Part shown: positions 1 through 64,000 of the stretch, in pieces
Numbering within the stretch: position 1 is the first letter of the stretch
Layout of the letters: each line of letters begins with the position of its first letter
Origin: Catenisphaera adipataccumulans
Lineage (GTDB): Bacteria; Bacillota_I; Bacilli_A; Erysipelotrichales; Erysipelotrichaceae
Reading direction: 5' to 3'
DNA: 64,000 nt
Assembly (NCBI RefSeq): GCF_014202755.1
Contig: NZ_JACHHK010000002.1
Location: 248,001-312,000 of the forward strand
Position numbers and translations under genes: made by a program
Notes under the pieces: model-generated
What the model was told of the DNA's origin: nothing
Databases searched by the model: none
The model's input: only the letters and a program-made list of their open reading frames with translations

Positions 1-706
1 TTGCGCGGCCGGCTGCGACATTGGTCAAGGAGGTGTCATGATCGTCACTGTTGAAATAGTGGATCTTCTGTGTTTCGATCATGCGCTGCTGAACTTGTCT
101 TAAAGGCGCCTGAGAAGGACCGCCGACCATGAGTGTCCGTCCGTCAAGATCTTCCGGCTCGATCAATGATTTCTTTGCCAGAAGATCATCTTTTCTCACG
201 ACCAGATAAATGCGTGAATCAAACAGGTCATGAATGCGGATATCCGGGATATGACTGACTTCGTCTTTGATGGCAAATAGAATATCTTGTTCGCCTTGAA
301 GAAAGGAATCAATACCGTGATCCCAATCAAAGGGCGGCGAGATAAGGATGCCGGAATCGGAATCGGAAATTTCCCGGATCGCCTGCGGCAGGAAATAGAG
401 TGCCGATCGGATCGGCAGGACGATCCGGATGTTTTCTCTATAGATCGAAGAATAGTTCTGGCCTTGTTCAATGGCTTTGCGCAGTTCTGCCCGGATCCCG
501 CGGAGACTGGCCACAAACTGCAGACCGGCCGGCGTGATGCTGGTCTTTTTATTGCTCCTGTCAAAAATGGTAAAGCCGATTTCCTGTTCGGCACTATGGA
601 TCTGATAGGTCAGCGTAGGCTGAGAGATATAAAGGTTTTCGGCTGCCCGATTGAAGTTCAAAGTCTCTGCCAGTTCAAGAATGTAATCGATTTGCTTGGT
701 ATTCAT
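1..706 (-). CDS. LysR-family transcriptional regulator (C-terminus beyond window)
   Basis: DNA-binding regulator, incomplete at the left edge: 235 codons are visible and no stop is reached. The N-terminus is a LysR winged helix-turn-helix (about residues 1-60) with the family pattern FNRAAENLYISQPTLTYQI, followed by a periplasmic-binding-like effector domain containing FDRSNKKTSITPAG and a DDHDTSLTN stretch. The start at 706 has an AAGGA-type ribosome binding site just upstream on the minus strand. It is divergent from the short-chain dehydrogenase at 832, the usual LysR arrangement, so it probably controls that gene and the flavodoxin and reductase after it, in response to an unknown small molecule. 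Family assignment is secure; the targets are inferred. Confidence 0.93.
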   Translation of the reverse strand, partial: MNTKQIDYILELAETLNFNRAAENLYISQPTLTYQIHSAEQEIGFTIFDRSNKKTSITPAGLQFVASLRGIRAELRKAIEQGQNYSSIYRENIRIVLPIRSALYFLPQAIREISDSDSGILISPPFDWDHGIDSFLQGEQDILFAIKDEVSHIPDIRIHDLFDSRIYLVVRKDDLLAKKSLIEPEDLDGRTLMVGGPSQAPLRQVQQRMIETQKIHYFNSDDHDTSLTNVAAGRA

Positions 707-734
707 AAGGTCCTTCTTATTTAATAATTCTATT

Positions 735-770
735 ATAAATCAAATATTCCAATTAGAAAATATGATTTAT
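735..770. promoter_or_regulatory. Inverted repeat in LysR/SDR divergent promoter
   Basis: Two perfect 8-bp arms (ATAAATCA and TGATTTAT) separated by 20 bp lie between the divergent LysR and dehydrogenase genes. Position and dyad symmetry fit a LysR-type operator, but this is inferred from symmetry alone. Confidence 0.45.
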
Positions 771-831
771 TGGCAGTAAGATACAAGCATAAAGAAAACG
801 AATGTTTCGACAGAAACACAGGAGGCTGAAG

Positions 832-1668
832 ATGAAAGATGTAATGTTAGTGATGGGCGCGGGACAAATCAGCATGGCCTGTGCCAGACGTGTTGGATAC
901 GGCAAAAAGATTGTTCTCGGTGATAAGAATCTGGAACATGCAAGAACGATTGCAAAAACGATGAATGAAGCGGGTTTTGATGTAACACCAATGGCAGCAG
1001 ATCTTTCCTCACGGCAATCCATTCAGGCTATGATCGTAGAAGGACAGAAATATGGGGAGATCACGATGCTGATCAACGGTGCCGGTGTCTCACCGAGCCA
1101 GGCATCGATCGAAACGATCCTGAAAGTCGATCTGTACGGGACTGCAGTATTGCTGGAAGAAGTCGGCAAGGTCATCAAAGAAGGCGGATGCGGCATTACG
1201 ATTTCCAGTCAGTCCGGATGGCGGATGCCGCAGCTGACGGCGGAGCAAGACCGGGCACTGGCAGCTGCACCGACGGAAGAACTTCTTTCGCTGGATCTTC
1301 TTCAGCCGGAAAACATCCGGGATACGCTGCATGCCTATCAGCTGGCAAAGCGATGCAATGAGAAACGGGTGATGGGACAGTCTGTAGAATGGGGCAAACG
1401 CGGTGCCCGGATCAACGCCATCGCACCGGGCATTATTGTGACCCCGTTAGCGCTGGATGAATTCAATGGTCCGCGCGGCGACTTCTATAAAAATATGTTT
1501 GCGAAATGTCCGGCAGGCCGGCCGGGTACGGCAGATGAAGTTGCCAATGTGGCAGAGCTTCTGCTGTCCGATAAAGCTGCTTTTATCACGGGATCTACAT
1601 TTTTAATTGACGGCGGCGCAACTTCCTCTTATTTTTACGGCCCGCTGCAGCCTGCTGAATCTGAATAA
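832..1668 (+). CDS. SDR-family NAD(P)-dependent oxidoreductase
   Basis: Predicted cytoplasmic oxidoreductase of 278 aa, substrate unknown. The nucleotide-binding motif near the N-terminus is GAGQISMA rather than the classical TGxxxGxG. It also has LINGAG (the NNAG equivalent), ISSQS before the active site, the catalytic YQLAK (YxxxK), NAIAPG and a C-terminal FLIDGG. An upstream in-frame start at 802 exists, but the AGGAGG at about 820-825 places translation at 832. It heads a row with a flavodoxin and an Fe-S aldo/keto reductase and is divergent from a LysR gene, which suggests an inducible reductive pathway. SDR membership is firm; the reaction is not known. Confidence 0.88.
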   Translation: MKDVMLVMGAGQISMACARRVGYGKKIVLGDKNLEHARTIAKTMNEAGFDVTPMAADLSSRQSIQAMIVEGQKYGEITMLINGAGVSPSQASIETILKVDLYGTAVLLEEVGKVIKEGGCGITISSQSGWRMPQLTAEQDRALAAAPTEELLSLDLLQPENIRDTLHAYQLAKRCNEKRVMGQSVEWGKRGARINAIAPGIIVTPLALDEFNGPRGDFYKNMFAKCPAGRPGTADEVANVAELLLSDKAAFITGSTFLIDGGATSSYFYGPLQPAESE

Positions 1669-1683
1669 AAAAGGAGAATGAAT

Positions 1684-2202
1684 ATGGCGAAGAATTTGAT
1701 TATCTATTATTCCCGCAAGGGAGAAAACTATGTGAACGGCAGTGTCCGGAACCTTTCGAAAGGAAATACAGAATATGTTGCGGAGTTTATCCAGAAAGCG
1801 GTCGGCGGAGATCTGTTTGAGATTCAGACAGTAAAAGAGTACTCACCGTCTTATATGACCTGCATTGAAGAGGCAAAAGAAGAGCTGCGCAAAGAGGCGC
1901 GTCCGGAGCTGAAGGAATACCTGGATGATCTTTCCGATTATGAGAATATCTTCATCTGCGGTCCCTGCTGGTGGGGCATTTATCCGATGGCAATCTATTC
2001 TCTGACGGATCGTCTGGATTTTTCCGGTAAAAAGGTAATGGCGGTCGTCACCCATGAGGGCAGCGGTCTTGGAAGCTGTGAAAGAGATTTGAAAAAGCAT
2101 TTAAAAGGGGATCCAACTTATGGCAGAGCGCTTGCGGTTCATGGTGCAGATGCGCCGCGCAGCGAATCAGAAGTTTCCGAGTGGGCAAAAACACAAATAT
2201 AA
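1684..2202 (+). CDS. Flavodoxin-like protein
   Basis: Small FMN-binding electron carrier or NADPH-quinone-type reductase of 172 aa. It begins with LIIYYSRKGENYV, where the FMN phosphate loop is expected, has a GPCWWGIYPMAIYS stretch typical of the flavodoxin_4-type family, and a conserved HEGSGLGS near residue 120. Two in-frame ATGs occur; the one at 1684 sits 7 nt from AAGGAG, whereas the one at 1678 is too close, so 1684 is chosen. It follows the dehydrogenase by about 15 nt and is probably co-transcribed. Its likely role is to pass electrons to or from the neighbouring reductases. Confidence 0.87.
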   Translation: MAKNLIIYYSRKGENYVNGSVRNLSKGNTEYVAEFIQKAVGGDLFEIQTVKEYSPSYMTCIEEAKEELRKEARPELKEYLDDLSDYENIFICGPCWWGIYPMAIYSLTDRLDFSGKKVMAVVTHEGSGLGSCERDLKKHLKGDPTYGRALAVHGADAPRSESEVSEWAKTQI

Positions 2203-2342
2203 ATTCTGTTGAGATCAAAGTTGGAAGATGCGGGGATTTATTTCAAAAAAATGTTATGATTGAATCAGATACTGGAGAAACAGAATCGTTTCAGATCATA
2301 TATCAGCATCTGTAATGAATCAATTCATTGAAAGGAGAGTGC

Positions 2343-3473
2343 ATGATGGACAATTCGTTTCCAGAGATTCACAATTGTTTTGGTTTTGGATGCATGCGCC
2401 TGCCAATGAAAGACGGCAAGGTCGACATGGATGAATTCAACGCTATGGTAGACTATTATCTTGATCATGGTTTTAACTATTTTGATACAGCACATGGGTA
2501 TCTGGATGGTTTATCCGAACTTGCTGTTAAAGAGGGGCTGACCAGCCGTTATCCGCGGGATCAGTACATCCTGACGGATAAATTGACCGGTTCTTACTTC
2601 CAGAAAGAAGCCGATATCCGGCCGTTCTTCGAAAAACAGCTCGCATGCACAGGTGTCGAATATTTTGACTTTTATCTGATGCATGCACAAAACGCAAAAG
2701 AATTTGAGAAATTTAAGAAGTGCCGCGCCTATGAGACGGCTTTTACGCTGAAGGAAGAAGGCAAGGTACGTCATGTGGGCATTTCTTTCCACGATAAGGC
2801 GGCTGTCCTCGATCAGATTCTTTCTGAATATCCGCAGATCGAAATCGTACAGATCCAGTTTAACTACCTTGACTATAATGATCCTTCGGTAGAGAGCGGC
2901 AAGGTCCTGGAAGTTGCGCGCAGGCACAAGAAACCCGTGATCGTTATGGAACCGGTAAAGGGCGGAAATTTAGTAAATCTGCCGGCCGAAGCACAGAAGA
3001 TCTTGGATGAACTTCACGGCGGCTCCAATGCCAGTTATGCGATCCGATTTGCGGCTGGTTTTGACGGCATCCGCATCGTTTTATCCGGTATGAGCGATCT
3101 TGATCAGATGAAAGACAACGTTTCCTATATGAAAGATTTCAAACCGCTGAACGATCAGGAAATGGCAGCCGTAAAGAAAGTCAATCAGGTTTTCCGCGGA
3201 CTGAACATGATTCCGTGCACAGCTTGTCACTATTGTATCGAGGAGAATCACTGTCCGAAGCACATCCTCATTCCAGATCTCTTTGCCTGCCTGAACTCGA
3301 AAAATGTATTCCATGACTGGAATGCGGACTTCTACTATAATAGTGCGCTGACCACACAGGGACATGGAAAGGCAAGCGACTGTATCAAATGCGGCGGATG
3401 CGAAAAGGTCTGCCCGCAGCATCTGCCGATTCGAGATCTGTTGGAGCAGGTTGCCAAAGAATTTGAAAAGTAA
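2343..3473 (+). CDS. Aldo/keto reductase with C-terminal Fe-S domain
   Basis: Reductase of 376 aa. Residues up to about 280 form an aldo/keto reductase TIM barrel with the catalytic tetrad visible: D and Y in FDTAHGYLDG, K in LTDKLTG, H in FYLMHAQN. The C-terminal part carries ferredoxin-like clusters, CTACHYCIEENHCP and CIKCGGCEKVCP, matching the family of AKRs with an appended 4Fe-4S domain common in anaerobes. The start at 2343 follows GGAG by 5 nt; 2346 is also possible. A strong terminator follows. The Fe-S domain suggests electron input from ferredoxin or flavodoxin; this is inferred. Family assignment is firm, substrate unknown. Confidence 0.92.
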   Translation: MMDNSFPEIHNCFGFGCMRLPMKDGKVDMDEFNAMVDYYLDHGFNYFDTAHGYLDGLSELAVKEGLTSRYPRDQYILTDKLTGSYFQKEADIRPFFEKQLACTGVEYFDFYLMHAQNAKEFEKFKKCRAYETAFTLKEEGKVRHVGISFHDKAAVLDQILSEYPQIEIVQIQFNYLDYNDPSVESGKVLEVARRHKKPVIVMEPVKGGNLVNLPAEAQKILDELHGGSNASYAIRFAAGFDGIRIVLSGMSDLDQMKDNVSYMKDFKPLNDQEMAAVKKVNQVFRGLNMIPCTACHYCIEENHCPKHILIPDLFACLNSKNVFHDWNADFYYNSALTTQGHGKASDCIKCGGCEKVCPQHLPIRDLLEQVAKEFEK

Positions 3474-3505
3474 AGAAACAATAAAAAAGCGTGAGTTCTA
3501 AAGAT

Positions 3506-3535
3506 AAATCCGGATCACTTTCGATCCGGATTTTT
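3506..3535 (+). terminator. Rho-independent terminator
   Basis: An 11-bp perfect stem (AAATCCGGATC / GATCCGGATTT) with a 6-nt loop and a T run lies after the Fe-S aldo/keto reductase. The minus-strand gene at 3572-4117 converges on it and its arms are AT-flanked, so it may act in both directions. Confidence 0.9.
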
Positions 3536-3571
3536 ATATTCAGAATGGTTTTGTATGGGCCTCAGTCCGCT

Positions 3572-4117
3572 TCACTGCAGCTTGACATTGATGACAGATT
3601 CTGTGTAAGGGGTGCAGGTGACTTGATAAGTTGATCCCCCTTTGTCTACGTATTTCAAGTAAGTCGATTTGTTCAGATCATAGGAAACCACATCGCCGTC
3701 TTCCGACAGACCTTGCAGGCGGTAGTAGTCGCTGGGGCGACGACTGTTGGTATGGATTTTCTTAAAGTATCCGTTATAAACGGTCTCAGTTTTCGTAGAC
3801 GGCCAAACGGCCAGATCGCGGATCGGATTTTTCAAAGCCAAATAAGCAACCGGCACTAAACCGCAGAGACATAATCCAAAAAGGATTTTCTTCCATTTTA
3901 TTTTACTGTCCCGAAACAGACTCGTTAGGAAAACTGCTGCGAAAAATAATATAGACAGACGGATAAATAACATCAGCACAAACGCGATCCTGCCCTCCAG
4001 CAGATACCCATGGCTGCGTAATATCAGGAAAACTGCTGCTGTCAGAAAGAAAATTAAGGCCAGCAGAATGATCTTCGCTTCTGTCGTGCCGTTTGTTAGT
4101 GAACGTTTCTTTTGCAT
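3572..4117 (-). CDS. Hypothetical membrane protein, 181 aa
   Basis: I do not recognise this protein. It starts with a short basic tail, then hydrophobic segments at about residues 14-34 (IILLALIFFLTAAVFLI), 43-65 (FVLMLFIRLSILFFAAVFL) and 76-95 (ILFGLCLCGLVPVAYLAL), then a soluble C-terminal half of about 85 residues rich in Tyr, Thr and Ser and probably outside the membrane. The start has AGGAG at good spacing on the minus strand. It stands alone between a terminator and an AT-rich gap. Confidence 0.7.
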   Translation of the reverse strand: MQKKRSLTNGTTEAKIILLALIFFLTAAVFLILRSHGYLLEGRIAFVLMLFIRLSILFFAAVFLTSLFRDSKIKWKKILFGLCLCGLVPVAYLALKNPIRDLAVWPSTKTETVYNGYFKKIHTNSRRPSDYYRLQGLSEDGDVVSYDLNKSTYLKYVDKGGSTYQVTCTPYTESVINVKLQ

Positions 4118-4461
4118 TTTTCAAGCTCCTATTCTATCATAGCACGCCGCCCGAGAAAAATTGACTTCGAAAAATTTTTTAAAGAAGGCAGAAAACAATG
4201 CTGCAATATTCAAAGACAATCGTATTGCCGCAGCAAGTGGATCTTTCAACAAGGATTCTGCATGTTGAAAAAGATAAATTCCGAAAGTCTTTATATTGAA
4301 GTTACTTCGAACGGTATATTTTTAAGAAAGATGATAATTTGAAAAGCTGATTTGTTAATGTCATTGAAATATCTATATGATATGATACAATTATAACGTT
4401 TAAATATTATAAAAGTAACATAATATAAAAATATAGAGTTTTGATATCGAGGGAGAGAAAA
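4118..4461. other. Intergenic gap, no gene seen
   Basis: This AT-rich stretch separates the divergent membrane protein and acyltransferase genes. Short open frames exist but none has a good ribosome binding site or recognisable motif. The last 100 bases are very AT-rich and presumably hold the acyltransferase promoter. Confidence 0.5.
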
Positions 4462-5628
4462 ATGGAGAAGAAAAAGAATCGGGATTCAAGGTTTGAATTA
4501 CTGAGAATTTTTGCGATGTTGATGATTATTTCATATCATATTGTTTTACATTGCGTTAATATTCAATTGACGGATCCGGCATATGTTGAAAAATTTCAAA
4601 CCGGATTTTTTAATCATCCAAACTTTTATAAACAGTTGCTTGTAATTGCTACGATCATGTCATTTGGTTCTATTGCCAATGCATTGTTCATTCTTATATC
4701 CGGTTATTTTTTAGTTGCTCAAGAAAAAATACATATTGGAAAAACCGCAAGTAAATTGGTTCAGCAGCTCTTCTTTGCTGTGGCAGAATTGACTGTATTA
4801 TCGACATTCTTTTATAAAGTGGTATATTATGGAGATCCAAAGATCGCAATGATAAATTTTTCGCAGGTAAACAATATGTCCTGGTTTCTTGGGTATTATT
4901 TCTTTATTATCATCTTTGCAACGCTCTGGTTAAATAAATTCCTTCATAGGCTAAGTAAAAAGAAATATCAAATATTTTTAGTTGTTCTTTTTGCCGCTTT
5001 CCAATTTTCCTGGTTTGGAATAATCGCAGATGATTACACTCCAGGTCTAAAAACATTACTTTTGGGCATGTTTCTCTTTTCGCTTGGCGGCTATATCCAT
5101 CGATATGAGCCATTGAAAAAATATAAAGCAAGCCTGTTTGTTGTTCTTATATTGCTGATGAACTGTATTATCTGGGTTTCCTATTACAATAATGCTGTAA
5201 ATAATCTTCAAATCAACAAAGGAAAAGACGTTTTCACCCAAAGTATTTTAAGTTGGGAAAATTATTGCCCTGTGGCAATTATTATTGCAGTTTGTCTGTT
5301 TGAATTATTCAGCCGAATTCACATTTCTAGTAATAGAATAATTAACTATATTGGCGGCAGTACGTTGATGATTTATTTGTTGCACGATAACGGACTTTGT
5401 TATTCGATTTGGGACATTGAAGATTGGGTCACGCCGCTATGGAATTCTCCGATAACAGGTTTTACGGTGAAGCTTATTACTTGGGCGTGTATTGTGTTTT
5501 TATACGGTTTTATTAGCTATATCATCTTTAATGTTTTTATAAAATTTTTAAAGCATGCTTCAAAACTTTTTTTGAAAAAAGATTTTGATCAAAAATTACA
5601 AAATAATATAACATCAGCTTTAAAGTGA
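4462..5628 (+). CDS. Membrane acyltransferase, acyltransferase_3 family
   Basis: Integral membrane O-acyltransferase of 388 aa that probably acetylates a cell-surface polysaccharide or other envelope glycan. The N-terminus has the family signature RFELLRIFAMLMIISYHIVLH, with the conserved His in the first membrane helix, followed by about ten hydrophobic segments and a basic C-terminal tail. ATG 4462 is preceded by GGGAGAG, while the upstream TTG at 4441 has no site. The gene is markedly AT-rich and has short intergenic neighbours, unlike the surrounding reductase genes, which suggests acquisition by transfer. The acceptor is unknown. Confidence 0.88.
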   Translation: MEKKKNRDSRFELLRIFAMLMIISYHIVLHCVNIQLTDPAYVEKFQTGFFNHPNFYKQLLVIATIMSFGSIANALFILISGYFLVAQEKIHIGKTASKLVQQLFFAVAELTVLSTFFYKVVYYGDPKIAMINFSQVNNMSWFLGYYFFIIIFATLWLNKFLHRLSKKKYQIFLVVLFAAFQFSWFGIIADDYTPGLKTLLLGMFLFSLGGYIHRYEPLKKYKASLFVVLILLMNCIIWVSYYNNAVNNLQINKGKDVFTQSILSWENYCPVAIIIAVCLFELFSRIHISSNRIINYIGGSTLMIYLLHDNGLCYSIWDIEDWVTPLWNSPITGFTVKLITWACIVFLYGFISYIIFNVFIKFLKHASKLFLKKDFDQKLQNNITSALK

Positions 5629-5683
5629 AGATCTTACGGATAACAATCTTAACTTGATAATAGATGAATATGAAAAAGAAACG

Positions 5684-5723
5684 GTGTTAATGACTTCTGA
5701 AAGGAGCCATTAACACTTTTTTA
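5684..5723 (+). terminator. Rho-independent terminator
   Basis: A perfect 9-bp stem (GTGTTAATG / CATTAACAC) with a 15-nt loop and a seven-base T run ends the acyltransferase transcript. Confidence 0.85.
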
Positions 5724-5904
5724 TAGAATTTTTGATCAAACAGATAAGCAATTTCAAACGATACTTTCTGAATAAAAAATATGATATTCAACAGGATGGA
5801 TGAAAATGGGGCATAAACCTCTGTTTTGCCTTTCATGATGTCGTGATGTCAGGAAATCAAGACTATGATTTGGATACGAACGAAACAAAGGAGGTAACTG
5901 AACT

Positions 5905-6711
5905 ATGAAACTGAATACCAGTTACGATATGCCGCAGTTAGGCATCGGCACATATATGTTGATGAACCATACCGCAGAGCGTGCTGTATACGAAGCATTA
6001 AAAGATGGATACCGTTTGATCGACACAGCACGTATTTACGGCAACGAGCGCGGTGTGGGGAAAGCAATTCACAAAGCGATACAGGAAGGAATTGTCCGGC
6101 GTGAAGATCTTTTTGTGACGACCAAGATGTGGACATCGGATTATGGACATGCGGAGCGAGCAGTGGATGCCTCTTTAAAAAGGCTGGGCCTTACATATAT
6201 TGATCTTATGATCCTCCATCACTCGCAGCCTCGTAACGATATAGAAGCCTATCAGGCCATGGAAAAAGCAGCAGAAGATGGAAAGCTTCGATCCATCGGT
6301 CTGTCAAATTACTATTCTGTTTCTGACTTTGAACGACTGATCAGACAGACAACGATTCATCCTGCCGTACTGCAGAATGAGCTGCACCCTTTTTATCAGG
6401 ATCCTGCTTTTGTTCAGTATGTTCAAAGCACAGGGACGGTCATGGAAGCATGGTTTCCTTTGGGCGGCAGAGGGGACCATCGAAAGCTTATGGAGCACCC
6501 GGTCATCAAGAATATTGCCGGTGCCCATCATGCGTCATCGGCGCAGGTGATTCTTGCCTGGCATCTGCAGAAAGGCTTCGTGGCCGTACCGGGATCTTCC
6601 AATCGAAAGCATATCGCTGAAAATATCGGAGCATTTCAAATTCATCTTTCGGATGAAGAGATGAATCAAATCAATCGTCTGGATACTGGCCGGCGCTTTG
6701 CTTCCTATTGA
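5905..6711 (+). CDS. Aldo/keto reductase
   Basis: NADPH-dependent carbonyl reductase of 268 aa, the usual length for a single-domain AKR. The tetrad is D40 and Y45 in LIDTARIYGNE, K74 in TTKMW and H105 in LMILHH. GLSNYYS and the C-terminal cofactor region with PGSSNRKH are also in place. The start has AAAGGAGG about 12 nt upstream. Unlike the AKRs at 2343 and 10627 it has no Fe-S tail, but a separate Fe-S protein starts 19 nt after its stop. Substrate unknown; family firm. Confidence 0.92.
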   Translation: MKLNTSYDMPQLGIGTYMLMNHTAERAVYEALKDGYRLIDTARIYGNERGVGKAIHKAIQEGIVRREDLFVTTKMWTSDYGHAERAVDASLKRLGLTYIDLMILHHSQPRNDIEAYQAMEKAAEDGKLRSIGLSNYYSVSDFERLIRQTTIHPAVLQNELHPFYQDPAFVQYVQSTGTVMEAWFPLGGRGDHRKLMEHPVIKNIAGAHHASSAQVILAWHLQKGFVAVPGSSNRKHIAENIGAFQIHLSDEEMNQINRLDTGRRFASY

Positions 6712-6730
6712 GAGCAGAAAGGAAATCAGA

Positions 6731-7045
6731 ATGCCTCAACAAACATTACCATCTGCACTCTACGAAAAAACTGACAGGATCTGCAGAAACTGCGGACGCT
6801 GTGTCCGAGCCTGTCCGGCCGATATTGATATCCCTTCATTGTTGATCATGGAAGAAGGGGGCCACGCCGTTGAAACGAAACATACAGCCAGTCAGGACGG
6901 TCAGCCGATCGACTGCATTGAATGCGGCATCTGTTCGATGCGATGTCCGCAGGGATTTCCTTTGCTTCAAATCGTGCGGAAGTATGCCATGAAACAGGCA
7001 AGCGAATCGATTTTTATCCATTCACTTGAAGAAAATCAAATATAA
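6731..7045 (+). CDS. Small dicluster 4Fe-4S protein
   Basis: Electron-transfer protein of 104 aa with two cysteine sets, ICRNCGRCVRACPADI near residue 18 and CIECGICSMRCPQG near residue 64. This is the pattern of the C-terminal Fe-S domain of the fused AKRs and of HdrC/RnfC-type proteins. The start at 6731 is set by AAAGGA about 7 nt upstream; an earlier start would overlap the preceding reductase. It probably forms a two-subunit version of an Fe-S aldo/keto reductase with the gene before it, an inference from adjacency and domain likeness. Confidence 0.85.
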   Translation: MPQQTLPSALYEKTDRICRNCGRCVRACPADIDIPSLLIMEEGGHAVETKHTASQDGQPIDCIECGICSMRCPQGFPLLQIVRKYAMKQASESIFIHSLEENQI

Positions 7046-7174
7046 TCCACATTGATCAAAAATGTGAGGCATAAGCCACAAAGCTGTACGTTTTGATGTG
7101 ACGGAAAACGAAAGAATTTTCTACAATACAAATAGAAACAGTTCAATAGATGTAGAACTGAAAAGGAGGAAAAA

Positions 7175-8029
7175 ATGAACCAGACATATGTAACGTTAAA
7201 TGATGGAAATCAAATTCCGCAGTTTGGATTGGGTGTATACATGGTTCCGGATGGTCCGGAAACAGAGAATGCCGTTTTAGAAGCATTGAAAATGGGCATC
7301 CGTCATATCGATACCGCGCATGCTTACCAAAATGAGCGCAGTGTCGGCCGCGCCGTGAAGAAAAGCGGTGTTCCAAGAAATGAGATCTGGATCACGACTA
7401 AACTGTGGCCAAGTGAATATGGCGAAGGCAAGACGATGGCAGCCATTGAGAAAATGCTGCAGAGACTGGACACGGATCATATCGATCTGCTGCTTCTGCA
7501 TCAGCAGTTTGGTGATTATCTTGGTGCCTGGAAAGACATGGAAAAAGCTGTGGCACAGGGGAAAGTCCGGTCGATCGGCATCTCGAATTTTGAGTCGGAT
7601 CGTCTGGAAGAAATCTGCGAAGCAGCCACGATCAAACCGGCAGTCAATCAGGTCGAATGTCATCCATATTGGCAGCAGAGCGATCTGAAAAAGAGAATGG
7701 CCAAGTACGGTACGATCGTCGAGAGCTGGTATCCGCTGGGACATGGCGACAAGGGCCTGATCGACGAGCCTTTATTTACCAAACTGGGCCAGAAGTACGG
7801 CAAGACAAATGTACAGATCATTCTGCGCTGGCATATTCAGGAAGGCAATGTTGTTTTCCCGAAGACGACCAATCCGCAGCACATGAAGGATAACTTTGAT
7901 ATCTTTGATTTCAGTCTGACCGATGATGAGATGAATGCGATCCGTAAAATGGAAGGAACAAAGCGATTCTACAATGTATCCCTGGAAGATCAGGAAAGAA
8001 CGCTCAGCCAGTTTACACCGGCAGACTAA
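7175..8029 (+). CDS. Aldo/keto reductase
   Basis: Single-domain AKR of 284 aa with D46 and Y51 in HIDTAHAYQNE, K76 in TTKLW, H109 in LLLLHQ, and GISNFE. The C-terminal FPKTTNPQHMKDNFDIFDF region is the 2,5-diketo-gluconate-reductase-like pattern. AAAAGGAGG precedes the ATG. It is closely related to the AKR at 15811 and the broken one at 14213: equal length, the same tetrad spacing and the same FGDYLGAW motif in two of the three. An SDR gene follows after 17 nt, so the pair is probably an operon. Confidence 0.92.
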   Translation: MNQTYVTLNDGNQIPQFGLGVYMVPDGPETENAVLEALKMGIRHIDTAHAYQNERSVGRAVKKSGVPRNEIWITTKLWPSEYGEGKTMAAIEKMLQRLDTDHIDLLLLHQQFGDYLGAWKDMEKAVAQGKVRSIGISNFESDRLEEICEAATIKPAVNQVECHPYWQQSDLKKRMAKYGTIVESWYPLGHGDKGLIDEPLFTKLGQKYGKTNVQIILRWHIQEGNVVFPKTTNPQHMKDNFDIFDFSLTDDEMNAIRKMEGTKRFYNVSLEDQERTLSQFTPAD

Positions 8030-8046
8030 AAGGAGCAGACGGAACG

Positions 8047-8796
8047 ATGAAAACAATGGAAAATAAAGTCGCTCTTGTAACCGGCGGCGGCAAAGGAATT
8101 GGTCTTGGTATTGCGAAGGCGTTCGCAGAGCAGGGCGCTGATGTAGTGATCGCCGGCAGACATGAGGACGTATTAAAGAAAGCCTGTGAGGAAAACGAAC
8201 ATTTCTATTATGTGAAGGCCGATATCACAAAATCAGATGATATAAGCAGGATTGTCCAATATATCAAAGAAAAATTTCAAAGACTAGATATTCTGGTCAA
8301 TAACGCAGGATGGTGTCCGGTGAAGCCGATTACGGAAATCACTATGAAAGATTACGATGCTGCGTTTGATCTGGATGTACGTGCGCTGGTGGACATGACC
8401 ATACAAAGTCTGGATCTGCTGAAAGCGTCCAAGGGCAATATTATTAATATGTCCTCTGTCGGCGGACAGAATCCGGGACCGAATTTGTCAATGTATGTGG
8501 GAGCCAAAGCAGCTGTTGAAAATTTCACAAAAGCATGGGCCGTGGAACTGGCTCCTTATGGGATCCGCGTTAATGCCATTGCACCCGGTGCGATCGAAAC
8601 GGATATCTGGAAAGTACCTGGACTGACTGAAGAAGAGTCAAGAAAACATCTTGCTGAATCGGCAGCCAGGATCCCGATGAAACGGATGGGACAGCCGGAA
8701 GAAATCGGCAGAGGTGCCGTTTTCCTGGCAGATGATAAAAATTCGTATATTACTGGAACGATTCTGACGATCGACGGCGGCATCAGTATTGGATAA
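8047..8796 (+). CDS. SDR-family oxidoreductase
   Basis: Classical short-chain dehydrogenase of 249 aa with a complete set of motifs: VTGGGKGIGLGIA for NAD(P), LVNNAG, MSSVGG carrying the catalytic Ser, MYVGAK as YxxxK, NAIAPGAI, and a C-terminal LTIDGG. It resembles 3-oxoacyl-ACP reductase or glucose-1-dehydrogenase type enzymes, and the substrate cannot be told. AAAGGAG lies about 10 nt before the start. It lies between an AKR and an NTF2-like protein and is likely co-transcribed with both. Confidence 0.92.
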   Translation: MKTMENKVALVTGGGKGIGLGIAKAFAEQGADVVIAGRHEDVLKKACEENEHFYYVKADITKSDDISRIVQYIKEKFQRLDILVNNAGWCPVKPITEITMKDYDAAFDLDVRALVDMTIQSLDLLKASKGNIINMSSVGGQNPGPNLSMYVGAKAAVENFTKAWAVELAPYGIRVNAIAPGAIETDIWKVPGLTEEESRKHLAESAARIPMKRMGQPEEIGRGAVFLADDKNSYITGTILTIDGGISIG

Positions 8797-8809
8797 AGGA
8801 AGGATCGGT

Positions 8810-9187
8810 ATGGCTGATACCTTTAAGAAAGAACTTAAGACGGCCGAAGAACAGGAAATTTACAAAGTCTGGCGTAAGATCAATGACGCCATGATCACGA
8901 AAGACCGAAAAACATTGGAACAGCTGTATGCAGATGATCGAAAATTCGTTCATATGAGCGGAAAGACGCAGACAAAACAGGAGTATCTCGATGAGATCAT
9001 GGACGGCACATTAAATTATTACCATACAGATCTCAAAGAAATCGAAATCTGTGTCAACGGAAAAGAAGCAGAACTGTCGGCAGTGAGCTATTTTCAGGCA
9101 AAGGTATACGGCATGAGCGGAACATTTCCCATGCATACAGCAGCCCGGTTCAAAAAAGTTGACGGCAAATGGATCTGTACAGGATAA
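8810..9187 (+). CDS. NTF2/SnoaL-like protein
   Basis: Protein of 125 aa with the features of the SnoaL/DUF4440 cone fold: an N-terminal amphipathic helix, DRKTLEQLYADD, FVHMSGKTQTKQEYLDEI and a terminal RFKKVDGKWICTG strand pair. Such proteins are small-molecule isomerases, cyclases or binding proteins. A start at 8789 would overlap the SDR stop; AAAGGAAGG supports 8810. It follows the SDR by 13 nt, so it may act on the product of that enzyme; this is inferred. Confidence 0.82.
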   Translation: MADTFKKELKTAEEQEIYKVWRKINDAMITKDRKTLEQLYADDRKFVHMSGKTQTKQEYLDEIMDGTLNYYHTDLKEIEICVNGKEAELSAVSYFQAKVYGMSGTFPMHTAARFKKVDGKWICTG

Positions 9188-9234
9188 ACAGATCCCAAAC
9201 AAACCGTTGAGAAGGGAAGAAAGGAAGAATACAA

Positions 9235-9963
9235 ATGAGTGACAGACCATATATTTTCTGCCATATGGGTACGTCTGTAGACGGAAAGATCATGGGCAGA
9301 TACATGGATACCCAAGCAAGCCAGGGGGCAGGAGAAGCCTTTTATCGGATCGCTTTTGGAAAGGAACGCTTTTACAAACATCAGGGATGGCTGTCCGGCC
9401 GGGTGACGACCGATGACAATTTTACCTTGTATGCCAAACCAGATCTGATCCCGGACGCACCGGAAGTACCGGAAGGTGATTATGTCGCACGTCAGTCGGA
9501 TATGTACTATGTCTCCATTGATCCATCCGGAAGATTAGGCTGGAAAGATCATGTTCTGCATTACCACGACACGACAGCTGATGTGATCGAGGTCCTGACG
9601 GAAAGAGCGTCCAATGACTACAAAGCATTTTTACGCCGGCTGGGTATTTCCTATATCATTGCCGGAAAAGAAACCTATGACTATGATCAGATGCTGAAAA
9701 AGCTGAAAGAAAAATTCGGCATCGAGATGCTGATGCTGGGCGGCGGTGCGGTACTGAACTGGTCGTTTCTGCAGAAAGGATACTGCGATGAAGTCAGCAT
9801 TGTCATCAGTCCGGCCGCCGATGGTTCCGTAAAAACGCAGTCCTTGTTCATGGAAAAAGAAGGCCTGAGCGACGATACACCGGTCACGTTCCAGCTGCTG
9901 GATGTGCAGCGGACCGAAGGCGATTCAGTCTGGCTGCGTTACAAAGTCGATCATGCGCAGTAA
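9235..9963 (+). CDS. RibD C-terminal/DHFR-like reductase
   Basis: Predicted pyrimidine or related NADPH reductase of 242 aa. It has the dihydrofolate-reductase-like fold of the RibD C-terminal family: ICHMGTSVDGKI-type opening (seen as FCHMGTSVDGKIMG), LSGRVTTDDNF, and a late MLGGGAVLNWSFLQ glycine-rich cofactor motif followed by DEVSIVISP. There are no riboflavin genes nearby, so a role in riboflavin synthesis is unlikely; stand-alone members have diverse or unknown substrates. The stop overlaps the start of the next gene by 11 nt. Confidence 0.87.
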   Translation: MSDRPYIFCHMGTSVDGKIMGRYMDTQASQGAGEAFYRIAFGKERFYKHQGWLSGRVTTDDNFTLYAKPDLIPDAPEVPEGDYVARQSDMYYVSIDPSGRLGWKDHVLHYHDTTADVIEVLTERASNDYKAFLRRLGISYIIAGKETYDYDQMLKKLKEKFGIEMLMLGGGAVLNWSFLQKGYCDEVSIVISPAADGSVKTQSLFMEKEGLSDDTPVTFQLLDVQRTEGDSVWLRYKVDHAQ

Positions 9964-10594
9964 ACTGCCGCAAAAACCAAGGCTTCTCTATCAGGGGCAG
10001 GCCAGCATCCGGATCATATCTTCAGACGGCAAGGTCATTTATATTGACCCTTATGCTGGTGACGGCTATGATTTGCCGGCAGATCTTATCCTGATGACAC
10101 ATCGACATTTCGATCATTGTGATACAAGCATGATCCGGAAAAGAAATCCGGACTGCCGGGTCATTTCCTGGAAAGAGGCCCTTGCCCATGGCCGGCACAA
10201 TTCTTTCGATCTTGGATACGTCCGGATCCGGTCGATAGAAGCCGGCGGCAATCCTCTGCATAGCCGGCGTCACTGCGTCGGATATGTCCTGGAATTTCCT
10301 GCCGGGCCGCAGACGATCCGCGTCTATGTTTCCGGCGATACTTCGCGTGTGCCGCAGATGGCACAGCTGGCTTCCCTGCACATCAATTATGCCTTTTTCT
10401 GCTGCGACGGTGTATTTAACATGGGATTGAAAGAGGCCGCAGAATGTGCCGCACGGATCGGCGCAAAACATAACATTCCGTATCATATGTCCATCAATGA
10501 GATTTTTGATCGGAGGATCGCCGAACAGTTTCCGGCTGCAGACCGTCTGATTCTTGAAGCAGGCGAGGAAATTGAACTGGAACCGGCCTCATAA
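9953..10594 (+). CDS. Metallo-beta-lactamase-fold hydrolase
   Basis: Metal-dependent hydrolase of 213 aa related to the UlaG/YtnP-like branch. The metal motif MTHRHFDHCD (HxHxDH) is at about residue 45, YVSGDTSR carries the bridging Asp, and IPYHMSINE holds the last His. The most likely start is ATG 9953, overlapping the upstream gene by 11 nt, so translation is probably coupled; no clear separate ribosome site is present. Substrate unknown. The row of genes suggests a shared catabolic or detoxifying operon. Confidence 0.85.
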   Translation: MRSKLPQKPRLLYQGQASIRIISSDGKVIYIDPYAGDGYDLPADLILMTHRHFDHCDTSMIRKRNPDCRVISWKEALAHGRHNSFDLGYVRIRSIEAGGNPLHSRRHCVGYVLEFPAGPQTIRVYVSGDTSRVPQMAQLASLHINYAFFCCDGVFNMGLKEAAECAARIGAKHNIPYHMSINEIFDRRIAEQFPAADRLILEAGEEIELEPAS

Positions 10595-10626
10595 ACAAAA
10601 TCTTTAGATCGGAAAGGAGAAGAAAA

Positions 10627-11736
10627 ATGAAAAAACTTGGATTTGGCTGTATGCGTCTGCCTGTGCATGGCGACGGCCGCATCGACATGGAAACGCTGAA
10701 ACGGATGGTCGATGCATTCATGGCAAAAGGATTTACGTATTTTGATACTTCCTATGTATATCACAACGGGAACAGTGAAAAGGTTCTGAAAGAGGCGCTG
10801 GTCAATCGGTATCCAAGAGATTCTTTTACCATCACGACCAAGTCGCCGGTCTTCATGATCCAAAGTCAGCAGCAGTTCTTTACGATTTTTCAGGAGCAGC
10901 TCGACCGCCTGGGCACAGATCATGTCGATTATTACTGGCTGCATGCCATCAACCGCAATGAATATAAAACAGTCCAGAAATATGATCTGGTCGGTGCGCT
11001 GAAACAGCTGCAGGCAGAAGGAAAAACCAAGCATATCGGCATGTCCTATCACGACAGTCCGGAACTGCTGGATCAGATCCTGACGGATCATCCGGAACTG
11101 GAGTTTGTACAGCTGCAGCTGAACTATTTCGACTGGGATTCGCCGTTTGTCGCTTCGAAAGAAAACTATGAAGTCTGCCGCAAGCATGGGAAACCTGTCA
11201 TTGTCATGGAACCGCTCAAAGGCGGCAATCTTGTCCGTCTGCCGTCGGATCTGACCGCAGCGATGAAAGCAGAAGATCCGGATCGATCCATCGCTTCCTG
11301 GGGCATCCGCTTTGCGGCAAGCCTTGACAATGTGTATATGGTGCTTTCCGGTATGTCGGATGAAGCGCAGATGAACGACAACCTGTCGTATATGGAAGAC
11401 TTTGAACCATTGAATGATAAGGAACAAGCCATCATCCGTGAGACCCAGCAGGAACTGCGTGCATCGATGCCTTATCAGCCGGAGGACTTCCGAAAAGCAG
11501 AAGAAGCTTGCCCGAAGAAGATCGGCATGGTGAAGATCGTGCAGATGCTGAATGAACGCAAAGCCGTCGTCAACGACGGGAAGGTGATCAACACACCGAT
11601 CTACTATGATATCTTTCTGGATGGCTGCGGAAAAGCAGCCGACTGCGACCATTGCGGAAAATGCGCAGGAATGGTGAAAGGAATTGATGTTCCTCAGCTG
11701 TTGGAAGAGGCGGACCGACGGCTGCGAAACTGGTGA
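10627..11736 (+). CDS. Aldo/keto reductase with decayed Fe-S tail
   Basis: Reductase of 369 aa with an AKR barrel like the one at 2343 (shared FGCMRLP opening, FDTSYVYHNG with D and Y, TTKSP with K, YWLHAINR with H, VIVMEPLKGGNLV). The C-terminal extension aligns in position with the Fe-S domain of that paralogue but keeps few cysteines: one at EEACPKK, then DCDHCGKCAGM, whose last cysteine is not followed by the usual CP. It probably binds one cluster at most. AAAGGAG precedes the ATG. A hairpin terminator follows. Confidence 0.9.
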   Translation: MKKLGFGCMRLPVHGDGRIDMETLKRMVDAFMAKGFTYFDTSYVYHNGNSEKVLKEALVNRYPRDSFTITTKSPVFMIQSQQQFFTIFQEQLDRLGTDHVDYYWLHAINRNEYKTVQKYDLVGALKQLQAEGKTKHIGMSYHDSPELLDQILTDHPELEFVQLQLNYFDWDSPFVASKENYEVCRKHGKPVIVMEPLKGGNLVRLPSDLTAAMKAEDPDRSIASWGIRFAASLDNVYMVLSGMSDEAQMNDNLSYMEDFEPLNDKEQAIIRETQQELRASMPYQPEDFRKAEEACPKKIGMVKIVQMLNERKAVVNDGKVINTPIYYDIFLDGCGKAADCDHCGKCAGMVKGIDVPQLLEEADRRLRNW

Positions 11737-11756
11737 TGATCAATTGAATAAAGATG

Positions 11757-11793
11757 GGAAAGCTCCTGATCAATATGGGATCCGGAGCTTTTC
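11757..11793 (+). terminator. Probable terminator
   Basis: The stem AAAGCTCC / GGAGCTTT is extended by an inner GATC / GATC pairing across one mismatch, with TTTT at the 3' side. It explains why the in-frame ATG at 11754 is not the start of the transporter that follows. Confidence 0.65.
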
Positions 11794-11834
11794 GTTACGA
11801 GAAAACGGCAGATTTTGGAAGGAAGGAATACAAA

Positions 11835-13190
11835 GTGAAAAAGGGAAAAGAAATTGATCTGATGCATGGACCGTTAGCGAGCAGTATGACCGGATATGCG
11901 CTGCCGGTTGCGCTGACGGGGATCCTTCAGCAGCTGTTCAATGCGGCGGATGTGGCAGTCGTGGGCCGGTTTGTCGGAACGGGAGCGATGGCAGCCGTCG
12001 GGACAGACAGTCCACTGGTCGCCCTGCTGATCAATTTTTTCACTGGTCTGTCTCTGGGGGCAACGGTAGTGATTGCCACCGCGATCGGCGAAGGAGATAA
12101 AGAAAAAGTGCACCGCGGCGTGCATACGGCTTTGCTGCTGGCTTTGATCGCCGGAATACTGGCCGCTGTGATCAGTGAAATAGCGGCGGTACCGCTGATC
12201 GGAATGATGGACGTACCGCAGGAAGTATTTTCGATGGCGGTCCTTTATATGCGGATCTATCTTGCCGGTCTGCCTGTGATCGTGCTCTATAATTTTCTGT
12301 CTGCTGTTTTCCGCAGCGCCGGTGATACGGAAGATCCGCTGCTGGCGCTGATCGTGTCCGGAAGCGTCAATGTCATTCTGAATATTTTCTTTGTGGCCGA
12401 AGTTGGAATGAATGTCGATGGGGTCGCACTGGCAACGGTGATCTCCAATGCGGTCAGTTCCGGGCTTCTGCTTTTCCAGCTCATCAAAAGCGACAGGGAG
12501 ATCCGTCTGCGCAAGGAGGATATGAAGATCGACCGGAAAGCGATGAAAAGAATATTGATGATCGGCGTGCCTTCCGGTATTCAGGGGATGATCTTTTCCA
12601 TTGCCAATATCATTATCCAGACCGCTATCAACAGTCTGGGAACGGCCGTCATGGCCGCTTCATCTGCTGCTTTCAATATTGAAGCTTGTGCCTATTATGT
12701 GGTGAACGCTTTCGGACAGACCTGTACGACTTTTGTCGGCCAGAATAATGGAGCTGGAAACAGAGAACGATGTGTGCGCTGTTTATATGATGCACTGGGA
12801 CTGGATTTTGCCTTTACAGGTATTTTATGTGCGGTGCTGCTGCTCTTCGGCCGCCCGATTCTTTCGCTTTTTAACGAGAACCCAGCAGTGATCAATTATG
12901 GATATATACGGTTGGAAATCATCTTTTTCAGTTTTATCTTTTCCATCATTCAGGAAGTTCTGTCCGGGTATCTGCGCGGATACGGCATTTCTGCCCGGCC
13001 GGCGCTGATCTCAGTGATCGGCATATGCGGGATCCGGATCTTCTGGATCTTCCGTGTTTTCCCCCGATATCCCCGTTTGCAGACGATCTTGCTTGCTTAT
13101 CCGATTTCCAATGCCGTTACGGCAGCGGTCCTTGTGTTTGCGGTGATGCAGTTCCATAAGTATAGAAATGAAAATCTGAGATTTCAGTAA
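11835..13190 (+). CDS. MATE-family efflux transporter
   Basis: Multidrug and toxic-compound exporter of 451 aa with about twelve membrane helices, probably driven by Na+ or H+. Typical MATE segments are visible: LPVALTGILQQLFNAADVAVVGRFVG in the first helix pair, FRSAGDTEDPL, GVALATVIS and the second-half VPSGIQGMIFS and FVGQNNGAGN. The GTG at 11835 follows GGAAGG at 8 nt; the longer frame from ATG 11754 runs through a hairpin and lacks a site. It ends in a shared terminator. Among so many reductases it may export reduced or conjugated toxic compounds; this is inferred. Confidence 0.9.
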   Translation: MKKGKEIDLMHGPLASSMTGYALPVALTGILQQLFNAADVAVVGRFVGTGAMAAVGTDSPLVALLINFFTGLSLGATVVIATAIGEGDKEKVHRGVHTALLLALIAGILAAVISEIAAVPLIGMMDVPQEVFSMAVLYMRIYLAGLPVIVLYNFLSAVFRSAGDTEDPLLALIVSGSVNVILNIFFVAEVGMNVDGVALATVISNAVSSGLLLFQLIKSDREIRLRKEDMKIDRKAMKRILMIGVPSGIQGMIFSIANIIIQTAINSLGTAVMAASSAAFNIEACAYYVVNAFGQTCTTFVGQNNGAGNRERCVRCLYDALGLDFAFTGILCAVLLLFGRPILSLFNENPAVINYGYIRLEIIFFSFIFSIIQEVLSGYLRGYGISARPALISVIGICGIRIFWIFRVFPRYPRLQTILLAYPISNAVTAAVLVFAVMQFHKYRNENLRFQ

Positions 13191-13193
13191 AAA

Positions 13194-13221
13194 AAACTGC
13201 AGATGTCTTATCTGCAGTTTC
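13194..13221. terminator. Bidirectional terminator
   Basis: An 11-bp stem (AAACTGCAGAT / ATCTGCAGTTT) with a GTCTT loop, flanked by an A run on the left and T-rich sequence on the right, lies between the convergent MATE and SMP-30 genes. Confidence 0.88.
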
Positions 13222-13228
13222 TTTTCTG

Positions 13229-14197
13229 TTATTGATACTGATAGCTTGGAAATGGTTCCGCGAATACTTCTGCACGGTAAACGGCAGCCTCTCCGGTCTT
13301 CATGTCAGCCGTGCACATATAAGCTTCTTTGGTGCCGGGGCGGATCTGAATGTGCGTGGACTTGAGCATTCTGCCTTCGTCCCTGCCGGGGATCAGGATC
13401 TGTCCGATCGGAATGCCGAAGGAATTGAAGATCAGGAATCTTCCCTGACTGCACATCGAAACATAAAGATTTTCATCCTTGTCCATACAGAGGGAATCCG
13501 GACCTTCATAGCCGGTGAAATGATAGAGAACGTTCGATTCACACGGGGCCGGCGACAGGCCGTCTTCGGATAATCCAATGCGATGTAACAAGGCCCGGCT
13601 GAATTCCGTGACATAGAGATTTTTTCCGTCCAGGCTCAGTCCGATGCCGTTGGTGGCAGCCATGCCGTTAGGAATGACGGGATGAACGGTTTTCTCATCG
13701 GGTTCGATATAAAAGATGCCGGCGCAAGGATCTGCGGCAGTTCCTTCCAGATCGGAGCAATAGAAGCCGCCTTTGGCATCAAAGACCATATCATCGATCA
13801 TATGGCCGTTGTTTTCCCAGATCCGATTGGTGATTTCACCGGTTTCCGGGTCCATGACGATGATCATGGAGCCATGATCGGATGCGGCGATCGTCGCAAA
13901 GAGCCGGCCGTCTTTATGGATCTTAACAGCGCTGGGGGCCATGTGCTCCGGCAGCTGTTTGAAAAGATGCACAGTGCCTTGGGGCATGTCGATCTTGTAG
14001 ATTCGTCCCATCGGGCAGTCGACAAGATACATATCGCCTCTGCGGTCAAAACAAATACCTTCTAAAATGTTCAGCCCGGGCTTGACATCGTCCATGGGGA
14101 TCTTGGCAAACAGTTCTGCCGTTATTGTTGGCAGGTTCTTTTCGTTTTCCGGAATTGGATAGACGGATCGTCCTTCCGGATAGACAAGCTTTTCCAT
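13229..14197 (-). CDS. SMP-30/gluconolactonase-like beta-propeller protein
   Basis: Six-bladed propeller protein of 322 aa, probably a metal-dependent lactonase. Expected metal ligands are present in order: E in LEGICFD, N in AATNGIGLSLDG and D in GPDSLCMDKDENLYV. Repeated blade strands such as GDMYLVDCP, GGFYCSDLEG and KNLYVTEFS are clear. AGGAGCG lies upstream on the minus strand. It is immediately downstream of the broken AKR gene (15-nt gap), so the two were probably one operon; sugar-lactone hydrolysis linked to an aldose reductase would make sense but is inferred. Confidence 0.85.
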   Translation of the reverse strand: MEKLVYPEGRSVYPIPENEKNLPTITAELFAKIPMDDVKPGLNILEGICFDRRGDMYLVDCPMGRIYKIDMPQGTVHLFKQLPEHMAPSAVKIHKDGRLFATIAASDHGSMIIVMDPETGEITNRIWENNGHMIDDMVFDAKGGFYCSDLEGTAADPCAGIFYIEPDEKTVHPVIPNGMAATNGIGLSLDGKNLYVTEFSRALLHRIGLSEDGLSPAPCESNVLYHFTGYEGPDSLCMDKDENLYVSMCSQGRFLIFNSFGIPIGQILIPGRDEGRMLKSTHIQIRPGTKEAYMCTADMKTGEAAVYRAEVFAEPFPSYQYQ

Positions 14198-14212
14198 TTT
14201 TATACGCTCCTT

Positions 14213-15064
14213 TCAGTCATGAACTTTGAAAGCTTTCAGCAGTCTTTCGCCCATGCCCGGCTGATCCGAATCATGATTGCCTTTGCCTGTATCCAGCTGA
14301 CGGATTTCCTTCATTTCATCCTCGGAAAGCCGGAAATCAAAGAGATCCAGATTGCCGGCCATATGGGCCGGATTGGTGGATTTCGGCAGTACGACAACTC
14401 CTTCCTGCACTTCAAAGCGCAGGATGATCTGCACCGGCGTCTTTCCATACTTCTCAGCCAGTGTCTGAAACAGCGGATGATGCAGAAGTTCGCCGCTGCC
14501 GTGGCCGAGCGGATAATACGCTTCCATACGGATATCATCCTGCTTCATCAATTTTCGAAGTTCCTGCTGCTGAAAGAAAGGATTGAATTCCACCTGATTG
14601 ACCGCCGGTTTGGTCGCAAACTGCGGGATGTATTTCTGAAAGAGTTTCGGCGACATATTGCTGACGCCGATCGAGCGCAGTTTTCCGGCCGCTTTCGCTT
14701 CTTCCAGTGCTTTCCATGCTCCCGCTACATCAAAATACGGCTGATGCAGCAGGTAGAGATCGATATAATCTGTTCCCAGCTTCTGTAAGGAAGCATCGAT
14801 GCCTTTCTTGGCTGCTTCATAACCGTAATCCTGCAGCCAGAGCTTGCTGGTGATGAAGATCTCACTGCGGGGAATGCCGGCGTCGGGTACGGCCTGGCCG
14901 ACTTCTTCCTCATTGAAATAGGCCGCAGCCGTGTCGATATGTCGATAGCCGGCTTTCAAAGCATCGGATACGGCTTAGTAGGTCGAGCCATCGTTGGGGA
15001 TCATGAAGACCCCGAATCCGACGGCCGGAATTTTATTGCCGTCATTGAATGTAAAATATTCCAT
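14213..15064 (-). pseudogene. Aldo/keto reductase interrupted by one in-frame stop
   Basis: The full-length frame is 283 codons from an ATG at 15064 with AGGAGG upstream, the same size as the intact AKR at 7175. Codon 30 is TAA (plus-strand 14975-14977), exactly where relatives have a Glu before AVxxALKAGYRHIDTA, so a single G-to-T change of GAA explains it. After the stop the frame is intact with D44, Y49, K of TSKLW, H of LLHQP and the cofactor region. A shorter product starting at 14959 would lack the first barrel strand and is unlikely to work. It may be a young pseudogene, a sequencing error or stop-codon read-through. Confidence 0.88.
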
Positions 15065-15275
15065 TGATCTTGTCCTCCTGACTACATTTATAGTAATGTT
15101 TCCTTTTTCTCAGAGACACCCCATGGGCCTGAAAGATGCGGTTTAATTCCCATTCTTTGCCAATCTGTTGCATATTACTCATTCTGAAGTTTCTTGATGT
15201 CGATAAAAACGGCAGGAGCGATTATCATTCAATCGTAATCAGGCAGAAGCCTGAACGATCAAGGAGGTAACGAAG

Positions 15276-15797
15276 ATGGCAAACGTGATGACGATCTTCT
15301 TTTCCATGAAAGGACAGACGATCGGTCCGTTCATGAAGATCCGCAATCAGGAAATCGGCAATACCGCGATGGCAGCCGGTTATGTCCAGAATGCGGTCGG
15401 AGGAGAAATCGCGGAGTTGGTTCCGGATAAGCAGTATCCGAAAGATCACATGGAACTGATCCGCGAAGCGCAGGATGAATACGATAACGGCGTGCGTGTG
15501 CCGCTGAAAGAATATCCGGATATCAAAGATGCAGATACTGTTTTTCTTGGATATCCAAATTGGTGGGGACATCTGCCGATGCCGGTGGTCAGCTTTTTGG
15601 AACATTATGACTGGACCGGTGTGAGGATCATTCCTTTTTGTTCCAATGAAGGCAGCGGTCTGTCAGCCACAGTGGAGGATATCCGCAAATACGCCGCGCA
15701 TGCGCAGGTTGAAAAAGGCCTGTCCATCACCGGATCGCGGACGCAGAAATCCGAAAAGAAGATCATGAAATGGGCAGAGAACCAACTGAATGCGTAA
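15276..15797 (+). CDS. Flavodoxin-like protein
   Basis: Flavodoxin-family protein of 173 aa. The FMN loop region starts as MTIFFSMKGQTIGPFM and lacks the usual Ser/Thr-Gly-Asn-Thr string at that place, though GYPNWWGHLPMPVVSFLEHYDW and SNEGSGLS, typical of this flavodoxin group, are clear. CAAGGAGG precedes the ATG. It is followed at 13 nt by an AKR and then another flavodoxin, so the three form an operon. Probably an electron carrier or small quinone/nitro reductase. Confidence 0.83.
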   Translation: MANVMTIFFSMKGQTIGPFMKIRNQEIGNTAMAAGYVQNAVGGEIAELVPDKQYPKDHMELIREAQDEYDNGVRVPLKEYPDIKDADTVFLGYPNWWGHLPMPVVSFLEHYDWTGVRIIPFCSNEGSGLSATVEDIRKYAAHAQVEKGLSITGSRTQKSEKKIMKWAENQLNA

Positions 15798-15810
15798 GAA
15801 AGGAGATACA

Positions 15811-16695
15811 ATGAACGAAATGAAAACTTACCAGCTGAACAATGGAACTACGATCCCAAGCATTGGCTTTGGTGTATTTATGATGCCGCCGGAGGAGTGT
15901 GAAGCAGCGGTCCTGCAGGCGTTCCAGGCCGGCTATCGGCTGATCGATACGGCCAATGCCTATATGAATGAACGGGCGGTCGGCCGGGCGATGAAAAAAT
16001 CCGGTCTTCCCAGAGAAGAAATTTATCTGACCACAAAGATCATGCCGATTGATTTTGGTTATGAAAAGACCAAAGCAGCGATCGATGCTACGTTGAAACG
16101 GCTGGATACGCCGTATATCGATTTGCTTCTGCTGCACATTCGGTTTGGGGACTACCTCGGCGCCTGGCAGGCCATGGAAGAAGCCGTGCAGGCAGGCAAA
16201 GTAAAGTCGATCGGTTTTTCCAATTTTGAAGCACCGCAGATCGAAGATATTGTAACGCATGCGAACATTATGCCGGCCGTCGATCAGATTGAATGCCATC
16301 CTTATTTTCAGGAACATGAGATCCGTGCTTTGCTGAAAAAGTACGGCATTCAGGTGGAATGTTACTATCCGGTCGGACACGGGGATCAAAAACTGCTGGC
16401 CGAACCGATCCTGAAAGAGATGGCAAAGAAATACGACAAATCTGTGGTGCAGATCATTCTGCGCTGGCATGAGCAGGAAGGTTTCATTCCGCTGCCGAAA
16501 TCCACGAATCCGGATCATATCAAAGCCAATTTGGATATTTTTGATTTCGAACTGACGGAAGCAGAAATGAACCAGATCCGCGGACTGGATACCAACCGGA
16601 GCTACTTCCAGGACTACTATGATCACACCACGGAAGAGGAGCATGCCAAACAGTTTTTGAACATTCCGCATCCGGATTATGATGCGCAGAAATAA
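15811..16695 (+). CDS. Aldo/keto reductase
   Basis: Single-domain AKR of 294 aa with D46 and Y51 (LIDTANAYMNE), K76 (TTKIM), H109 (LLLLHI), GFSNFE and the PLPKSTNPDHIKAN cofactor segment. The earlier in-frame ATG at 15790 lies inside the flavodoxin gene; AAAGGAG at proper spacing fixes 15811. It is a near paralogue of the AKR at 7175, sharing the FGDYLGAW segment, tetrad spacing and IFDF end. Flavodoxin genes lie on both sides. Confidence 0.92.
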   Translation: MNEMKTYQLNNGTTIPSIGFGVFMMPPEECEAAVLQAFQAGYRLIDTANAYMNERAVGRAMKKSGLPREEIYLTTKIMPIDFGYEKTKAAIDATLKRLDTPYIDLLLLHIRFGDYLGAWQAMEEAVQAGKVKSIGFSNFEAPQIEDIVTHANIMPAVDQIECHPYFQEHEIRALLKKYGIQVECYYPVGHGDQKLLAEPILKEMAKKYDKSVVQIILRWHEQEGFIPLPKSTNPDHIKANLDIFDFELTEAEMNQIRGLDTNRSYFQDYYDHTTEEEHAKQFLNIPHPDYDAQK

Positions 16696-16710
16696 AAAGA
16701 GGTTTTGTTT

Positions 16711-17217
16711 ATGAAGAAAATGCTTGTGGTTTATTATTCATGGTCAAACGGTAATACGAAACGGATCGCAGAAAAACTTGCGGCGGCCGCAGGGGCGGAT
16801 CTTGCCCGGATCGAGACGGTGAAGCCGTATACTGGTTCCTACAATGATGTCGTTGCACAGGGACAAAAGGAAGTCCGGCAGGGCTTTCTGCCGAAGATCA
16901 AGCCGCTGGCGGCAGATATCGATGATTACGATGTCATCGCCGTAGGGACGCCGACCTGGTGGTATACCATGGCACCGGCTGTCCGCAGCTTTCTGCACAG
17001 TCAGAACTGGAACGGAAAAACGGTGATCCCGTTCATGACCAACGGCGGCTGGCCCGGCCATGTCATTAAAGATATGAAAAAAGAATGTTCCGGCGCGGAT
17101 TTTCCGCTTTCGATGCAGATCCGATTCGATTCGAACGGCGGCGATCAGATGAAAACACCTGAAAAAGATGTGGATGCTTGGATCGCAAAGGTAAAGAGGC
17201 AGCTGGAAACAGAGTAA
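16711..17217 (+). CDS. Flavodoxin
   Basis: FMN-binding protein of 168 aa with a canonical phosphate loop, VVYYSWSNGNTKRIAEKL, then VGTPTWWYTMAPAVRSFL and MTNGGWPGHVIKDMKKE. It is the most classical of the three flavodoxin-like proteins here. ATG 16711 follows AAGAGG by 8 nt. Co-transcription with the AKR before it and the hydrolase after it is likely because gaps are 15 and 13 nt. Confidence 0.9.
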   Translation: MKKMLVVYYSWSNGNTKRIAEKLAAAAGADLARIETVKPYTGSYNDVVAQGQKEVRQGFLPKIKPLAADIDDYDVIAVGTPTWWYTMAPAVRSFLHSQNWNGKTVIPFMTNGGWPGHVIKDMKKECSGADFPLSMQIRFDSNGGDQMKTPEKDVDAWIAKVKRQLETE

Positions 17218-17230
17218 GGAGAGATACGAT

Positions 17231-18205
17231 ATGTTTGAAGAAGAAAAATTACAAATGACAGAGGAATGGGATAAAACATTCCCGAAAAGTGAAAAAGTCG
17301 ATCACAAGAAAGTGACCTTTCATAATCGATATGGTATTACGCTGGCGGCGGATTTATATACGCCGAGAACATACAGCGGCAAGCTGGCAGCGATCGCGCT
17401 GTGCGGTCCGTTCGGCGCTGTAAAAGAACAGGCTTCCGGCTATTATGCCCAGACATTAGCAGAAAGAGGTTTTCTGACGATGGCGTTTGATCCATCCTTT
17501 ACCGGCGAGAGCGGCGGCAAGGTGAGAAATGTGATGTCTGCGGATCTTTCTACAGAGGATTTTCAGGCAGCGGTGGACTTTCTGTCGGTGCAGGACAATG
17601 TAGATCCAGAGAAGATCGGCATTCTTGGCATCTGCGGCTGGGGCGGCATGGCGCTGAACACAGCGGCACTGGATACCCGGATCAAGGCAACGGTCGTTTC
17701 TACGATGTATGATATGACCCGGCTGACAAGAAATGGGTACTTTGACAGTGAAGATACGCCGGAACAGCGCTATGAAAAGAAAAAGGCGCTGAATGCCCAG
17801 CGCACCGAAGATTACCGCAGGGGGACCTATGCACGAAGCGGCGGTCTGCCGCAGCAGGCAGCCGAGGATGCCCCGCAGTTTTTGAAAGATTATGTAACGT
17901 ACTACCGGGGACGTGGTTATAACCCGCGTGCCGTCAATCCGAACGGCGGATGGAATACGACCTCCGATCTTGGACTTCTGTCCATGCCGATCCTGCAGTA
18001 CAGTGATGAGATCCAAAGCGCCGTTCTCATGATCCATGGTGAGAAAGCCCATTCTTTATATTTCGGCAAAGAAGCGTTCTCACACTTAAAAGGCGAAAAC
18101 AAAGAATTCATGTTGATCCCGGGAGCCTCTCATACCGATTTGTATGATACCGATAAGATCCCGTTCGATCGGATCGAAGCATTTTATCGTGAATATCTTG
18201 GATGA
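17231..18205 (+). CDS. Alpha/beta hydrolase with Cys nucleophile elbow
   Basis: Hydrolase of 324 aa of the dienelactone-hydrolase/YcjY-like group. The nucleophile elbow reads GICGWGG, so the expected nucleophile is Cys rather than Ser, as in dienelactone hydrolase. The late His is in PGASHTDLYD and an acid is likely in LMIHGEKA. There is no signal peptide, so it is cytoplasmic. AAGGAG lies 8 nt before the ATG. Last gene of the flavodoxin-AKR operon; its 3' end overlaps the convergent TetR gene by 22 nt. Confidence 0.86.
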   Translation: MFEEEKLQMTEEWDKTFPKSEKVDHKKVTFHNRYGITLAADLYTPRTYSGKLAAIALCGPFGAVKEQASGYYAQTLAERGFLTMAFDPSFTGESGGKVRNVMSADLSTEDFQAAVDFLSVQDNVDPEKIGILGICGWGGMALNTAALDTRIKATVVSTMYDMTRLTRNGYFDSEDTPEQRYEKKKALNAQRTEDYRRGTYARSGGLPQQAAEDAPQFLKDYVTYYRGRGYNPRAVNPNGGWNTTSDLGLLSMPILQYSDEIQSAVLMIHGEKAHSLYFGKEAFSHLKGENKEFMLIPGASHTDLYDTDKIPFDRIEAFYREYLG

Positions 18206-18819
18206 TGGGTTTGATCCGATGAACGAAGCCATGCATCCAGCCCGTTGCACACTAAGGTGATGGTGATCTGGATGATGTCTTCCAGGGGGATGCGTTTCTG
18301 ATCGGCGACCCACTGCCGGTAGATGGAAAGGGTTGACTGCGAGACAAAGGCCATGATGATATTTTGAAGATAGGGATCTTTTGCCTTGGCGTTTTCTTCT
18401 TTCCATGTATCCCGCATGATCGCGTTGACCATCCGGCGGTTGATGTAGTGGTAATTGCCGCTGCACGCCAGACGTTCTCCGAATTTTCCGGATTCTTCCA
18501 TGCTTAGATAAAAGGCACGGGTGATTTTATCCATGTCATACGGCGGCTTGAGATTCTTGATCCGCTCCATAAAGCGCTGGCTCATTTCGTTCTGCATTTC
18601 ACCAAGCAGATCGTCCAATGAATCATAGTGAAGATAAAACGTCTTGCGGTTGATGCCGGCCCGGTCGGTCAATTCTTTGATCGTGATCTGTTCGTAATCC
18701 ATTTCGCAGATCATATCCGTAAAAGCACTGCGGATGGCTTCCCGGGTGCGTGTGACGCGCATATCTGGATGTTTCTGTGTGCTGTTTCCAGTTTTTTGTT
18801 GAGATGTTTTTGTGGCCAT
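18184..18819 (-). CDS. TetR/AcrR-family regulator
   Basis: Repressor of 211 aa. Residues about 20-65 form the TetR helix-turn-helix with RTREAIRSAFTDMI and ITIKELTDRAGINRKTFYLHYDSLDDLL; the rest is a helical ligand-binding and dimer domain. AGGAGG precedes the start on the minus strand. It converges on the hydrolase and is divergent from the acetyltransferase at 18917, so it may control either its own gene or that neighbour. Ligand unknown. Confidence 0.9.
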   Translation of the reverse strand: MATKTSQQKTGNSTQKHPDMRVTRTREAIRSAFTDMICEMDYEQITIKELTDRAGINRKTFYLHYDSLDDLLGEMQNEMSQRFMERIKNLKPPYDMDKITRAFYLSMEESGKFGERLACSGNYHYINRRMVNAIMRDTWKEENAKAKDPYLQNIIMAFVSQSTLSIYRQWVADQKRIPLEDIIQITITLVCNGLDAWLRSSDQTHHPRYSR

Positions 18820-18916
18820 AAGGATCCTCCTGGTTGATTCTAAATGTATATTACCATGTGAGGAATAATGGACACAAGGGAATATAGAAGAATGTTGATA
18901 AGAAAGGAAATGTTGT

Positions 18917-19474
18917 ATGGAATGTGAAGAAACAATCGTGGATACAAGGGACTATCGACCGGAAGAAAGAAAAGCAGGAGAACGGATCAATCACCTGTTG
19001 TTTCTGCTGAATCAAACAGAGCCGTCTTCTCCGGAATATCGCAGTCTGCTCAAGGAACTGTTCAAAGACAAGCTTGGCGAAGGAAGTTTTGTTGGTGCGG
19101 GGCTGCATGGCGCAGCGCTGGATCGGGTCACGATCGGCAAGGATGTCCTGGTCAATACGAACGCTTTATTCATGGCCCGAGGCGGCATCACCATTGAGGA
19201 TCATGTGATGATTGCTTCCGATGCTTCGATCCTGACAAACAATCATGATCCATATGACCGCAGAGTGCTGCCCTGCCGTCCGGTCCTGATCAAGGAAGGC
19301 GCCTGGATCGGTGCGCATGCCATTGTTCTGCCCGGTGTCTGCATCGGGCGCTATGCGATCGTAGGCGCGGGCTCCGTGGTGACGAAGGATATTCCGGATT
19401 ATGGCGTAGCGGTGGGCAACCCGGCACGTGTCATCCGGATGCTGGATCCGGATAAGTTCCCGGCCAGTGAATGA
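18917..19474 (+). CDS. Maltose/galactoside O-acetyltransferase-like protein
   Basis: Trimeric left-handed beta-helix acetyltransferase of 185 aa (LacA/Maa type). An N-terminal cap (YRPEERKAGERINHLLFLLNQ) precedes hexapeptide repeats, the catalytic His in ILTNNHDPYD, GAWIGAHAIVLPGVCIGRYAIVGAGSVVTKDIPDYGVAVGNPARVI and an acetyl-CoA-binding end. AAAGGA precedes the ATG. Likely detoxifies non-metabolisable sugars by O-acetylation. A strong terminator follows. Confidence 0.9.
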   Translation: MECEETIVDTRDYRPEERKAGERINHLLFLLNQTEPSSPEYRSLLKELFKDKLGEGSFVGAGLHGAALDRVTIGKDVLVNTNALFMARGGITIEDHVMIASDASILTNNHDPYDRRVLPCRPVLIKEGAWIGAHAIVLPGVCIGRYAIVGAGSVVTKDIPDYGVAVGNPARVIRMLDPDKFPASE

Positions 19475-19485
19475 TTTTCACCAAT

Positions 19486-19521
19486 AAACCTGCAGATTCA
19501 AAAAGGTCTGCAGGTTTTTTT
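19486..19521. terminator. Rho-independent terminator
   Basis: An 11-bp perfect stem (AAACCTGCAGA / TCTGCAGGTTT), 10-nt loop and T run lie between the acetyltransferase and the convergent minus-strand operon. Confidence 0.88.
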
Positions 19522-19547
19522 GTGGAAATATTTGATGTGGTTTGCGG

Positions 19548-20558
19548 TTAAATGGTGCCGGTTGCCTTGCCTAGCTTTGCTTGAACGTTCTTTATGGTTG
19601 TTTCAGATTCTTCTGTCAGAGATCCCGCTTCTGTTAATATTGGCGTATCTAACAAAGATTTGATCGTTACTGCGAAGCTTGCGCAGGAAGCAATGATTTT
19701 CTTCGATTCCGAAGAATAATTTCTATAGTCATTTCCTTCATTTTTCAATATATCTTCCATTCGATAAATCAGCGGTAAAAAGTAAGCATCCAGTCTGGCA
19801 AGAAGATTGTAATACATATAGCTTCTTCGCCGGATCGATTCGCATTGTAAAGATGCAGCACTTAATTGTTCATTGATTTGATTGGCTTCTTCTTGATTGA
19901 TGTAAGCATTTTCGAGATTTTTCTTCGCGGCTGTGCTCGTCACAAAGCCCATGACCATCAGTGCCGGGCCGGCGACCAATCCGCCAAGTACATACATACC
20001 GCCAGTCATACCGAGGCCGCCGGCAGCCAATGATCCACCGCCAAAAAAGGCCAGCGTTGCATTTCTTGCCGCGGCACCGCTCAGTGAAGCGATTGCTGTT
20101 CCTGTCGAAGCCGTAGCAAAAATCTTAGCGGAACTGTAAGCGCCGAAAGCAACAAGTGCTCCGCTTGCTGTTCCGGCAGTGACACCGCCAACAATCGATC
20201 CTGCAAAATTGACCATGGTCTTCATATCTGCAAATTCTTTTGAGTCAATATGGAAATTTTTCAGTTCTTCCAGGCCGATGGAATCTCTGAAATCTACATT
20301 CTTGATTTGTGCGAATGCTTCGATAAATTCATTCATACTGTTGTTTAATACAAAAAGCTTTTCCTCGCCAAGCCTGCCGAGCGCTTTTCCGCAAGCCTGT
20401 TTTTGCACATCTAAGGTTTTTGATGATTCATCCACAAGTTCCTGCGCGGATTGATTGATCTTGGACGCATTGTTTGCATTTAGTCCGGCCTGCACAGTGT
20501 TTTTGATTCCGATCCCGCTGGTTGTGACCGCTATACCGATAAATAATGGTAATGGCAT
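19548..20558 (-). CDS. Gly/Ala-rich membrane-active protein, unknown function
   Basis: I do not recognise a named family. The 336-aa protein has a hydrophobic start, a helical segment (residues about 30-115) and then a long Gly/Ala-rich hydrophobic core of about 100 residues with repeated small-residue motifs (GSIVGGVTAGTASGALVAFGAYSS-like; FFGGGSLAAGGLGMTGG; LGGLVAGPALMVMGF), then another helical soluble region with QCESIRRRSYMYYNLLARLD. Small-residue hairpins of this sort insert into membranes in pore-forming or vesicle-type proteins. Last gene of the operon with M48 and TerB genes; 11 nt after the TerB stop. Confidence 0.75.
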   Translation of the reverse strand: MPLPLFIGIAVTTSGIGIKNTVQAGLNANNASKINQSAQELVDESSKTLDVQKQACGKALGRLGEEKLFVLNNSMNEFIEAFAQIKNVDFRDSIGLEELKNFHIDSKEFADMKTMVNFAGSIVGGVTAGTASGALVAFGAYSSAKIFATASTGTAIASLSGAAARNATLAFFGGGSLAAGGLGMTGGMYVLGGLVAGPALMVMGFVTSTAAKKNLENAYINQEEANQINEQLSAASLQCESIRRRSYMYYNLLARLDAYFLPLIYRMEDILKNEGNDYRNYSSESKKIIASCASFAVTIKSLLDTPILTEAGSLTEESETTIKNVQAKLGKATGTI

Positions 20559-20569
20559 ATTTTCACCCC

Positions 20570-21352
20570 TTATATCATGACAAGGTCTTTGACGCCTTCA
20601 AAAACCGTATTCCGACGATTGTTTAGCTCATTGACCATTCTTTCGATCGTTAAATAAGGTCGATCGGTTGTTTTGATCCAGTTGATTTCTTTTTCAATAT
20701 CCATGATGGTCTGCATACTGCTTTCAAGTTCCAGGAAAAGAGCTTTGTCTACATCCAATCGCCGCACAAGATGTTTGATCAATCTTCTTTCATTATCGTT
20801 GGCATTCCCGTCACTGTATGCAATGGTCAACAGATCCCAAATCAGAAGCTTGGGTGTGATATATGCATCTATACTTGGCTGAGACGTAAGAAGCGCTTTT
20901 TCCACTGCATCCTGAAGAAAATCATATTCATCATCATTATCGATCACTTTATCCAGTTCACGATGACAGTCCTGCATGATTGCATCTTTTTTCTCGGCAA
21001 AATGAGGATCCAGTTCCTTTGCGAGTTCTTCGAATTTCTTTTCTTCAATATCTAAGATTTTACCGTCAGCGACCATGAGATAATAAATGATCTTTATGGC
21101 CGATTCGGTCGAAAGCACCGGATTATTTGTGTTTTTAACTGCTTCTGGTTCCTCTTTTTTCTTAAAGACATTCTTTACGTTTTCCGTTGCATTCAATGCA
21201 GTTTTTTTGGCGTTGTCTGCAGCTTGCTTTGCGCTTTCTGCATTGATTTCCGGCATTTTCACATCCTTTACGGACTGTTTGATTGTTTCGGTTGAATCTT
21301 GCAGTTTATCCTGAATATTTTTCAGGCCGCTGCTGATATCGATCTTGGGCAT
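20570..21352 (-). CDS. TerB-domain protein
   Basis: Protein of 260 aa. Residues 1-75 are an amphipathic, Lys/Ala-rich helix with repeated 11-residue-like spacing (SAKQAADNAKKTALNATENVKN), able to bind membrane. Residues about 85-230 carry the TerB fold with its two acidic repeats, MVADGKILDIEEKKFEEL and IAYSDGNANDNERRLIKHL, known as metal-binding in TerB. TerB proteins occur in tellurite-type and phage-stress systems. It lies between the metalloprotease (14-nt gap) and the Gly-rich protein (11-nt gap), so all three are one operon. Confidence 0.85.
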   Translation of the reverse strand: MPKIDISSGLKNIQDKLQDSTETIKQSVKDVKMPEINAESAKQAADNAKKTALNATENVKNVFKKKEEPEAVKNTNNPVLSTESAIKIIYYLMVADGKILDIEEKKFEELAKELDPHFAEKKDAIMQDCHRELDKVIDNDDEYDFLQDAVEKALLTSQPSIDAYITPKLLIWDLLTIAYSDGNANDNERRLIKHLVRRLDVDKALFLELESSMQTIMDIEKEINWIKTTDRPYLTIERMVNELNNRRNTVFEGVKDLVMI

Positions 21353-21366
21353 ATATTTTCTCCTTT

Positions 21367-23772
21367 CTACAAAATGAAGGCTTCGTCAGAATCCATCAGA
21401 GCATCGAATTCTTTTTGATTGGTAAACTGAGGATCTCTTCCGAGTATCTTTTGAATAGTTACATTTCCTTTGATGATCTGGTTGGAATTATCTTCCGCTA
21501 TTCCTTTTTGAATATCATTGAAGCCATTCATAAATTCTGTAATATCTTCCGCAAGGAATATCGTTACTTGCTCGGTGAGCCATTGTTCATATTCCCTCAA
21601 TCGCTGAATATCTGTTTGTTTCTTGATCTCAGTCAGAAGCAGTTTTTCATGTATCAGTTCTGCTTTCTTTTTCTCAGACGAGATTTCTTTTACAATCGCA
21701 TAGGTGGCTCTTCCTGCACCAACATAGTTATATCGAGCCGCAAATTTACCTGAGAAAAGGATCCAGTTTCCTTTTGATTTCAATGCCGCATGAACGGCAG
21801 CATCTGTAGTATCCGCAGTTGTAAATGTCATCGAAGCAATAGTCAGCATGCGGTTCACGGAACGATTGTTGAATGGAATTACTTTTTGCCAGTCAATGTC
21901 TTTGTATGTACCGCCGTTCTGTTTCATGATTTCCGTTTGTTTGATTAACTCTGCGACAAAATATAGAACTCGTGTAAAAATTTCTACAAACAAAACAGGG
22001 ACTGCCTGCTTTTTTGCAAGATTGACCGCAGCCAGTTCATGCCGCAGATCGATTTTCTGCTTTTGATAAAGATTATTCATAGTCTCTGGCAGACCTGTAT
22101 CTTTTAAGATCGGAAGTGCTGCTATTTCATAAAACAGTGAAATGAAAACACCCGGAATGCCCATTCCGGCGCCGGCGGTATTCTTAGAACCGCCCATGTC
22201 ACTGACAAGATGGCCAAACCAATTGTCGGCGCATTTGGCAATCTCGATCAAGATTGGCGTCGATGCAGCAAGATGAGCGATTCTATGGATATTCTCAGGT
22301 AATTTGTGTCCATATTCTTCTTCAAACGCTTGTTCGTCCATTGTGACAAGCCAGTTCAAAATAGCGGTAATTACTGCCGGTATAACATTTCTGATAATGT
22401 CTTCTCTGGAAGTTTCAATAAATACAAAATGCCATTCGCCGTCACGATTAACAAAAATACCGATTCTGAGAAACTGAACGATGAGTGCGGCCAATAAACC
22501 AGCCGGAGTCGGATGATGGGCCAGATCGGCAAGATGGTGATTCTTTGCGGAAACTCTAATATTTGCACCTTTCCACACATTGTCTTGATCAACTTTAAAT
22601 TCTTTTTCTAATTCGGATATGGCATCTTTCAGTCTATCTTTATGAATGCCTCTGGCCTTTGCGTATTCCTGAATAAAGTGATTGACTTGTTTATGCGAAA
22701 GGCCAATAGTTCCCTTGGTCATTGTTGTTTCACCAACATAGACTGCATCGATGATTCCTGCAACGATACCGGCTCCTACTGCGAGTGCATATTCAGTACG
22801 GTCGGCATGATTTGTATATCGGTCCAGTTCGCTGTTGATACGAACGAGTTCTTTTTGAATATCTGCTTCCGACATTGAGTTTTTTGAAGATGTTTCTACC
22901 TGTACCTCTGCATTGATGATTTCTTCATTATCGAAAGATTTTATTTGTGGATTGTTTTCGGAGAGCACTGAATAGGTGCCCTTCAGGATCCTATGATATT
23001 GTTCAGATTGAGCCCATGTATTACTTTCATATAGACGGGTGGCCAAAAGAGATTGGCTGTCTTCTTGAGAAAGTATTTTATCAATGATCTGATTCGCATT
23101 ATTTTCATCCGCAAAGTTATCAAGATTTAATGCTTTTTGAAAGAATTCACTTTGATTGACTTGATCGGGATCATAGCCATGTATTTTTAACAGTACTTTG
23201 ATTAGATGGTCTGCACTTCCATCACAAAGAACGGCAGCGCGATCAGCAGTCAGCTCACTGCAGTATGCCCAAAACTGTAGAGCTTTAGACAAAGATGGTG
23301 TCAGTATATTATCAACATCGGGTATATTCAGTATACGGTCATTTGTCTTACTCATTATTTGTATGGCCATGGAATAATACAAAAAATGCGGATCGGCAAT
23401 ATGACCGCATTCATGTGCAAGTACACTGGCGATGAGAGCTGGTTCTGTCTGTTCTGCTAAAGCAGAGGTGATGTAAATAAATGGGTGTGCACAACCGCCG
23501 ACCGCCGCATGCATCTTCGAGGAATGTACGCAGTAAAGTTCCGGTAAATCGATCCCTAGCTTTTCACAAATTGGCGGCAGTAAATGATAAATCTCAGGCA
23601 TATTATTTTTACCCAACTGTACCCCATCGGATAAGATATGATTTTTAACAGTTTGTTCATCACAATTCTTAATGCAGAGCTCACGAAGTTTCTCAGTTTC
23701 AGGAAACCGACTGAATGCCTCGAATGCGGTCTTATCTAAATCATGAACGTAAAGTTCCGGACGGAAAGCCAT
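21367..23772 (-). CDS. M48-type metalloprotease fused to a membrane domain
   Basis: Predicted zinc protease of 801 aa. HECGH at residues 120-124 and the downstream ligand in SELTADRA (E173) give a complete M48 site; there is no signal peptide, so the protease domain is probably cytosolic or membrane-bound. Residues about 350-640 form a second domain with GAGIVAGIIDAV, NHHLADLAHHPTPAGLLAAL and VSDMGGSKNTAGAGMGIPG, conserved-looking His/Gly motifs around several hydrophobic helices. The C-terminal 130 residues are helical and charged. ATG 23772 has AAGGAGG at 9 nt; the earlier start lacks one. First gene of a three-gene operon. Confidence 0.87.
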   Translation of the reverse strand: MAFRPELYVHDLDKTAFEAFSRFPETEKLRELCIKNCDEQTVKNHILSDGVQLGKNNMPEIYHLLPPICEKLGIDLPELYCVHSSKMHAAVGGCAHPFIYITSALAEQTEPALIASVLAHECGHIADPHFLYYSMAIQIMSKTNDRILNIPDVDNILTPSLSKALQFWAYCSELTADRAAVLCDGSADHLIKVLLKIHGYDPDQVNQSEFFQKALNLDNFADENNANQIIDKILSQEDSQSLLATRLYESNTWAQSEQYHRILKGTYSVLSENNPQIKSFDNEEIINAEVQVETSSKNSMSEADIQKELVRINSELDRYTNHADRTEYALAVGAGIVAGIIDAVYVGETTMTKGTIGLSHKQVNHFIQEYAKARGIHKDRLKDAISELEKEFKVDQDNVWKGANIRVSAKNHHLADLAHHPTPAGLLAALIVQFLRIGIFVNRDGEWHFVFIETSREDIIRNVIPAVITAILNWLVTMDEQAFEEEYGHKLPENIHRIAHLAASTPILIEIAKCADNWFGHLVSDMGGSKNTAGAGMGIPGVFISLFYEIAALPILKDTGLPETMNNLYQKQKIDLRHELAAVNLAKKQAVPVLFVEIFTRVLYFVAELIKQTEIMKQNGGTYKDIDWQKVIPFNNRSVNRMLTIASMTFTTADTTDAAVHAALKSKGNWILFSGKFAARYNYVGAGRATYAIVKEISSEKKKAELIHEKLLLTEIKKQTDIQRLREYEQWLTEQVTIFLAEDITEFMNGFNDIQKGIAEDNSNQIIKGNVTIQKILGRDPQFTNQKEFDALMDSDEAFIL

Positions 23773-24152
23773 GATACATTTCCTCCTTTTTCGATATTGG
23801 TTGCACAATGCCATCAAGCTTACAATCCAGCGTTGTATAATGCGTTTTTAAATATTTTCACGAACGCGTTATGTTTCACCATTTTGCCATTGTATTTACG
23901 CTGAGTTTTGATTGTTTGATCAGTCAGCGTTTTTTACATTTGTGATAAAGGATAATGGTCATTCTATTTGTCTTAGGACATACTTTTAAAATAATTATTT
24001 CTGTTTATTTTATTATGAAGGTTTTTCTTTTATTTTGGAAGATTTAATATAATAAATTTAAGAAAGCTAAAACAAATGAGGTGGATCATCGTACTATGTT
24101 CGAGGATTGCGGTATTGATATTCATTTCTATTGTTGGAGGGGGGAACAGAAA
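23773..24152. other. Intergenic region with divergent promoters
   Basis: No gene is visible. It holds the promoter of the minus-strand protease operon, a TATAAT at 23836-23841 on the plus strand and the isolated plus-strand terminator at 23898-23936. Confidence 0.5.
23898..23936 (+). terminator. Terminator with no upstream plus-strand gene
   Basis: The stem ACGCTGA / TCAGCGT is followed by seven T. No plus-strand gene lies before it, so it may end a short RNA starting near 23848 or be left from a lost gene. Confidence 0.6.
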
Positions 24153-24604
24153 ATGGAGAGAGTGCTCACAGAAATACTTCTATTGATTCAATTTATTCTT
24201 ATCGTCCTTTGCGTTGCCCGATTTTATAAAACCGTTTGTGGAAATACACGAACGAACAGATGGAAAACCGAATCTTGCATGTTTCCTGCAGGAAGTACGG
24301 CCGTACCTTTGAAGGAACGCAGAACAGTTTGAAGATGGGAATCATGCATAAAGAAATAAGTTCTACAAAGACAAAAATCAAAGGCGGAGCAGTCGTAAAT
24401 GAGCCAGAATACATCAGTTATGCGCGCAAAGTTTACTGTCCGTACTGCAAGTCAATGGAGTGGGCGGACATCCAAGATATCGATGAAATCAGTGAGGAAA
24501 ACCGGCAGGCCGTAAGACCGTATCTCATCCAGCTCATTATAAGCGTGATCGCGATCAGTACAATTTATTCGTTGCTTGCCAAACTTGTCAGTGTCATTTT
24601 CTGA
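24153..24604 (+). pseudogene. Small membrane/zinc-ribbon protein, apparently frame-disrupted
   Basis: The ATG at 24153 has a strong GGAGGGGGG site and encodes one membrane helix (TEILLLIQFILIVLCVARFY), then loses sense and stops at 24332. An overlapping frame (open from 24230 to 24604) supplies what looks like the rest: KGGAVVNEPEYISYARKVYCPYCK, a cysteine pair, an acidic stretch and a final membrane helix. That frame has no ribosome site of its own. A frameshift within 24230-24332 would join them into one protein of about 150 aa. Alternatives are two real small genes or a sequencing error. Confidence 0.5.
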
Positions 24605-24663
24605 AGCTTGTGTGAAATATTGTTATTTGGATTTTATAGTAATTAGCCATTATACAGAATCAT

Positions 24664-24704
24664 CGGAACAATCAGTTTTATTCTGATTGTTTCGGTGTTT
24701 TTTT
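24664..24704 (+). terminator. Rho-independent terminator
   Basis: A 12-bp stem (CGGAACAATCAG / CTGATTGTTTCG, one G-T pair) and a run of seven T lie after the small membrane protein. The rest of the gap up to 24956 is AT-rich and shows nothing else. Confidence 0.78.
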
Positions 24705-24956
24705 ATGTGTTGATGAACAATTCAAAATATAACGTAAGAAAAGCATCATGAATGTGCAATATACTTTTGAATCATTAATATTGTTTACGACCATTAAATT
24801 TATAATAACTGATAAAAAATTTATAAAAGGTGATTATTGATTTGAATAAAGCAATATTAAATTGTGGAAAACCATGGTTAATGTTATACTTATAAAGGTA
24901 TATATAAGCGCATACATTCTACAAAGTATGTGAATTCTTTATGGAGATATAAGACC

Positions 24957-25178
24957 ATGGCAGTAAGCTATAAAAAACTTTGGAAAATGTTGATTGATAA
25001 AGAGATGAAACGTACTGAATTGCGTGATGCAGTGGACATGAGCACCAATACATTGGCAAAGCTGGGGAAAAACGAATATATCTCTTTAGAGATGTTAGAT
25101 AGAATTTGCACATATCTTAACTGTGATATTGGTGATGTAATGGAGATTGTTCCTTCGAAACAAAAGGATAAAGTTTAA
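24957..25178 (+). CDS. Cro/CI-type helix-turn-helix regulator
   Basis: Small DNA-binding protein of 73 aa, one XRE domain (HTH_26/YozG-like): SYKKLWKMLIDKEMKRTELRDAVDMSTNTLAKLGKNEYISLEMLDRI in position for helices 1-4, then LNCDIGDVMEIVP. ATG 24957 follows GGAG at 10 nt; the upstream in-frame start at 24930 has no site. It stands at the left edge of the AT-rich defence island and may regulate the phosphorothioation operon 700 bp downstream; this rests on position only. Confidence 0.85.
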   Translation: MAVSYKKLWKMLIDKEMKRTELRDAVDMSTNTLAKLGKNEYISLEMLDRICTYLNCDIGDVMEIVPSKQKDKV

Positions 25179-25296
25179 TGAACATAGAAGAGTACAGTTC
25201 CAGATCAATGAAATACACATTCTGATTTCCAGCATTTTACCAAGAAATCAAAAGATTACTCTTTGATGAGAATTTATTAAATCTATGATAGCAGCA

Positions 25297-25515
25297 ATCG
25301 TAAAACAATGTACGATACGAAGCAATAAGAGGCAGATCATGTTTAACGAATCGTACGCTGGATAAGGACGACTCCTCACGTATAGGTATTCGTGAGACTC
25401 AGATAATTCCTTATACCGAGAAAAAGACATTTGATAGCTTTTGGTGGCATGGCCCCACCATTTATCAGCCGATAGGTTACGCATCATCGAGATTTGGGAC
25501 GGTTTGAGTCCAAAT
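25297..25515. ncRNA. Candidate structured RNA, four consecutive hairpins
   Basis: Four separate stems occur in 219 nt: ATCGTA/TACGAT (25297-25316); ATAAGGA/TCCTTAT enclosing CTCACG/CGTGAG (25362-25414); TGATA/TATCA enclosing TGGTGG/CCACCA (25432-25467); and ATTTGGGAC/GTCCAAAT with one bulged G (25492-25515). The stretch is richer in G and C than the surrounding AT-rich spacer and holds no convincing protein. The strand is not settled. It could be a regulatory or defence-associated RNA, or the relic of a mobile element. Confidence 0.4.
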
Positions 25516-25893
25516 ACAAACAACTAGCTATAAATAAGCGTAAAACGAAGTGGAATATCTGTTATAAACAAGCAGCTTGTTTTGCTTTTCTAGAATTAAA
25601 TGAATTGTGCGGCACTGTCACGTGTGATAGACTACTTATATTGGCATGTGTCTCATATTAATTGTTTAAAGCTAACATGAATACAATAGATATAGATTAT
25701 AAAAATTAGGTAAATTATTAAAAAAATATAACAGCGCTTTATAGAATAAAAATATTTTTCTATATGTAACTGCAATAATAAAGCTGTTTTAAAAAATTAT
25801 ATAAATCTTGTTTGCATAATTTATAGCATCGTTGTATGGTGGCGAGATATTAAGATATGTCAATCTGAAGCTAAAAAAAGGAGCAATGACAAC
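25516..25893. other. AT-rich leader of the defence operon
   Basis: No gene is seen. An imperfect inverted repeat (AACAGCGCTTTAT at 25730-25742 and ATAAAGCTGTT at 25788-25798) about 100 bp before the first gene may be an operator or weak terminator. The operon promoter presumably lies here. Confidence 0.4.
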
Positions 25894-27612
25894 ATGTGGT
25901 GTAAAAATTGTAATATAGAAACCAATGAAAATAATTGCCCCATCTGCGGAGAAAAAACAGTCGAAGATATACCTACAGAAGTTTATTGGTGCAGTGAATG
26001 TCGTGTGCCGGTCATGCAGGAAGTTACACAGGCTGATAAGGGAATTTGTCCACGATGCGGAAAACATATGAAGCATTTATCGTCCGATATTCGGCCTGTT
26101 TTTCCAGAAGAGAGGTTGTTGATTGAACTAATACTGGATAAGGAACCTTATGAGTGGGCAGAATCTTCGGTATGGGCTTCTAACAGCAGGTATTACATTG
26201 ATGGTAAGTCAGTCGCTTTACCAAGTAAATTTTTTAGGGAAGCAAATGCTGACGGATATATTGAACAACTAAAAAAATATAAAGATAACAATCCACATGA
26301 AGGTTTTAAAAAGTTTATTGATGTTTTTATAGAAGCAAACAAGACACGTCTAGATTATTTGATTGATGAAGCTCATGGATTTATCAAGAAGGCTGCACAG
26401 AAATTCCCAGAGGAAAATATTGTGCTGTCTTTTTCTGGCGGTAAAGATTCTACAGTTACAGCAGACTTAGCTATAAAAGCGTTAAGTGATCCAAGTTTAG
26501 TTCATATTTTTGGTAACACTACACTTGAATTCCCGTTAACGGTTCAATATGCAGAAAGGTACCGTCGAAATCACCCGGAGGCTATTTTTAAAGTTGCAAA
26601 GAACTATGAACAGGTATTTTTAGATGTTTGTGAAGATATTGGGCCTCCTGCTCGAATGATGAGATGGTGCTGTTCAATGTTTAAAACTGGACCTATCACT
26701 AGAGTGATTAACGGACTTTATCGGAATCAACAAATATTGACTTTTTATGGCATCAGAAAATCTGAATCTGCTGCTAGAAGTAAATATAACCGCATTGAGG
26801 ATGATGCAGAGTCAGTCAAGATTCAGCAACAAACCGTAGCCTCTCCTATTTTTTTCTGGAAAGATATGGATATTTGGCTCTATATTTTGTCTGAGAAGAT
26901 TGATTTTAATGATGCATATCGTCTTGGATATGATCGAGTTGGATGCTGGTGTTGCCCGAATAACAATCAAAGGGCACAATTTTTATCGCGAATCTATATG
27001 CCGGAAGAATCTAAACGGTGGCGGAATTTTCTTATTGAATTTGCTAAAAAGATAGGAAAACCCGATCCTGAAGAATATGTAGATTCTGGAGCATGGAAAG
27101 CTAGACAAGGTGGTAATGGATTAGCTGCTGCTGGAGATGTAAAAATACGCTTCACGAATTGTACTACAGAAGATCATGCAAAAATTTATCGTTTAGTTCG
27201 TCCAATGAACGATGAATTTTTAAATATGCTGACTCCGTTCGGACGTGTAGCTCCAGAACTTGGTCAGAAATTATTGAATGAAGTATTGGTTTTAGATGTT
27301 AAAACAAATGTACCGATTTTATCTGTACAACCATTTGAACAAGATGGGTATGAACATGCCGTAAAAGTCCGCACCATGAACGTTTCTAACCATGATAGTT
27401 TGCAACATATGGTTGGATATCAGGTGCGAAAATTTAATGCATGCAGAAAATGTTTGAAATGTGAATCTATCTGTAAGGCTGGAGCAATCTCCATTTCTGA
27501 AGATGGATATCATATCGATCCGCAAAAATGTGTTCATTGCAAAATGTGTGTTACAGCTAAATATTTACGAGGCGGCTGTATGATGGATAAATATTTGCGT
27601 ACGAAAGATTAG
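25894..27612 (+). CDS. sspD: SspD-like PAPS-reductase-family DNA sulfur transferase
   Basis: Predicted ATP-dependent sulfur-activating enzyme of 572 aa for DNA phosphorothioation. Residues 1-60 hold two zinc ribbons (C3/C6/C15/C18 and C33/C36/C52/C55). The PP-loop is SFSGGKDST at about 180-187, followed by cysteines typical of Fe-S PAPS-reductase relatives, RWCCSMF and GCWCCPNN. The C-terminus is a ferredoxin-like domain with CRKCLKCESICK at 517-527 and CVHCKMC at 546-552. DndC and SspD belong to this superfamily, and the extra N- and C-terminal metal domains make this one longer. AAAGGAG precedes the ATG. First gene of a nine-gene operon. Confidence 0.85.
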   Translation: MWCKNCNIETNENNCPICGEKTVEDIPTEVYWCSECRVPVMQEVTQADKGICPRCGKHMKHLSSDIRPVFPEERLLIELILDKEPYEWAESSVWASNSRYYIDGKSVALPSKFFREANADGYIEQLKKYKDNNPHEGFKKFIDVFIEANKTRLDYLIDEAHGFIKKAAQKFPEENIVLSFSGGKDSTVTADLAIKALSDPSLVHIFGNTTLEFPLTVQYAERYRRNHPEAIFKVAKNYEQVFLDVCEDIGPPARMMRWCCSMFKTGPITRVINGLYRNQQILTFYGIRKSESAARSKYNRIEDDAESVKIQQQTVASPIFFWKDMDIWLYILSEKIDFNDAYRLGYDRVGCWCCPNNNQRAQFLSRIYMPEESKRWRNFLIEFAKKIGKPDPEEYVDSGAWKARQGGNGLAAAGDVKIRFTNCTTEDHAKIYRLVRPMNDEFLNMLTPFGRVAPELGQKLLNEVLVLDVKTNVPILSVQPFEQDGYEHAVKVRTMNVSNHDSLQHMVGYQVRKFNACRKCLKCESICKAGAISISEDGYHIDPQKCVHCKMCVTAKYLRGGCMMDKYLRTKD

Positions 27613-27623
27613 GAGGAAAAAAC

Positions 27624-28523
27624 ATGGCCATGAAGTTTCGAGCCCATGAAACATTTTTTATCAGAAAGGGTTGGCTCAGCAAAGGCATGCGATATGTATC
27701 ACAGAAGCCTGATGTTTTTATTGATAAAAACGAAAATCCAATGGATGTTTTAGGCATTGGAACAAACATGGTCAAATCACTCCGTTATTGGCTTCAAGCA
27801 GTTGGATTAACGACTGAAGCATCTAAAGGTAGAAGGGTGCAGACTCTTACTGATTTTGGGCAAATTGTTTATCATCATGATCCTTACACAGAAGAACTTG
27901 GAACACTATATTTAATGCAATATAAACTAGTTTCAAATGAAAAAATGGCTCCATCTTGGTACTATTTTTTCAATATTTTTTCAATGCAAGAGTTTGTAAA
28001 AGATGATTTTGTTGAGCAAATCCAGAATGCTCTTAAAATGCAAGATATGAGTGTGGCTGTACGGTCCCTTGAAGATGACTTTACTTGTATTGTAAATACT
28101 TATGTACCAAAATATAAATCGCATCCATCGAAGAATTCACCTGAAAATAACATTACTTGCCCTTTTGGAGATTTGGGTTTAGTAGATATATTAAATAAGA
28201 AAAGAAAAAATGTTAGTTATAGAAAGGCAATTCCATCAGTAAAAAGCTTTAATCCTTGGGTTGTTATGGCAGTTATTTCTGAACAAGCAAAAGAAAAAAA
28301 AGAGATTAGATTAAATGAATTGTTAACTTCTCCATGCAATATTGGTAAAGTGTTTAACCTTGACTCAATCAGTATGTTGGAGCTTTTACATGAAGTTGAA
28401 AAGCTTGGAGAGATTAAAATTATACGAACGGCTGGACTAGATGTCATTCGTATTAATCATGACCGGACATTTGAAGAATGTGTTGAAAATTATTATGATG
28501 ATATTGAGGGAAGAAATTTATGA
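27624..28523 (+). CDS. sspB: DUF4007 protein, SspB-like
   Basis: Protein of 299 aa with the family opening FRAHETFFIRKGWLSKGMRYV and a basic, helical body including CPFGDLGLVDIL. As I recall, DUF4007 proteins act in SspABCD single-strand phosphorothioation, where SspB nicks the DNA before sulfur insertion; no nuclease motif can be pointed to with certainty here. AGGAGG precedes the ATG, 12 nt after the upstream stop, and the stop overlaps the next ATG by 4 nt. Pairing with a PAPS-reductase-like gene and a cysteine desulfurase supports the call. Confidence 0.8.
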   Translation: MAMKFRAHETFFIRKGWLSKGMRYVSQKPDVFIDKNENPMDVLGIGTNMVKSLRYWLQAVGLTTEASKGRRVQTLTDFGQIVYHHDPYTEELGTLYLMQYKLVSNEKMAPSWYYFFNIFSMQEFVKDDFVEQIQNALKMQDMSVAVRSLEDDFTCIVNTYVPKYKSHPSKNSPENNITCPFGDLGLVDILNKKRKNVSYRKAIPSVKSFNPWVVMAVISEQAKEKKEIRLNELLTSPCNIGKVFNLDSISMLELLHEVEKLGEIKIIRTAGLDVIRINHDRTFEECVENYYDDIEGRNL

Positions 28524-31500
28524 GTAAGATGATAACAGTTGAACCAGGTTTTCAATATTCTGTAAATATTGGATATGATCTTAACAACAATGATAAGTTG
28601 AAAAGCTTCATACCTACTAGATCGTCGCTTGAGCTTTTAAAAGAAATATTGCTGAGTACGAGACAAGACTCGAATGAGAGGTCAAGAGTACTTATCGGCG
28701 CATATGGAAAAGGAAAATCGCACATTATACTTACTATAATGTCTATTTTAATGCAAAAAGATAGAAATCTTTTTGTACATTTAATGCCGAAAATAGAAGA
28801 GAATTTAGAACTTAAGCAACTTGTAGATAATTATTATTCAGATCCTCATAATAAGATTTTTCCAGTCATCATTAATGGCGCAACAACTAGCCTGTCACAA
28901 GCATTTCTACTTGCTTTGCAAAGAACTCTTGACGAAAATAATTTAGATTTAATGCCAGAGACAAATTATGGGGCTGCTATACAAACAATAGAAAAGTGGA
29001 AAGAAAAATATCCTGAAGTTTTTGAAAAGTTCAAAAAAGAAATTAGCGTACCAATTGATCAATTTATCTCTGAACTTGAAGATTACAATGTGGAAATTTA
29101 CCATGAATTTGAAAAGATTTATCCATCTTTAACAGCAGGAAGTACGTTTAATCCTTTTATTGGACTAGATGTAGTCGATTTATATGAAAGTGTGGCTAAG
29201 AGCCTCAAAAAGAGAGGATATCTTGGCATTTATGTGGTTTATGATGAATTCAGTAAATACCTTGAGTCTAATATAACAGAAGCATCAGTAAGCGATACAA
29301 AGATGCTTCAAGATTTTGCTGAAAAATGCAATAGGAGCCATGATGCCCAGATGCATTTACTTCTAATTTCTCATAAAGAAATTTCTAACTATATTGATAA
29401 GCTGCCAAAACAAAAAGTTGATGGATGGCGTGGAGTTTCTGAACGTTTTAAGCATATACATTTAAATAATAATTTTACTCAAACTTATGAGATTATTTCT
29501 TCTGTAATAAAAAAATCACCAAAATTATGGAATAGATTTTGCAATATTCATAAAACGCAATTTGAGGAATTAAATGATCGATATAAAAATCATGCCATGT
29601 TTAGTAATTCTGCTGACAATGAGATTAATATTACAATTTATGGATGCTATCCGCTGCATCCAGTTTCGACATATATTCTGCCACGCTTATCGGAAAGAAT
29701 AGCACAAAATGAGAGGACTCTGTTTACTTTTTTATCTGCGGATGGTCCGTCTACATTGACAGCTTTTCTTAGAAAATATGGAGACAATACTTTTAAGTTG
29801 CTCACTCCTGATTTGATTTTTGATTACTTTGATCCAGTATTTCAAAAAGAACCAATCTCAGGAGAAATATATAAAAATTACATATTAACGAAGACGATAT
29901 TAGAGCAAATTGAGGGCCAAGAATTAGAAACTAAGATCATAAAAACAATTGCGCTAATCTATATGTTAGGACAGTTTGAAATCATTAAACCAACCAAAGA
30001 TGAACTGGTTGGCATTTTTAGCATGGAATATCCGACTGATAGCATCGAAGAGTCTGTTCAGCATTTGATTAAAGATGAATACGTCATTTATTTAAAGCAG
30101 AGCAATGGATATCTCAAATTGAAACAATCTTCTGGAATTGATATTGAGCATAAGATTGAGGACATGATTGCTTCATTAGCAGTTTCATTTTCTTTAAAAG
30201 AAGCATTGAATTCATCCAACGTGGATAATTATTTATACCCGTCAAGATATAATGATGAAAAAGAAATGATTCGATATTTTAAATTCGAGTTTATAGAAGA
30301 ACAGGAATTAATAGAAGACATTGATTGGAATAAAAAATCTGAAAACATTCAAGCTGATGGCATTATTTACGGAATAATTGTGAATAATGGTGAGTCTATT
30401 AAATCCATTAAAGAAAAAATTTTAAAAACGAGCAAAAATACAGAAAGATGTATTTTTATTATTCCGAAGAAAGCAGTAAATATTGAAAAGGTCGTAAAAC
30501 AATATGAAGCTATAAAAATGCTCCGTAATAAAGTTGGGGAAGATTCACTGCTTTTTGAAGAATATGAAGTAATTTATGAAGATCTTCAAGAAGTGATCAC
30601 TAATTTCATTAGAGGATATACACACCCGGAAGAGTACAAGTCTTTGTATATTTATGAAGGAGAAGAGCAAGTAATAGTACGTAAAGCAGAATTAACTGAT
30701 CTTGCGTCGAATATTTGCTATCGGGTATTTTATGATACCCCTGTCATTAATAATGAAGCAATCAATAAAAATGAAATTACATCTATCGCAAGAAAAAGTC
30801 GAAGAAAAATCATGAATGGTTTGCTCAGAAATAGACTTGAGCCGAAACTGGGACTTATTGGAACTGGACAAGAAGTTTCTATATTACGCAGTACCTTAAT
30901 TAGAAAAGAAATTTTTATCGATGATGAATCTGGCGTGAGAATTAATCTGTCACCTTCAGATAATAAAATGAAAAAAGTTCTAGATCATATTGTCGCTTTT
31001 GTTATACAAGCCAAACAATGTGGATATGTACCTTTTTCACAATTATATGATGAATTAATTTCTCCAGAACATCATATTGGACTTCGTAAAGGAGTAATTC
31101 CAATTTATATTGCGGCAGTATTTCACGAATATTATGACGAAATCATAATATTAAATGATTTAGGACAAATTCCATTAACTGCTGATGCTCTACAATCTAT
31201 TAATGCTTCGCCAGATGAATACAAATTAAAGTATTTGGACTGGGATGAAGAGAAGCAGAAATTTGTAACTAATATTGCTGGTATATTTAACCGCTATGTT
31301 ATTGATGCAGAAAAAAGTTTAAGTGCATATGAGTTTGCCTCTTTAGCAATGAAGCGCTGGTTTTTAGCACTTCCAAAATATTCCAAGGAAATAAAGAAGA
31401 TGGGAGATCATCCTGTTGATATTAGGTATAGAAAAATGGCTAAATTGCTAAAACAGAATTTGAGTGGCAACGAACTATTGTTTGAGCGTCTTCCTAAAGC

Positions 31501-32128
31501 TTTTGGATATCAAGAGTTTAGTGAAGGGTTAGCAGAAAATATTGCAGAAGCTAAGCGGTTTTATGATTCAGCTATCAGCAATCTTAAAGAAAAACTGATA
31601 TTAGACACAAAAGAAATTTATTCGATTTCTACTAACAGAGCCAAGCTTCAGAAAAGTTCACTTACATCTATCATTAGAGATTGGTGTGAAACACTTGATG
31701 ATCATGTTTTTGAGCAGTTATTTGATAATGGCACAGATAAATGTTTAGGATTATTTAAGGATGTAACGAATGATGAATATACCTTTATTAATAAACTAGC
31801 AAAAATTGCTACTGGTTTACGAATTGAAGATTGGGATGATGAAACGGAAGAGCGTTTTATTAGTAATTTAAAGCAATATAAAGAAACGGCAGAAAACTTC
31901 CATACACAAGAGCCTCAAGAACGTTCTGAAACAACTGCTGAGTACGAAATTCATTTCCGTTCTGATGATGGTTCTTCAGAAATAAAGCGTTTTGATAGAG
32001 TAGAATCCAGTAAAAAAGGAAAGCTTCTTTACAATTCTATTATGGCTGACATTGATTCCATGGGATATTCAATTTCAGATCAGGAAAAAAGGCAGATTCT
32101 TATGGATATATTGAAAAAAATGTGTTGA
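28520..32128 (+). CDS. sspC: Large ATPase of the phosphorothioation operon, SspC-like
   Basis: P-loop ATPase of 1202 aa. Walker A is IGAYGKGKSH (about 59-68); a Walker B-like IYVVYDEFSKYLE lies near 235-247 and an arginine-rich SERFKHI follows. The N-terminal third resembles the large DNA-associated ATPases of BREX (BrxC/PglY-like), the rest is helical without a motif I recognise, and the C-terminus is acidic and charged. By position between DUF4007 and cysteine desulfurase genes it is the SspC candidate; that it is large and BrxC-like is an observation, the SspC assignment an inference. Start overlaps the upstream stop (ATGA). Confidence 0.7.
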   Translation: MSKMITVEPGFQYSVNIGYDLNNNDKLKSFIPTRSSLELLKEILLSTRQDSNERSRVLIGAYGKGKSHIILTIMSILMQKDRNLFVHLMPKIEENLELKQLVDNYYSDPHNKIFPVIINGATTSLSQAFLLALQRTLDENNLDLMPETNYGAAIQTIEKWKEKYPEVFEKFKKEISVPIDQFISELEDYNVEIYHEFEKIYPSLTAGSTFNPFIGLDVVDLYESVAKSLKKRGYLGIYVVYDEFSKYLESNITEASVSDTKMLQDFAEKCNRSHDAQMHLLLISHKEISNYIDKLPKQKVDGWRGVSERFKHIHLNNNFTQTYEIISSVIKKSPKLWNRFCNIHKTQFEELNDRYKNHAMFSNSADNEINITIYGCYPLHPVSTYILPRLSERIAQNERTLFTFLSADGPSTLTAFLRKYGDNTFKLLTPDLIFDYFDPVFQKEPISGEIYKNYILTKTILEQIEGQELETKIIKTIALIYMLGQFEIIKPTKDELVGIFSMEYPTDSIEESVQHLIKDEYVIYLKQSNGYLKLKQSSGIDIEHKIEDMIASLAVSFSLKEALNSSNVDNYLYPSRYNDEKEMIRYFKFEFIEEQELIEDIDWNKKSENIQADGIIYGIIVNNGESIKSIKEKILKTSKNTERCIFIIPKKAVNIEKVVKQYEAIKMLRNKVGEDSLLFEEYEVIYEDLQEVITNFIRGYTHPEEYKSLYIYEGEEQVIVRKAELTDLASNICYRVFYDTPVINNEAINKNEITSIARKSRRKIMNGLLRNRLEPKLGLIGTGQEVSILRSTLIRKEIFIDDESGVRINLSPSDNKMKKVLDHIVAFVIQAKQCGYVPFSQLYDELISPEHHIGLRKGVIPIYIAAVFHEYYDEIIILNDLGQIPLTADALQSINASPDEYKLKYLDWDEEKQKFVTNIAGIFNRYVIDAEKSLSAYEFASLAMKRWFLALPKYSKEIKKMGDHPVDIRYRKMAKLLKQNLSGNELLFERLPKAFGYQEFSEGLAENIAEAKRFYDSAISNLKEKLILDTKEIYSISTNRAKLQKSSLTSIIRDWCETLDDHVFEQLFDNGTDKCLGLFKDVTNDEYTFINKLAKIATGLRIEDWDDETEERFISNLKQYKETAENFHTQEPQERSETTAEYEIHFRSDDGSSEIKRFDRVESSKKGKLLYNSIMADIDSMGYSISDQEKRQILMDILKKMC

Positions 32129-32140
32129 GGAGATGAAAGA

Positions 32141-33286
32141 ATGGCCTATTTTGATAATGCAGCTACTACATATCCGAAACCAGAATGTGTTTATAAAAAC
32201 ATGGATGAATTCTATCGCTCGGCTGGAGCAAATGCAGGCAGAGGAAACTATCAATTAGCTTTAAGCGCGGGTGAAATGATTGCCGAGACGCGTTCCTTAA
32301 TCCAGGAACTGCTCCATTGTCCAGCAAAGCAAGTGATATTTGAGCCAAATGCTACAATTGCACTGAATTTGATTATTCAAGGAATTATTCTTGATGGAGC
32401 AACGAATGTTTATATCAGTCCATTTGAACATAATGCAGTAACTAGAACGCTTCATCATTTTGAGAAAAATGGTTCGATCAAAGTACATTTATTAAAAGTA
32501 TCAGATGATTTGCAATACGATTTGGAACGGATTCGCTATCAGTTTGATGAAGTTAAACCAGATTTTGTTATTGTTAGCCATGCTAGTAATGTAATAGGCT
32601 TAATTGCTCCAGTTGAGAAAATATTCAATCTTGCAAAAAAATATGGAGCAGTAACCTTAGTTGATATGGCTCAAACTGCAGGATTAGTGGATCTAAACGT
32701 TGGGTTGAGCACGATTGATTTTGCAGTATTTGCTGGACATAAAACACTGTACGGCCCTACTGGTATTTCTGGATTTGTCATGAATCCAGAGAAAAAATTT
32801 CAGCCTGTAATTTTTGGAGGTACTGGATTTGAATCAGCAAATCAGGATATGCCAAATAGTTTACCACAGCGTTATGAAATGGGTACTTTAAATATTTCTG
32901 GAATTTCAGGACTAAATGCAGCACTTAAATGGATTAAGGAAACAACAATAGAAAAAATATGGGATAAAGAGCAGGAACATCGAAATCAATTACTTGATTT
33001 GCTTGCACAGTACCCATTTGTCAGAATTGTTGGAAATTCTAAAGAACGGAGGTATGTAGGAATTGTATCTATATTGATTGAAGGAGTCAGCAGTGATAGT
33101 GCAGGCCCTATATTTGATCGATGTAATGTGGCAGTGCGCACGGGACTGCAATGCGCTCCTTTAGCGCACAAGTTTATTGGCACACATCCTTCTGGAACAA
33201 TTAGATTTAGCGTAAACTATTTTACTTCCGACAAGGATTTTGATGAATTAAAGCAGGCATTGGATTACATTGAAATGGAACTATAG
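32141..33286 (+). CDS. sspA: Cysteine desulfurase, SspA/DndA-like
   Basis: PLP-dependent class V enzyme of 381 aa that removes sulfur from cysteine as a protein persulfide. The fold markers are FDNAATTYPKPE at the N-terminus, SHASNVIG, the PLP lysine in AGHKTLYGP (H200, K201) and the persulfide Cys in RTGLQCAPLAHKF (C338). Housekeeping IscS/SufS enzymes are of similar length, but placement inside this operon points to DNA sulfur modification. Start is 12 nt after the ATPase stop with GAGGAG upstream. Function as a desulfurase is firm; the dedicated partner (SspD) is inferred. Confidence 0.9.
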   Translation: MAYFDNAATTYPKPECVYKNMDEFYRSAGANAGRGNYQLALSAGEMIAETRSLIQELLHCPAKQVIFEPNATIALNLIIQGIILDGATNVYISPFEHNAVTRTLHHFEKNGSIKVHLLKVSDDLQYDLERIRYQFDEVKPDFVIVSHASNVIGLIAPVEKIFNLAKKYGAVTLVDMAQTAGLVDLNVGLSTIDFAVFAGHKTLYGPTGISGFVMNPEKKFQPVIFGGTGFESANQDMPNSLPQRYEMGTLNISGISGLNAALKWIKETTIEKIWDKEQEHRNQLLDLLAQYPFVRIVGNSKERRYVGIVSILIEGVSSDSAGPIFDRCNVAVRTGLQCAPLAHKFIGTHPSGTIRFSVNYFTSDKDFDELKQALDYIEMEL

Positions 33287-33298
33287 AGAGGGTCAATT

Positions 33299-35500
33299 AT
33301 GAGTTTGAAAGATCAGCACATTAAAAGTGAATATCGATCATTGGTAGACAATGTAATTCAAGATTTTTATTTACCGCTTTTACATGAAGCCACTTTATAT
33401 CGTCGTGCGGTAGGTTTCTTTTCATCTTCTTCTTTGATAGAGATATCAAAAGGCGTTGGCGATATGGCACGCAATGGTGGAAAAATTGAAATTATTGCTT
33501 CTCCATACCTCTCTGATGAAGATATTGAAGCGATTCATACAGGTTATGATAATCGAGAAAAAATCATAGAAAATGCCTTAATGAGACAACTGACAGATCA
33601 ATATACAGATTATTTTTCTGTAGAACGATTGAATTTGTTAGCTAATCTTATTGCTGATGGTGTGATGGATATTCGAATCGCATATACTGATAATCATCAT
33701 GGGTTAGGGATGTATCACGAAAAAATGGGCATCATTGAAGATTTCGAAGGTAATCGAGTTGCTTTTTCTGGCTCAATGAATGAGTCACGTACGGCAATGT
33801 CAATAAATTATGAAGCAATTGATGTCTTTTGTGATTGGAGGGGTGAAGAAGCTGAGCGAGTGAATCTTAAGGAAAATGCGTTTACTTCTCTGTGGAATAA
33901 TGTTGAACCAAATCTTCAAGTATTAGAATTCCCTAAAATTTCCAAAGTATTGATAGAAAAGTATCGAAAAAAAGAGCCAAATTTTGATATTGATCATGAG
34001 CAGTTTAGAAAACGTGATAAGATATATGTTGAAACTATGACAAAAGAAGAATGGAAAGTAGCAGAAGCTGGTCCTATTGGACCTAGGGTTCCATATGATA
34101 TTGAACTGCATGATTATCAAAAACAAGCCATTTCAGCATGGGTTGGAGAAAATTATAGAGGAATTTTTGATATGGCAACTGGTACAGGGAAAACTTATAC
34201 AGGACTCGGTGCAATTGCCAAGTTGTCGGAAGATTTACGTGATGATTTAGCAGTTATCATTGTGGCGCCATTTAAGCATCTAGTTGAACAATGGGTAGAA
34301 GATATTCGCCGATTCAATATGAGTCCTATTGTTGCCTATGGTGACCCCGAATACAAAGATTGGAAGAAAAAGCTTTCGAAGGCTGTATTAGATCAGAAAA
34401 TAAGATATGATAAAAAGTTCTTGTGCGTGATTTGTACAAATGCTACATTTACAAACCAATTTCTTCAAGAACAGATTTCAAAAATTAAAGCACCAATTCT
34501 ACTGGTAGTCGATGAGGCTCACAATTTCGGTGCAAAATCATATTCTCGTTTTTTAGATGATCGATTTACATATCGGTTAGCGTTGTCTGCTACACTAGAT
34601 CGCTATCGTGATGAAGAAGGAACTGCTGTCCTATATAATTTCTTTGGAAAAAAGTGCATTGAATATACACTGGAAAGAGCTATTGAAGAAAAGAAATTAA
34701 CGCCTTATAAATATCACCCGATTTTAATATACCTATCTGATATTGAACTTGAATCATATGAAGAACTGTCATATGAGATGTCAAAGTGTCTGATAAAGGG
34801 CAAGGATGGAAAGTATAAACTGAACAAACGTGGCGAGATACTTGCTTTAAAGCGTTCCCGTATTGTAGCAGGAGCTATACAAAAATTAGATGCATTGAAA
34901 AAAGCAATAGAGCCATATAAAAATGACAACAATATTCTTGTTTACTGTGGAGCAACCCGTGTAATCGAAGAAACAGACGATAATCCAGACGATGAAAGCG
35001 ATATACGACAAATTGAAGCAGTGACAAAAATTTTAGGAAACGAATTAGGAATGAGTGTTGCTAGATTTACTTCTGAAGAAAACATGGAACAACGTTCTAT
35101 GATTAAAAAGCATTTTCAGGATGGGGATTTACAGGCAATTGTTGCTATTAAATGTCTTGACGAAGGTGTAAATATTCCAAGTATTCGAACCGCATTCATT
35201 TTGGCAAGTACAACAAATCCGAAAGAATATATTCAGCGCCGAGGACGAGTATTGCGAAAAGCACCAAATAAGTCTTTTGCAGAGATATATGATTTTGTAA
35301 CTTTACCAAGACCTTTGGATGCTGTTTCAGGTTTGACTAGCGAACAAGCAAATCGAGATAAAACATTAGTAGAAAACGAACTTGCTCGGATTATAGAATT
35401 TGGAAGATTAGCAATGAATTCTATGGAAGCGAATAACCTAATCTGGCAAATAAAAGAGGTTTATCATCTTGATGAGATAGAAGAGGAGCAAATGAAATGA
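33299..35500 (+). CDS. PLD-nuclease/SF2 helicase fusion
   Basis: Protein of 733 aa. Residues 1-200 are a phospholipase-D-type nuclease-like domain (ATLYRRAVGFFSSSSL, HEKMGIIED as the HxK motif, GSMNES). Residues about 275-700 are a superfamily 2 helicase: ATGTGKTY (I), DEAHNFG (II), LSATLDR (III), CLDEGVNIPS (V) and QRRGRVLRKA (VI). Such fusions act on DNA in many defence islands. AGAGGG precedes the ATG. It opens the second half of the operon, which fits the place of an attack module like SspFGH, but I cannot assign a letter. Confidence 0.9.
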   Translation: MSLKDQHIKSEYRSLVDNVIQDFYLPLLHEATLYRRAVGFFSSSSLIEISKGVGDMARNGGKIEIIASPYLSDEDIEAIHTGYDNREKIIENALMRQLTDQYTDYFSVERLNLLANLIADGVMDIRIAYTDNHHGLGMYHEKMGIIEDFEGNRVAFSGSMNESRTAMSINYEAIDVFCDWRGEEAERVNLKENAFTSLWNNVEPNLQVLEFPKISKVLIEKYRKKEPNFDIDHEQFRKRDKIYVETMTKEEWKVAEAGPIGPRVPYDIELHDYQKQAISAWVGENYRGIFDMATGTGKTYTGLGAIAKLSEDLRDDLAVIIVAPFKHLVEQWVEDIRRFNMSPIVAYGDPEYKDWKKKLSKAVLDQKIRYDKKFLCVICTNATFTNQFLQEQISKIKAPILLVVDEAHNFGAKSYSRFLDDRFTYRLALSATLDRYRDEEGTAVLYNFFGKKCIEYTLERAIEEKKLTPYKYHPILIYLSDIELESYEELSYEMSKCLIKGKDGKYKLNKRGEILALKRSRIVAGAIQKLDALKKAIEPYKNDNNILVYCGATRVIEETDDNPDDESDIRQIEAVTKILGNELGMSVARFTSEENMEQRSMIKKHFQDGDLQAIVAIKCLDEGVNIPSIRTAFILASTTNPKEYIQRRGRVLRKAPNKSFAEIYDFVTLPRPLDAVSGLTSEQANRDKTLVENELARIIEFGRLAMNSMEANNLIWQIKEVYHLDEIEEEQMK

Positions 35501-35670
35501 GTAATAATGGAGAGTTAGAAATTAATGAAAAAGCGATCGATCGCTTAAAAAAGACTATAGTTATTAAGGAAAATAGAAATTTAAAAACAGGTTCTTTAAG
35601 CGATGCGCAGATGGTTGCATGGATTAAGAAAAAAATTGAGGAGGAAGTCAAATGTTGCTTAAATCAATAA
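35497..35670 (+). CDS. Small acidic/basic protein of 57 aa, unknown
   Basis: A 57-codon gene lies between the helicase and the SMC-like ATPase. Its ATG overlaps the helicase stop (ATGA), AGAGGAG precedes it, and its end overlaps the next start at 35652 by 19 nt, so it is coupled on both sides. The product is helical and charged (KAIDRLKKTIVI; DAQMVAWIKKKIEEE). No family recognised. The tight overlaps make it likely to be translated; a bridging role between the flanking proteins is speculation. Confidence 0.65.
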   Translation: MSNNGELEINEKAIDRLKKTIVIKENRNLKTGSLSDAQMVAWIKKKIEEEVKCCLNQ

Positions 35671-37640
35671 AACTTGAAAACTTCCGACAGTTTAAAAATG
35701 AATCTATTGATTTTGCTCAAGGGCAAGATGGTAAAAATGTAACTATTATTTTGGGAGAGAATGGAACTGGAAAAACAACTTTTGCTCAGGCTTTTTTTTG
35801 GTGTATGTATGGTGAAACCGCATTTTCAGATAAAGTAATGTTAAATAAAAAAGTTGCCGCGGATATGACACCTGGAGAAGAAAAACTTGTTAAGGTTACT
35901 CTTTGTCTTCATCATGGAGAAGTGGATTATAAATTGATTAGAAAACAAGTCTATCACAAGAGTTATTCAAACAATATTAAGGGTGATAATACTGTTTTTG
36001 ATATTGAAACAAAAGATTCTAGCGGGAATACTAGCTATGTAAAAAAATCGCAGTGCGAATTTGAAGTGAAGAAAATTCTTCCAAAAGAATTATCAAAATA
36101 TTTCTTTTTTGATGGCGAACGTATTGAAAAAATGAGTAAAGATATTTCTACAGGGAATAAGTCAAATGATTTTGCAGAAGCAGTGAAGGGGTTGCTTGGC
36201 CTGAATGGAATGATCAGTGCATTGAGTCATTTCAATCCTCGTAACGGTTACGGTGTCATTAGAAGTTATGAAAAATCTTTTAACAGCAAGAGTAATAAAA
36301 AAATAGAAGAATATACACAGATTATTGAAAAGTGTAATAAACGATTAGAAGAAATTAAGGACCAAATTGAAGAATTAGATTCAGAAATAATAGCTGCACA
36401 GACTCGTAGAGATGAAAGGACAGCTGAAATCAAGCAATACGAAGAAGGTAAGAAACTTCAAGAAGAAAAAGAGAAGCTTCAAAAAGAAATCCAAGTTATT
36501 ATCAACTCTCGTGCAAAAGTATATAAAGCAGTTTGTGAAACCTTTAATGTATCGACATATTCTTTTTTCTCGCTTTCTCTAATAAAAAGAGCATTAGAAT
36601 TACTTGCAGATCATGATTTTGGTGGCAAAGATATTCCATTTATGCATCAAAAGACAGTTGAGTACCTGTTAGCAAGAAAAGAGTGCATTTGTGGAACACA
36701 TTTAGATGAAGGTTCAATTCCATACAATAAATTAAAAGAACTTATGAATTATCTTCCACCTAAATCACTAAGCACTACTGTTTTTGATTTTAAAAGAGAG
36801 GCTAAAACGAGGGCTGGTAGATTGAAAAATGTTCATGCAATGATTCAAGAAGATTTAGCCATAATTAGTGAACAGACAGATGAAATTATCGATCGGGAAG
36901 ATGAACTAAACAGGATTGAAAGAAAATTAAGTAGTAAAGATGTACAAGCGAAAGTTAGAACAATACATAATGAGATTCAGCTGTGTAATGAAACAATTAC
37001 AAAGAGCAATATTGCAAGAGATGAACTGAATATAGAGAGAGGCGGTATCGAAAAAGAAAGGAAGCGGGCCGATTCTGAACGAAATAATTTAACTATTTTA
37101 GATGAATCGAATAAAAGGACTCAGATATATTTAAATTATGCAAAGCGTATATATGAAGAACTTGATAATGATTATAAGACTAGTGAGCTAAAAGTTAGGA
37201 CAAAACTTCAAAGTACTATAAATGATATTTTTAAGCAAATTTATGAAGGCGACTTGTCGTTAAATATCGATGAAAAATATCACATAAAGGTACTGGTAAA
37301 TGACTATGAAGGAGAAGTAGAAACGTCGACTGCTCAAAGCATAGCTGTAATATTTGCTTTTATCACAGCAATAATTAAAATGGCAAGAGAGAATCAAAAC
37401 AATGAAGAGAATAAGTTGCTTTCATCAGAACCATATCCGCTCGTAATGGATGCACCGTTGTCTGCGTTTGATAAGAGAAGAATTAAAACAGTTTGTGAGG
37501 CTCTCCCTAGGACGGCAGAACAAGTGGTTATTTTTATAAAAGATACTGACGGAGAACTTGCGGAAAAATATATGGGCGATAAAATAGGCAGCAAGCATCT
37601 GCTTGAAAAAAAGAATGAATTTGAAACAATATTGATTTAA
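35652..37640 (+). CDS. Rad50/SMC-like ATPase, DndD-like
   Basis: ATPase of 662 aa with a split ABC head: Walker A LGENGTGKTTFAQAF at about 33-47, FFFDGERIEKM as the Q-loop-side segment, two long coiled coils, a zinc-hook-like CICGTHLDEGS near residue 355, and Walker B VMDAPLSAFDKRR at about 597. This is the AAA_23/DndD architecture. DndD and its relatives hydrolyse ATP and work with DNA in phosphorothioation and in restriction. GAGGAG lies upstream. Here it follows the helicase in the second module, so a role in cleavage or in modification are both possible. Confidence 0.87.
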   Translation: MLLKSIKLENFRQFKNESIDFAQGQDGKNVTIILGENGTGKTTFAQAFFWCMYGETAFSDKVMLNKKVAADMTPGEEKLVKVTLCLHHGEVDYKLIRKQVYHKSYSNNIKGDNTVFDIETKDSSGNTSYVKKSQCEFEVKKILPKELSKYFFFDGERIEKMSKDISTGNKSNDFAEAVKGLLGLNGMISALSHFNPRNGYGVIRSYEKSFNSKSNKKIEEYTQIIEKCNKRLEEIKDQIEELDSEIIAAQTRRDERTAEIKQYEEGKKLQEEKEKLQKEIQVIINSRAKVYKAVCETFNVSTYSFFSLSLIKRALELLADHDFGGKDIPFMHQKTVEYLLARKECICGTHLDEGSIPYNKLKELMNYLPPKSLSTTVFDFKREAKTRAGRLKNVHAMIQEDLAIISEQTDEIIDREDELNRIERKLSSKDVQAKVRTIHNEIQLCNETITKSNIARDELNIERGGIEKERKRADSERNNLTILDESNKRTQIYLNYAKRIYEELDNDYKTSELKVRTKLQSTINDIFKQIYEGDLSLNIDEKYHIKVLVNDYEGEVETSTAQSIAVIFAFITAIIKMARENQNNEENKLLSSEPYPLVMDAPLSAFDKRRIKTVCEALPRTAEQVVIFIKDTDGELAEKYMGDKIGSKHLLEKKNEFETILI

Positions 37641-37651
37641 GGAGAATGGAA

Positions 37652-38185
37652 ATGTTTGATAAACAATATAGGTTTAAGGGAAAGCACGCTCAACGAGTGG
37701 ATATGCTGACAAGCTCATTTGATGAGATAAGTAGCGCAAAATTGTTTGATCGTAATGTTGACGTCTATATAAATGCTCCTTTGATTGGATTTTTGTATGG
37801 AAGAACAGCAGAACTAGACAATACTAAAAATCCTGAAACGGGTCAAGTTTATACTCAAAATATTATGGGTGATAGGGTTATTTATTCAAGTGAGGAACTG
37901 ATGTTTAATTTTCGTCTCATCATGTTGCTGGACACAAATTATGAGCCAAATGAAGAAAAACGTATTAATAAAGCATTTAGAAATATGGGCGAGGATCCAA
38001 AAGATGAGGAACGTTTTGATAGTTACGTTCGTGGCGGAGTAGATGTACTTTACGAAAAACTAATCGAGGGTTCAAATGAACCAAATGCATATATTTATCG
38101 ATTATTTGATTTTATTGAAGAATTTCAAGAGCGATTTAATAGTGAGATAAAAAGTGAAGATATTTTAAATCTTTGTATGAAGTAG
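37652..38185 (+). CDS. Conserved operon protein, 177 aa, unknown
   Basis: I do not recognise a named family. The protein has FKGKHAQRVDML at its start, then FDRNVDVYINAPLIGFLYGRTAELD, an acidic helical middle (DTNYEPNEEKRINKAF) and a helical end. It is not like DndE, which is shorter and opens with an RVxLS-type helix. The start at 37652 sits 7 nt from AAGGAG; an ATG at 37646 is too close. It follows the SMC-like ATPase by 11 nt and so is probably its partner. Confidence 0.72.
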   Translation: MFDKQYRFKGKHAQRVDMLTSSFDEISSAKLFDRNVDVYINAPLIGFLYGRTAELDNTKNPETGQVYTQNIMGDRVIYSSEELMFNFRLIMLLDTNYEPNEEKRINKAFRNMGEDPKDEERFDSYVRGGVDVLYEKLIEGSNEPNAYIYRLFDFIEEFQERFNSEIKSEDILNLCMK

Positions 38186-38203
38186 TAAGAGGGTGAAGGG
38201 AAT

Positions 38204-39313
38204 ATGGGAAGCGACTATAGAGAACAGGCGTATAGCTACCTGATTAAACTATCAGAGCAAAAAGGTTATGTTCTCTTTGATGATATTATGAGCAGTGCTG
38301 ATAGATGGTCTCTTTCCATAGAAGATGTAGATTGGCTTTCAAATACGATTATGATGCGAGGAATTATAGTCTATGATACAGCACCATCAAATATACAAGA
38401 CAGTGATGAATATGATGATTATGCGCAAACTGACTATAATGAGACATTCAAACGAGTAATTGAAATAGATCCTTCATTAAAAGATTTCATATATAAAATC
38501 AAAAATATTAAACCGCCGCAAATGCGTGAAATGGCACAGCTTAAGTATCAGCTTAAAGAAGGAAATGCGTTTGCAAGACAGAGGGTCATTGAAATGCATT
38601 TGCGTATTGCCGTACGTGTTGCCTTACAAAGAGTAAAAGAATATGATTGCGATATGGCAGATACATTACAGGATGCATGCGTTGGCTTGATATATGCAGC
38701 TGATAAATATGATCCGGATTCTAATGGATCTTTTAGCTCATATGCTTCACTATGGATTTTGCAAAATATTTCGAGGACACAAGTATCTCAAAGAGCTCTG
38801 ATATATTATCCTTTTCATAAAAAAGAGAGTTATTTTTCCATATATCCACTATTGAAATCTTTAGGATATGATTATAATGAACTGCTTACGTCTGAAGAGG
38901 TTTTGAAACTTGTTCAAAAAAGACTTAATTGTGGTGTAGAACAAGCAAAAGATGCCATATACCAATGCATACCATTAGAGTCTATTGACACTGCATATAA
39001 AACGTTTATAAAAAGTAATTATTATTCAAAAACAAATAATTACAAAAATAGATGCTTCTGCATAGAGGATTTTTCTGACAGAGTAATTGAAAAATGTGTA
39101 GAAGATGAATTTCAAGAAATTATTAAAATGTTAAAACCTCGGGAACAATTTGTGATTAAGGAAAGATTTGGTTTTGAAGACGGAGATGAAAAAACTTTAG
39201 AAACGGTTGGAAAAATGCTTGGTATCACAAGAGAAAGGGTAAGGCAAATAGAGTCTAGAGCATTGAAAAGATTGAGTGCCATATGCAAAGAAAGAAATTT
39301 TGAGATTTATTGA
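38204..39313 (+). CDS. Sigma-70-family RNA polymerase sigma factor
   Basis: Sigma factor of 369 aa as the last gene of the defence operon. Residues 1-130 form an acidic N-terminal region that resembles region 1.1. Region 2 follows (MHLRIAVRVALQRV, DTLQDACVGLIYAADKYDP, FSSYASLWILQNISR), with a shortened, divergent region 3 and region 4 with TLETVGKMLGITRERVRQIESRALKRL, which would bind the -35 element. The key RERVRQIE motif is intact, so it is probably functional. GAGGG precedes the ATG. It may direct transcription of the operon or respond to phage takeover of the polymerase; neither is shown. Confidence 0.9.
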   Translation: MGSDYREQAYSYLIKLSEQKGYVLFDDIMSSADRWSLSIEDVDWLSNTIMMRGIIVYDTAPSNIQDSDEYDDYAQTDYNETFKRVIEIDPSLKDFIYKIKNIKPPQMREMAQLKYQLKEGNAFARQRVIEMHLRIAVRVALQRVKEYDCDMADTLQDACVGLIYAADKYDPDSNGSFSSYASLWILQNISRTQVSQRALIYYPFHKKESYFSIYPLLKSLGYDYNELLTSEEVLKLVQKRLNCGVEQAKDAIYQCIPLESIDTAYKTFIKSNYYSKTNNYKNRCFCIEDFSDRVIEKCVEDEFQEIIKMLKPREQFVIKERFGFEDGDEKTLETVGKMLGITRERVRQIESRALKRLSAICKERNFEIY

Positions 39314-39745
39314 TGGCTCAGAAAAATATTTTATTTTTTTGTTAGTATTTACTAAGATTTGAAATATCTATATTATCATTTTATTAGTCAGCAGAAAATT
39401 GATTATTTATTATGACAGTAAAAAAAATAGGTTGGAACTAACTTTTATTAATATTTCTATAATTTAAAGAGATAAAGCATTGTCTTTAATTTGACGGTGC
39501 TTTTTTATTTTTAACACTTTTATAAGTGCACTGCCGAATCTATAGATAAAATGAAATGATGTACTTTGTTGCTGTATTGACGTTACTAATAGAAGTATAC
39601 CGAAAAGCGTAATGTGTATTCCAACCTACTTGTTTACCAGGCAATCAAAGTTTAGAAATTGTTCAGATTTGACTAAACGCAAATTAATATCTGTCTTCTA
39701 TAGTATGGATGATCTGATAGGAGATCTATACATGGAGGTATGGAT
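39314..39745. other. Intergenic end of the defence island
   Basis: No gene is seen apart from the terminator at 39474-39512. The base composition returns from AT-rich to the level of the main chromosome near 39.7 kb. I found no clear direct repeat or attachment site. Confidence 0.5.
39474..39512 (+). terminator. Rho-independent terminator
   Basis: An 11-bp stem (AAAGCATTGTC / GACGGTGCTTT with two T-G pairs) and a T-rich tail lie 160 nt after the sigma factor and end the defence operon. Confidence 0.75.
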
Positions 39746-40294
39746 ATGGAAATACAAATCTTAAATACAATTCAAAATATGCGGACACCATTATTGGACG
39801 TCCTCATGCCATTGATTTCCAACGGCATCGTGGTGTGGTTCCTGCTTCCGGTGATCCTGTTCATTCGCAAAAGCACCAGAAAGGCAGGCCTGATCATTTT
39901 CGCGGCGATCTTGTTGGATATCGTGCTCTGCAATCTTGTCATGAAAAATGTATTCCAGCGGATCCGTCCTTGTGATGTCAATACCGCGGTCACGCTACTT
40001 GTACAGCGGCCGACGGATTATTCGTTCCCGTCCGGTCATACCGGACTGTCCTTTGCGGCAGTCAGCGGACTCTGGTATTCCGGTGTGCATAAGAACTGGC
40101 GGATCCCGGCACTGGTCTTCGCGTGCCTGATCGCCTTCTCAAGACTGTATCTGTATGTTCATTATCCGACCGACGTTCTTGCCGGCGCTGCCGTCGGCGT
40201 GCTCTGCGGCTGGATGGCCTACAAATTTTTTCAGATGCATACATTCAAAAGATGCCCGGAGATTTCGAGTCATGCGGCGGGGCTGAAAAGCTGA
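39746..40294 (+). CDS. PAP2-family membrane phosphatase
   Basis: Integral membrane phosphatase of 182 aa, probably acting on undecaprenyl diphosphate or phosphatidate. The three acid-phosphatase signatures are visible: KNVFQRIRP (KxxxxxxRP), PSGHT and SRLYLYVHYPTDVLAG (SRxxxxxHxxxD). Five or six hydrophobic helices surround them. ATG 39746 is 7 nt from GGAGG; the ATG at 39740 is too close. It precedes a two-component system and a DUF368 protein, a set that makes sense for lipid-carrier recycling. Confidence 0.9.
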   Translation: MEIQILNTIQNMRTPLLDVLMPLISNGIVVWFLLPVILFIRKSTRKAGLIIFAAILLDIVLCNLVMKNVFQRIRPCDVNTAVTLLVQRPTDYSFPSGHTGLSFAAVSGLWYSGVHKNWRIPALVFACLIAFSRLYLYVHYPTDVLAGAAVGVLCGWMAYKFFQMHTFKRCPEISSHAAGLKS

Positions 40295-40351
40295 GGATGT
40301 GAAATCTTCGAGGATTCAGTGAAAAACGTGGAAACGAATGAGAAAGTGTGA

Positions 40352-40378
40352 CATGATAATGATAAGAAAATTATCATG
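40352..40378. promoter_or_regulatory. Perfect palindrome before the sensor kinase
   Basis: Arms CATGATAAT and ATTATCATG (9 bp, 9-nt spacer) lie 33 bp before the kinase start. It may be the binding site of the response regulator or another repressor. The upstream ATG at 40376 falls inside it, which supports the kinase start at 40412. Confidence 0.5.
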
Positions 40379-40411
40379 CTTAAAGATCAAATGAGTATGG
40401 AAGGAAATAAA

Positions 40412-41638
40412 ATGATAGAACGTATAAAAACACATCGAATTCAATCGGTGAAAAGCCGGATCTTTTATCTGAATGCGCTGATGACGCTGGTCACTGTTGC
40501 GATCTGCGGCGGGATCGGCGTGATCTGTGTAAAACTATATTGGGATCAGGAAGAAAGGGTGCTGAAAGATGCGCTGGACAGTCGCATTGCCGAACATGAA
40601 GCAGAAAGACTGATCGAGAACCTGACGGTGCACAATGGCTGGTTTATTCTCGCGGCCGTCGTATTTGCGGCGCTCTCGATCTTGACGTTGATTCTGGTCA
40701 GCCGCTTTTTCTCGATGATCCTCACCAAAAAGATCATGGAACCGTTGGATCTGCTCGAACAAGGTGCCCAGCGCATCCGGGCCAACGATTATTCCGTTCC
40801 GGTCGTTTACCAGGGCGACAAAGAGTTTGAACAGGTTTGTGACGTGTTCAACGGCATGCAGCAGCATTTAAAAGAAGAAAAAGAAAAGAACGCGCGCTAT
40901 GAGAAGGCCCGCCAGGAAATGGTGGCCGGCATCTCGCATGACCTGCGAAGCCCGCTGACCGCGATCCGCGGAGCGGTCAAAGCCATGATTGACGGCGTCG
41001 TCAAAGAGCCGGAGCAGCAGAAAAAATTCCTGCAGGCAGCCTATCGCCGCAGCGGCGAGATGGATACATTGCTTAGTGAATTGTTCTATTTCTCAAAACT
41101 GGAGACCGGCGGTATTCCGGTGCAGGTCCAGGAACTGAATCTTTCAGAATATCTGCGGAATTATATCGATGCGAAAAAGGATCTGCCGGATTATGCGGAT
41201 GTTGAATTTACCTGTGATCTGCCGGAAGAAGAGCTCAAACCGGCCCAGGCCGATCCGGAAGCTCTGCAGCGCATACTGGACAACATCTTATCGAACAGTA
41301 AAAAATACGCCGGTGTCTCCCCGCTGCGCTTCTATGTATCGCTGCAGCAGGAAGAAGACGGTCAGAGAATTCTGATCCAGGATAACGGCGGCGGCGTGCC
41401 GAAGGAGAAACTAGGCCGTCTGTTTGATGAATTCTACCGCGTCGATGAATCCCGCGGCCGGAAAGAGGGCAGCGGACTCGGCTTGTATATTGTAAAATAT
41501 CTCTGTGAAGCGATGGGCGGTCAGGTCAGCGCCGATATGGAGAGCCACTGCGAAGGCTTCGGCGGCCTGGCAGTAAGCTTTGTGCTGAAGGAAGGAGAGA
41601 TCCAGGATGGCGGAGAAGGACAGAATACTGATCGTTGA
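40412..41638 (+). CDS. Sensor histidine kinase
   Basis: Membrane-bound HisKA kinase of 408 aa. Two membrane helices (about residues 20-43 and 80-104) enclose only a short external loop, so it is more likely an intramembrane or envelope-stress sensor than a ligand receptor. A HAMP-like linker (KKIMEPLDLLEQGAQRI) follows, then the H-box AGISHDLRSPLTA, N-box ILDNILSNSKKYA, G1 DNGGGVPKEKL, F-box and G2 GSGLGLYIVK. AAGGAAA lies before ATG 40412. It overlaps the response regulator by 32 nt. Confidence 0.93.
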   Translation: MIERIKTHRIQSVKSRIFYLNALMTLVTVAICGGIGVICVKLYWDQEERVLKDALDSRIAEHEAERLIENLTVHNGWFILAAVVFAALSILTLILVSRFFSMILTKKIMEPLDLLEQGAQRIRANDYSVPVVYQGDKEFEQVCDVFNGMQQHLKEEKEKNARYEKARQEMVAGISHDLRSPLTAIRGAVKAMIDGVVKEPEQQKKFLQAAYRRSGEMDTLLSELFYFSKLETGGIPVQVQELNLSEYLRNYIDAKKDLPDYADVEFTCDLPEEELKPAQADPEALQRILDNILSNSKKYAGVSPLRFYVSLQQEEDGQRILIQDNGGGVPKEKLGRLFDEFYRVDESRGRKEGSGLGLYIVKYLCEAMGGQVSADMESHCEGFGGLAVSFVLKEGEIQDGGEGQNTDR

Positions 41639-42335
41639 AGATGATGAAGACATCAGCATGATCGAGGAAACCTACCTGCAGTCGGCCGGTTATGAGACCA
41701 CCGTACTGCGAAACGGGGAGAACATTCTGTCCTACATGGAAGAGCATCCCTGCGATCTGGTCCTGCTTGATCTGATGCTTCCGGGGAAAAACGGCTATGA
41801 AATCTGTGCAGAGATCCGCAAGAAGTACGATCTGCCGATCTTGATGGTGACGGCGCGCAATGAATCCATCGATAAGGTGCGCGGCTTCAACATCGGTGCC
41901 GACGATTACATCCCGAAACCGTTTGACCCGATGGAACTGACCGTACGGGTGCGTGCCAATCTGCGGCAGTATCACCGCTTAAAAGAAAATGCCGGCAAGA
42001 CCAGCACGCCAGAGGAAAACGCCGTGCCGGAGATCCAGATCGGGGATCTGCGCATCCAGCCGGACAGCTGGCGCGTATTCAAAAAGGATCAGGAGATCCG
42101 CCTGCCCAACCGTGAATTTGAGCTGCTGAAGTTCATGGCGCAGAATCCCAATATTGTTTTCAGCCGCGAACAGCTGATGGAAAAAATATGGGGCTATGAT
42201 TATGTCGGGGATACCTCCACGATCATGGTGCATATCAACCGCCTTCGCGAAAAGATCGAAGATGACCCGAAAAATCCGAAGATCCTGGAGACCGTATGGG
42301 GTGCCGGCTACCGCCTGAACAAAAATCCAGAATAA
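41607..42335 (+). CDS. OmpR-family response regulator
   Basis: Two-domain regulator of 242 aa. The receiver has acidic EDDEDIS, phospho-acceptor D55 in LLDLMLPG, T in VTARN and K in IPKPFDP; the C-terminal winged helix has FELLKFMAQNPNIVFSREQLMEKIWGYDYVGDTSTIMVHINRLR-type residues split over 150-230. The start is inside the kinase gene with AAGGAGAG 7 nt ahead. It pairs with the kinase and is likely to control the flanking phosphatase and translocase genes; this is inferred from position. Confidence 0.94.
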   Translation: MAEKDRILIVEDDEDISMIEETYLQSAGYETTVLRNGENILSYMEEHPCDLVLLDLMLPGKNGYEICAEIRKKYDLPILMVTARNESIDKVRGFNIGADDYIPKPFDPMELTVRVRANLRQYHRLKENAGKTSTPEENAVPEIQIGDLRIQPDSWRVFKKDQEIRLPNREFELLKFMAQNPNIVFSREQLMEKIWGYDYVGDTSTIMVHINRLREKIEDDPKNPKILETVWGAGYRLNKNPE

Positions 42336-42473
42336 AAAGATAAAGAATTAAGAGATTGTTTAGAATCCTCCTGCAGGCTGTTTAGTTCTGACTGCTAAGA
42401 TTTGGATGATCCGGAAAGAGATGTTCCGAATCACAGTCAGTTACAGAGAAAACAGCCTAAGGAGGAGATTTTT

Positions 42474-43388
42474 ATGTCAAAATCAATAGTGAAAGAAGCA
42501 GCAGACGGATTCTGCATGGCGCTGGCCGACAGCGTTCCCGGAGTTTCCGGCGGAACCGTCGCGTTTATTTTAGGATTCTATGATCATTTCATCGGTTCGA
42601 TCAATCAGCTGGTATTTGGAAATAAAAAAGCAAAGCTGCAGGGCCTGCGGTACTTAGTAAAACTGGGCATCGGCTGGGTCATCGGCATGGGCCTTGCGGT
42701 CATCGTGCTGAACGCTCTTTTCGAACAGCACATCCACTTTGTCAGCTCGTTGTTTATCGGCTTTATTCTCGGTGCCCTGCCGGTCGTATGCATGGATGAA
42801 GCGAAGACGAACCGGAAGTGGCGAAAGGGCATGCCGTTCTTGATCCTGGGCATGCTTCTGGTCATCGGCATCACGGTTCTGAATACGCAGTCGGCAGCCG
42901 CTGCCATGAATTTGTCCGCCTTCAGCGCCGGACTGGCCGTGAAGCTCTTTCTGATCGGTATGGTTGCGATCAGTGCGATGTTCCTACCGGGCATTTCGGG
43001 ATCGACCATCCTGCTGATCTTCGGTGCGTATATGCCGATCATGAGCGCACTAAAGGATCTGATGCATTTCCAGTTTGCCTGCCTGCCGGCGATCGTGATC
43101 TTCGCCTGCGGTATTCTTGCCGGGGCAGCCAGCGTTGTCAAACTGATCCAGGCCGGCCTTTCCCATTATCGTCCGCAGATGATCTACTTTATTTTGGGCA
43201 TGATGCTCGCTTCCTTGTATGCGATCGTGATGGGACCGACGACCCTGGACGTGCCGCAGGCACCGCTGAGCTTTTCGAACTTCAGCTTCTTAGCCTGCGT
43301 GATCGGCATCGTGCTGGTGATCGGCATGCAGGCGGTAAAGCTGCATGAAACCAGTCAGCCAGAACGACTGGCACAGGAGAAAAATTAA
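42474..43388 (+). CDS. popT: DUF368 membrane protein, PopT-type lipid-carrier translocase
   Basis: Polytopic protein of 304 aa with the DUF368 hallmarks: DGFCMALADSVPGVSGGTVAFILGFYD at the N-terminus and a second inverted copy, AMFLPGISGSTILLIFGAYM, in the middle. DUF368/PopT proteins flip undecaprenyl phosphate back across the membrane in bacteria. GGAGGAG lies 6 nt before ATG 42474; the earlier frame from 42402 has no site. It follows the two-component system and has its own terminator; with the PAP2 phosphatase it makes a carrier-recycling set. Confidence 0.88.
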   Translation: MSKSIVKEAADGFCMALADSVPGVSGGTVAFILGFYDHFIGSINQLVFGNKKAKLQGLRYLVKLGIGWVIGMGLAVIVLNALFEQHIHFVSSLFIGFILGALPVVCMDEAKTNRKWRKGMPFLILGMLLVIGITVLNTQSAAAAMNLSAFSAGLAVKLFLIGMVAISAMFLPGISGSTILLIFGAYMPIMSALKDLMHFQFACLPAIVIFACGILAGAASVVKLIQAGLSHYRPQMIYFILGMMLASLYAIVMGPTTLDVPQAPLSFSNFSFLACVIGIVLVIGMQAVKLHETSQPERLAQEKN

Positions 43389-43395
43389 CAGAGAA

Positions 43396-43422
43396 AAAGC
43401 GATGGCAACATCGCTTTTTTTT
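43396..43422. terminator. Bidirectional terminator
   Basis: The stem AAAGCGATG / CATCGCTTT with a GCAA tetraloop is flanked by A and T runs. It serves the DUF368 gene and, on the minus strand, the glycyl radical activase gene whose stop it touches. Confidence 0.85.
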
Positions 43423-44317
43423 AGAAGAAACAATGCAGACCGGCATCCAGGAAGACCTGCCGGTAGGCAGTCAGATCTTCCGGATGAAGTGCTTTTTGCC
43501 CTTTCAGTGAATAGCTGCGATTTAAAAAATCGTATTTCTTTTCTCCCATCTGATGAAACGGCAGCAGCTGCACCTCCTTGGATCCGGCTGAAACGATCAG
43601 CTTCGCAAGCCCCTGGGCATCCCTCAGCGAGTCGTTAAATCCGGGGATAACGGGGATACGGGGCAGGACCGGTATGCCGCTTTGGATCGCCCATTTCAAA
43701 TTGGCCAGGCTCTGTTCATTGCGGACACCGGTTCCGGCCCGGTGCTTGTCGGGATCATAGTGCTTGACATCAAAAAGCAGCAGATCGAACATCGGGGCAA
43801 GTTCATGAAAAATTGTTTCCGAAACCGCGCCGGTCGTTTCGATCGCAAGGTGGATCCCTTTTTGCTTCAAGGCTGGAAGCAGTTGTTTTAAAAATTCCGG
43901 CTGGCTCATGCCCTCCCCGCCGGAAATTGTCACCCCGCCGCCGCTTTCTTCGTAAAAATCCACATCCTGCATGCAGATGTCGACGACTTCCTGCACGGAG
44001 CGCATCTCACCTTCATGGCTCAGGGCCCTGCCCGGACAGGCCTTGGTGCAGGCCAGACAGCCGCCGCACTTCTCATCATCGATATCGATATGATTGTTTA
44101 TTTCGCGGACCGCGTGCCGCGGGCAGGTGCGGATGCAGGTATGACAGTGCACGCACTTGGATGCATCATAAAGGATCTGGACCTTGGCGGACTGTGATTC
44201 CGGATTGGCACACCATTTGCACCGAAGCGGACAGCCCTTCAGAAAAACGGTCGTACGGATCCCCGGACCGTCATGAATACTGAATTTCTGTATATTGAAA
44301 ACAATGCCTTTCTGCAC
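43421..44317 (-). CDS. Glycyl radical enzyme activating protein
   Basis: Radical-SAM enzyme of 298 aa that makes the glycyl radical on the partner encoded divergently at 44501. The SAM cluster motif is CPLRCKWCANPES, followed by two ferredoxin 4Fe-4S sets (CVHCHTCIRTCP and CGGCLACTKACP), as in activases of dehydratase-type glycyl radical enzymes. TISGGEG and the LLLFDVKH stretch are also present. The best start is GTG 44317 preceded by AGAGG; TTG 44344 and ATG 44341 give longer forms without a clear site. Family firm. Confidence 0.9.
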   Translation of the reverse strand: MQKGIVFNIQKFSIHDGPGIRTTVFLKGCPLRCKWCANPESQSAKVQILYDASKCVHCHTCIRTCPRHAVREINNHIDIDDEKCGGCLACTKACPGRALSHEGEMRSVQEVVDICMQDVDFYEESGGGVTISGGEGMSQPEFLKQLLPALKQKGIHLAIETTGAVSETIFHELAPMFDLLLFDVKHYDPDKHRAGTGVRNEQSLANLKWAIQSGIPVLPRIPVIPGFNDSLRDAQGLAKLIVSAGSKEVQLLPFHQMGEKKYDFLNRSYSLKGQKALHPEDLTAYRQVFLDAGLHCFF

Positions 44318-44420
44318 GGCTGCACCTCTGCTTTCCGTCATCAAGATATCATACTCATTTCAAAAAGTAAACAATAATATTACGAATGAAAGTAAAAATC
44401 ATTTTATAAATAATATTTAA

Positions 44421-44448
44421 TTGACATTAATGGGAGGTATGATAGTAT
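44421..44448 (+). promoter_or_regulatory. Promoter of the glycyl radical enzyme gene
   Basis: TTGACA at 44421-44426 and a TAGTAT-like -10 at 44443-44448 with 16-bp spacing match a housekeeping sigma promoter. Transcription would start near 44455, so the palindrome at 44474 lies just downstream. Confidence 0.6.
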
Positions 44449-44473
44449 AAAAATACGAACGAAACTTATTGAT

Positions 44474-44487
44474 ATTTCAATAGAAAT
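44474..44487. promoter_or_regulatory. DeoR-type operator candidate, copy at the GRE gene
   Basis: ATTTCAATAGAAAT fits the pattern RTTTCA-WW-WGAAAY found three times between the aldolase and DeoR genes at 47.7-47.9 kb. It lies about 13 nt before the ribosome binding site of the glycyl radical enzyme gene. Confidence 0.55.
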
Positions 44488-44500
44488 ATAAGGAGGAGCT

Positions 44501-46912
44501 ATGGAGAACGCAGAACATTTTGGAACATTGACCGAACGCATGAAAAATTTCCGCGAAGAAGTGCTGGATGAAAAACCATATATCGATGCCCAGCGGGCCA
44601 TGTTGGTCACGGAAACATACCGGAAAAACCAACATTTGCCGCGCGTGCTGCTGCGCGCCGAGATGCTGAAGAACATCCTTGTCAATATGACGATCTACAT
44701 CGAAGACAAGACGCTGATCGCCGGCAATCAGGCAGGCAAGAACCGGAACGCACCGATCTTTCCGGAATACACGATGGAATTCGTGATGGATGAGCTTGAT
44801 ACTTTCGAAAAGCGGGACGGCGACGTTTTCTATATAACGGAAGAAACCAAAGAACAGCTGCGCAGCATTGCGCCGTTCTGGAAGAACAATACATTGCGCG
44901 ACCGCGGGGAAGTGCTGCTCCCGGATTGTGTAAAAGTGTTCATGGAAACAGGATTTTTCGGCATGGAAGGCAAGCTGAATGCCGGGGATGCGCATCTGGC
45001 TGTCAATTATCAGCGCGTTCTGAAAGAAGGGCTTCACGGCTATGAACAGCGGGCTAAAAAGCTGCAGGATGAACTGGATCTGACCGATCCGGATGCGATC
45101 GATAAAAATATTTTTTATCAGGCGGTCTTAATCGTGATCGATGCGGTGAAAAATTTTGCGCACCGCTACAGCGAATTGGCTGAAGAACAGGCAGAACATG
45201 CCGAAGGTGCACGGCGGGAAGAGCTGCTGATGATGAGCCGCATCTGCGATAAGGTACCGTATGAACCGGCTGAAACCTTCTGGGAAGCGGTTCAGTCGGT
45301 CTGGTTCATCCAGCTGATCCTTCAGATCGAATCCAACGGCCATTCGCTCAGCTACGGCCGGTTTGACCAATATATGTATCCCTACTATAAAAAAGACATT
45401 GAGACCGGTACGATGACAAAAGATGAAGCTTTGGAGCTGCTCTCGAACCTGTGGATCAAAAGCCTGACGATCAATAAGGTCAGAAGCCAGGCGCACACCT
45501 TGAGCAGCGCAGGATCACCGATGTATCAGAACGTGACGATCGGCGGGCAGACACCCGATAAAAAAGATGCGGTCAATGCGCTCTCGTTTGCCGTCCTTCA
45601 GTCCGTGGCACAGACGCGGCTGACCCAGCCGAACTTGACGGTCCGCTATCATAAAAATCTGAATAAACGTTTCTTCGATGAATGTATTGAAGTGGTCAAG
45701 CTTGGTTTTGGTATGCCGGCCTTCAATAACGATGAAATCATCATCCCTTCATTTATTTCATATGGAGTCAAAGAGGAGGATGCTTACAACTATTCAGCCA
45801 TCGGCTGCGTGGAAACTGCGGTGCCGGGCAAATGGGGCTATCGTTGTACCGGCATGAGCTACATGAACTTCCCGCGCATCCTGCTGGCAGCCATGAACAA
45901 CGGCGTCGATCTCACAAGCGGCCGGCGATTTACGAAAGGATACGGCTTTTTCAAAAACATGACCTCGTATGATGAACTCATGACAGCGTGGGATCAGACC
46001 GTGCGCGAACTGACCCGTTACAGCGTCATCACGGAGAATGCGATCGACAAGGCCTCGGAACGAGATGTACCGGACATCCTCTGTTCGACACTGACCGATG
46101 ACTGCCTGAGCCGCGGCAAGACGATCAAAGAAGGCGGTGCGGTATATGATTTTATTTCCGGGCTGCAGGTGGGCATTGCCAACATGGCCGACAGTCTTGC
46201 CGCCATCAAGAAACTGGTGTTCGAAGAAAAACGGATCACACCGGAGCAGCTGTGGAACGCGATCCTGGATGATTTCACCGCGCCGGAAAACCAGAAGATC
46301 CGGGAAATGTTGATCCATGAAGCGCCGAAATACGGCAATGACAATGACGACGTGGATCGACTGGTGATCGATGCCTATGATTCATATCTGGATGAGATCA
46401 AGAAATATCCGAATACGCGCTTCGGCCGCGGTCCGATCGGCGGCATTCGCTACGGCGGCACATCCAGCATCTCCGCCAATGTCGGCCAAGGCATGGGCAC
46501 AATGGCAACACCAGACGGCCGGCACGCGCATGAACCGCTGGCAGAAGGCTGTTCTCCGGCACACAACTGTGATAAAAACGGCCCGACTGCCGTATTTAAA
46601 TCCGTGTCCAAACTGCCGACAGAAAAAATCACGGGCGGCGTGCTGCTCAACCAGAAAATGACACCGGCCATGCTTTCGACGGCCGAAAACAAACAGAAAC
46701 TGGAAATGCTCATCCGCACATTTTTCAACCGCCTGCATGGCTACCACGTCCAATACAACATCGTTTCCCGCGAAACACTGCTGGATGCCCAGGCACATCC
46801 CGAAAAGCATAAAGACCTGATCGTCCGGGTGGCCGGATACAGTGCTTTCTTCAACGTTCTGTCAAAAGTGACCCAGGATGATATCATCGAACGAACAGAG
46901 CAGACGCTTTGA
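44501..46912 (+). CDS. Glycyl radical enzyme, PflD/YbiW-like dehydratase or lyase
   Basis: Oxygen-sensitive radical enzyme of 803 aa. The thiyl-radical Cys is C436 in SAIGCVETAVPGK with E438 two residues on, the GCVE pattern of dehydratases and CutC-type lyases rather than of pyruvate formate-lyase, and the glycyl radical is G779 in RVAGYSAFF. The neighbour set with a fructose-6-phosphate-aldolase-like gene is like E. coli ybiW/pflD. From recollection of recent work, such enzymes open 1,5-anhydroglucitol-6-phosphate to a deoxy-ketose phosphate that the aldolase splits. This substrate is a proposal, not read from the sequence. AAGGAGG precedes the ATG. Confidence 0.9.
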   Translation: MENAEHFGTLTERMKNFREEVLDEKPYIDAQRAMLVTETYRKNQHLPRVLLRAEMLKNILVNMTIYIEDKTLIAGNQAGKNRNAPIFPEYTMEFVMDELDTFEKRDGDVFYITEETKEQLRSIAPFWKNNTLRDRGEVLLPDCVKVFMETGFFGMEGKLNAGDAHLAVNYQRVLKEGLHGYEQRAKKLQDELDLTDPDAIDKNIFYQAVLIVIDAVKNFAHRYSELAEEQAEHAEGARREELLMMSRICDKVPYEPAETFWEAVQSVWFIQLILQIESNGHSLSYGRFDQYMYPYYKKDIETGTMTKDEALELLSNLWIKSLTINKVRSQAHTLSSAGSPMYQNVTIGGQTPDKKDAVNALSFAVLQSVAQTRLTQPNLTVRYHKNLNKRFFDECIEVVKLGFGMPAFNNDEIIIPSFISYGVKEEDAYNYSAIGCVETAVPGKWGYRCTGMSYMNFPRILLAAMNNGVDLTSGRRFTKGYGFFKNMTSYDELMTAWDQTVRELTRYSVITENAIDKASERDVPDILCSTLTDDCLSRGKTIKEGGAVYDFISGLQVGIANMADSLAAIKKLVFEEKRITPEQLWNAILDDFTAPENQKIREMLIHEAPKYGNDNDDVDRLVIDAYDSYLDEIKKYPNTRFGRGPIGGIRYGGTSSISANVGQGMGTMATPDGRHAHEPLAEGCSPAHNCDKNGPTAVFKSVSKLPTEKITGGVLLNQKMTPAMLSTAENKQKLEMLIRTFFNRLHGYHVQYNIVSRETLLDAQAHPEKHKDLIVRVAGYSAFFNVLSKVTQDDIIERTEQTL

Positions 46913-46919
46913 TACATAC

Positions 46920-46948
46920 CTCCGGCTGGATGACCAGCCGGAGTTTTT
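46920..46948 (+). terminator. Rho-independent terminator
   Basis: A perfect 10-bp GC-rich stem (CTCCGGCTGG / CCAGCCGGAG) with an ATGA loop and TTTTT follows the glycyl radical enzyme gene. Confidence 0.92.
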
Positions 46949-46954
46949 AGTGAC

Positions 46955-46987
46955 AAAAAAAGCTTGATCCCTTGTTTAGGATCAAGC
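46955..46987 (-). terminator. Rho-independent terminator
   Basis: The stem GCTTGATCC / GGATCAAGC with an 8-nt loop and a run of seven A on the plus strand (T on the minus strand) ends the aldolase transcript. Confidence 0.9.
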
Positions 46988-46994
46988 AATTGAT

Positions 46995-47681
46995 TTATGC
47001 ATTTTCCAGAAGATCAGCCATGGTTTTGCCGCCGGCGACTTTTTCAAAGTCTTTGACAAAATCATCGACCGCACCGTCGATCGCACGATTGTTGACCATC
47101 GCATCGATCACATTCGGCGCAGCTGTTGCGCCGCCGACACCATACTGTGCCAGTGCGAGCACCTGCTGACAGTTTTTAAACGAAGCGGCGAGCACTTCCG
47201 TATCAAGGGCGTTGTTATCCAGAATATCCTGGATTTCCATCGTGACCTGGATACCGTCATAGCCCATGTTGTCGATGCGGTTCACATAAGGTGCGACATA
47301 CGAAGCGCCGGCTTTGGCTGCCAGATATGCCTGCAGCGGTGTGTAGACAACCGTTCCGCAGGTCGGAACGCCTTCTTTTTTCAGCTCGCGGATCGCCCGG
47401 AAACCAGCCGGTACAGCCGGGATCTTGACGATCGTTTGTTTGCCGAACGCCTGATAGATCGCCCGGGCATCACGAATCATCCCTTCGGTATCAGTCGGGA
47501 CAGCCTGGACAAAGAGGAGACTGTCCGGTCCGATTATTTCACGGATTTGTTTCAGTGTGGTCACCGGATTCTGATTCACTTTGGATAGAATGGATGGATT
47601 GGTCGTGACGCCGTCGATCGGATATTCTTCAAAAATTCTTTTAATTTCATCGACATGCGCATCATCAATTAATAGTTTCAT
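46995..47681 (-). CDS. fsa: Fructose-6-phosphate aldolase/transaldolase-like protein
   Basis: Class I aldolase of 228 aa, the short transaldolase subfamily. The Schiff-base lysine is K86 in IVKIPAVPAG (K85 in E. coli FsaA), with VTTNPSIL at about 25-33, TVVYTPLQAYLAAKAGASYVAPYVNRIDNMG and GVGGATAAPNVIDAM. It cleaves ketose-6-phosphates or 1-deoxy analogues to dihydroxyacetone or hydroxyacetone plus glyceraldehyde-3-phosphate. AAGGAGG precedes the start on the minus strand. Divergent from the DeoR gene and sharing its palindromes, so probably controlled by it. Confidence 0.92.
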   Translation of the reverse strand: MKLLIDDAHVDEIKRIFEEYPIDGVTTNPSILSKVNQNPVTTLKQIREIIGPDSLLFVQAVPTDTEGMIRDARAIYQAFGKQTIVKIPAVPAGFRAIRELKKEGVPTCGTVVYTPLQAYLAAKAGASYVAPYVNRIDNMGYDGIQVTMEIQDILDNNALDTEVLAASFKNCQQVLALAQYGVGGATAAPNVIDAMVNNRAIDGAVDDFVKDFEKVAGGKTMADLLENA

Positions 47682-47708
47682 AGGTCCTCCTTGTTTACCG
47701 CATAGATA

Positions 47709-47722
47709 GTTTCATTAGAAAT
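47709..47722. promoter_or_regulatory. DeoR-type operator candidate, copy 1
   Basis: GTTTCATTAGAAAT, an imperfect palindrome, lies 28 bp upstream of the aldolase start, in its leader. Confidence 0.5.
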
Positions 47723-47791
47723 TTAAATAACTTTCATATGCAGTATCATCATACAAACTATCCCTATTATTGTCAAGCGTAAAAACAATAA

Positions 47792-47805
47792 ATTTCATTT
47801 GAAAT
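47792..47805. promoter_or_regulatory. DeoR-type operator candidate, copy 2
   Basis: ATTTCATTTGAAAT has perfect ATTTCA/TGAAAT arms and lies in the middle of the divergent promoter region. Confidence 0.6.
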
Positions 47806-47852
47806 ATATTCGTTGATTTTTCACCTATTTCAAGATAAAATAAGCACGGAAC

Positions 47853-47866
47853 ATTTCAAATGAAAC
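47853..47866. promoter_or_regulatory. DeoR-type operator candidate, copy 3
   Basis: ATTTCAAATGAAAC lies 26 bp upstream of the DeoR start and would allow autoregulation. Confidence 0.55.
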
Positions 47867-47892
47867 AACTATAACGTTAGGATGATGTATAT

Positions 47893-48642
47893 ATGAAAAA
47901 CCAACGCCAAAATCAGATCCTTGAACTGCTGGCTTCCAGAGGAAAAATAGAAGTCATTGAACTTTCTCAGATCTTTGAAGTATCCCAAGTAACGATCCGG
48001 AAAGATCTGAATGAACTGGAAGAAAAGGGGCTGATCCGCCGCGAACACGGATTTGCCGAGCTGCGCAGCCGAGACGATGTAGCCGGCCGGCTCGCATATC
48101 ATTTTGAGACAAAAAGAAAGATCGCCGAAAAAGCTGCAGAAATGATCCAGGACGGCGATACGATCATGATCGAATCCGGATCATGCTGCGCCCTTCTGGC
48201 TGAACAAATCGCGGAAACCCGCAAGGATGTGACCATCATCACCAACAGCGCGTTCATTGCTGACTATATCCGCAAAAACACCAACGTTCAGATCATTCTG
48301 CTCGGCGGTATCTATCAGAAAGAATCGCAGGTCATGACCGGACCGATGGTCCGGCAGTGCGCAGAGAATTATTTTGTCCGTTATTTTTTCATCGGCACAG
48401 ACGGATATACCGAACGCACAGGATTTACCAACAGCGATCCAATGCGTGCCCAGGCCGTACGCGACATGGCCGGCCAGACCGATGAAGTGGTGATCCTGAC
48501 GGAAAGTGAAAAATTCCAGCAGCGCGGTTCGATTCCGATCCATATCAAAGATCAACCCAAACGGATCATTACGGACAGTGCCGTTCAGAAAGATGTTATC
48601 CAGTCTCTTCAAAGCAAAGGATGTGAAGTGATCACGGTTTAA
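47893..48642 (+). CDS. DeoR-family sugar-phosphate-responsive repressor
   Basis: Regulator of 249 aa. The N-terminal winged helix is RQNQILELLASRGKIEVIELSQIFEVSQVTIRKDLNELE in order, followed by the DeoR C-terminal sensor with IESGSCCALLAEQ and FIGTDGYTERTGFTNSDP, where sugar phosphates bind in the family. It is divergent from the aldolase gene, with three matching palindromes between them and a fourth before the glycyl radical enzyme gene, so it is the likely local repressor and the inducer is probably a phosphorylated sugar in that pathway. Its stop lies in the terminator stem. Confidence 0.93.
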   Translation: MKNQRQNQILELLASRGKIEVIELSQIFEVSQVTIRKDLNELEEKGLIRREHGFAELRSRDDVAGRLAYHFETKRKIAEKAAEMIQDGDTIMIESGSCCALLAEQIAETRKDVTIITNSAFIADYIRKNTNVQIILLGGIYQKESQVMTGPMVRQCAENYFVRYFFIGTDGYTERTGFTNSDPMRAQAVRDMAGQTDEVVILTESEKFQQRGSIPIHIKDQPKRIITDSAVQKDVIQSLQSKGCEVITV

Positions 48643-48669
48643 TTGCCGGAAAGATTCCGGCAATTTTTT
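48641..48669 (+). terminator. Rho-independent terminator
   Basis: An 11-bp perfect stem (AATTGCCGGAA / TTCCGGCAATT) with an AGA loop and T run begins within the stop codon of the DeoR gene. Confidence 0.9.
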
Positions 48670-48756
48670 ATGGATCCAATGTATTTCAATGCAGGTCAGC
48701 AGAATTGGCAGGCACTGCCGGAGCCGATATAATGAAAGACACAAGGAGGATAAATG

Positions 48757-49536
48757 ATGCACAATGCGTTCATCGGCATTGCGGTCCCATTTCTGGGCAC
48801 GATCCTCGGTGCTGCCGGTGTCTATTTCATGAAAGAAGAACTGTCCGACCGGATGCAGCGGTTTCTGACCGGATTTGCGGCCGGGGTCATGGTGGCGGCT
48901 TCGATCTGGAGCCTGCTGATCCCGGCGCTGGACAGTGCAGCCGATCAAGGCAGCCTCTCCTTTATGCCGGCCGTGATCGGCTTCTGGCTGGGCATCTTGT
49001 TCCTGCTGCTTCTGGATCATTTGACGCCGCATCTGCATCGCTTTGCGGATGCGCCGGAAGGGCCGCAGAGCCACTTCAAAAATAATACCCTGATGATGCT
49101 TGCGGTCACGATCCACAACATTCCCGAAGGCATGGCCGTAGGCGTGGTGCTGGCCGGTTTTCTGACCGGATTTTCCGGCATTACGGCGTCGTCGGTCATG
49201 GCGCTTTCCTTAGGCATCGCGATCCAGAACTTTCCGGAAGGAGCGATCATTTCGATGCCGCTCCATGCGGAAGGCACAAGCAAGCATCGATCGTTCCTGT
49301 ACGGCGTGCTGTCCGGTGCGGCGGAACCCACCGGAGCGATCCTGACCATTTTGTTTTCCGAACGGCTCGTGCCGCTGATGCCGTATCTGCTGAGCTTTGC
49401 GGCCGGCGCGATGCTTTATGTGGTCGTCGAGGAACTGATCCCTGAAATGTCGCAGGGAAAACATTCGAATATTGGCGTGCTTGCGTTTGCGGTCGGTTTC
49501 AGTCTGATGATGGCACTGGATGTCGCGCTCGGCTAG
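48757..49536 (+). CDS. ZIP-family zinc/metal permease
   Basis: Divalent metal importer of 259 aa with eight membrane helices. The two metal-binding helices are clear: IHNIPEGMAVGVVL and IQNFPEGAIISMP, and GAAEPTGAIL in the next. A His-containing loop (LTPHLHRFADAPEGPQSHF) joins the two halves. Two adjacent ATGs occur; 48757 is 7 nt from GGAGG and 48754 is 4 nt. Its 3' end is 3 nt from the stop of the convergent AraC-type gene. Confidence 0.92.
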   Translation: MHNAFIGIAVPFLGTILGAAGVYFMKEELSDRMQRFLTGFAAGVMVAASIWSLLIPALDSAADQGSLSFMPAVIGFWLGILFLLLLDHLTPHLHRFADAPEGPQSHFKNNTLMMLAVTIHNIPEGMAVGVVLAGFLTGFSGITASSVMALSLGIAIQNFPEGAIISMPLHAEGTSKHRSFLYGVLSGAAEPTGAILTILFSERLVPLMPYLLSFAAGAMLYVVVEELIPEMSQGKHSNIGVLAFAVGFSLMMALDVALG

Positions 49537-49539
49537 AAA

Positions 49540-50436
49540 TCATCCGTGCCTGCGGTATTCCGTCGGTGTCATGCCGAACAGCTTACCGAACTGCGCCGCA
49601 AAATAACCCATCTCCCGAAAGCCGCACCGGCTGCCGATTTCATTGACCGGCCAGTCGGTCGTCTTCAGATAACCGGCCGCAACGATCAGCCGGTGTTTTT
49701 TCATATATTGGATCGGTGACAGCTTCAATCCTTCCCGGAAACAGCGCAGGCATTCTGTCGTGCTGACCGAAACCGAGCCGGCAATGTCCGCCAGCGTGAT
49801 CGGTTCGGAATAATGCGTATGGATAAACGCCAGCATGTTTTTTAGACGCTGTGACCGGATGATCGTTTTCAGATTGGCCGGATCACTTGCCTGATGATCG
49901 ATGTTCTGCGACAGCAGAAAAACGCATTCCGATAAAGCTGCCCGGATCCGGAATTCAAAACCGGCTTGTTCAGAACGGGCTTCCTCCCATGCGTCAAGCG
50001 CTCTTTGTATCAGTTGATCCTGCCAGGCGGTATCCGGCGACAGGATCAAAAACGGACAGTTGGGATCACTGATGAGCGGTTCCAGATATTTGTTCCAGAA
50101 GATACTGTGTTCATCACCGGCGATCAGCAGCGGGGAAAACACGAGCGAATGAAAATCAGCGTCCGGTGAACCTGGCGATGCGGCGTGCAGCACATTGGCA
50201 TTGACAACCATGCCGGCCCCCGCATGCAGACAGTGATCTTCCATCTGTACATGAAGATCCAGATCGCCTTTGGTGACAATGATGATTTCCAATTCATTGT
50301 GCCAGTGCGGCGGCACCGCATCAAACTGAGAAGCCGCATGATAACACGCAATTGGAAACGCTGCCGTTCCGTGCGTGACCAGTTCGCGGCCGAAAACATC
50401 GGTATCGACGTAACATCTGCAAGGAAGAACTGACAT
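49540..50436 (-). CDS. AraC-family transcriptional regulator
   Basis: Regulator of 298 aa. The N-terminal half is a cupin sensor (PHWHNELEIIIVTKGDLDLHV, LHAGAGMVVNANVLHAA); the C-terminal 100 residues carry both AraC helix-turn-helix units (ITLADIAGSVSVSTTECLRCF and VNEIGSRCGFREMGYFAAQF, then FGMTPTEYRRH). GGAGGG before 50436 fixes the start; longer frames to 50604 have no site. Divergent from the PHP phosphatase gene, so it may control it. The cupin probably binds a carbohydrate, as in the family. Confidence 0.9.
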   Translation of the reverse strand: MSVLPCRCYVDTDVFGRELVTHGTAAFPIACYHAASQFDAVPPHWHNELEIIIVTKGDLDLHVQMEDHCLHAGAGMVVNANVLHAASPGSPDADFHSLVFSPLLIAGDEHSIFWNKYLEPLISDPNCPFLILSPDTAWQDQLIQRALDAWEEARSEQAGFEFRIRAALSECVFLLSQNIDHQASDPANLKTIIRSQRLKNMLAFIHTHYSEPITLADIAGSVSVSTTECLRCFREGLKLSPIQYMKKHRLIVAAGYLKTTDWPVNEIGSRCGFREMGYFAAQFGKLFGMTPTEYRRHG

Positions 50437-50567
50437 AGAAACCCTCCGGTATGGCCATTTTATAATAGGAATTGGTGAATATTTTCTAATCCATTCCGCA
50501 TCTTCTGCTATATTATAACATTGAATGTAAAAAAGCGGCCGATTCGGCCCAGGGAGGTAAACAGAGG

Positions 50568-51341
50568 ATGAATGAAATCGATCAGACAAAAAGAACATTG
50601 TCAAGTTCAGATATCTGTGCGGACCTTCATACGCACACGATCGCCAGCGGACACGCCTACGGAACCATTCGGGAAATGGCTGCGGCAGCCGCAGATCAGA
50701 AGCTGAAGATCCTCGGCATCAGTGAACATGCGCCTGGCATTCCTGGTACGACGGACCCTTTTTACTACCGCAATCTCAAAGCCGTGCCGAGAAACTTATA
50801 TGGCGTCACGATCGTTCATGGATGTGAGATCAACGTATTGAACGACGGCGCCCGTTCATTGGATGATGAGATGATGAAATATTTGGATTACGCGATCGTC
50901 GGCATTCACCGACAGTGCTATCAAGATCAGGGCAGAGAACGGAATACCGATCATTTGATCAGCTGCATGCAGCATCCGAAGGCCCGTCTGGTTTCCCATC
51001 CGGATGATGATCATACACCGCTGGATTATTCACGCCTCGTGCAGGCGGCCAAACAATGGAATGTCGCGCTGGAAGTCAATGACAGTTCCTTTGCCAAGCA
51101 GGAAGAGCGATGGGGATGCCTGGACAATTACCGGTGCATGCTTCAGCTCTGCGAACAATACCGGGTACCGGTCGTGGTCAGTTCGGATGCGCATGATCCC
51201 AGCCGGGTCGGCTGTTTTGATCAGGCCCTGTCTTTTCTGGATGAGATCCAGTTTGACCGCTCGCTGCTTCTCAATTTAAATGAGAACCTAGGCCAGCTGC
51301 TTGCATTTTTTCAGCTTCGTGAGATTTACGTTCATTCATAG
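50568..51341 (+). CDS. PHP-domain phosphoesterase, YcdX-like
   Basis: Metal-dependent phosphatase of 257 aa. It opens with ADLHTHTIASGHAYGTIREM, the YcdX-type signature with the first metal His pair, then GISEHAPGIP, HGCEINV, VSHPDDD and VVSSDAHDPSRVG, giving a full trinuclear metal site. The role is dephosphorylation of a small sugar or nucleotide phosphate. GGGAGG and AGAGG lie before the ATG. It is divergent from the AraC gene and is followed by a terminator. Confidence 0.9.
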   Translation: MNEIDQTKRTLSSSDICADLHTHTIASGHAYGTIREMAAAAADQKLKILGISEHAPGIPGTTDPFYYRNLKAVPRNLYGVTIVHGCEINVLNDGARSLDDEMMKYLDYAIVGIHRQCYQDQGRERNTDHLISCMQHPKARLVSHPDDDHTPLDYSRLVQAAKQWNVALEVNDSSFAKQEERWGCLDNYRCMLQLCEQYRVPVVVSSDAHDPSRVGCFDQALSFLDEIQFDRSLLLNLNENLGQLLAFFQLREIYVHS

Positions 51342-51348
51342 ATCATAC

Positions 51349-51373
51349 AGCCGGCAGAAGCCGGCTTTTTTTT
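51349..51373 (+). terminator. Rho-independent terminator
   Basis: The stem AGCCGGC / GCCGGCT with an AGAA loop and eight T follows the PHP phosphatase. Confidence 0.9.
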
Positions 51374-51439
51374 CATGGTCAGACAATGAAAATGGGCATA
51401 AAATAGAAGCAAGAACCATTCGCTAGAAAGGAGCATACC

Positions 51440-51976
51440 ATGCAGTATACAAAACACTATTCATCGCCTTTGGGCAATTTGCTTTTAGCTGCCGATGAGC
51501 AGGGACTGACCGGTTTGTGGTTCGAGGGCGCAAAATATTTCGCTGCGACCCTGGCAGATGATCATGAAGAAAAAGACACGCCGATCCTGGAGGCGGCTTC
51601 CCGCTGGCTCGATGCCTATTTTGCCGGCAAGAGACCAGAACCTTTTCAGCCGCTGCATATCCTTGGCACCGACTTTCAGAAAACGGTCTGGGAGATCTTG
51701 CGGCAGATCCCATACGGCCAGACGACCACATACCAGGCAATTGCCCGGCAGATCGCCGCACAGCGCGGCCTGGATCACATGCCCTCGCAGGCCATCGGCA
51801 GTGCCGTGGGACGCAACCCGATTTCCATCATCATTCCTTGCCACCGGGTCATCGGCACAAACGGCAGTCTGACCGGTTATGCCGGCGGCGTCAAGAAAAA
51901 AGCCGCTCTGTTGAAATTGGAGCAGGCTTATACGGATGAAATGTTTATTCCCGAGAAAGAAGAGCTAGCGGCTTAG
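51440..51976 (+). CDS. ogt: O6-alkylguanine-DNA alkyltransferase
   Basis: DNA repair protein of 178 aa that takes the alkyl group from O6-alkylguanine onto its own cysteine. The active site is IIIPCHRVIG, with the helix-turn-helix TTTYQAIARQIAAQRG and the Asn-containing IGTNGSLTGYAGG substrate loop. AAAGGAG lies before the ATG. The 3' end overlaps the convergent GNAT gene by 12 nt. Family firm; ogt and ada-C types cannot be told apart. Confidence 0.92.
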   Translation: MQYTKHYSSPLGNLLLAADEQGLTGLWFEGAKYFAATLADDHEEKDTPILEAASRWLDAYFAGKRPEPFQPLHILGTDFQKTVWEILRQIPYGQTTTYQAIARQIAAQRGLDHMPSQAIGSAVGRNPISIIIPCHRVIGTNGSLTGYAGGVKKKAALLKLEQAYTDEMFIPEKEELAA

Positions 51977-52429
51977 TTTCATATAGCCCTGCAGATCTTC
52001 GAACCCAAGCTGTTCATACATCGGCCGGCCGTCATCGGAAGTTTCCAGGTAGATTTTTTCCACGTGCCGTTCTCGGGCTTGGTTGATCAGCCAGCGGACG
52101 ATCTGCTTGCCGGCGCCTTGATGGCGGTAGGGCTGCCGTGTATAGATGTTCATCAAATAGCCGCATGTTCCCGAACGGTTATCCGGAGACGGCATTTCAC
52201 GCTGCAGACAAATGCCGCCGCAGCCGATGATCTCGCCGTCTGCCAGCGCAAAACACGCAATATGATGTTCTTCCGGCAAGGCGTGCAGATAATACTGACG
52301 GTTGTTTTCATACAGTTCCGGATCCTTATCATCGTCCGGCAGATCAAAAACTTCATGCAGCACTTCCATGCGCCAGGCCATCAGTACGTCCAGATCTTTC
52401 AGATCGGCCTGTTTGATTTCTATTGTCAT
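51965..52429 (-). CDS. GNAT-family N-acetyltransferase
   Basis: Acetyltransferase of 154 aa with the acetyl-CoA loop RQPYRHQGAGKQIVRWLI and an acceptor-binding ICLQREMPSP before it, then ERHVEKIYLETSDDGRPMYEQLGF as strands 5-6. Substrate unknown. It starts one nt after the stop of the adenylation-domain gene and shares its transcript. The ribosome site is weak (GAAGGGA, 14 nt away), which suggests coupling. Confidence 0.87.
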   Translation of the reverse strand: MTIEIKQADLKDLDVLMAWRMEVLHEVFDLPDDDKDPELYENNRQYYLHALPEEHHIACFALADGEIIGCGGICLQREMPSPDNRSGTCGYLMNIYTRQPYRHQGAGKQIVRWLINQARERHVEKIYLETSDDGRPMYEQLGFEDLQGYMKLSR

Positions 52430-52430
52430 C

Positions 52431-53915
52431 TCAATACGTCCCTTCTTTCATCACCAGCGGCATTTGGTCAAAATCCGGCTTGCCGTTGGCATTCAGCGGG
52501 ATCGACGGCATCCGCACGAAGAATTCCGGGATCATGAACGAAGTCAGATTCTCCGCCAGTTCCCTGCGCACTTCTGAAAGCTTCAGATCATCATCAGCCG
52601 GTACGATATAGGCTGTCATATACGAAAGCCCGGTTTCATCGACACAAGGGCGCACCACGGCCTGACGGACGTGGCGGCATTGATACAAGCGCGATTCCAC
52701 TTCCTTGACCTCGACCCGTTTGCCCAGGATCATGATCTGGGAGTCTTTACGGTGCAGGAAGGCAATGCTGCCATCGGGCAGAAGATATCCCAGATCACCG
52801 CTGCGATACATGACGGAACCGTCTGCCTGCCGGACAAAGGCCTTGTTTTCTTCGGCGTGATCGCCGATATAGCCATTGGATACGCCGTCACCGAAGATAC
52901 AAATCTCACCGGTCTGTCCGGCTGGAACTTCTTTGCCGTCGGCATCCATGATCTTGATGACCGTCCCCTCAACTGCTTTGCCGACCGGATAGGTGCCGTC
53001 TTCAAGGACATGGCCGGTGTTGCAGCAATAATACGAAGCGCACACTGTGGTCTCGGAAGGACCGTAGGTATTGTAGACCAGTGCCTGATCCAGCAGGTGA
53101 TCGACATACGAGCCGCGCAGGACGTCGCCGCCGCTGATCAGCAGCCGCAGTGAATCCGGCAGATGATCCAGATGGTTTAGATCTGCCAGCAGGTACGGAA
53201 AGCCGCTGAGCATCGTGACATGATGTTCCTGAACAAAGTTCATCAACGCCTGCAGATCGGCTTTGTCCTGCGAAGACGGGATCGCGATGGCCGCACCGTT
53301 CAATAAAGACGCAAAGACCTCCTCGGTAAAGATATCAAAGGAGCAGACGGAATATTGAAGCATCACATCGCCCGGACCGGGATGGAACTCATGTGCGAAC
53401 GCATGCGCATAATGACAGACGTTTTGATTCGTCACACAGACTCCTTTCGGCCGTCCGGTGGTTCCCGAGGTATACAGCACGTAGGCCGGGGACGACGGCT
53501 GTACTGAAGCATCTTGATGACCGGCAGCGTCCTTGCCGGCACAGAGCACGCAGGCAGTGATCTTTGTATCAAAACCTTCGGCCAGTGGCTGGTAAGCCCG
53601 GTTGACCAGGATGAAATCGACCTGCGCTTCGCTCATCATATAGCGGATCCGGCCGATCGGAAAGGTCGGTTCGGCCGGCACATAGCGGGCGCCGCATTTT
53701 AACACCGCCAACATCGCGGCGATCATTTCTGCCTCGTGGTCCATGATGATCCCGACCGTCCGGATATTTTCCGGGAAAGCGGCGGCCAGCTGGTCCGTCA
53801 TTTTTAGAAGTTCCCGGAACGTCAGTGTCCGATTTTTTTCGAGGACCGCCGGCTGATCCGGGTACCGTTCAGCCATCTGACGGAATAAATGGTAGATCGT
53901 TTCATTTTGATTCAT
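52431..53915 (-). CDS. Stand-alone amino-acid adenylation enzyme
   Basis: AMP-forming ligase of 494 aa of the NRPS adenylation/DltA type. Core motifs in order: AGARYVPAEPTFP (A2), LYTSGTTGRPKG (A3), FDIFTEEVFASLLNG (A4), NTYGPSETTV (A5), GEICIFGDGVSNGY (A6), YRSGDLGYL (A7), KDSQIMILGKRVEVKEVE (A8) and NANGKPDF (A10 with the catalytic Lys). No carrier or condensation domain follows. The start at 53915 is 6 nt from GGAGG. DltA is an alternative, but dltBCD genes are absent. It overlaps the esterase gene by 14 nt and runs into the GNAT gene. Confidence 0.88.
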   Translation of the reverse strand: MNQNETIYHLFRQMAERYPDQPAVLEKNRTLTFRELLKMTDQLAAAFPENIRTVGIIMDHEAEMIAAMLAVLKCGARYVPAEPTFPIGRIRYMMSEAQVDFILVNRAYQPLAEGFDTKITACVLCAGKDAAGHQDASVQPSSPAYVLYTSGTTGRPKGVCVTNQNVCHYAHAFAHEFHPGPGDVMLQYSVCSFDIFTEEVFASLLNGAAIAIPSSQDKADLQALMNFVQEHHVTMLSGFPYLLADLNHLDHLPDSLRLLISGGDVLRGSYVDHLLDQALVYNTYGPSETTVCASYYCCNTGHVLEDGTYPVGKAVEGTVIKIMDADGKEVPAGQTGEICIFGDGVSNGYIGDHAEENKAFVRQADGSVMYRSGDLGYLLPDGSIAFLHRKDSQIMILGKRVEVKEVESRLYQCRHVRQAVVRPCVDETGLSYMTAYIVPADDDLKLSEVRRELAENLTSFMIPEFFVRMPSIPLNANGKPDFDQMPLVMKEGTY

Positions 53916-54609
53916 AAGCATCCTCCGTTCTTTCCTGCCTTAAGATCCAGACAATTCCGCGTGCGGTCCGCTGGTCGCTGAATTGATAGTGATTGCCCGG
54001 ATTGAGTTCAAAGATGGTCGGAATGCCGGCTCCCCGGCAGTCTTCATAGACCGCTTCGGTACGGTCCTGCACGCTTTGAAGCAATTCGACCGCACTGTTT
54101 TTTTCTTTGTCGCCCAATGAAAAATAGATACAGTCAGGCCGACGGACCATGGTGTGGGTGCGGGTATATTCGAGAAAATCCGGATACCAGAGCGAACCGG
54201 ACATCGAACCGACACAGCGGAAAACATCGGTCCGGTACAGCGCATAAACCGCAAACAATCCCGCCAGCGAATAACCGGTCAGGATCCGACCGTTTGGATC
54301 TTCCAGATGTTTTTCAACGGCCGGGATCAAACGTTGGATCATCCAGCTCAGATACGCATCAGCCTTGCCGGCACAAGGCGTATCGCCTTTGGTCAGGGCC
54401 GGGCAATACCACGGCGTCATGTCATCATCCCAGTTCAGCCCGCTGATCTCGACCAACGTATGCGGCGGACAGTTTTCTTCTTTCAGTAAGGTATGTATTT
54501 TGATCCCGCGGTCCATCGGATCGTTCAGATAGACGACTGGGGAACCAGCCGGTCCGGGGAAGATCCGGACGCGTTTGCCGCCCATCGGCATCAGCAGATG
54601 TTCGCTCAT
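53902..54609 (-). CDS. Esterase-like alpha/beta hydrolase
   Basis: Hydrolase of 235 aa of the putative-esterase (IroE/BesA/EsteraseD-like) group. The nucleophile elbow is TGYSLAGLF with Ser, and the late His is in NPGNHYQF. No signal peptide is seen. AAAGGAG lies before the ATG. First gene of a three-gene operon with the adenylation enzyme and a GNAT acetyltransferase. Enterobactin-type esterases are in this fold, so release or breakdown of an amino-acyl ester is possible; that is inference. Confidence 0.82.
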   Translation of the reverse strand: MSEHLLMPMGGKRVRIFPGPAGSPVVYLNDPMDRGIKIHTLLKEENCPPHTLVEISGLNWDDDMTPWYCPALTKGDTPCAGKADAYLSWMIQRLIPAVEKHLEDPNGRILTGYSLAGLFAVYALYRTDVFRCVGSMSGSLWYPDFLEYTRTHTMVRRPDCIYFSLGDKEKNSAVELLQSVQDRTEAVYEDCRGAGIPTIFELNPGNHYQFSDQRTARGIVWILRQERTEDAYESK

Positions 54610-54677
54610 GATCGGACTCCTTTCTTCGTGATAAAATCACTGTAGCTTTTTGCCGGCGTTTTCGCAAGGCAAACGAT

Positions 54678-54702
54678 AAAAAAACCGAAGCATTAGCTTC
54701 GG
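54678..54702 (-). terminator. Rho-independent terminator
   Basis: The stem CCGAAGC / GCTTCGG with a TAAT loop and seven T (minus strand) includes the stop codon of the membrane-protein gene in its loop. Confidence 0.9.
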
Positions 54703-55211
54703 GATCCGGATTGTTCCGGTGTTTCTTTTTTCTCCAGAATGTGGGCCGTATCCGGCATTTCAAAATAGATGCCCAGTGAGAAAATGTACAGGACATAGGA
54801 AATCGAATCCATCACGCTCAGACGCGACGACAACATCATATAGATCCAATAGTAAGTCATCGCATAGGTATCGCCGAGACTTTCGTTTGCGGCATTGATC
54901 CTGGTGTTCAGCCAGTTTGTGCCGATATAGATGACGATAAATGCGATCAACAGGCCGACGGCCTTTTTCTTTTTATGCGTCGGCTTGCTTTTGATCAGGA
55001 TGAGCGTTGTCAGGGCCATCAAAGCCAGGAACAGCGCTGCGTGGATCAGCTGGGACAGCGGCAGCACCACCGCATCTGCGGCATAGGACGGAACATTAAA
55101 CTGTTCTTTGAATGAATCCTGTGCAAGCCAGGCATAAAAGACAAAAATCAAGGCAGCAGCCTGCAGGATGCAGCAGATGATCTGCAGGATGATCACAACA
55201 TTCTTCTTCAT
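54693..55211 (-). CDS. Hypothetical four-helix membrane protein
   Basis: Protein of 172 aa, not recognised. Four hydrophobic segments at about residues 5-25, 48-68, 80-97 and 118-150, a basic loop KSKPTHKKKK after the second helix and a charged tail KKETPEQSGSRS. Start 55211 follows AAAGGA at 8 nt; the earlier in-frame start has no site. Flanked by terminators, so it is a single-gene transcript. Confidence 0.72.
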   Translation of the reverse strand: MKKNVVIILQIICCILQAAALIFVFYAWLAQDSFKEQFNVPSYAADAVVLPLSQLIHAALFLALMALTTLILIKSKPTHKKKKAVGLLIAFIVIYIGTNWLNTRINAANESLGDTYAMTYYWIYMMLSSRLSVMDSISYVLYIFSLGIYFEMPDTAHILEKKETPEQSGSRS

Positions 55212-55491
55212 ACAAAATTCCTTTCCCGGCAGGACGCCGATCAATTTCTATATTTATTCTATCACAAGCTCCCTGAAACAAAAAAACAGATTCATTCTTC
55301 ATTCACTATTAGAAACATGAATAGCCGATGTCAAATTATTTTACTTCGGCCGGGGCGAATCATGTTATTATAATTATGAAGGATATACCGATTTGTGACG
55401 GTGAAAAACTACATTTTGATCATTTATGTTCTGTTTGTCGAACGGGTTCTGAACTAGGCTTTATGAAGGATTCGAAAAGGAGATGAAAAAC

Positions 55492-55947
55492 ATGAATAAC
55501 CAAAGTAAAAACCCCGCTGCGAAAAACGCACAGATACAGACGGAAAACCCAGACCTGGCGACACGCAGGCCGCCGGCTGATGGTACGAAAATACGAATTC
55601 GTTTTGGAGATAACCTGTCCGTCAACGGTATATTGAATCATTGTAAAACCGCACAAGCTTTGGTCCAGCAGCTGCCGTATACGATCGAAATGGCGCGCTA
55701 TACGCATGATCTTTGCGGTATTACCAAGCCGCTGCCGTATCAGAAAGAAGAAATACACTGCGGCTGGCTGAACGGTGATATTAATTATTCATTCGGTATT
55801 CCTTACTTGATGATTCCTTTTAAGGATGAAGACCAATCGGCGTATTTTGATTACCAGGTCAATATTGGCGTGATCACATCGCCGCTTGAGGAACTGGAAG
55901 GCCTGAACGGCACCTATGATGTGACCATTGAACGAGCCGAACCATAA
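55492..55947 (+). CDS. Cyclophilin-like fold protein
   Basis: Protein of 151 aa. After a flexible Asn/Gln/Pro-rich start of about 30 residues it has IRIRFGDNLSVNGILNHCKTAQALVQQLPYTIEMARYTHDLCG and HCGWLNGDINYSFGIPYLMIPF in series, which fits the cyclophilin-like family of small gut-bacterial proteins (often with lipoprotein starts in relatives). No lipobox is seen, so it is probably cytoplasmic. Start 55492 is 9 nt from GGAG. Function unknown. Confidence 0.68.
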   Translation: MNNQSKNPAAKNAQIQTENPDLATRRPPADGTKIRIRFGDNLSVNGILNHCKTAQALVQQLPYTIEMARYTHDLCGITKPLPYQKEEIHCGWLNGDINYSFGIPYLMIPFKDEDQSAYFDYQVNIGVITSPLEELEGLNGTYDVTIERAEP

Positions 55948-55959
55948 TTTGAAGACAGG

Positions 55960-55987
55960 CATATCCGCAAAGCGGATATGTTTTTTT
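55960..55987 (+). terminator. Rho-independent terminator
   Basis: A perfect 9-bp stem (CATATCCGC / GCGGATATG) with an AAA loop and seven T lies after the cyclophilin-like gene. Confidence 0.9.
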
Positions 55988-56080
55988 CTATTAAACATAT
56001 TCAATGACTATATCGAATGTGTATAAAAAACGCGTGATGAATCTATTTTGTGTTTTAATAAAAGAAAAGGAGGAAAAAAG

Positions 56081-57259
56081 ATGAAGACATATGATTTTTT
56101 TGCCCCGACCCGCGTCTTATTCGGCCCAGGACAGTTACATCAGCTGCATACGCTGCCGATGCCGGGAAAGAAAGCCATGATCGTCACGTCCAACGGCCAG
56201 TCGACGATCCGCAATGGTTCATTGGAAACCACGAAAAACGAACTGACACAAGCCGGCTGTGCATTTGCGCTTTTCAATCAGGTCTCTGCCAACCCGTTAA
56301 AGGAAACCGTTGAGCAGGGTGCTCAGTTCGCCCGTGATAACCAATGTGATTTTGTGGTTGCCTTAGGCGGCGGTTCCGTGATGGATGCAGCCAAAAATAT
56401 GGCGATGCTTGCGTCGCAGCCGACCAATGATTTATGGGACTTTGTCTTTACCGAAAACGGCAAGAAACAGAATATCAAAAATCCGGTCCTGCCATGGATC
56501 GCGATCACCACATCGGCCGGAACCGGTTCAGAAGTCGATGCCGCCGGGGTCATCACGAATCCGGAAACCAAAGAGAAGATCGGTGTCGGCGGTTTTGAGG
56601 GTATGTTCGCGACCTATGCGATCGTTGACCCGGAATTGATGAAGACCGTACCGCCGAAGTTTACGGCGTATCAAGGATTCGATGCGCTGTTCCACAGCTT
56701 GGAAGGTTACATTTCCAATCGTCATAATCCGATGGCGGATATGGTGCAGCGTGCGGCCATTGAAAACATCGGCGCTTATCTGCCGCGTGCCGTCACCGAC
56801 GGCAGCGATATGGAAGCCCGGACAGCGGTGGCTTTTGCGAATACGATGTCTGGTTATTCGATGGACGTTTCAGCCTGTACATCGGAACATTCCATGGAAC
56901 ATGCGATGAGCGCGTATCACCCAAGTCTGCCGCATGGCGCCGGCCTGATCATGATCTCAGTGGAATATTTTACCTACTGGATCAACCGTCATGTCTGCGA
57001 TGAACGCTTTATCGATATGGCGAAGTTCCTCGGCAAGACCGATGCCAGTGATCCGATGGACTTCATCACCGCATTGAAAGCTTTACAAAAAGCCTGCGGT
57101 GTGGATGATCTGAAGATGTCAGATTACGGCATTGAGAAATCTGAGGCGCTCACGTTGGCAAAGAATGCCCGCGCGACCATGGGCGGTCTGTTTCTATGTG
57201 ATCCGGCGGAAATGCCGGAAGCCGACTGTGCCGGTATTTACGAAAGATCCTGGAAATAA
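56081..57259 (+). CDS. Iron-containing alcohol dehydrogenase
   Basis: Group III alcohol dehydrogenase of 392 aa of the butanol-dehydrogenase (BdhA/YqhD-like) kind. The NAD(P) motif is ALGGGSVMDAAKN, and the metal ligands lie in DALFHSLEGYISN (His), SEHSMEHAMSAYHPSLPHGAG (two His) and an Asp upstream. AAAGGAGG precedes ATG 56081. It stands alone between terminators. Probably reduces aldehydes to alcohols in fermentation or detoxification. Confidence 0.92.
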   Translation: MKTYDFFAPTRVLFGPGQLHQLHTLPMPGKKAMIVTSNGQSTIRNGSLETTKNELTQAGCAFALFNQVSANPLKETVEQGAQFARDNQCDFVVALGGGSVMDAAKNMAMLASQPTNDLWDFVFTENGKKQNIKNPVLPWIAITTSAGTGSEVDAAGVITNPETKEKIGVGGFEGMFATYAIVDPELMKTVPPKFTAYQGFDALFHSLEGYISNRHNPMADMVQRAAIENIGAYLPRAVTDGSDMEARTAVAFANTMSGYSMDVSACTSEHSMEHAMSAYHPSLPHGAGLIMISVEYFTYWINRHVCDERFIDMAKFLGKTDASDPMDFITALKALQKACGVDDLKMSDYGIEKSEALTLAKNARATMGGLFLCDPAEMPEADCAGIYERSWK

Positions 57260-57263
57260 GCAC

Positions 57264-57295
57264 AATGGTGTGCCCAAAAAGCACACCGTTTTTTT
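57264..57295 (+). terminator. Rho-independent terminator
   Basis: A 10-bp stem (AATGGTGTGC / GCACACCGTT, one T-G pair) with a 7-nt loop and T run lies after the alcohol dehydrogenase. Confidence 0.88.
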
Positions 57296-57321
57296 ATGAA
57301 AAAGAGGTGAGAGCTTGGGGC

Positions 57322-57350
57322 TTGACAAATATCTCTAATTAGAGTAAAAC
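57322..57350 (+). promoter_or_regulatory. MarR-gene promoter with embedded operator
   Basis: TTGACA (57322-57327) and TAAAAC (57345-57350) are 17 bp apart. The spacer ends in the perfect palindrome CTCTAATTAGAG (57333-57344), well placed for repression by the MarR protein encoded just downstream. Confidence 0.65.
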
Positions 57351-57375
57351 AGAAGCAGAGAACGGAGGAACAGCT

Positions 57376-57786
57376 ATGCAGGAGGACAATTACATATTGA
57401 TCAAGATGCACCGTATCAACAGTACGATCGATCGCAAGACCGCACATATCGCGGCGCAGTACGGACTGACGCTTGGCCAATTCGGCGTATTGGAAGCGTT
57501 GTATCATGCCGGAGATCTGACTGTCGGAGAGGTAAAGGAAAAGATCTTATCGACGGACGGCACGATTCCGGTCGTGGTGCGCAACCTGGTGAAATGCGAT
57601 CTGATCCGACAGCGCAAAGATGAAAACGACGGCCGCCGTCATATCCTTTCTCTGACTGACAAAGGCCGGGAAGTTATTGCTAAAGCGTATCCAGAAAATG
57701 CGGTAATGATCGAACAGGAGATGCAGGTGTGGAACGAAGAGGAGAAACAAACGCTGGTCCGATTGTTCAAAAAGTTTGCGAGGTGA
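57376..57786 (+). CDS. MarR-family regulator
   Basis: Winged-helix regulator of 136 aa. LTLGQFGVLEALYHAGDLTVGEVKEKILSTDGTIPVVVRNLVKCDLI is helix 2 to the recognition helix, followed by the wing RQRKDENDGRRHILSLTDKGRE. One Cys (in VKCDLI) could allow thiol-based sensing, as in some MarR proteins; not shown. CGGAGG precedes the ATG. Its stop overlaps the methyltransferase start (TGATG). Confidence 0.92.
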   Translation: MQEDNYILIKMHRINSTIDRKTAHIAAQYGLTLGQFGVLEALYHAGDLTVGEVKEKILSTDGTIPVVVRNLVKCDLIRQRKDENDGRRHILSLTDKGREVIAKAYPENAVMIEQEMQVWNEEEKQTLVRLFKKFAR

Positions 57787-58334
57787 TGCGTATGCAACTG
57801 CGATGGTTACCGAAAAAAAGGCCGCTGTCCGTTCTGGATATCGGCTGCGGCTTATGCACCGAAGCCGAAGAACTGGTGCAGTCCGGCATTGAACTGACAG
57901 GGATCGATCAAGATGGTGAAACCATCGAAAAGAACCGTCAGCGGATGCCGAACGTGAATTGGATCGTCGGGGATGCCGCCCACTGGCACACGGATCAGGT
58001 GTATGATGCCGTTTTGATCCGCCGGCCGGATATCTTGATGCGGCCGCAGAGCTGGCAGGCCGTATTCCGCCGGCTGCCCGAATGGACACAAGGCCCTGTG
58101 ATCGTAACGACATTCGGCAAAAGCGAGGCAAAGACTGCCGAACAGGCATTGAATAAGATCGCGGGCAAGGTGACATGCCGCAAGACCAACGATCCAGAAG
58201 ATTCGTACGTGATCCAGGCAGAAGACATCCAGAAACCACAGAAAACAAATGACCTTGTTCAGTCATTGTCATGGGATGATCAGCCAGGCATGGTTTGTGA
58301 TGTGCGTACCGGAAAATGCACACCCCTAAAATAA
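57786..58334 (+). CDS. Class I SAM-dependent methyltransferase
   Basis: Methyltransferase of 182 aa with the SAM-binding motif VLDIGCGLCTEAEEL, acidic post-loop GIDQDGETIEKN and VGDAAHW. Substrate unknown. The start at 57786 shares bases with the MarR stop, so it is coupled; 57792 is an alternative. In-operon position between MarR and a DsbA-like gene suggests that it acts on the same inducer or a redox-related target. Confidence 0.84.
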   Translation: MRMQLRWLPKKRPLSVLDIGCGLCTEAEELVQSGIELTGIDQDGETIEKNRQRMPNVNWIVGDAAHWHTDQVYDAVLIRRPDILMRPQSWQAVFRRLPEWTQGPVIVTTFGKSEAKTAEQALNKIAGKVTCRKTNDPEDSYVIQAEDIQKPQKTNDLVQSLSWDDQPGMVCDVRTGKCTPLK

Positions 58335-58344
58335 CTAATTAGAG
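58333..58344. promoter_or_regulatory. Second MarR-type palindrome
   Basis: AACTAATTAGAG matches the palindrome in the MarR promoter at 10 of 12 positions. It lies between the methyltransferase stop and the DsbA-like gene, 24 bp before the latter's ATG. Confidence 0.55.
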
Positions 58345-58367
58345 ATAAAAAGAAGGAGGAAATAGAT

Positions 58368-59234
58368 ATGAGCACAAATAACACAAAATTGGAAGTAATG
58401 GTTTTTACGGATCCGTATTGTTCGTGGTGCTGGGCCACCGAACCGATGATTTTGACGATGATGGAAAAATATCGCGATCAGCTGCATTTTCGTTATGTTT
58501 TCGGCGGTTTGATCAAAGACTTTGATGATTTCTATGATGCGCAGAACGACATCCGGGATGCGGCGGCCACAGAACCGCACTGGAAGATGGTCTCCGAACG
58601 GACCGGACAGCCGATCGATGAGAAACTTTGGGAAGACATTGCACCGATCCGGCATTTCTCGACTTGGCCGGCAAACATTGCCGCCAAGGCAGCATTCATG
58701 CAGTCGGAGGACATCGGTTTCCGTTATCTGCGCCGGCTGCGTCGGGCGGCTTTGACCGAGCGCAAGATCATTTCGAATCCAGAAATTTATGAAGCATTAG
58801 CCAAAGAAATCGATGGCTTGGATTTCGATGCTTTTAAAAAAGCCATTGCCGATGGATCTGCCAAAGAAGATTTCTATGAAGATCAGGTAACCTGTGCCGA
58901 GTGGCAGGCTTGGGGCTTCCCGACCATGTTATTTTATAAAGCCGGTGAGAACGTGCATGCCCTGACGCAGGAGACCGGAATCTATGTCGGCGGCCACCGG
59001 CCGATGGAGACGTACGATCAAGTCATTCACAGACTGTGTCCGGATATTCAAACTTATCCGACCCGCGAAGAAGCCGAATTGATCGAAGAATACGGCCCGA
59101 TGACCGAGCGTGAGTTAGGTCAGATCAAGGATCGTTCCAAAGCAGTCGAGTATGAGGTCCTGCGCCAGCTGGAGACAGACGGCAAGGTCAATCGTACGCA
59201 AAGAGTGCGCGGCAACGTGTGGTCTGCTGCATAA
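58368..59234 (+). CDS. DsbA-family thioredoxin-fold protein
   Basis: Protein of 288 aa with CSWCWATEP (C18, C21) at the N-terminus of a thioredoxin fold, a helical insert, and cis-Pro in WGFPTMLFY. There is no signal peptide, so it works in the cytoplasm, like FrnE/YjbH (SpxH)-type proteins. GRE-type C-terminal helices (PMTERELGQIKDRSKAVEYEVLRQL) follow. GAAGGAGG lies before the ATG. Possible roles are thiol-disulfide exchange, or adaptor function for ClpXP as in YjbH; the second is a guess. Part of the MarR unit. Confidence 0.85.
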   Translation: MSTNNTKLEVMVFTDPYCSWCWATEPMILTMMEKYRDQLHFRYVFGGLIKDFDDFYDAQNDIRDAAATEPHWKMVSERTGQPIDEKLWEDIAPIRHFSTWPANIAAKAAFMQSEDIGFRYLRRLRRAALTERKIISNPEIYEALAKEIDGLDFDAFKKAIADGSAKEDFYEDQVTCAEWQAWGFPTMLFYKAGENVHALTQETGIYVGGHRPMETYDQVIHRLCPDIQTYPTREEAELIEEYGPMTERELGQIKDRSKAVEYEVLRQLETDGKVNRTQRVRGNVWSAA

Positions 59235-59296
59235 GACAAAAATCGGAGGTGAGGCGAACCTCAAAAGTTTGAAAAAATAACTTGTCTTGATTCTAT

Positions 59297-59334
59297 GGCT
59301 TGATTTCTTGCTTCGCAAGGAGTCAGGCCTTTTT
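59297..59334 (+). terminator. Rho-independent terminator
   Basis: A long stem (GGCTTGA...TTGC / GCAA...TCAGGCC with a T-G pair and small internal loop) capped by a TTC loop and TTTTT lies after the DsbA-like gene. Confidence 0.75.
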
Positions 59335-59844
59335 ATTTGAGCCGGACCCTTTCCGTGTTGTATAGGTGATGTATTCTTCTATCGTTGCTCAAGTGATTTC
59401 CCGCTTCTCCATATTCTTTCATAGCTTTGAATCGGGAATATGCCAATGGATTGGTGATTTTTTTAATCGTGTCTTGAAAGGGAAATTCATTATTTTTTAA
59501 TCAAGCATGCCATGGAACATTCTAACATCCGATGGTGTATAAAACCGTATACATTTACTCATTTCTACATCTTTTTATCGATCTTCATTTCGAAAGCACT
59601 TGTTGAGACCATGATCCAATTTTCTTTTTCAATAAATATGTTCTTTATTCAATACTAGTTGGTAATGATTTTTCTTGATGTTTCTTTGTTTCAATTGGGA
59701 AGACGGATCATGAAGCTGGTCATTATAGCGTAATATTGAATTTCATGTTTCAGGAATTTTGGTTCATACAGAACATTTTTTCTCTTCAAAAAAGGAAAAA
59801 GACTTATGAAATAAGTTTAATAATATTATCACAATATTTATTAT
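59335..59844. other. AT-rich intergenic stretch, no gene seen
   Basis: About 500 bp without an open frame that has a ribosome site or motif. It contains scattered T-rich blocks only. Low coding potential suggests it is leader or decayed sequence upstream of the surface-protein gene. Confidence 0.5.
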
Positions 59845-59873
59845 TTGCATGTTATATCTTTTTAAGATATACT
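59845..59873 (+). promoter_or_regulatory. Promoter of the surface-protein gene
   Basis: TTGCAT (59845-59850) and TATACT (59868-59873) are separated by 17 bp, a good housekeeping promoter. It leaves a leader of about 135 nt before the ATG at 60013. Confidence 0.6.
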
Positions 59874-60012
59874 CATTGTGTAAGGGACTTATATAAATAT
59901 TAGAGAGAAATAAGTAATAAATTAAAAATAATATTTCGTTTACGATTCACAACGGTCATTCAGCTATGAAATAATTTTATGTCACTGACATATAGATAGA
60001 GAGGAAAGAATT

Positions 60013-63000
60013 ATGGACAAAAAATTACACAGTTTTTTTCGTGGGCTCTTATCCATTTTGATTTCATTATCAATCGGTCTGCAGTGCACAAATACGGTTT
60101 TTGCCGATGAAACATCAAACGCTTCTGAGCAGACGACCGTACAAACTTCCAACAATCAAGCAGGCGGTACAGGCGGATCTGCTGATACATCGGCCGAATC
60201 ACAGTCCGGCACAGCAGCAGGGCAGAATGGAAATACAAGTCCGGCCGGAAATGATCAGGAAAGCACAGCGGGTGCCGAGGGAACAGAGCAGAAAAGTCAG
60301 GGTTCCTCTGCAGCATCATCTCAAACAAAACAGACATCTGCACAAGAGGATACGCAGAAAGAAGACGAGACCTCGATGCCGGCACAAGATTTTACAAAAT
60401 CTTCATCCGGCGGAGTAACTGTTTCCGTTTCTGCTCCGGAAGGTGCGTTCCCAGAAGGAACAACAATGACAGTGACCGATGTCAGCACAGAAACAGCATT
60501 ATCGATTGCCAAAGGAAGCTCTGAAGATCCGGAGAACGTGGTGGATGCATCAGGTGTTGACATCACTTTCAGGAATAAAGAAGGCCAGGAAATTGAACCG
60601 GCAAACGGAAAACAAATTCGTGTAAAAATGACACTTTCCAGAAATCTGGAAGGAGAAACTTTTAATGTAATACACAATGATGAACAAAATGGTCCGACAG
60701 AAATCGCGGATGCCAAGAAATCATCAGCATCTTTTAGTGCGGACAGTTTTTCAATTTATGTCATTGACGGCGAGCAGCCGGCCGTGGCAACATACCGTTT
60801 TTATGATGAAAACGGAGAATTGCTGAGTTACAGTGCAAATGGTAAAACATTCAATAAACAGAAAATAAAAAACGGAGAAACATTATATTCTCCGAAAAAT
60901 CCAGAAAAATCTGGTTACATCTTTAAAGGATGGACGACAACGCAAGGATCGAGTACGGTGGAACTGGATCCATTCAGCAGCATGACTCCGTCTGTAACGT
61001 CTACGCAGGATATCAACTACTACCCGGTTTTTGAGGAAGCACATTATGTGTTCTTTATGGATTCGGCCGGAGATAATGCGAGAGTCTATGAGACAAAAGC
61101 CGGAGCGAGCGGTGACACCATAAATACATCCGACGTTACGCTTGCTTCACAGGGAGACAGTTCTTTCACCGGATGGTATACAGACAGCAGTTTGACCACT
61201 CCGGCAGGAGATTCCATTACACTGGGAAATGAAAACATTTATCTGTATCCAAAATTTGAAGAGGGACATTATCTGATCTTCAAGACCGGTGATGACGCTA
61301 CGATCATTGCACCGGAATTCGTCGCTGCTGAAAGTGTAACATCAGCACCAACCGATCCGGAACGTGCCGGATATACATTTGTGGGATGGTCTACAAATGA
61401 GGATGCGACGGAAGCCGACTTTACATTCGGCAGTGAATTGTCCGAAGATACAACGTTATACGCTGTCTGGGAACCTGCAACCGCAAATTATACCGTCATT
61501 TTCTGGAAACAGTCGGTGACCGATGACAAAGATGCGGCAGATGCGGATAAAACATATGAATACTATGCCTCAGAGACGCGTACCGGAACGACCGAAAGCG
61601 ACGCTTCGCCGACGGCTAGTGATAAATCAAAATCAAATATCAATAATGGTGATGGTTTTCACTATAATTCGACCAATTCAGAGTCCGTTCAGATCAAGGG
61701 CGATGGATCCACGATCCTGAATATCTATTATGACCGCGATTTATTTACCTATAAATTTAATAATAATGATGGATCAACGACATCAATTTCCGGATTGTAC
61801 GGCGCTACGATGGATCAAAGCAATGTGACATGGCCGACAAATGAGGATAGTGTATGGTACTGTACAAATAATCAGTATTATTATGCATATTTGGATGCTT
61901 TCCTGCCAGTAAAAAATTTCCACTACAGCGGAAATTCTGCAACGATTACATTCAGTCAGACATCTGGCAGATATACATTGAATTATTATCGTGAGGCAGT
62001 TACCGGCGGCGGATTTACAGACGATCTTACACCTCAGACATTTTCTCTTGATACACAGTTTGCAGGCTGGAATTTTGAGAATGTCTACTCTGGCTTTACC
62101 GTGTCTAAGTTCAGAGTCATGGACCGCAATGGAAATTATGGAAACTGGGTATCCGTATCTTCTGATGGATCTACGCAGTTATCCGAACAACAGATGATGA
62201 GCAGGTCTGGAGTAACCTCTTTTGGCGGATTTGATGTTTTCTACAGCCGTAATCAACATGGCATTGATTATTACAGCGGCAACGAAATCATTCACCAGGA
62301 GACAGGCATCTATTATGAAGCCAGCCTGGCATCGTACGGCGAAGATGGAGAAAATTACTATGTGCCGGAAGAGGCACCGACCACAGTGCCGGCAGGAGCC
62401 CAATTTGCGGGATGGTATAAAGACCCTGAATGCACAGTTCCTTATGATTTTGATCATGCAAAAATGCCGGACGATAACGTCATTGTTTACGCAAAATGGG
62501 AACTGCCGAAAGTAAAAGCAAAAGTTTATGACGAAATGGGCGGCGGCAGTCTCGTCGATACCATTACAGTGGATTATGGCGGTACCGTGGATGAAAATCT
62601 GATGCCAAACGTCAAAGACGAAAGCGGAAATTATATTGTTTATACAAACAGTTCAAAAACGATCACGATCCCGGATGACGCAGTTTGGGTCGGATGGGAT
62701 ATAAAAACCACGGATGACAGCGGCGAGACATCTTATGAAACGTATAGTTTTGATACGCAGCTGACAAAAGATATTGAATTATATCCACATTATGTACAGC
62801 AGCATAAGTATAAAGTCACTTATGATGCCAATGGCGGATCGGGTACGGTAACCGATTCAAAAACTTATGTTGGCGGCGACAACTGTTATGCGGATGTCCA
62901 AAGCGGCAGTCCGCTGACACCGCCGACAGGCAAAGTGTTCCTTTATTGGAATACGAAAGCCGATGGTACCGGAACGACATATTATCCAGACGATAAAATA

Positions 63001-64000
63001 AAGATTACCAAAGATGAAACACTTTATGCTATTTATGGTGAATCTCCGAAAGCGACGGATTTGACGTATCATTCAAATTATCCTTCTGATACAGGACTCT
63101 CTGAAGTGACCACAAAACAGACAGTCGATGATGCAAGTGTATTGATCAATAACCAAGACTTGACTGTGTATACGTTGGATCAGTCAAATATCCCAGCTCC
63201 TGCTGGTTATGAATTCATCGGCTGGAAAGATGGAAATGGCAAAGAATATGCACCTGGAGCGTCAATCGGTGTCGATGTAAATGATCCTCAGCCGAATGCA
63301 TTATATGCAGTCTGGGCTAAAAAACCGACAAAGGATGTATTCAAGAGCGGTGAGACGCAGTCGATCGATGGCCAGACAGTCAAGGCCGGAGAGCTGCTGG
63401 ATTACAAGATCACGTACAAGAATACGACCGATCAGGAAGAGACGGTGACGATCACCGATAAGATCCCTGCGAACAGTACGTTCCAGTCAGCAGATAACGA
63501 AGGCAGCTATGCGAATGGCACGGTGACATGGGAAAAGACAGTCGCAGCCGGCGAGAGCATCACGGTCAAATTCACGGTGAAGGTCAAGGAGAACAGTGGC
63601 ACCGCATTGGAAAACCAGGCTGTAGTGAACGACGGCACGAATAATTTCAATACGAATAAGACCACGAACCCGACACCGACGCCGCCGACCGATCCGACAA
63701 AGGATGTGTTCAAGAGTGGTGAGACGCAGTCGATCGACGGCAAGAAAGTACAAGCCGGCGACAAACTGGATTACAAGATCACGTACAAGAATACGACCGG
63801 ATCGGCACAAACGGTGAATATCACCGATGCGATCCCGTCCAACAGTGAATACGTCGACGGTTCAGCAGATCATGACGGAACCTATTCGAATGGTACCGTG
63901 ACATGGAGCGGCATCACGTTAGAGGATGGAAAAAGCATCACAGTCAAATTCACGGTCAAGGTCAAGGAGAACAGTGGCACTACATTGGAAAACCAGGCCG
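60013..64000 (+). CDS. Large repetitive secreted surface protein (C-terminus beyond window)
   Basis: At least 1329 residues. A signal peptide (basic start, hydrophobic LLSILISLSIGLQ, cleavage after VFA at about 32) leads to a Ser/Thr/Gln/Gly-rich low-complexity region to about 130. Listeria/Bacteroides-type (InlB B-repeat) units follow, marked by GYIFKGWTT (about 300), FTGWYTD (382), GYTFVGWST (452), FAGWYKDPE (798), YDANGGSGTV (937) and GYEFIGW (1067). From about 1105 come DUF11-type domains (KDVFKSGETQSIDG, LDYKITYKNTT). AGGAAAG precedes the ATG. The anchor, perhaps LPxTG, lies outside the window. Likely adhesin or stalk; function inferred from architecture. Confidence 0.92.
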   Translation, partial: MDKKLHSFFRGLLSILISLSIGLQCTNTVFADETSNASEQTTVQTSNNQAGGTGGSADTSAESQSGTAAGQNGNTSPAGNDQESTAGAEGTEQKSQGSSAASSQTKQTSAQEDTQKEDETSMPAQDFTKSSSGGVTVSVSAPEGAFPEGTTMTVTDVSTETALSIAKGSSEDPENVVDASGVDITFRNKEGQEIEPANGKQIRVKMTLSRNLEGETFNVIHNDEQNGPTEIADAKKSSASFSADSFSIYVIDGEQPAVATYRFYDENGELLSYSANGKTFNKQKIKNGETLYSPKNPEKSGYIFKGWTTTQGSSTVELDPFSSMTPSVTSTQDINYYPVFEEAHYVFFMDSAGDNARVYETKAGASGDTINTSDVTLASQGDSSFTGWYTDSSLTTPAGDSITLGNENIYLYPKFEEGHYLIFKTGDDATIIAPEFVAAESVTSAPTDPERAGYTFVGWSTNEDATEADFTFGSELSEDTTLYAVWEPATANYTVIFWKQSVTDDKDAADADKTYEYYASETRTGTTESDASPTASDKSKSNINNGDGFHYNSTNSESVQIKGDGSTILNIYYDRDLFTYKFNNNDGSTTSISGLYGATMDQSNVTWPTNEDSVWYCTNNQYYYAYLDAFLPVKNFHYSGNSATITFSQTSGRYTLNYYREAVTGGGFTDDLTPQTFSLDTQFAGWNFENVYSGFTVSKFRVMDRNGNYGNWVSVSSDGSTQLSEQQMMSRSGVTSFGGFDVFYSRNQHGIDYYSGNEIIHQETGIYYEASLASYGEDGENYYVPEEAPTTVPAGAQFAGWYKDPECTVPYDFDHAKMPDDNVIVYAKWELPKVKAKVYDEMGGGSLVDTITVDYGGTVDENLMPNVKDESGNYIVYTNSSKTITIPDDAVWVGWDIKTTDDSGETSYETYSFDTQLTKDIELYPHYVQQHKYKVTYDANGGSGTVTDSKTYVGGDNCYADVQSGSPLTPPTGKVFLYWNTKADGTGTTYYPDDKIKITKDETLYAIYGESPKATDLTYHSNYPSDTGLSEVTTKQTVDDASVLINNQDLTVYTLDQSNIPAPAGYEFIGWKDGNGKEYAPGASIGVDVNDPQPNALYAVWAKKPTKDVFKSGETQSIDGQTVKAGELLDYKITYKNTTDQEETVTITDKIPANSTFQSADNEGSYANGTVTWEKTVAAGESITVKFTVKVKENSGTALENQAVVNDGTNNFNTNKTTNPTPTPPTDPTKDVFKSGETQSIDGKKVQAGDKLDYKITYKNTTGSAQTVNITDAIPSNSEYVDGSADHDGTYSNGTVTWSGITLEDGKSITVKFTVKVKENSGTTLENQA
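63325..64000 (+). repeat. 369-bp in-frame tandem repeat in the surface protein
   Basis: The repeat starts at 63325 and again at 63694, giving a 123-codon period. Each unit encodes a DUF11-type domain ending in NSGTxLENQAVVN. The copies are nearly identical at the DNA level in their first 45 bases (a few third-base changes) and at their ends. The second copy is cut by the window edge. Confidence 0.8.

Follow-up and report, generated by a model that had tools for sequence, protein, structure and literature searches.

The 64,000-nucleotide stretch of the Catenisphaera adipataccumulans genome analysed here (contig NZ_JACHHK010000002.1, positions 248,001 to 312,000; hereafter the window) raises the question of why a gene for a sigma-70 factor stands at the end of a defence operon. 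According to the original prediction, based on the sequence alone, this factor could switch the operon on, guard the polymerase against phage takeover or postpone restriction until modification has taken place, unless it is simply a chance neighbour.

Operon around the sigma gene and its known relatives

The sigma gene (hereafter Pbe-sigma) lies 18 nt behind PbeD and is followed by a terminator-like hairpin, and these two features identify it as the last gene of the operon, exactly where the original prediction had placed it. The features recognised in and around the operon, in which all genes are co-directional and separated by gaps of -19 to +18 nt, are as follows:

24862..24890, forward strand: candidate promoter of the operon, TTGTGG-17-TATACT, with TGT before the -10 hexamer (an extended -10 site of housekeeping type), located upstream of the VanU/XRE gene
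24957..25178, forward strand: gene for an HTH regulator of VanU/XRE type with 73 aa (VanU model of NCBIfam at 1.2e-28, under its cut-off)
25894..27612, forward strand: PAPS-reductase-like protein SspD/BrxP, predicted phosphorothioation (Pfam PAPS_reduct 2.5e-31; PADLOC BrxP 6.2e-82; SGGKDS motif)
27624..28523, forward strand: SspB-like DUF4007 protein (Pfam DUF4007 1.8e-83; PADLOC SspB 1.2e-58)
28520..32128, forward strand: SspC-like ATPase (PADLOC SspC 3.1e-131)
32141..33286, forward strand: cysteine desulfurase SspA/DndA (TIGR01977 over cut-off; PADLOC SspA 7.3e-47)
33299..35500, forward strand: PbeA, PLD-like domain and SF2 helicase (PADLOC PbeA 4.4e-247; Pfam ResIII, Helicase_C and PLDc_2)
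35497..35670, forward strand: PbeB, small protein of 57 aa overlapping both neighbours (assigned by position and size only)
35652..37640, forward strand: PbeC, CxC-type ABC ATPase (PADLOC PbeC 3e-109; Walker A; CIC at residue 345, CxC Zn-hook)
37646..38185, forward strand: PbeD, DndE cognate (assigned by position)
38204..39313, forward strand: Pbe-sigma, sigma-70 protein of 369 aa with ATG start (open reading frame, Pfam, structure matches, alignment, AlphaFold model); region 1.1 at about 1-62, regions 1.2-2.4 at about 103-195, then region 3, and region 4 at about 305-360
39474..39503, forward strand: terminator-like hairpin after the sigma gene (from sequence)

Judged by gene content, the operon is composed of a predicted Ssp-type modification half (25894-33286) and a predicted PbeABCD restriction half (33299-38185), followed by the sigma gene. 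Homologues of SspA, SspB, SspC and SspD all occur together, and phosphorothioation is predicted from these genes. The earlier description of a DNA-modification operon is thus corrected to one with both modification and restriction genes, to which the small PbeB gene (35497-35670) and the VanU/XRE gene upstream are added. PbeA matched TIGR04095 at 1.1e-155, below the cut-off, and a search for the exact HxKx4D motif in this protein gave no match, its PLD-like nuclease being predicted by domain. The position of PbeB agrees with the available text of PMC6459918 and PMC10853773. The PADLOC model of PbeD matches three of 24 aligned homologues (best 4.6e-5), the PbeD of the window not being among them. 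No homologue of DndFGH or SspFGH was found among the PADLOC families listed for the ten proteins scanned, and no Rfam family was found in the window.

Both halves have well-described counterparts. In the accessible portions of PMC6459918 and PMC10853773, PbeABCD corresponds to the CxC ABC ATPase-DndE systems, consisting of a PLD-helicase PbeA, a small PbeB, a CxC-type PbeC and PbeD, and the window has these genes in identical order. It differs from them in two respects: known PbeABCD sets accompany Dnd-type modification genes, whereas here the partner is of Ssp type, and a sigma-70 gene is present, whereas none is reported for PbeABCD in those portions. The archaeal PbeABCD with demonstrated protection lacks a sigma gene, as far as the available text of PMC6459918 goes; the word "sigma" is absent from that text and appears once in that of PMC10853773, with reference to DndH, some members of which contain a sigma-related HTH. 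Whether Pbe modules cut DNA is a matter of dispute in the accessible parts of these two sources. Like SspABCD and type-4 BREX (PMC8092258, PMC12839542), the window contains SspD/BrxP, a DUF4007 SspB, an SspC ATPase and a cysteine desulfurase, the difference residing in the restriction partner, which is PbeABCD plus sigma instead of SspE, SspFGH or PglZ/BrxL. PMC12839542 describes a domain resembling a sigma HTH for BrxL, and one resembling alpha-CTD for PglW. The MZA system likewise includes a sigma-70 protein, MzaA, which matches over sigma regions 2-4; however, MzaA models are 683-726 aa long and the match is limited to their C-terminal third, whereas Pbe-sigma has an N-terminal region 1.1 and Ssp/Pbe neighbours. 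The operon falls outside MZA, with an MzaA score of 117 bits against a cut-off of 800 and with no match to MzaB-E among the ten proteins scanned. Searches of openly available article text revealed no known sigma factor in Pbe, Ssp or Dnd operons, and PADLOC shows none in Pbe systems. PbeABCD and Ssp are known systems, and a sigma factor as a part of Pbe is provisionally considered new.

Distribution and inheritance of the sigma gene

Scanning genome contigs for PbeA recovered 41 loci, 37 of them with the position behind PbeD covered by the contig. The sigma gene is present in 27 of these 37 evaluable relatives and lies downstream of PbeD in 26, at times with one small gene between, the sole exception being locus L025, where it is upstream of the operon. 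Locus L039 has a region-1.1 fragment only, at the contig end. None of the further Pbe loci recovered elsewhere contains it: ten obtained with a PbeD profile from about 400 genomes of the window's class, five from family and order searches, and five from a similar sample of Clostridia. The original prediction had taken the gene for a chance neighbour should relatives of the operon usually lack it; relatives within its clade usually have it, while more distant Pbe operons are without it. The sigma gene is not universal, being confined to one clade of Pbe modules and missing from more distant ones.

Lachnospiraceae, Oscillospiraceae and further Bacillota make up most of the carriers, and one record each bears the label of Bacteroidota, Alphaproteobacteria and Methanobrevibacter. 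The last of these (L030; G789:C132) belongs to a genome without any other sigma-70 region 2. An archaeal host was rejected for this locus, as its flanking GNAT gene occurs in 0 of 59 other Methanobrevibacter versus 19 of 60 Lachnospiraceae genomes, and it was taken as binning contamination of bacterial source. Region-1.1 matches in five other genomes were likewise set aside, as they are RpoD proteins encoded beside dnaG and not Pbe-sigma. Among mobile elements, PbeD gave no match against plasmids and viral contigs; its one match was to an unannotated "phage" scaffold with an Ssp-Pbe set, which yielded no sigma gene.

The sigma gene is inherited with the restriction genes. When mapped on the PbeC tree (52 loci, including 28 carriers with the window), its presence requires two changes, whereas shuffled labels average 17.5, and one clear loss (L021) falls inside the clade of carriers. 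Three changes are required on the PbeA tree and eight on each of the SspC and desulfurase trees. Across 19 sigma-positive loci, sigma distances correlate with those of PbeC (r = 0.92), PbeD (0.91) and PbeA (0.85), and to a lower degree with those of the modification proteins (PAPS reductase 0.46, DUF4007 0.52, SspC 0.60, desulfurase 0.64). Cases of exchange between the halves are consistent with this pattern: L030 has distant Ssp genes and close Pbe genes and sigma, while L046 and L052 combine close Ssp genes with distant Pbe genes and lack sigma. The few changes on the PbeC tree, together with distances that track PbeC and not the 5' genes, assign the sigma gene to one clade of restriction modules, and show it to be a conserved gene of the restriction half, with a single origin. 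Since adjacency alone would tie it to PbeD, this linkage is no proof of a function inside the effector.

Sequence and fold of Pbe-sigma

The original prediction that regions 2 and 4 are intact, including RERVRQIE, was confirmed: both exceed their Pfam cut-offs (Sigma70_r4 2.1e-15, Sigma70_r2 7.7e-10) and TRERVRQIE is found in the protein. The Pfam match of region 1.1 (Sigma70_r1_1) is weak, at 9e-4. NCBIfam places the protein with RpoD-type sigmas, SigA and RpoD are the closest solved chains, and its AlphaFold model, with a mean pLDDT of 80.9, finds its matches among sigma factors. Pbe-sigma combines regions 1.1, 2 and 4, by which an RpoD-type (primary-like) sigma is recognised.

Residues were compared among 27 Pbe-sigma homologues in E. 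coli numbering. The -35-reading residues R584, E585, R588 and Q589 are conserved in 26-27 of 27, W434 in 25, Q437 in 26, R441 in all 27 and H455 in 24, and position 458 is E or D in 25. At the polymerase-contact positions of region 2.2, position 403 is D or E in every homologue and Q406 is kept in 17. The window copy carries W433L and T440S, and across the homologues W433 is mostly replaced by leucine and T440 is variable. As the alignment shows, Pbe-sigma keeps the residues by which primary sigmas read the -35 and extended -10 elements, plus part of the polymerase-binding ones, and its residues are compatible with predicted holoenzyme formation and transcription start.

Regions 1.1, 2 and 4 are common to Pbe-sigma and RpoD/SigA, its nearest solved relatives. 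Unlike RpoD, the Pbe-sigmas are encoded in defence operons and form a single clade separate from seven RpoD proteins (support 100), and a PPQ motif of their own marks region 1.2; this region and region 3 are unlike those of RpoD, yet conserved inside the family. A C-x2-C...C insert, possibly metal-binding to judge from its cysteines, was observed in region 3 of 15 of 28 Pbe-sigmas (e.g., L020, L033 and L050), and is found neither in RpoD nor in the window copy. Two incomplete copies were encountered, one without region 4 (L014) and one without much of region 3 (L036).

The N-terminal domain, modelled alone, has as its best match region 1.1 of B. subtilis SigA at Z 7.5, a moderate match given that unrelated folds reach Z 6.5. 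Its sequence profile also recovers true rpoD genes beside dnaG. A domain of this type heads separate proteins encoded beside the sigma gene in L018 (14924-15481) and L013 (15168-15737), both with DUF4357 over cut-off and weak RAMA, and also in L050 (14952-15461) and, weakly, in L025 (15421-17097, with LRR_5). That region 1.1 is found on readers besides sigma suggests a possible docking on something that the operon proteins share; since ordinary primary sigmas also use region 1.1, docking need not be its task in Pbe-sigma.

Slot, leader and possible role of Pbe-sigma

Where the sigma gene is missing, the slot after PbeD may harbour other proteins with RNA-polymerase-like domains. Loci L046 (14911-17649) and L052 (14903-17620) encode proteins of 905-912 aa with two alpha-CTD domains and sigma region 4, the latter over cut-off in L052, and a distant Clostridia locus (L119:3945-7949) encodes a 1334-aa alpha-CTD and sigma region 4 protein, the gene of which overlaps the start of PbeA. 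No description of such large proteins was found in the accessible text of PMC6459918 and PMC10853773. The slot contains a PC4 protein and an alpha-CTD protein in L053, and a PC4-like protein just below cut-off in L086; the remaining slots contain GmrSD_N (L021), HNH_4 (L091) or uncharacterised proteins without visible polymerase link, or are empty. The slot is a variable accessory position, in which RNA-polymerase-like DNA-binding domains are recurrent, not exclusive.

At the opposite end of the operon, a VanU/XRE-like gene lies immediately upstream of the PAPS-reductase gene in many relatives. In the window their cotranscription is only putative because about 715 bp separate them, while in several relatives they adjoin; this interval (25179-25893) is AT-rich, contains no conserved gene and may be an insertion remnant. 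The candidate promoter has the best score (9.5) in the 160-nt leader, which 22 of 100 shuffles equal, making it weak alone. Upstream of the VanU/XRE gene, extended -10 sites of sigmaA type occur in sigma-positive L013, L016, L017, L018, L023 and others, with equivalent ones in sigma-less L052 and L053; their location is roughly constant, and each is weak alone. The search suggested originally for a shared -35/-10 element upstream of the operon yielded, in the leaders compared, no element specific to sigma-positive loci, the housekeeping-type site being common to both groups. A palindrome, GTCC-N8-GGAC, was observed upstream of the PAPS-reductase or VanU/XRE gene in L018, L019, L027, L029, L030, L035, L041, L049 and L053, with no copy close to the operon start in the window; it was rejected as a sigma-specific promoter because L053 lacks sigma, and for the same reason it is probably a VanU/XRE operator.

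Our favoured reading, a tentative one to which we give somewhat less than even weight, is that Pbe-sigma serves as an accessory subunit by which the Pbe effector reads promoters or polymerase. It would be a dedicated subunit of one PbeABCD clade, made from a captured primary (RpoD-type) sigma: its region-1.1 domain would dock on the PbeA-D complex, its body would read promoters, alone or with core polymerase, and the helicase-nuclease would be loaded on DNA that bears promoters or polymerase and has no phosphorothioate marks, or be licensed by such DNA. This is the simplest reading that covers the linkage to the effector, the kept promoter-reading residues, the shared region 1.1 and the RNA-polymerase-like alternatives; the many slots that are empty or hold proteins without visible polymerase link count against it. 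The subunit would be dispensable to the Pbe core, since most Pbe modules not belonging to the clade (15 loci from the window's class and five from Clostridia) and the protective archaeal PbeABCD do without it. A bolder proposal, which we regard as rather doubtful, is promoter-guided or transcription-coupled restriction, by which a phosphorothioate-sparing complex would find invading DNA via the captured sigma, the alpha-CTD/sigma-4 and PC4 proteins being alternative transcription readers in sister systems. Sigma in one clade and RNA-polymerase-like proteins in sister clades point to transcription or the polymerase as the thing sensed or used, which bears on self/non-self discrimination by Pbe modules and on the timing of their attack; if true, this would be a rare reuse of a primary sigma as part of an immune effector, not as a regulator.

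The residues that argue for a promoter-reading subunit (intact -35, extended -10 and most -10 positions) would equally serve a true alternative sigma, transcribing either the operon, as positive feedback, or a small regulon, e.g., under phage inhibition of RpoD; the sigmaA-like extended -10 promoters of relatives' leaders could be read by such a factor, and MzaA is annotated as the sigma factor of another defence system. We nevertheless find this explanation rather unlikely. Leaders and promoters of like kind occur in sigma-less relatives, the gene comes last in the very unit to be switched on, the slot alternatives with alpha-CTD or PC4 are not sigma factors, and the lack of linkage to the 5' half disfavours a sigma dedicated to the promoter located there. 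The operon-switch role advanced originally thus keeps little force, sigma following the restriction genes and the VanU/XRE leader with its housekeeping-type promoter being shared by loci with and without it. The delay of restriction until modification keeps little force too, as the two gene sets are co-directional and so closely spaced that no separate restriction promoter is evident.

Divergence could instead point to a guard or decoy, a mimic of primary sigma on the Pbe complex, which phage anti-sigma or polymerase-takeover proteins would bind, releasing the effector. Region 4 of Pbe-sigma is as similar to that of host RpoD (0.57) as it is within the family (0.54) while other parts diverge, and Pbe-sigma is the most divergent of the proteins compared (mean distance 0.59 versus 0.31-0.48), as expected in an arms race; but the promoter-DNA contacts in regions 2.4 and 3.0 are kept beyond the needs of a protein decoy, and we consider it improbable. 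A similarly low probability is given to sigma domains acting, without polymerase, as mere sequence-specific DNA-binding modules of the restriction complex. What the slot alternatives have in common is indeed DNA-binding modules (alpha-CTD HhH, sigma region 4, PC4), not polymerase function, and the sigma-like HTH parts reported in some DndH and BrxL, in the accessible text, would fit, although the partly kept polymerase contacts of region 2.2 would then be unexplained. Chance neighbourhood or a decaying RpoD duplicate, to which the sigma-less distant Pbe loci and the incomplete copies in L014 and L036 could be referred, is very improbable, being already contradicted by the PbeC tree, the distance correlations and a single-origin sigma clade retained with restriction genes across several Bacillota families and a few records of other phyla. 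Long inherited with the restriction half, the sigma looks like an unrecognised part of the weapon, not a chance neighbour.

Besides Pbe-sigma, the genome of the window contains two RpoD-like sigmas (L001 and L002; open frames of 377 and 381 aa on contigs C3 and C4), one of which could represent a further sigma type or a contaminant.
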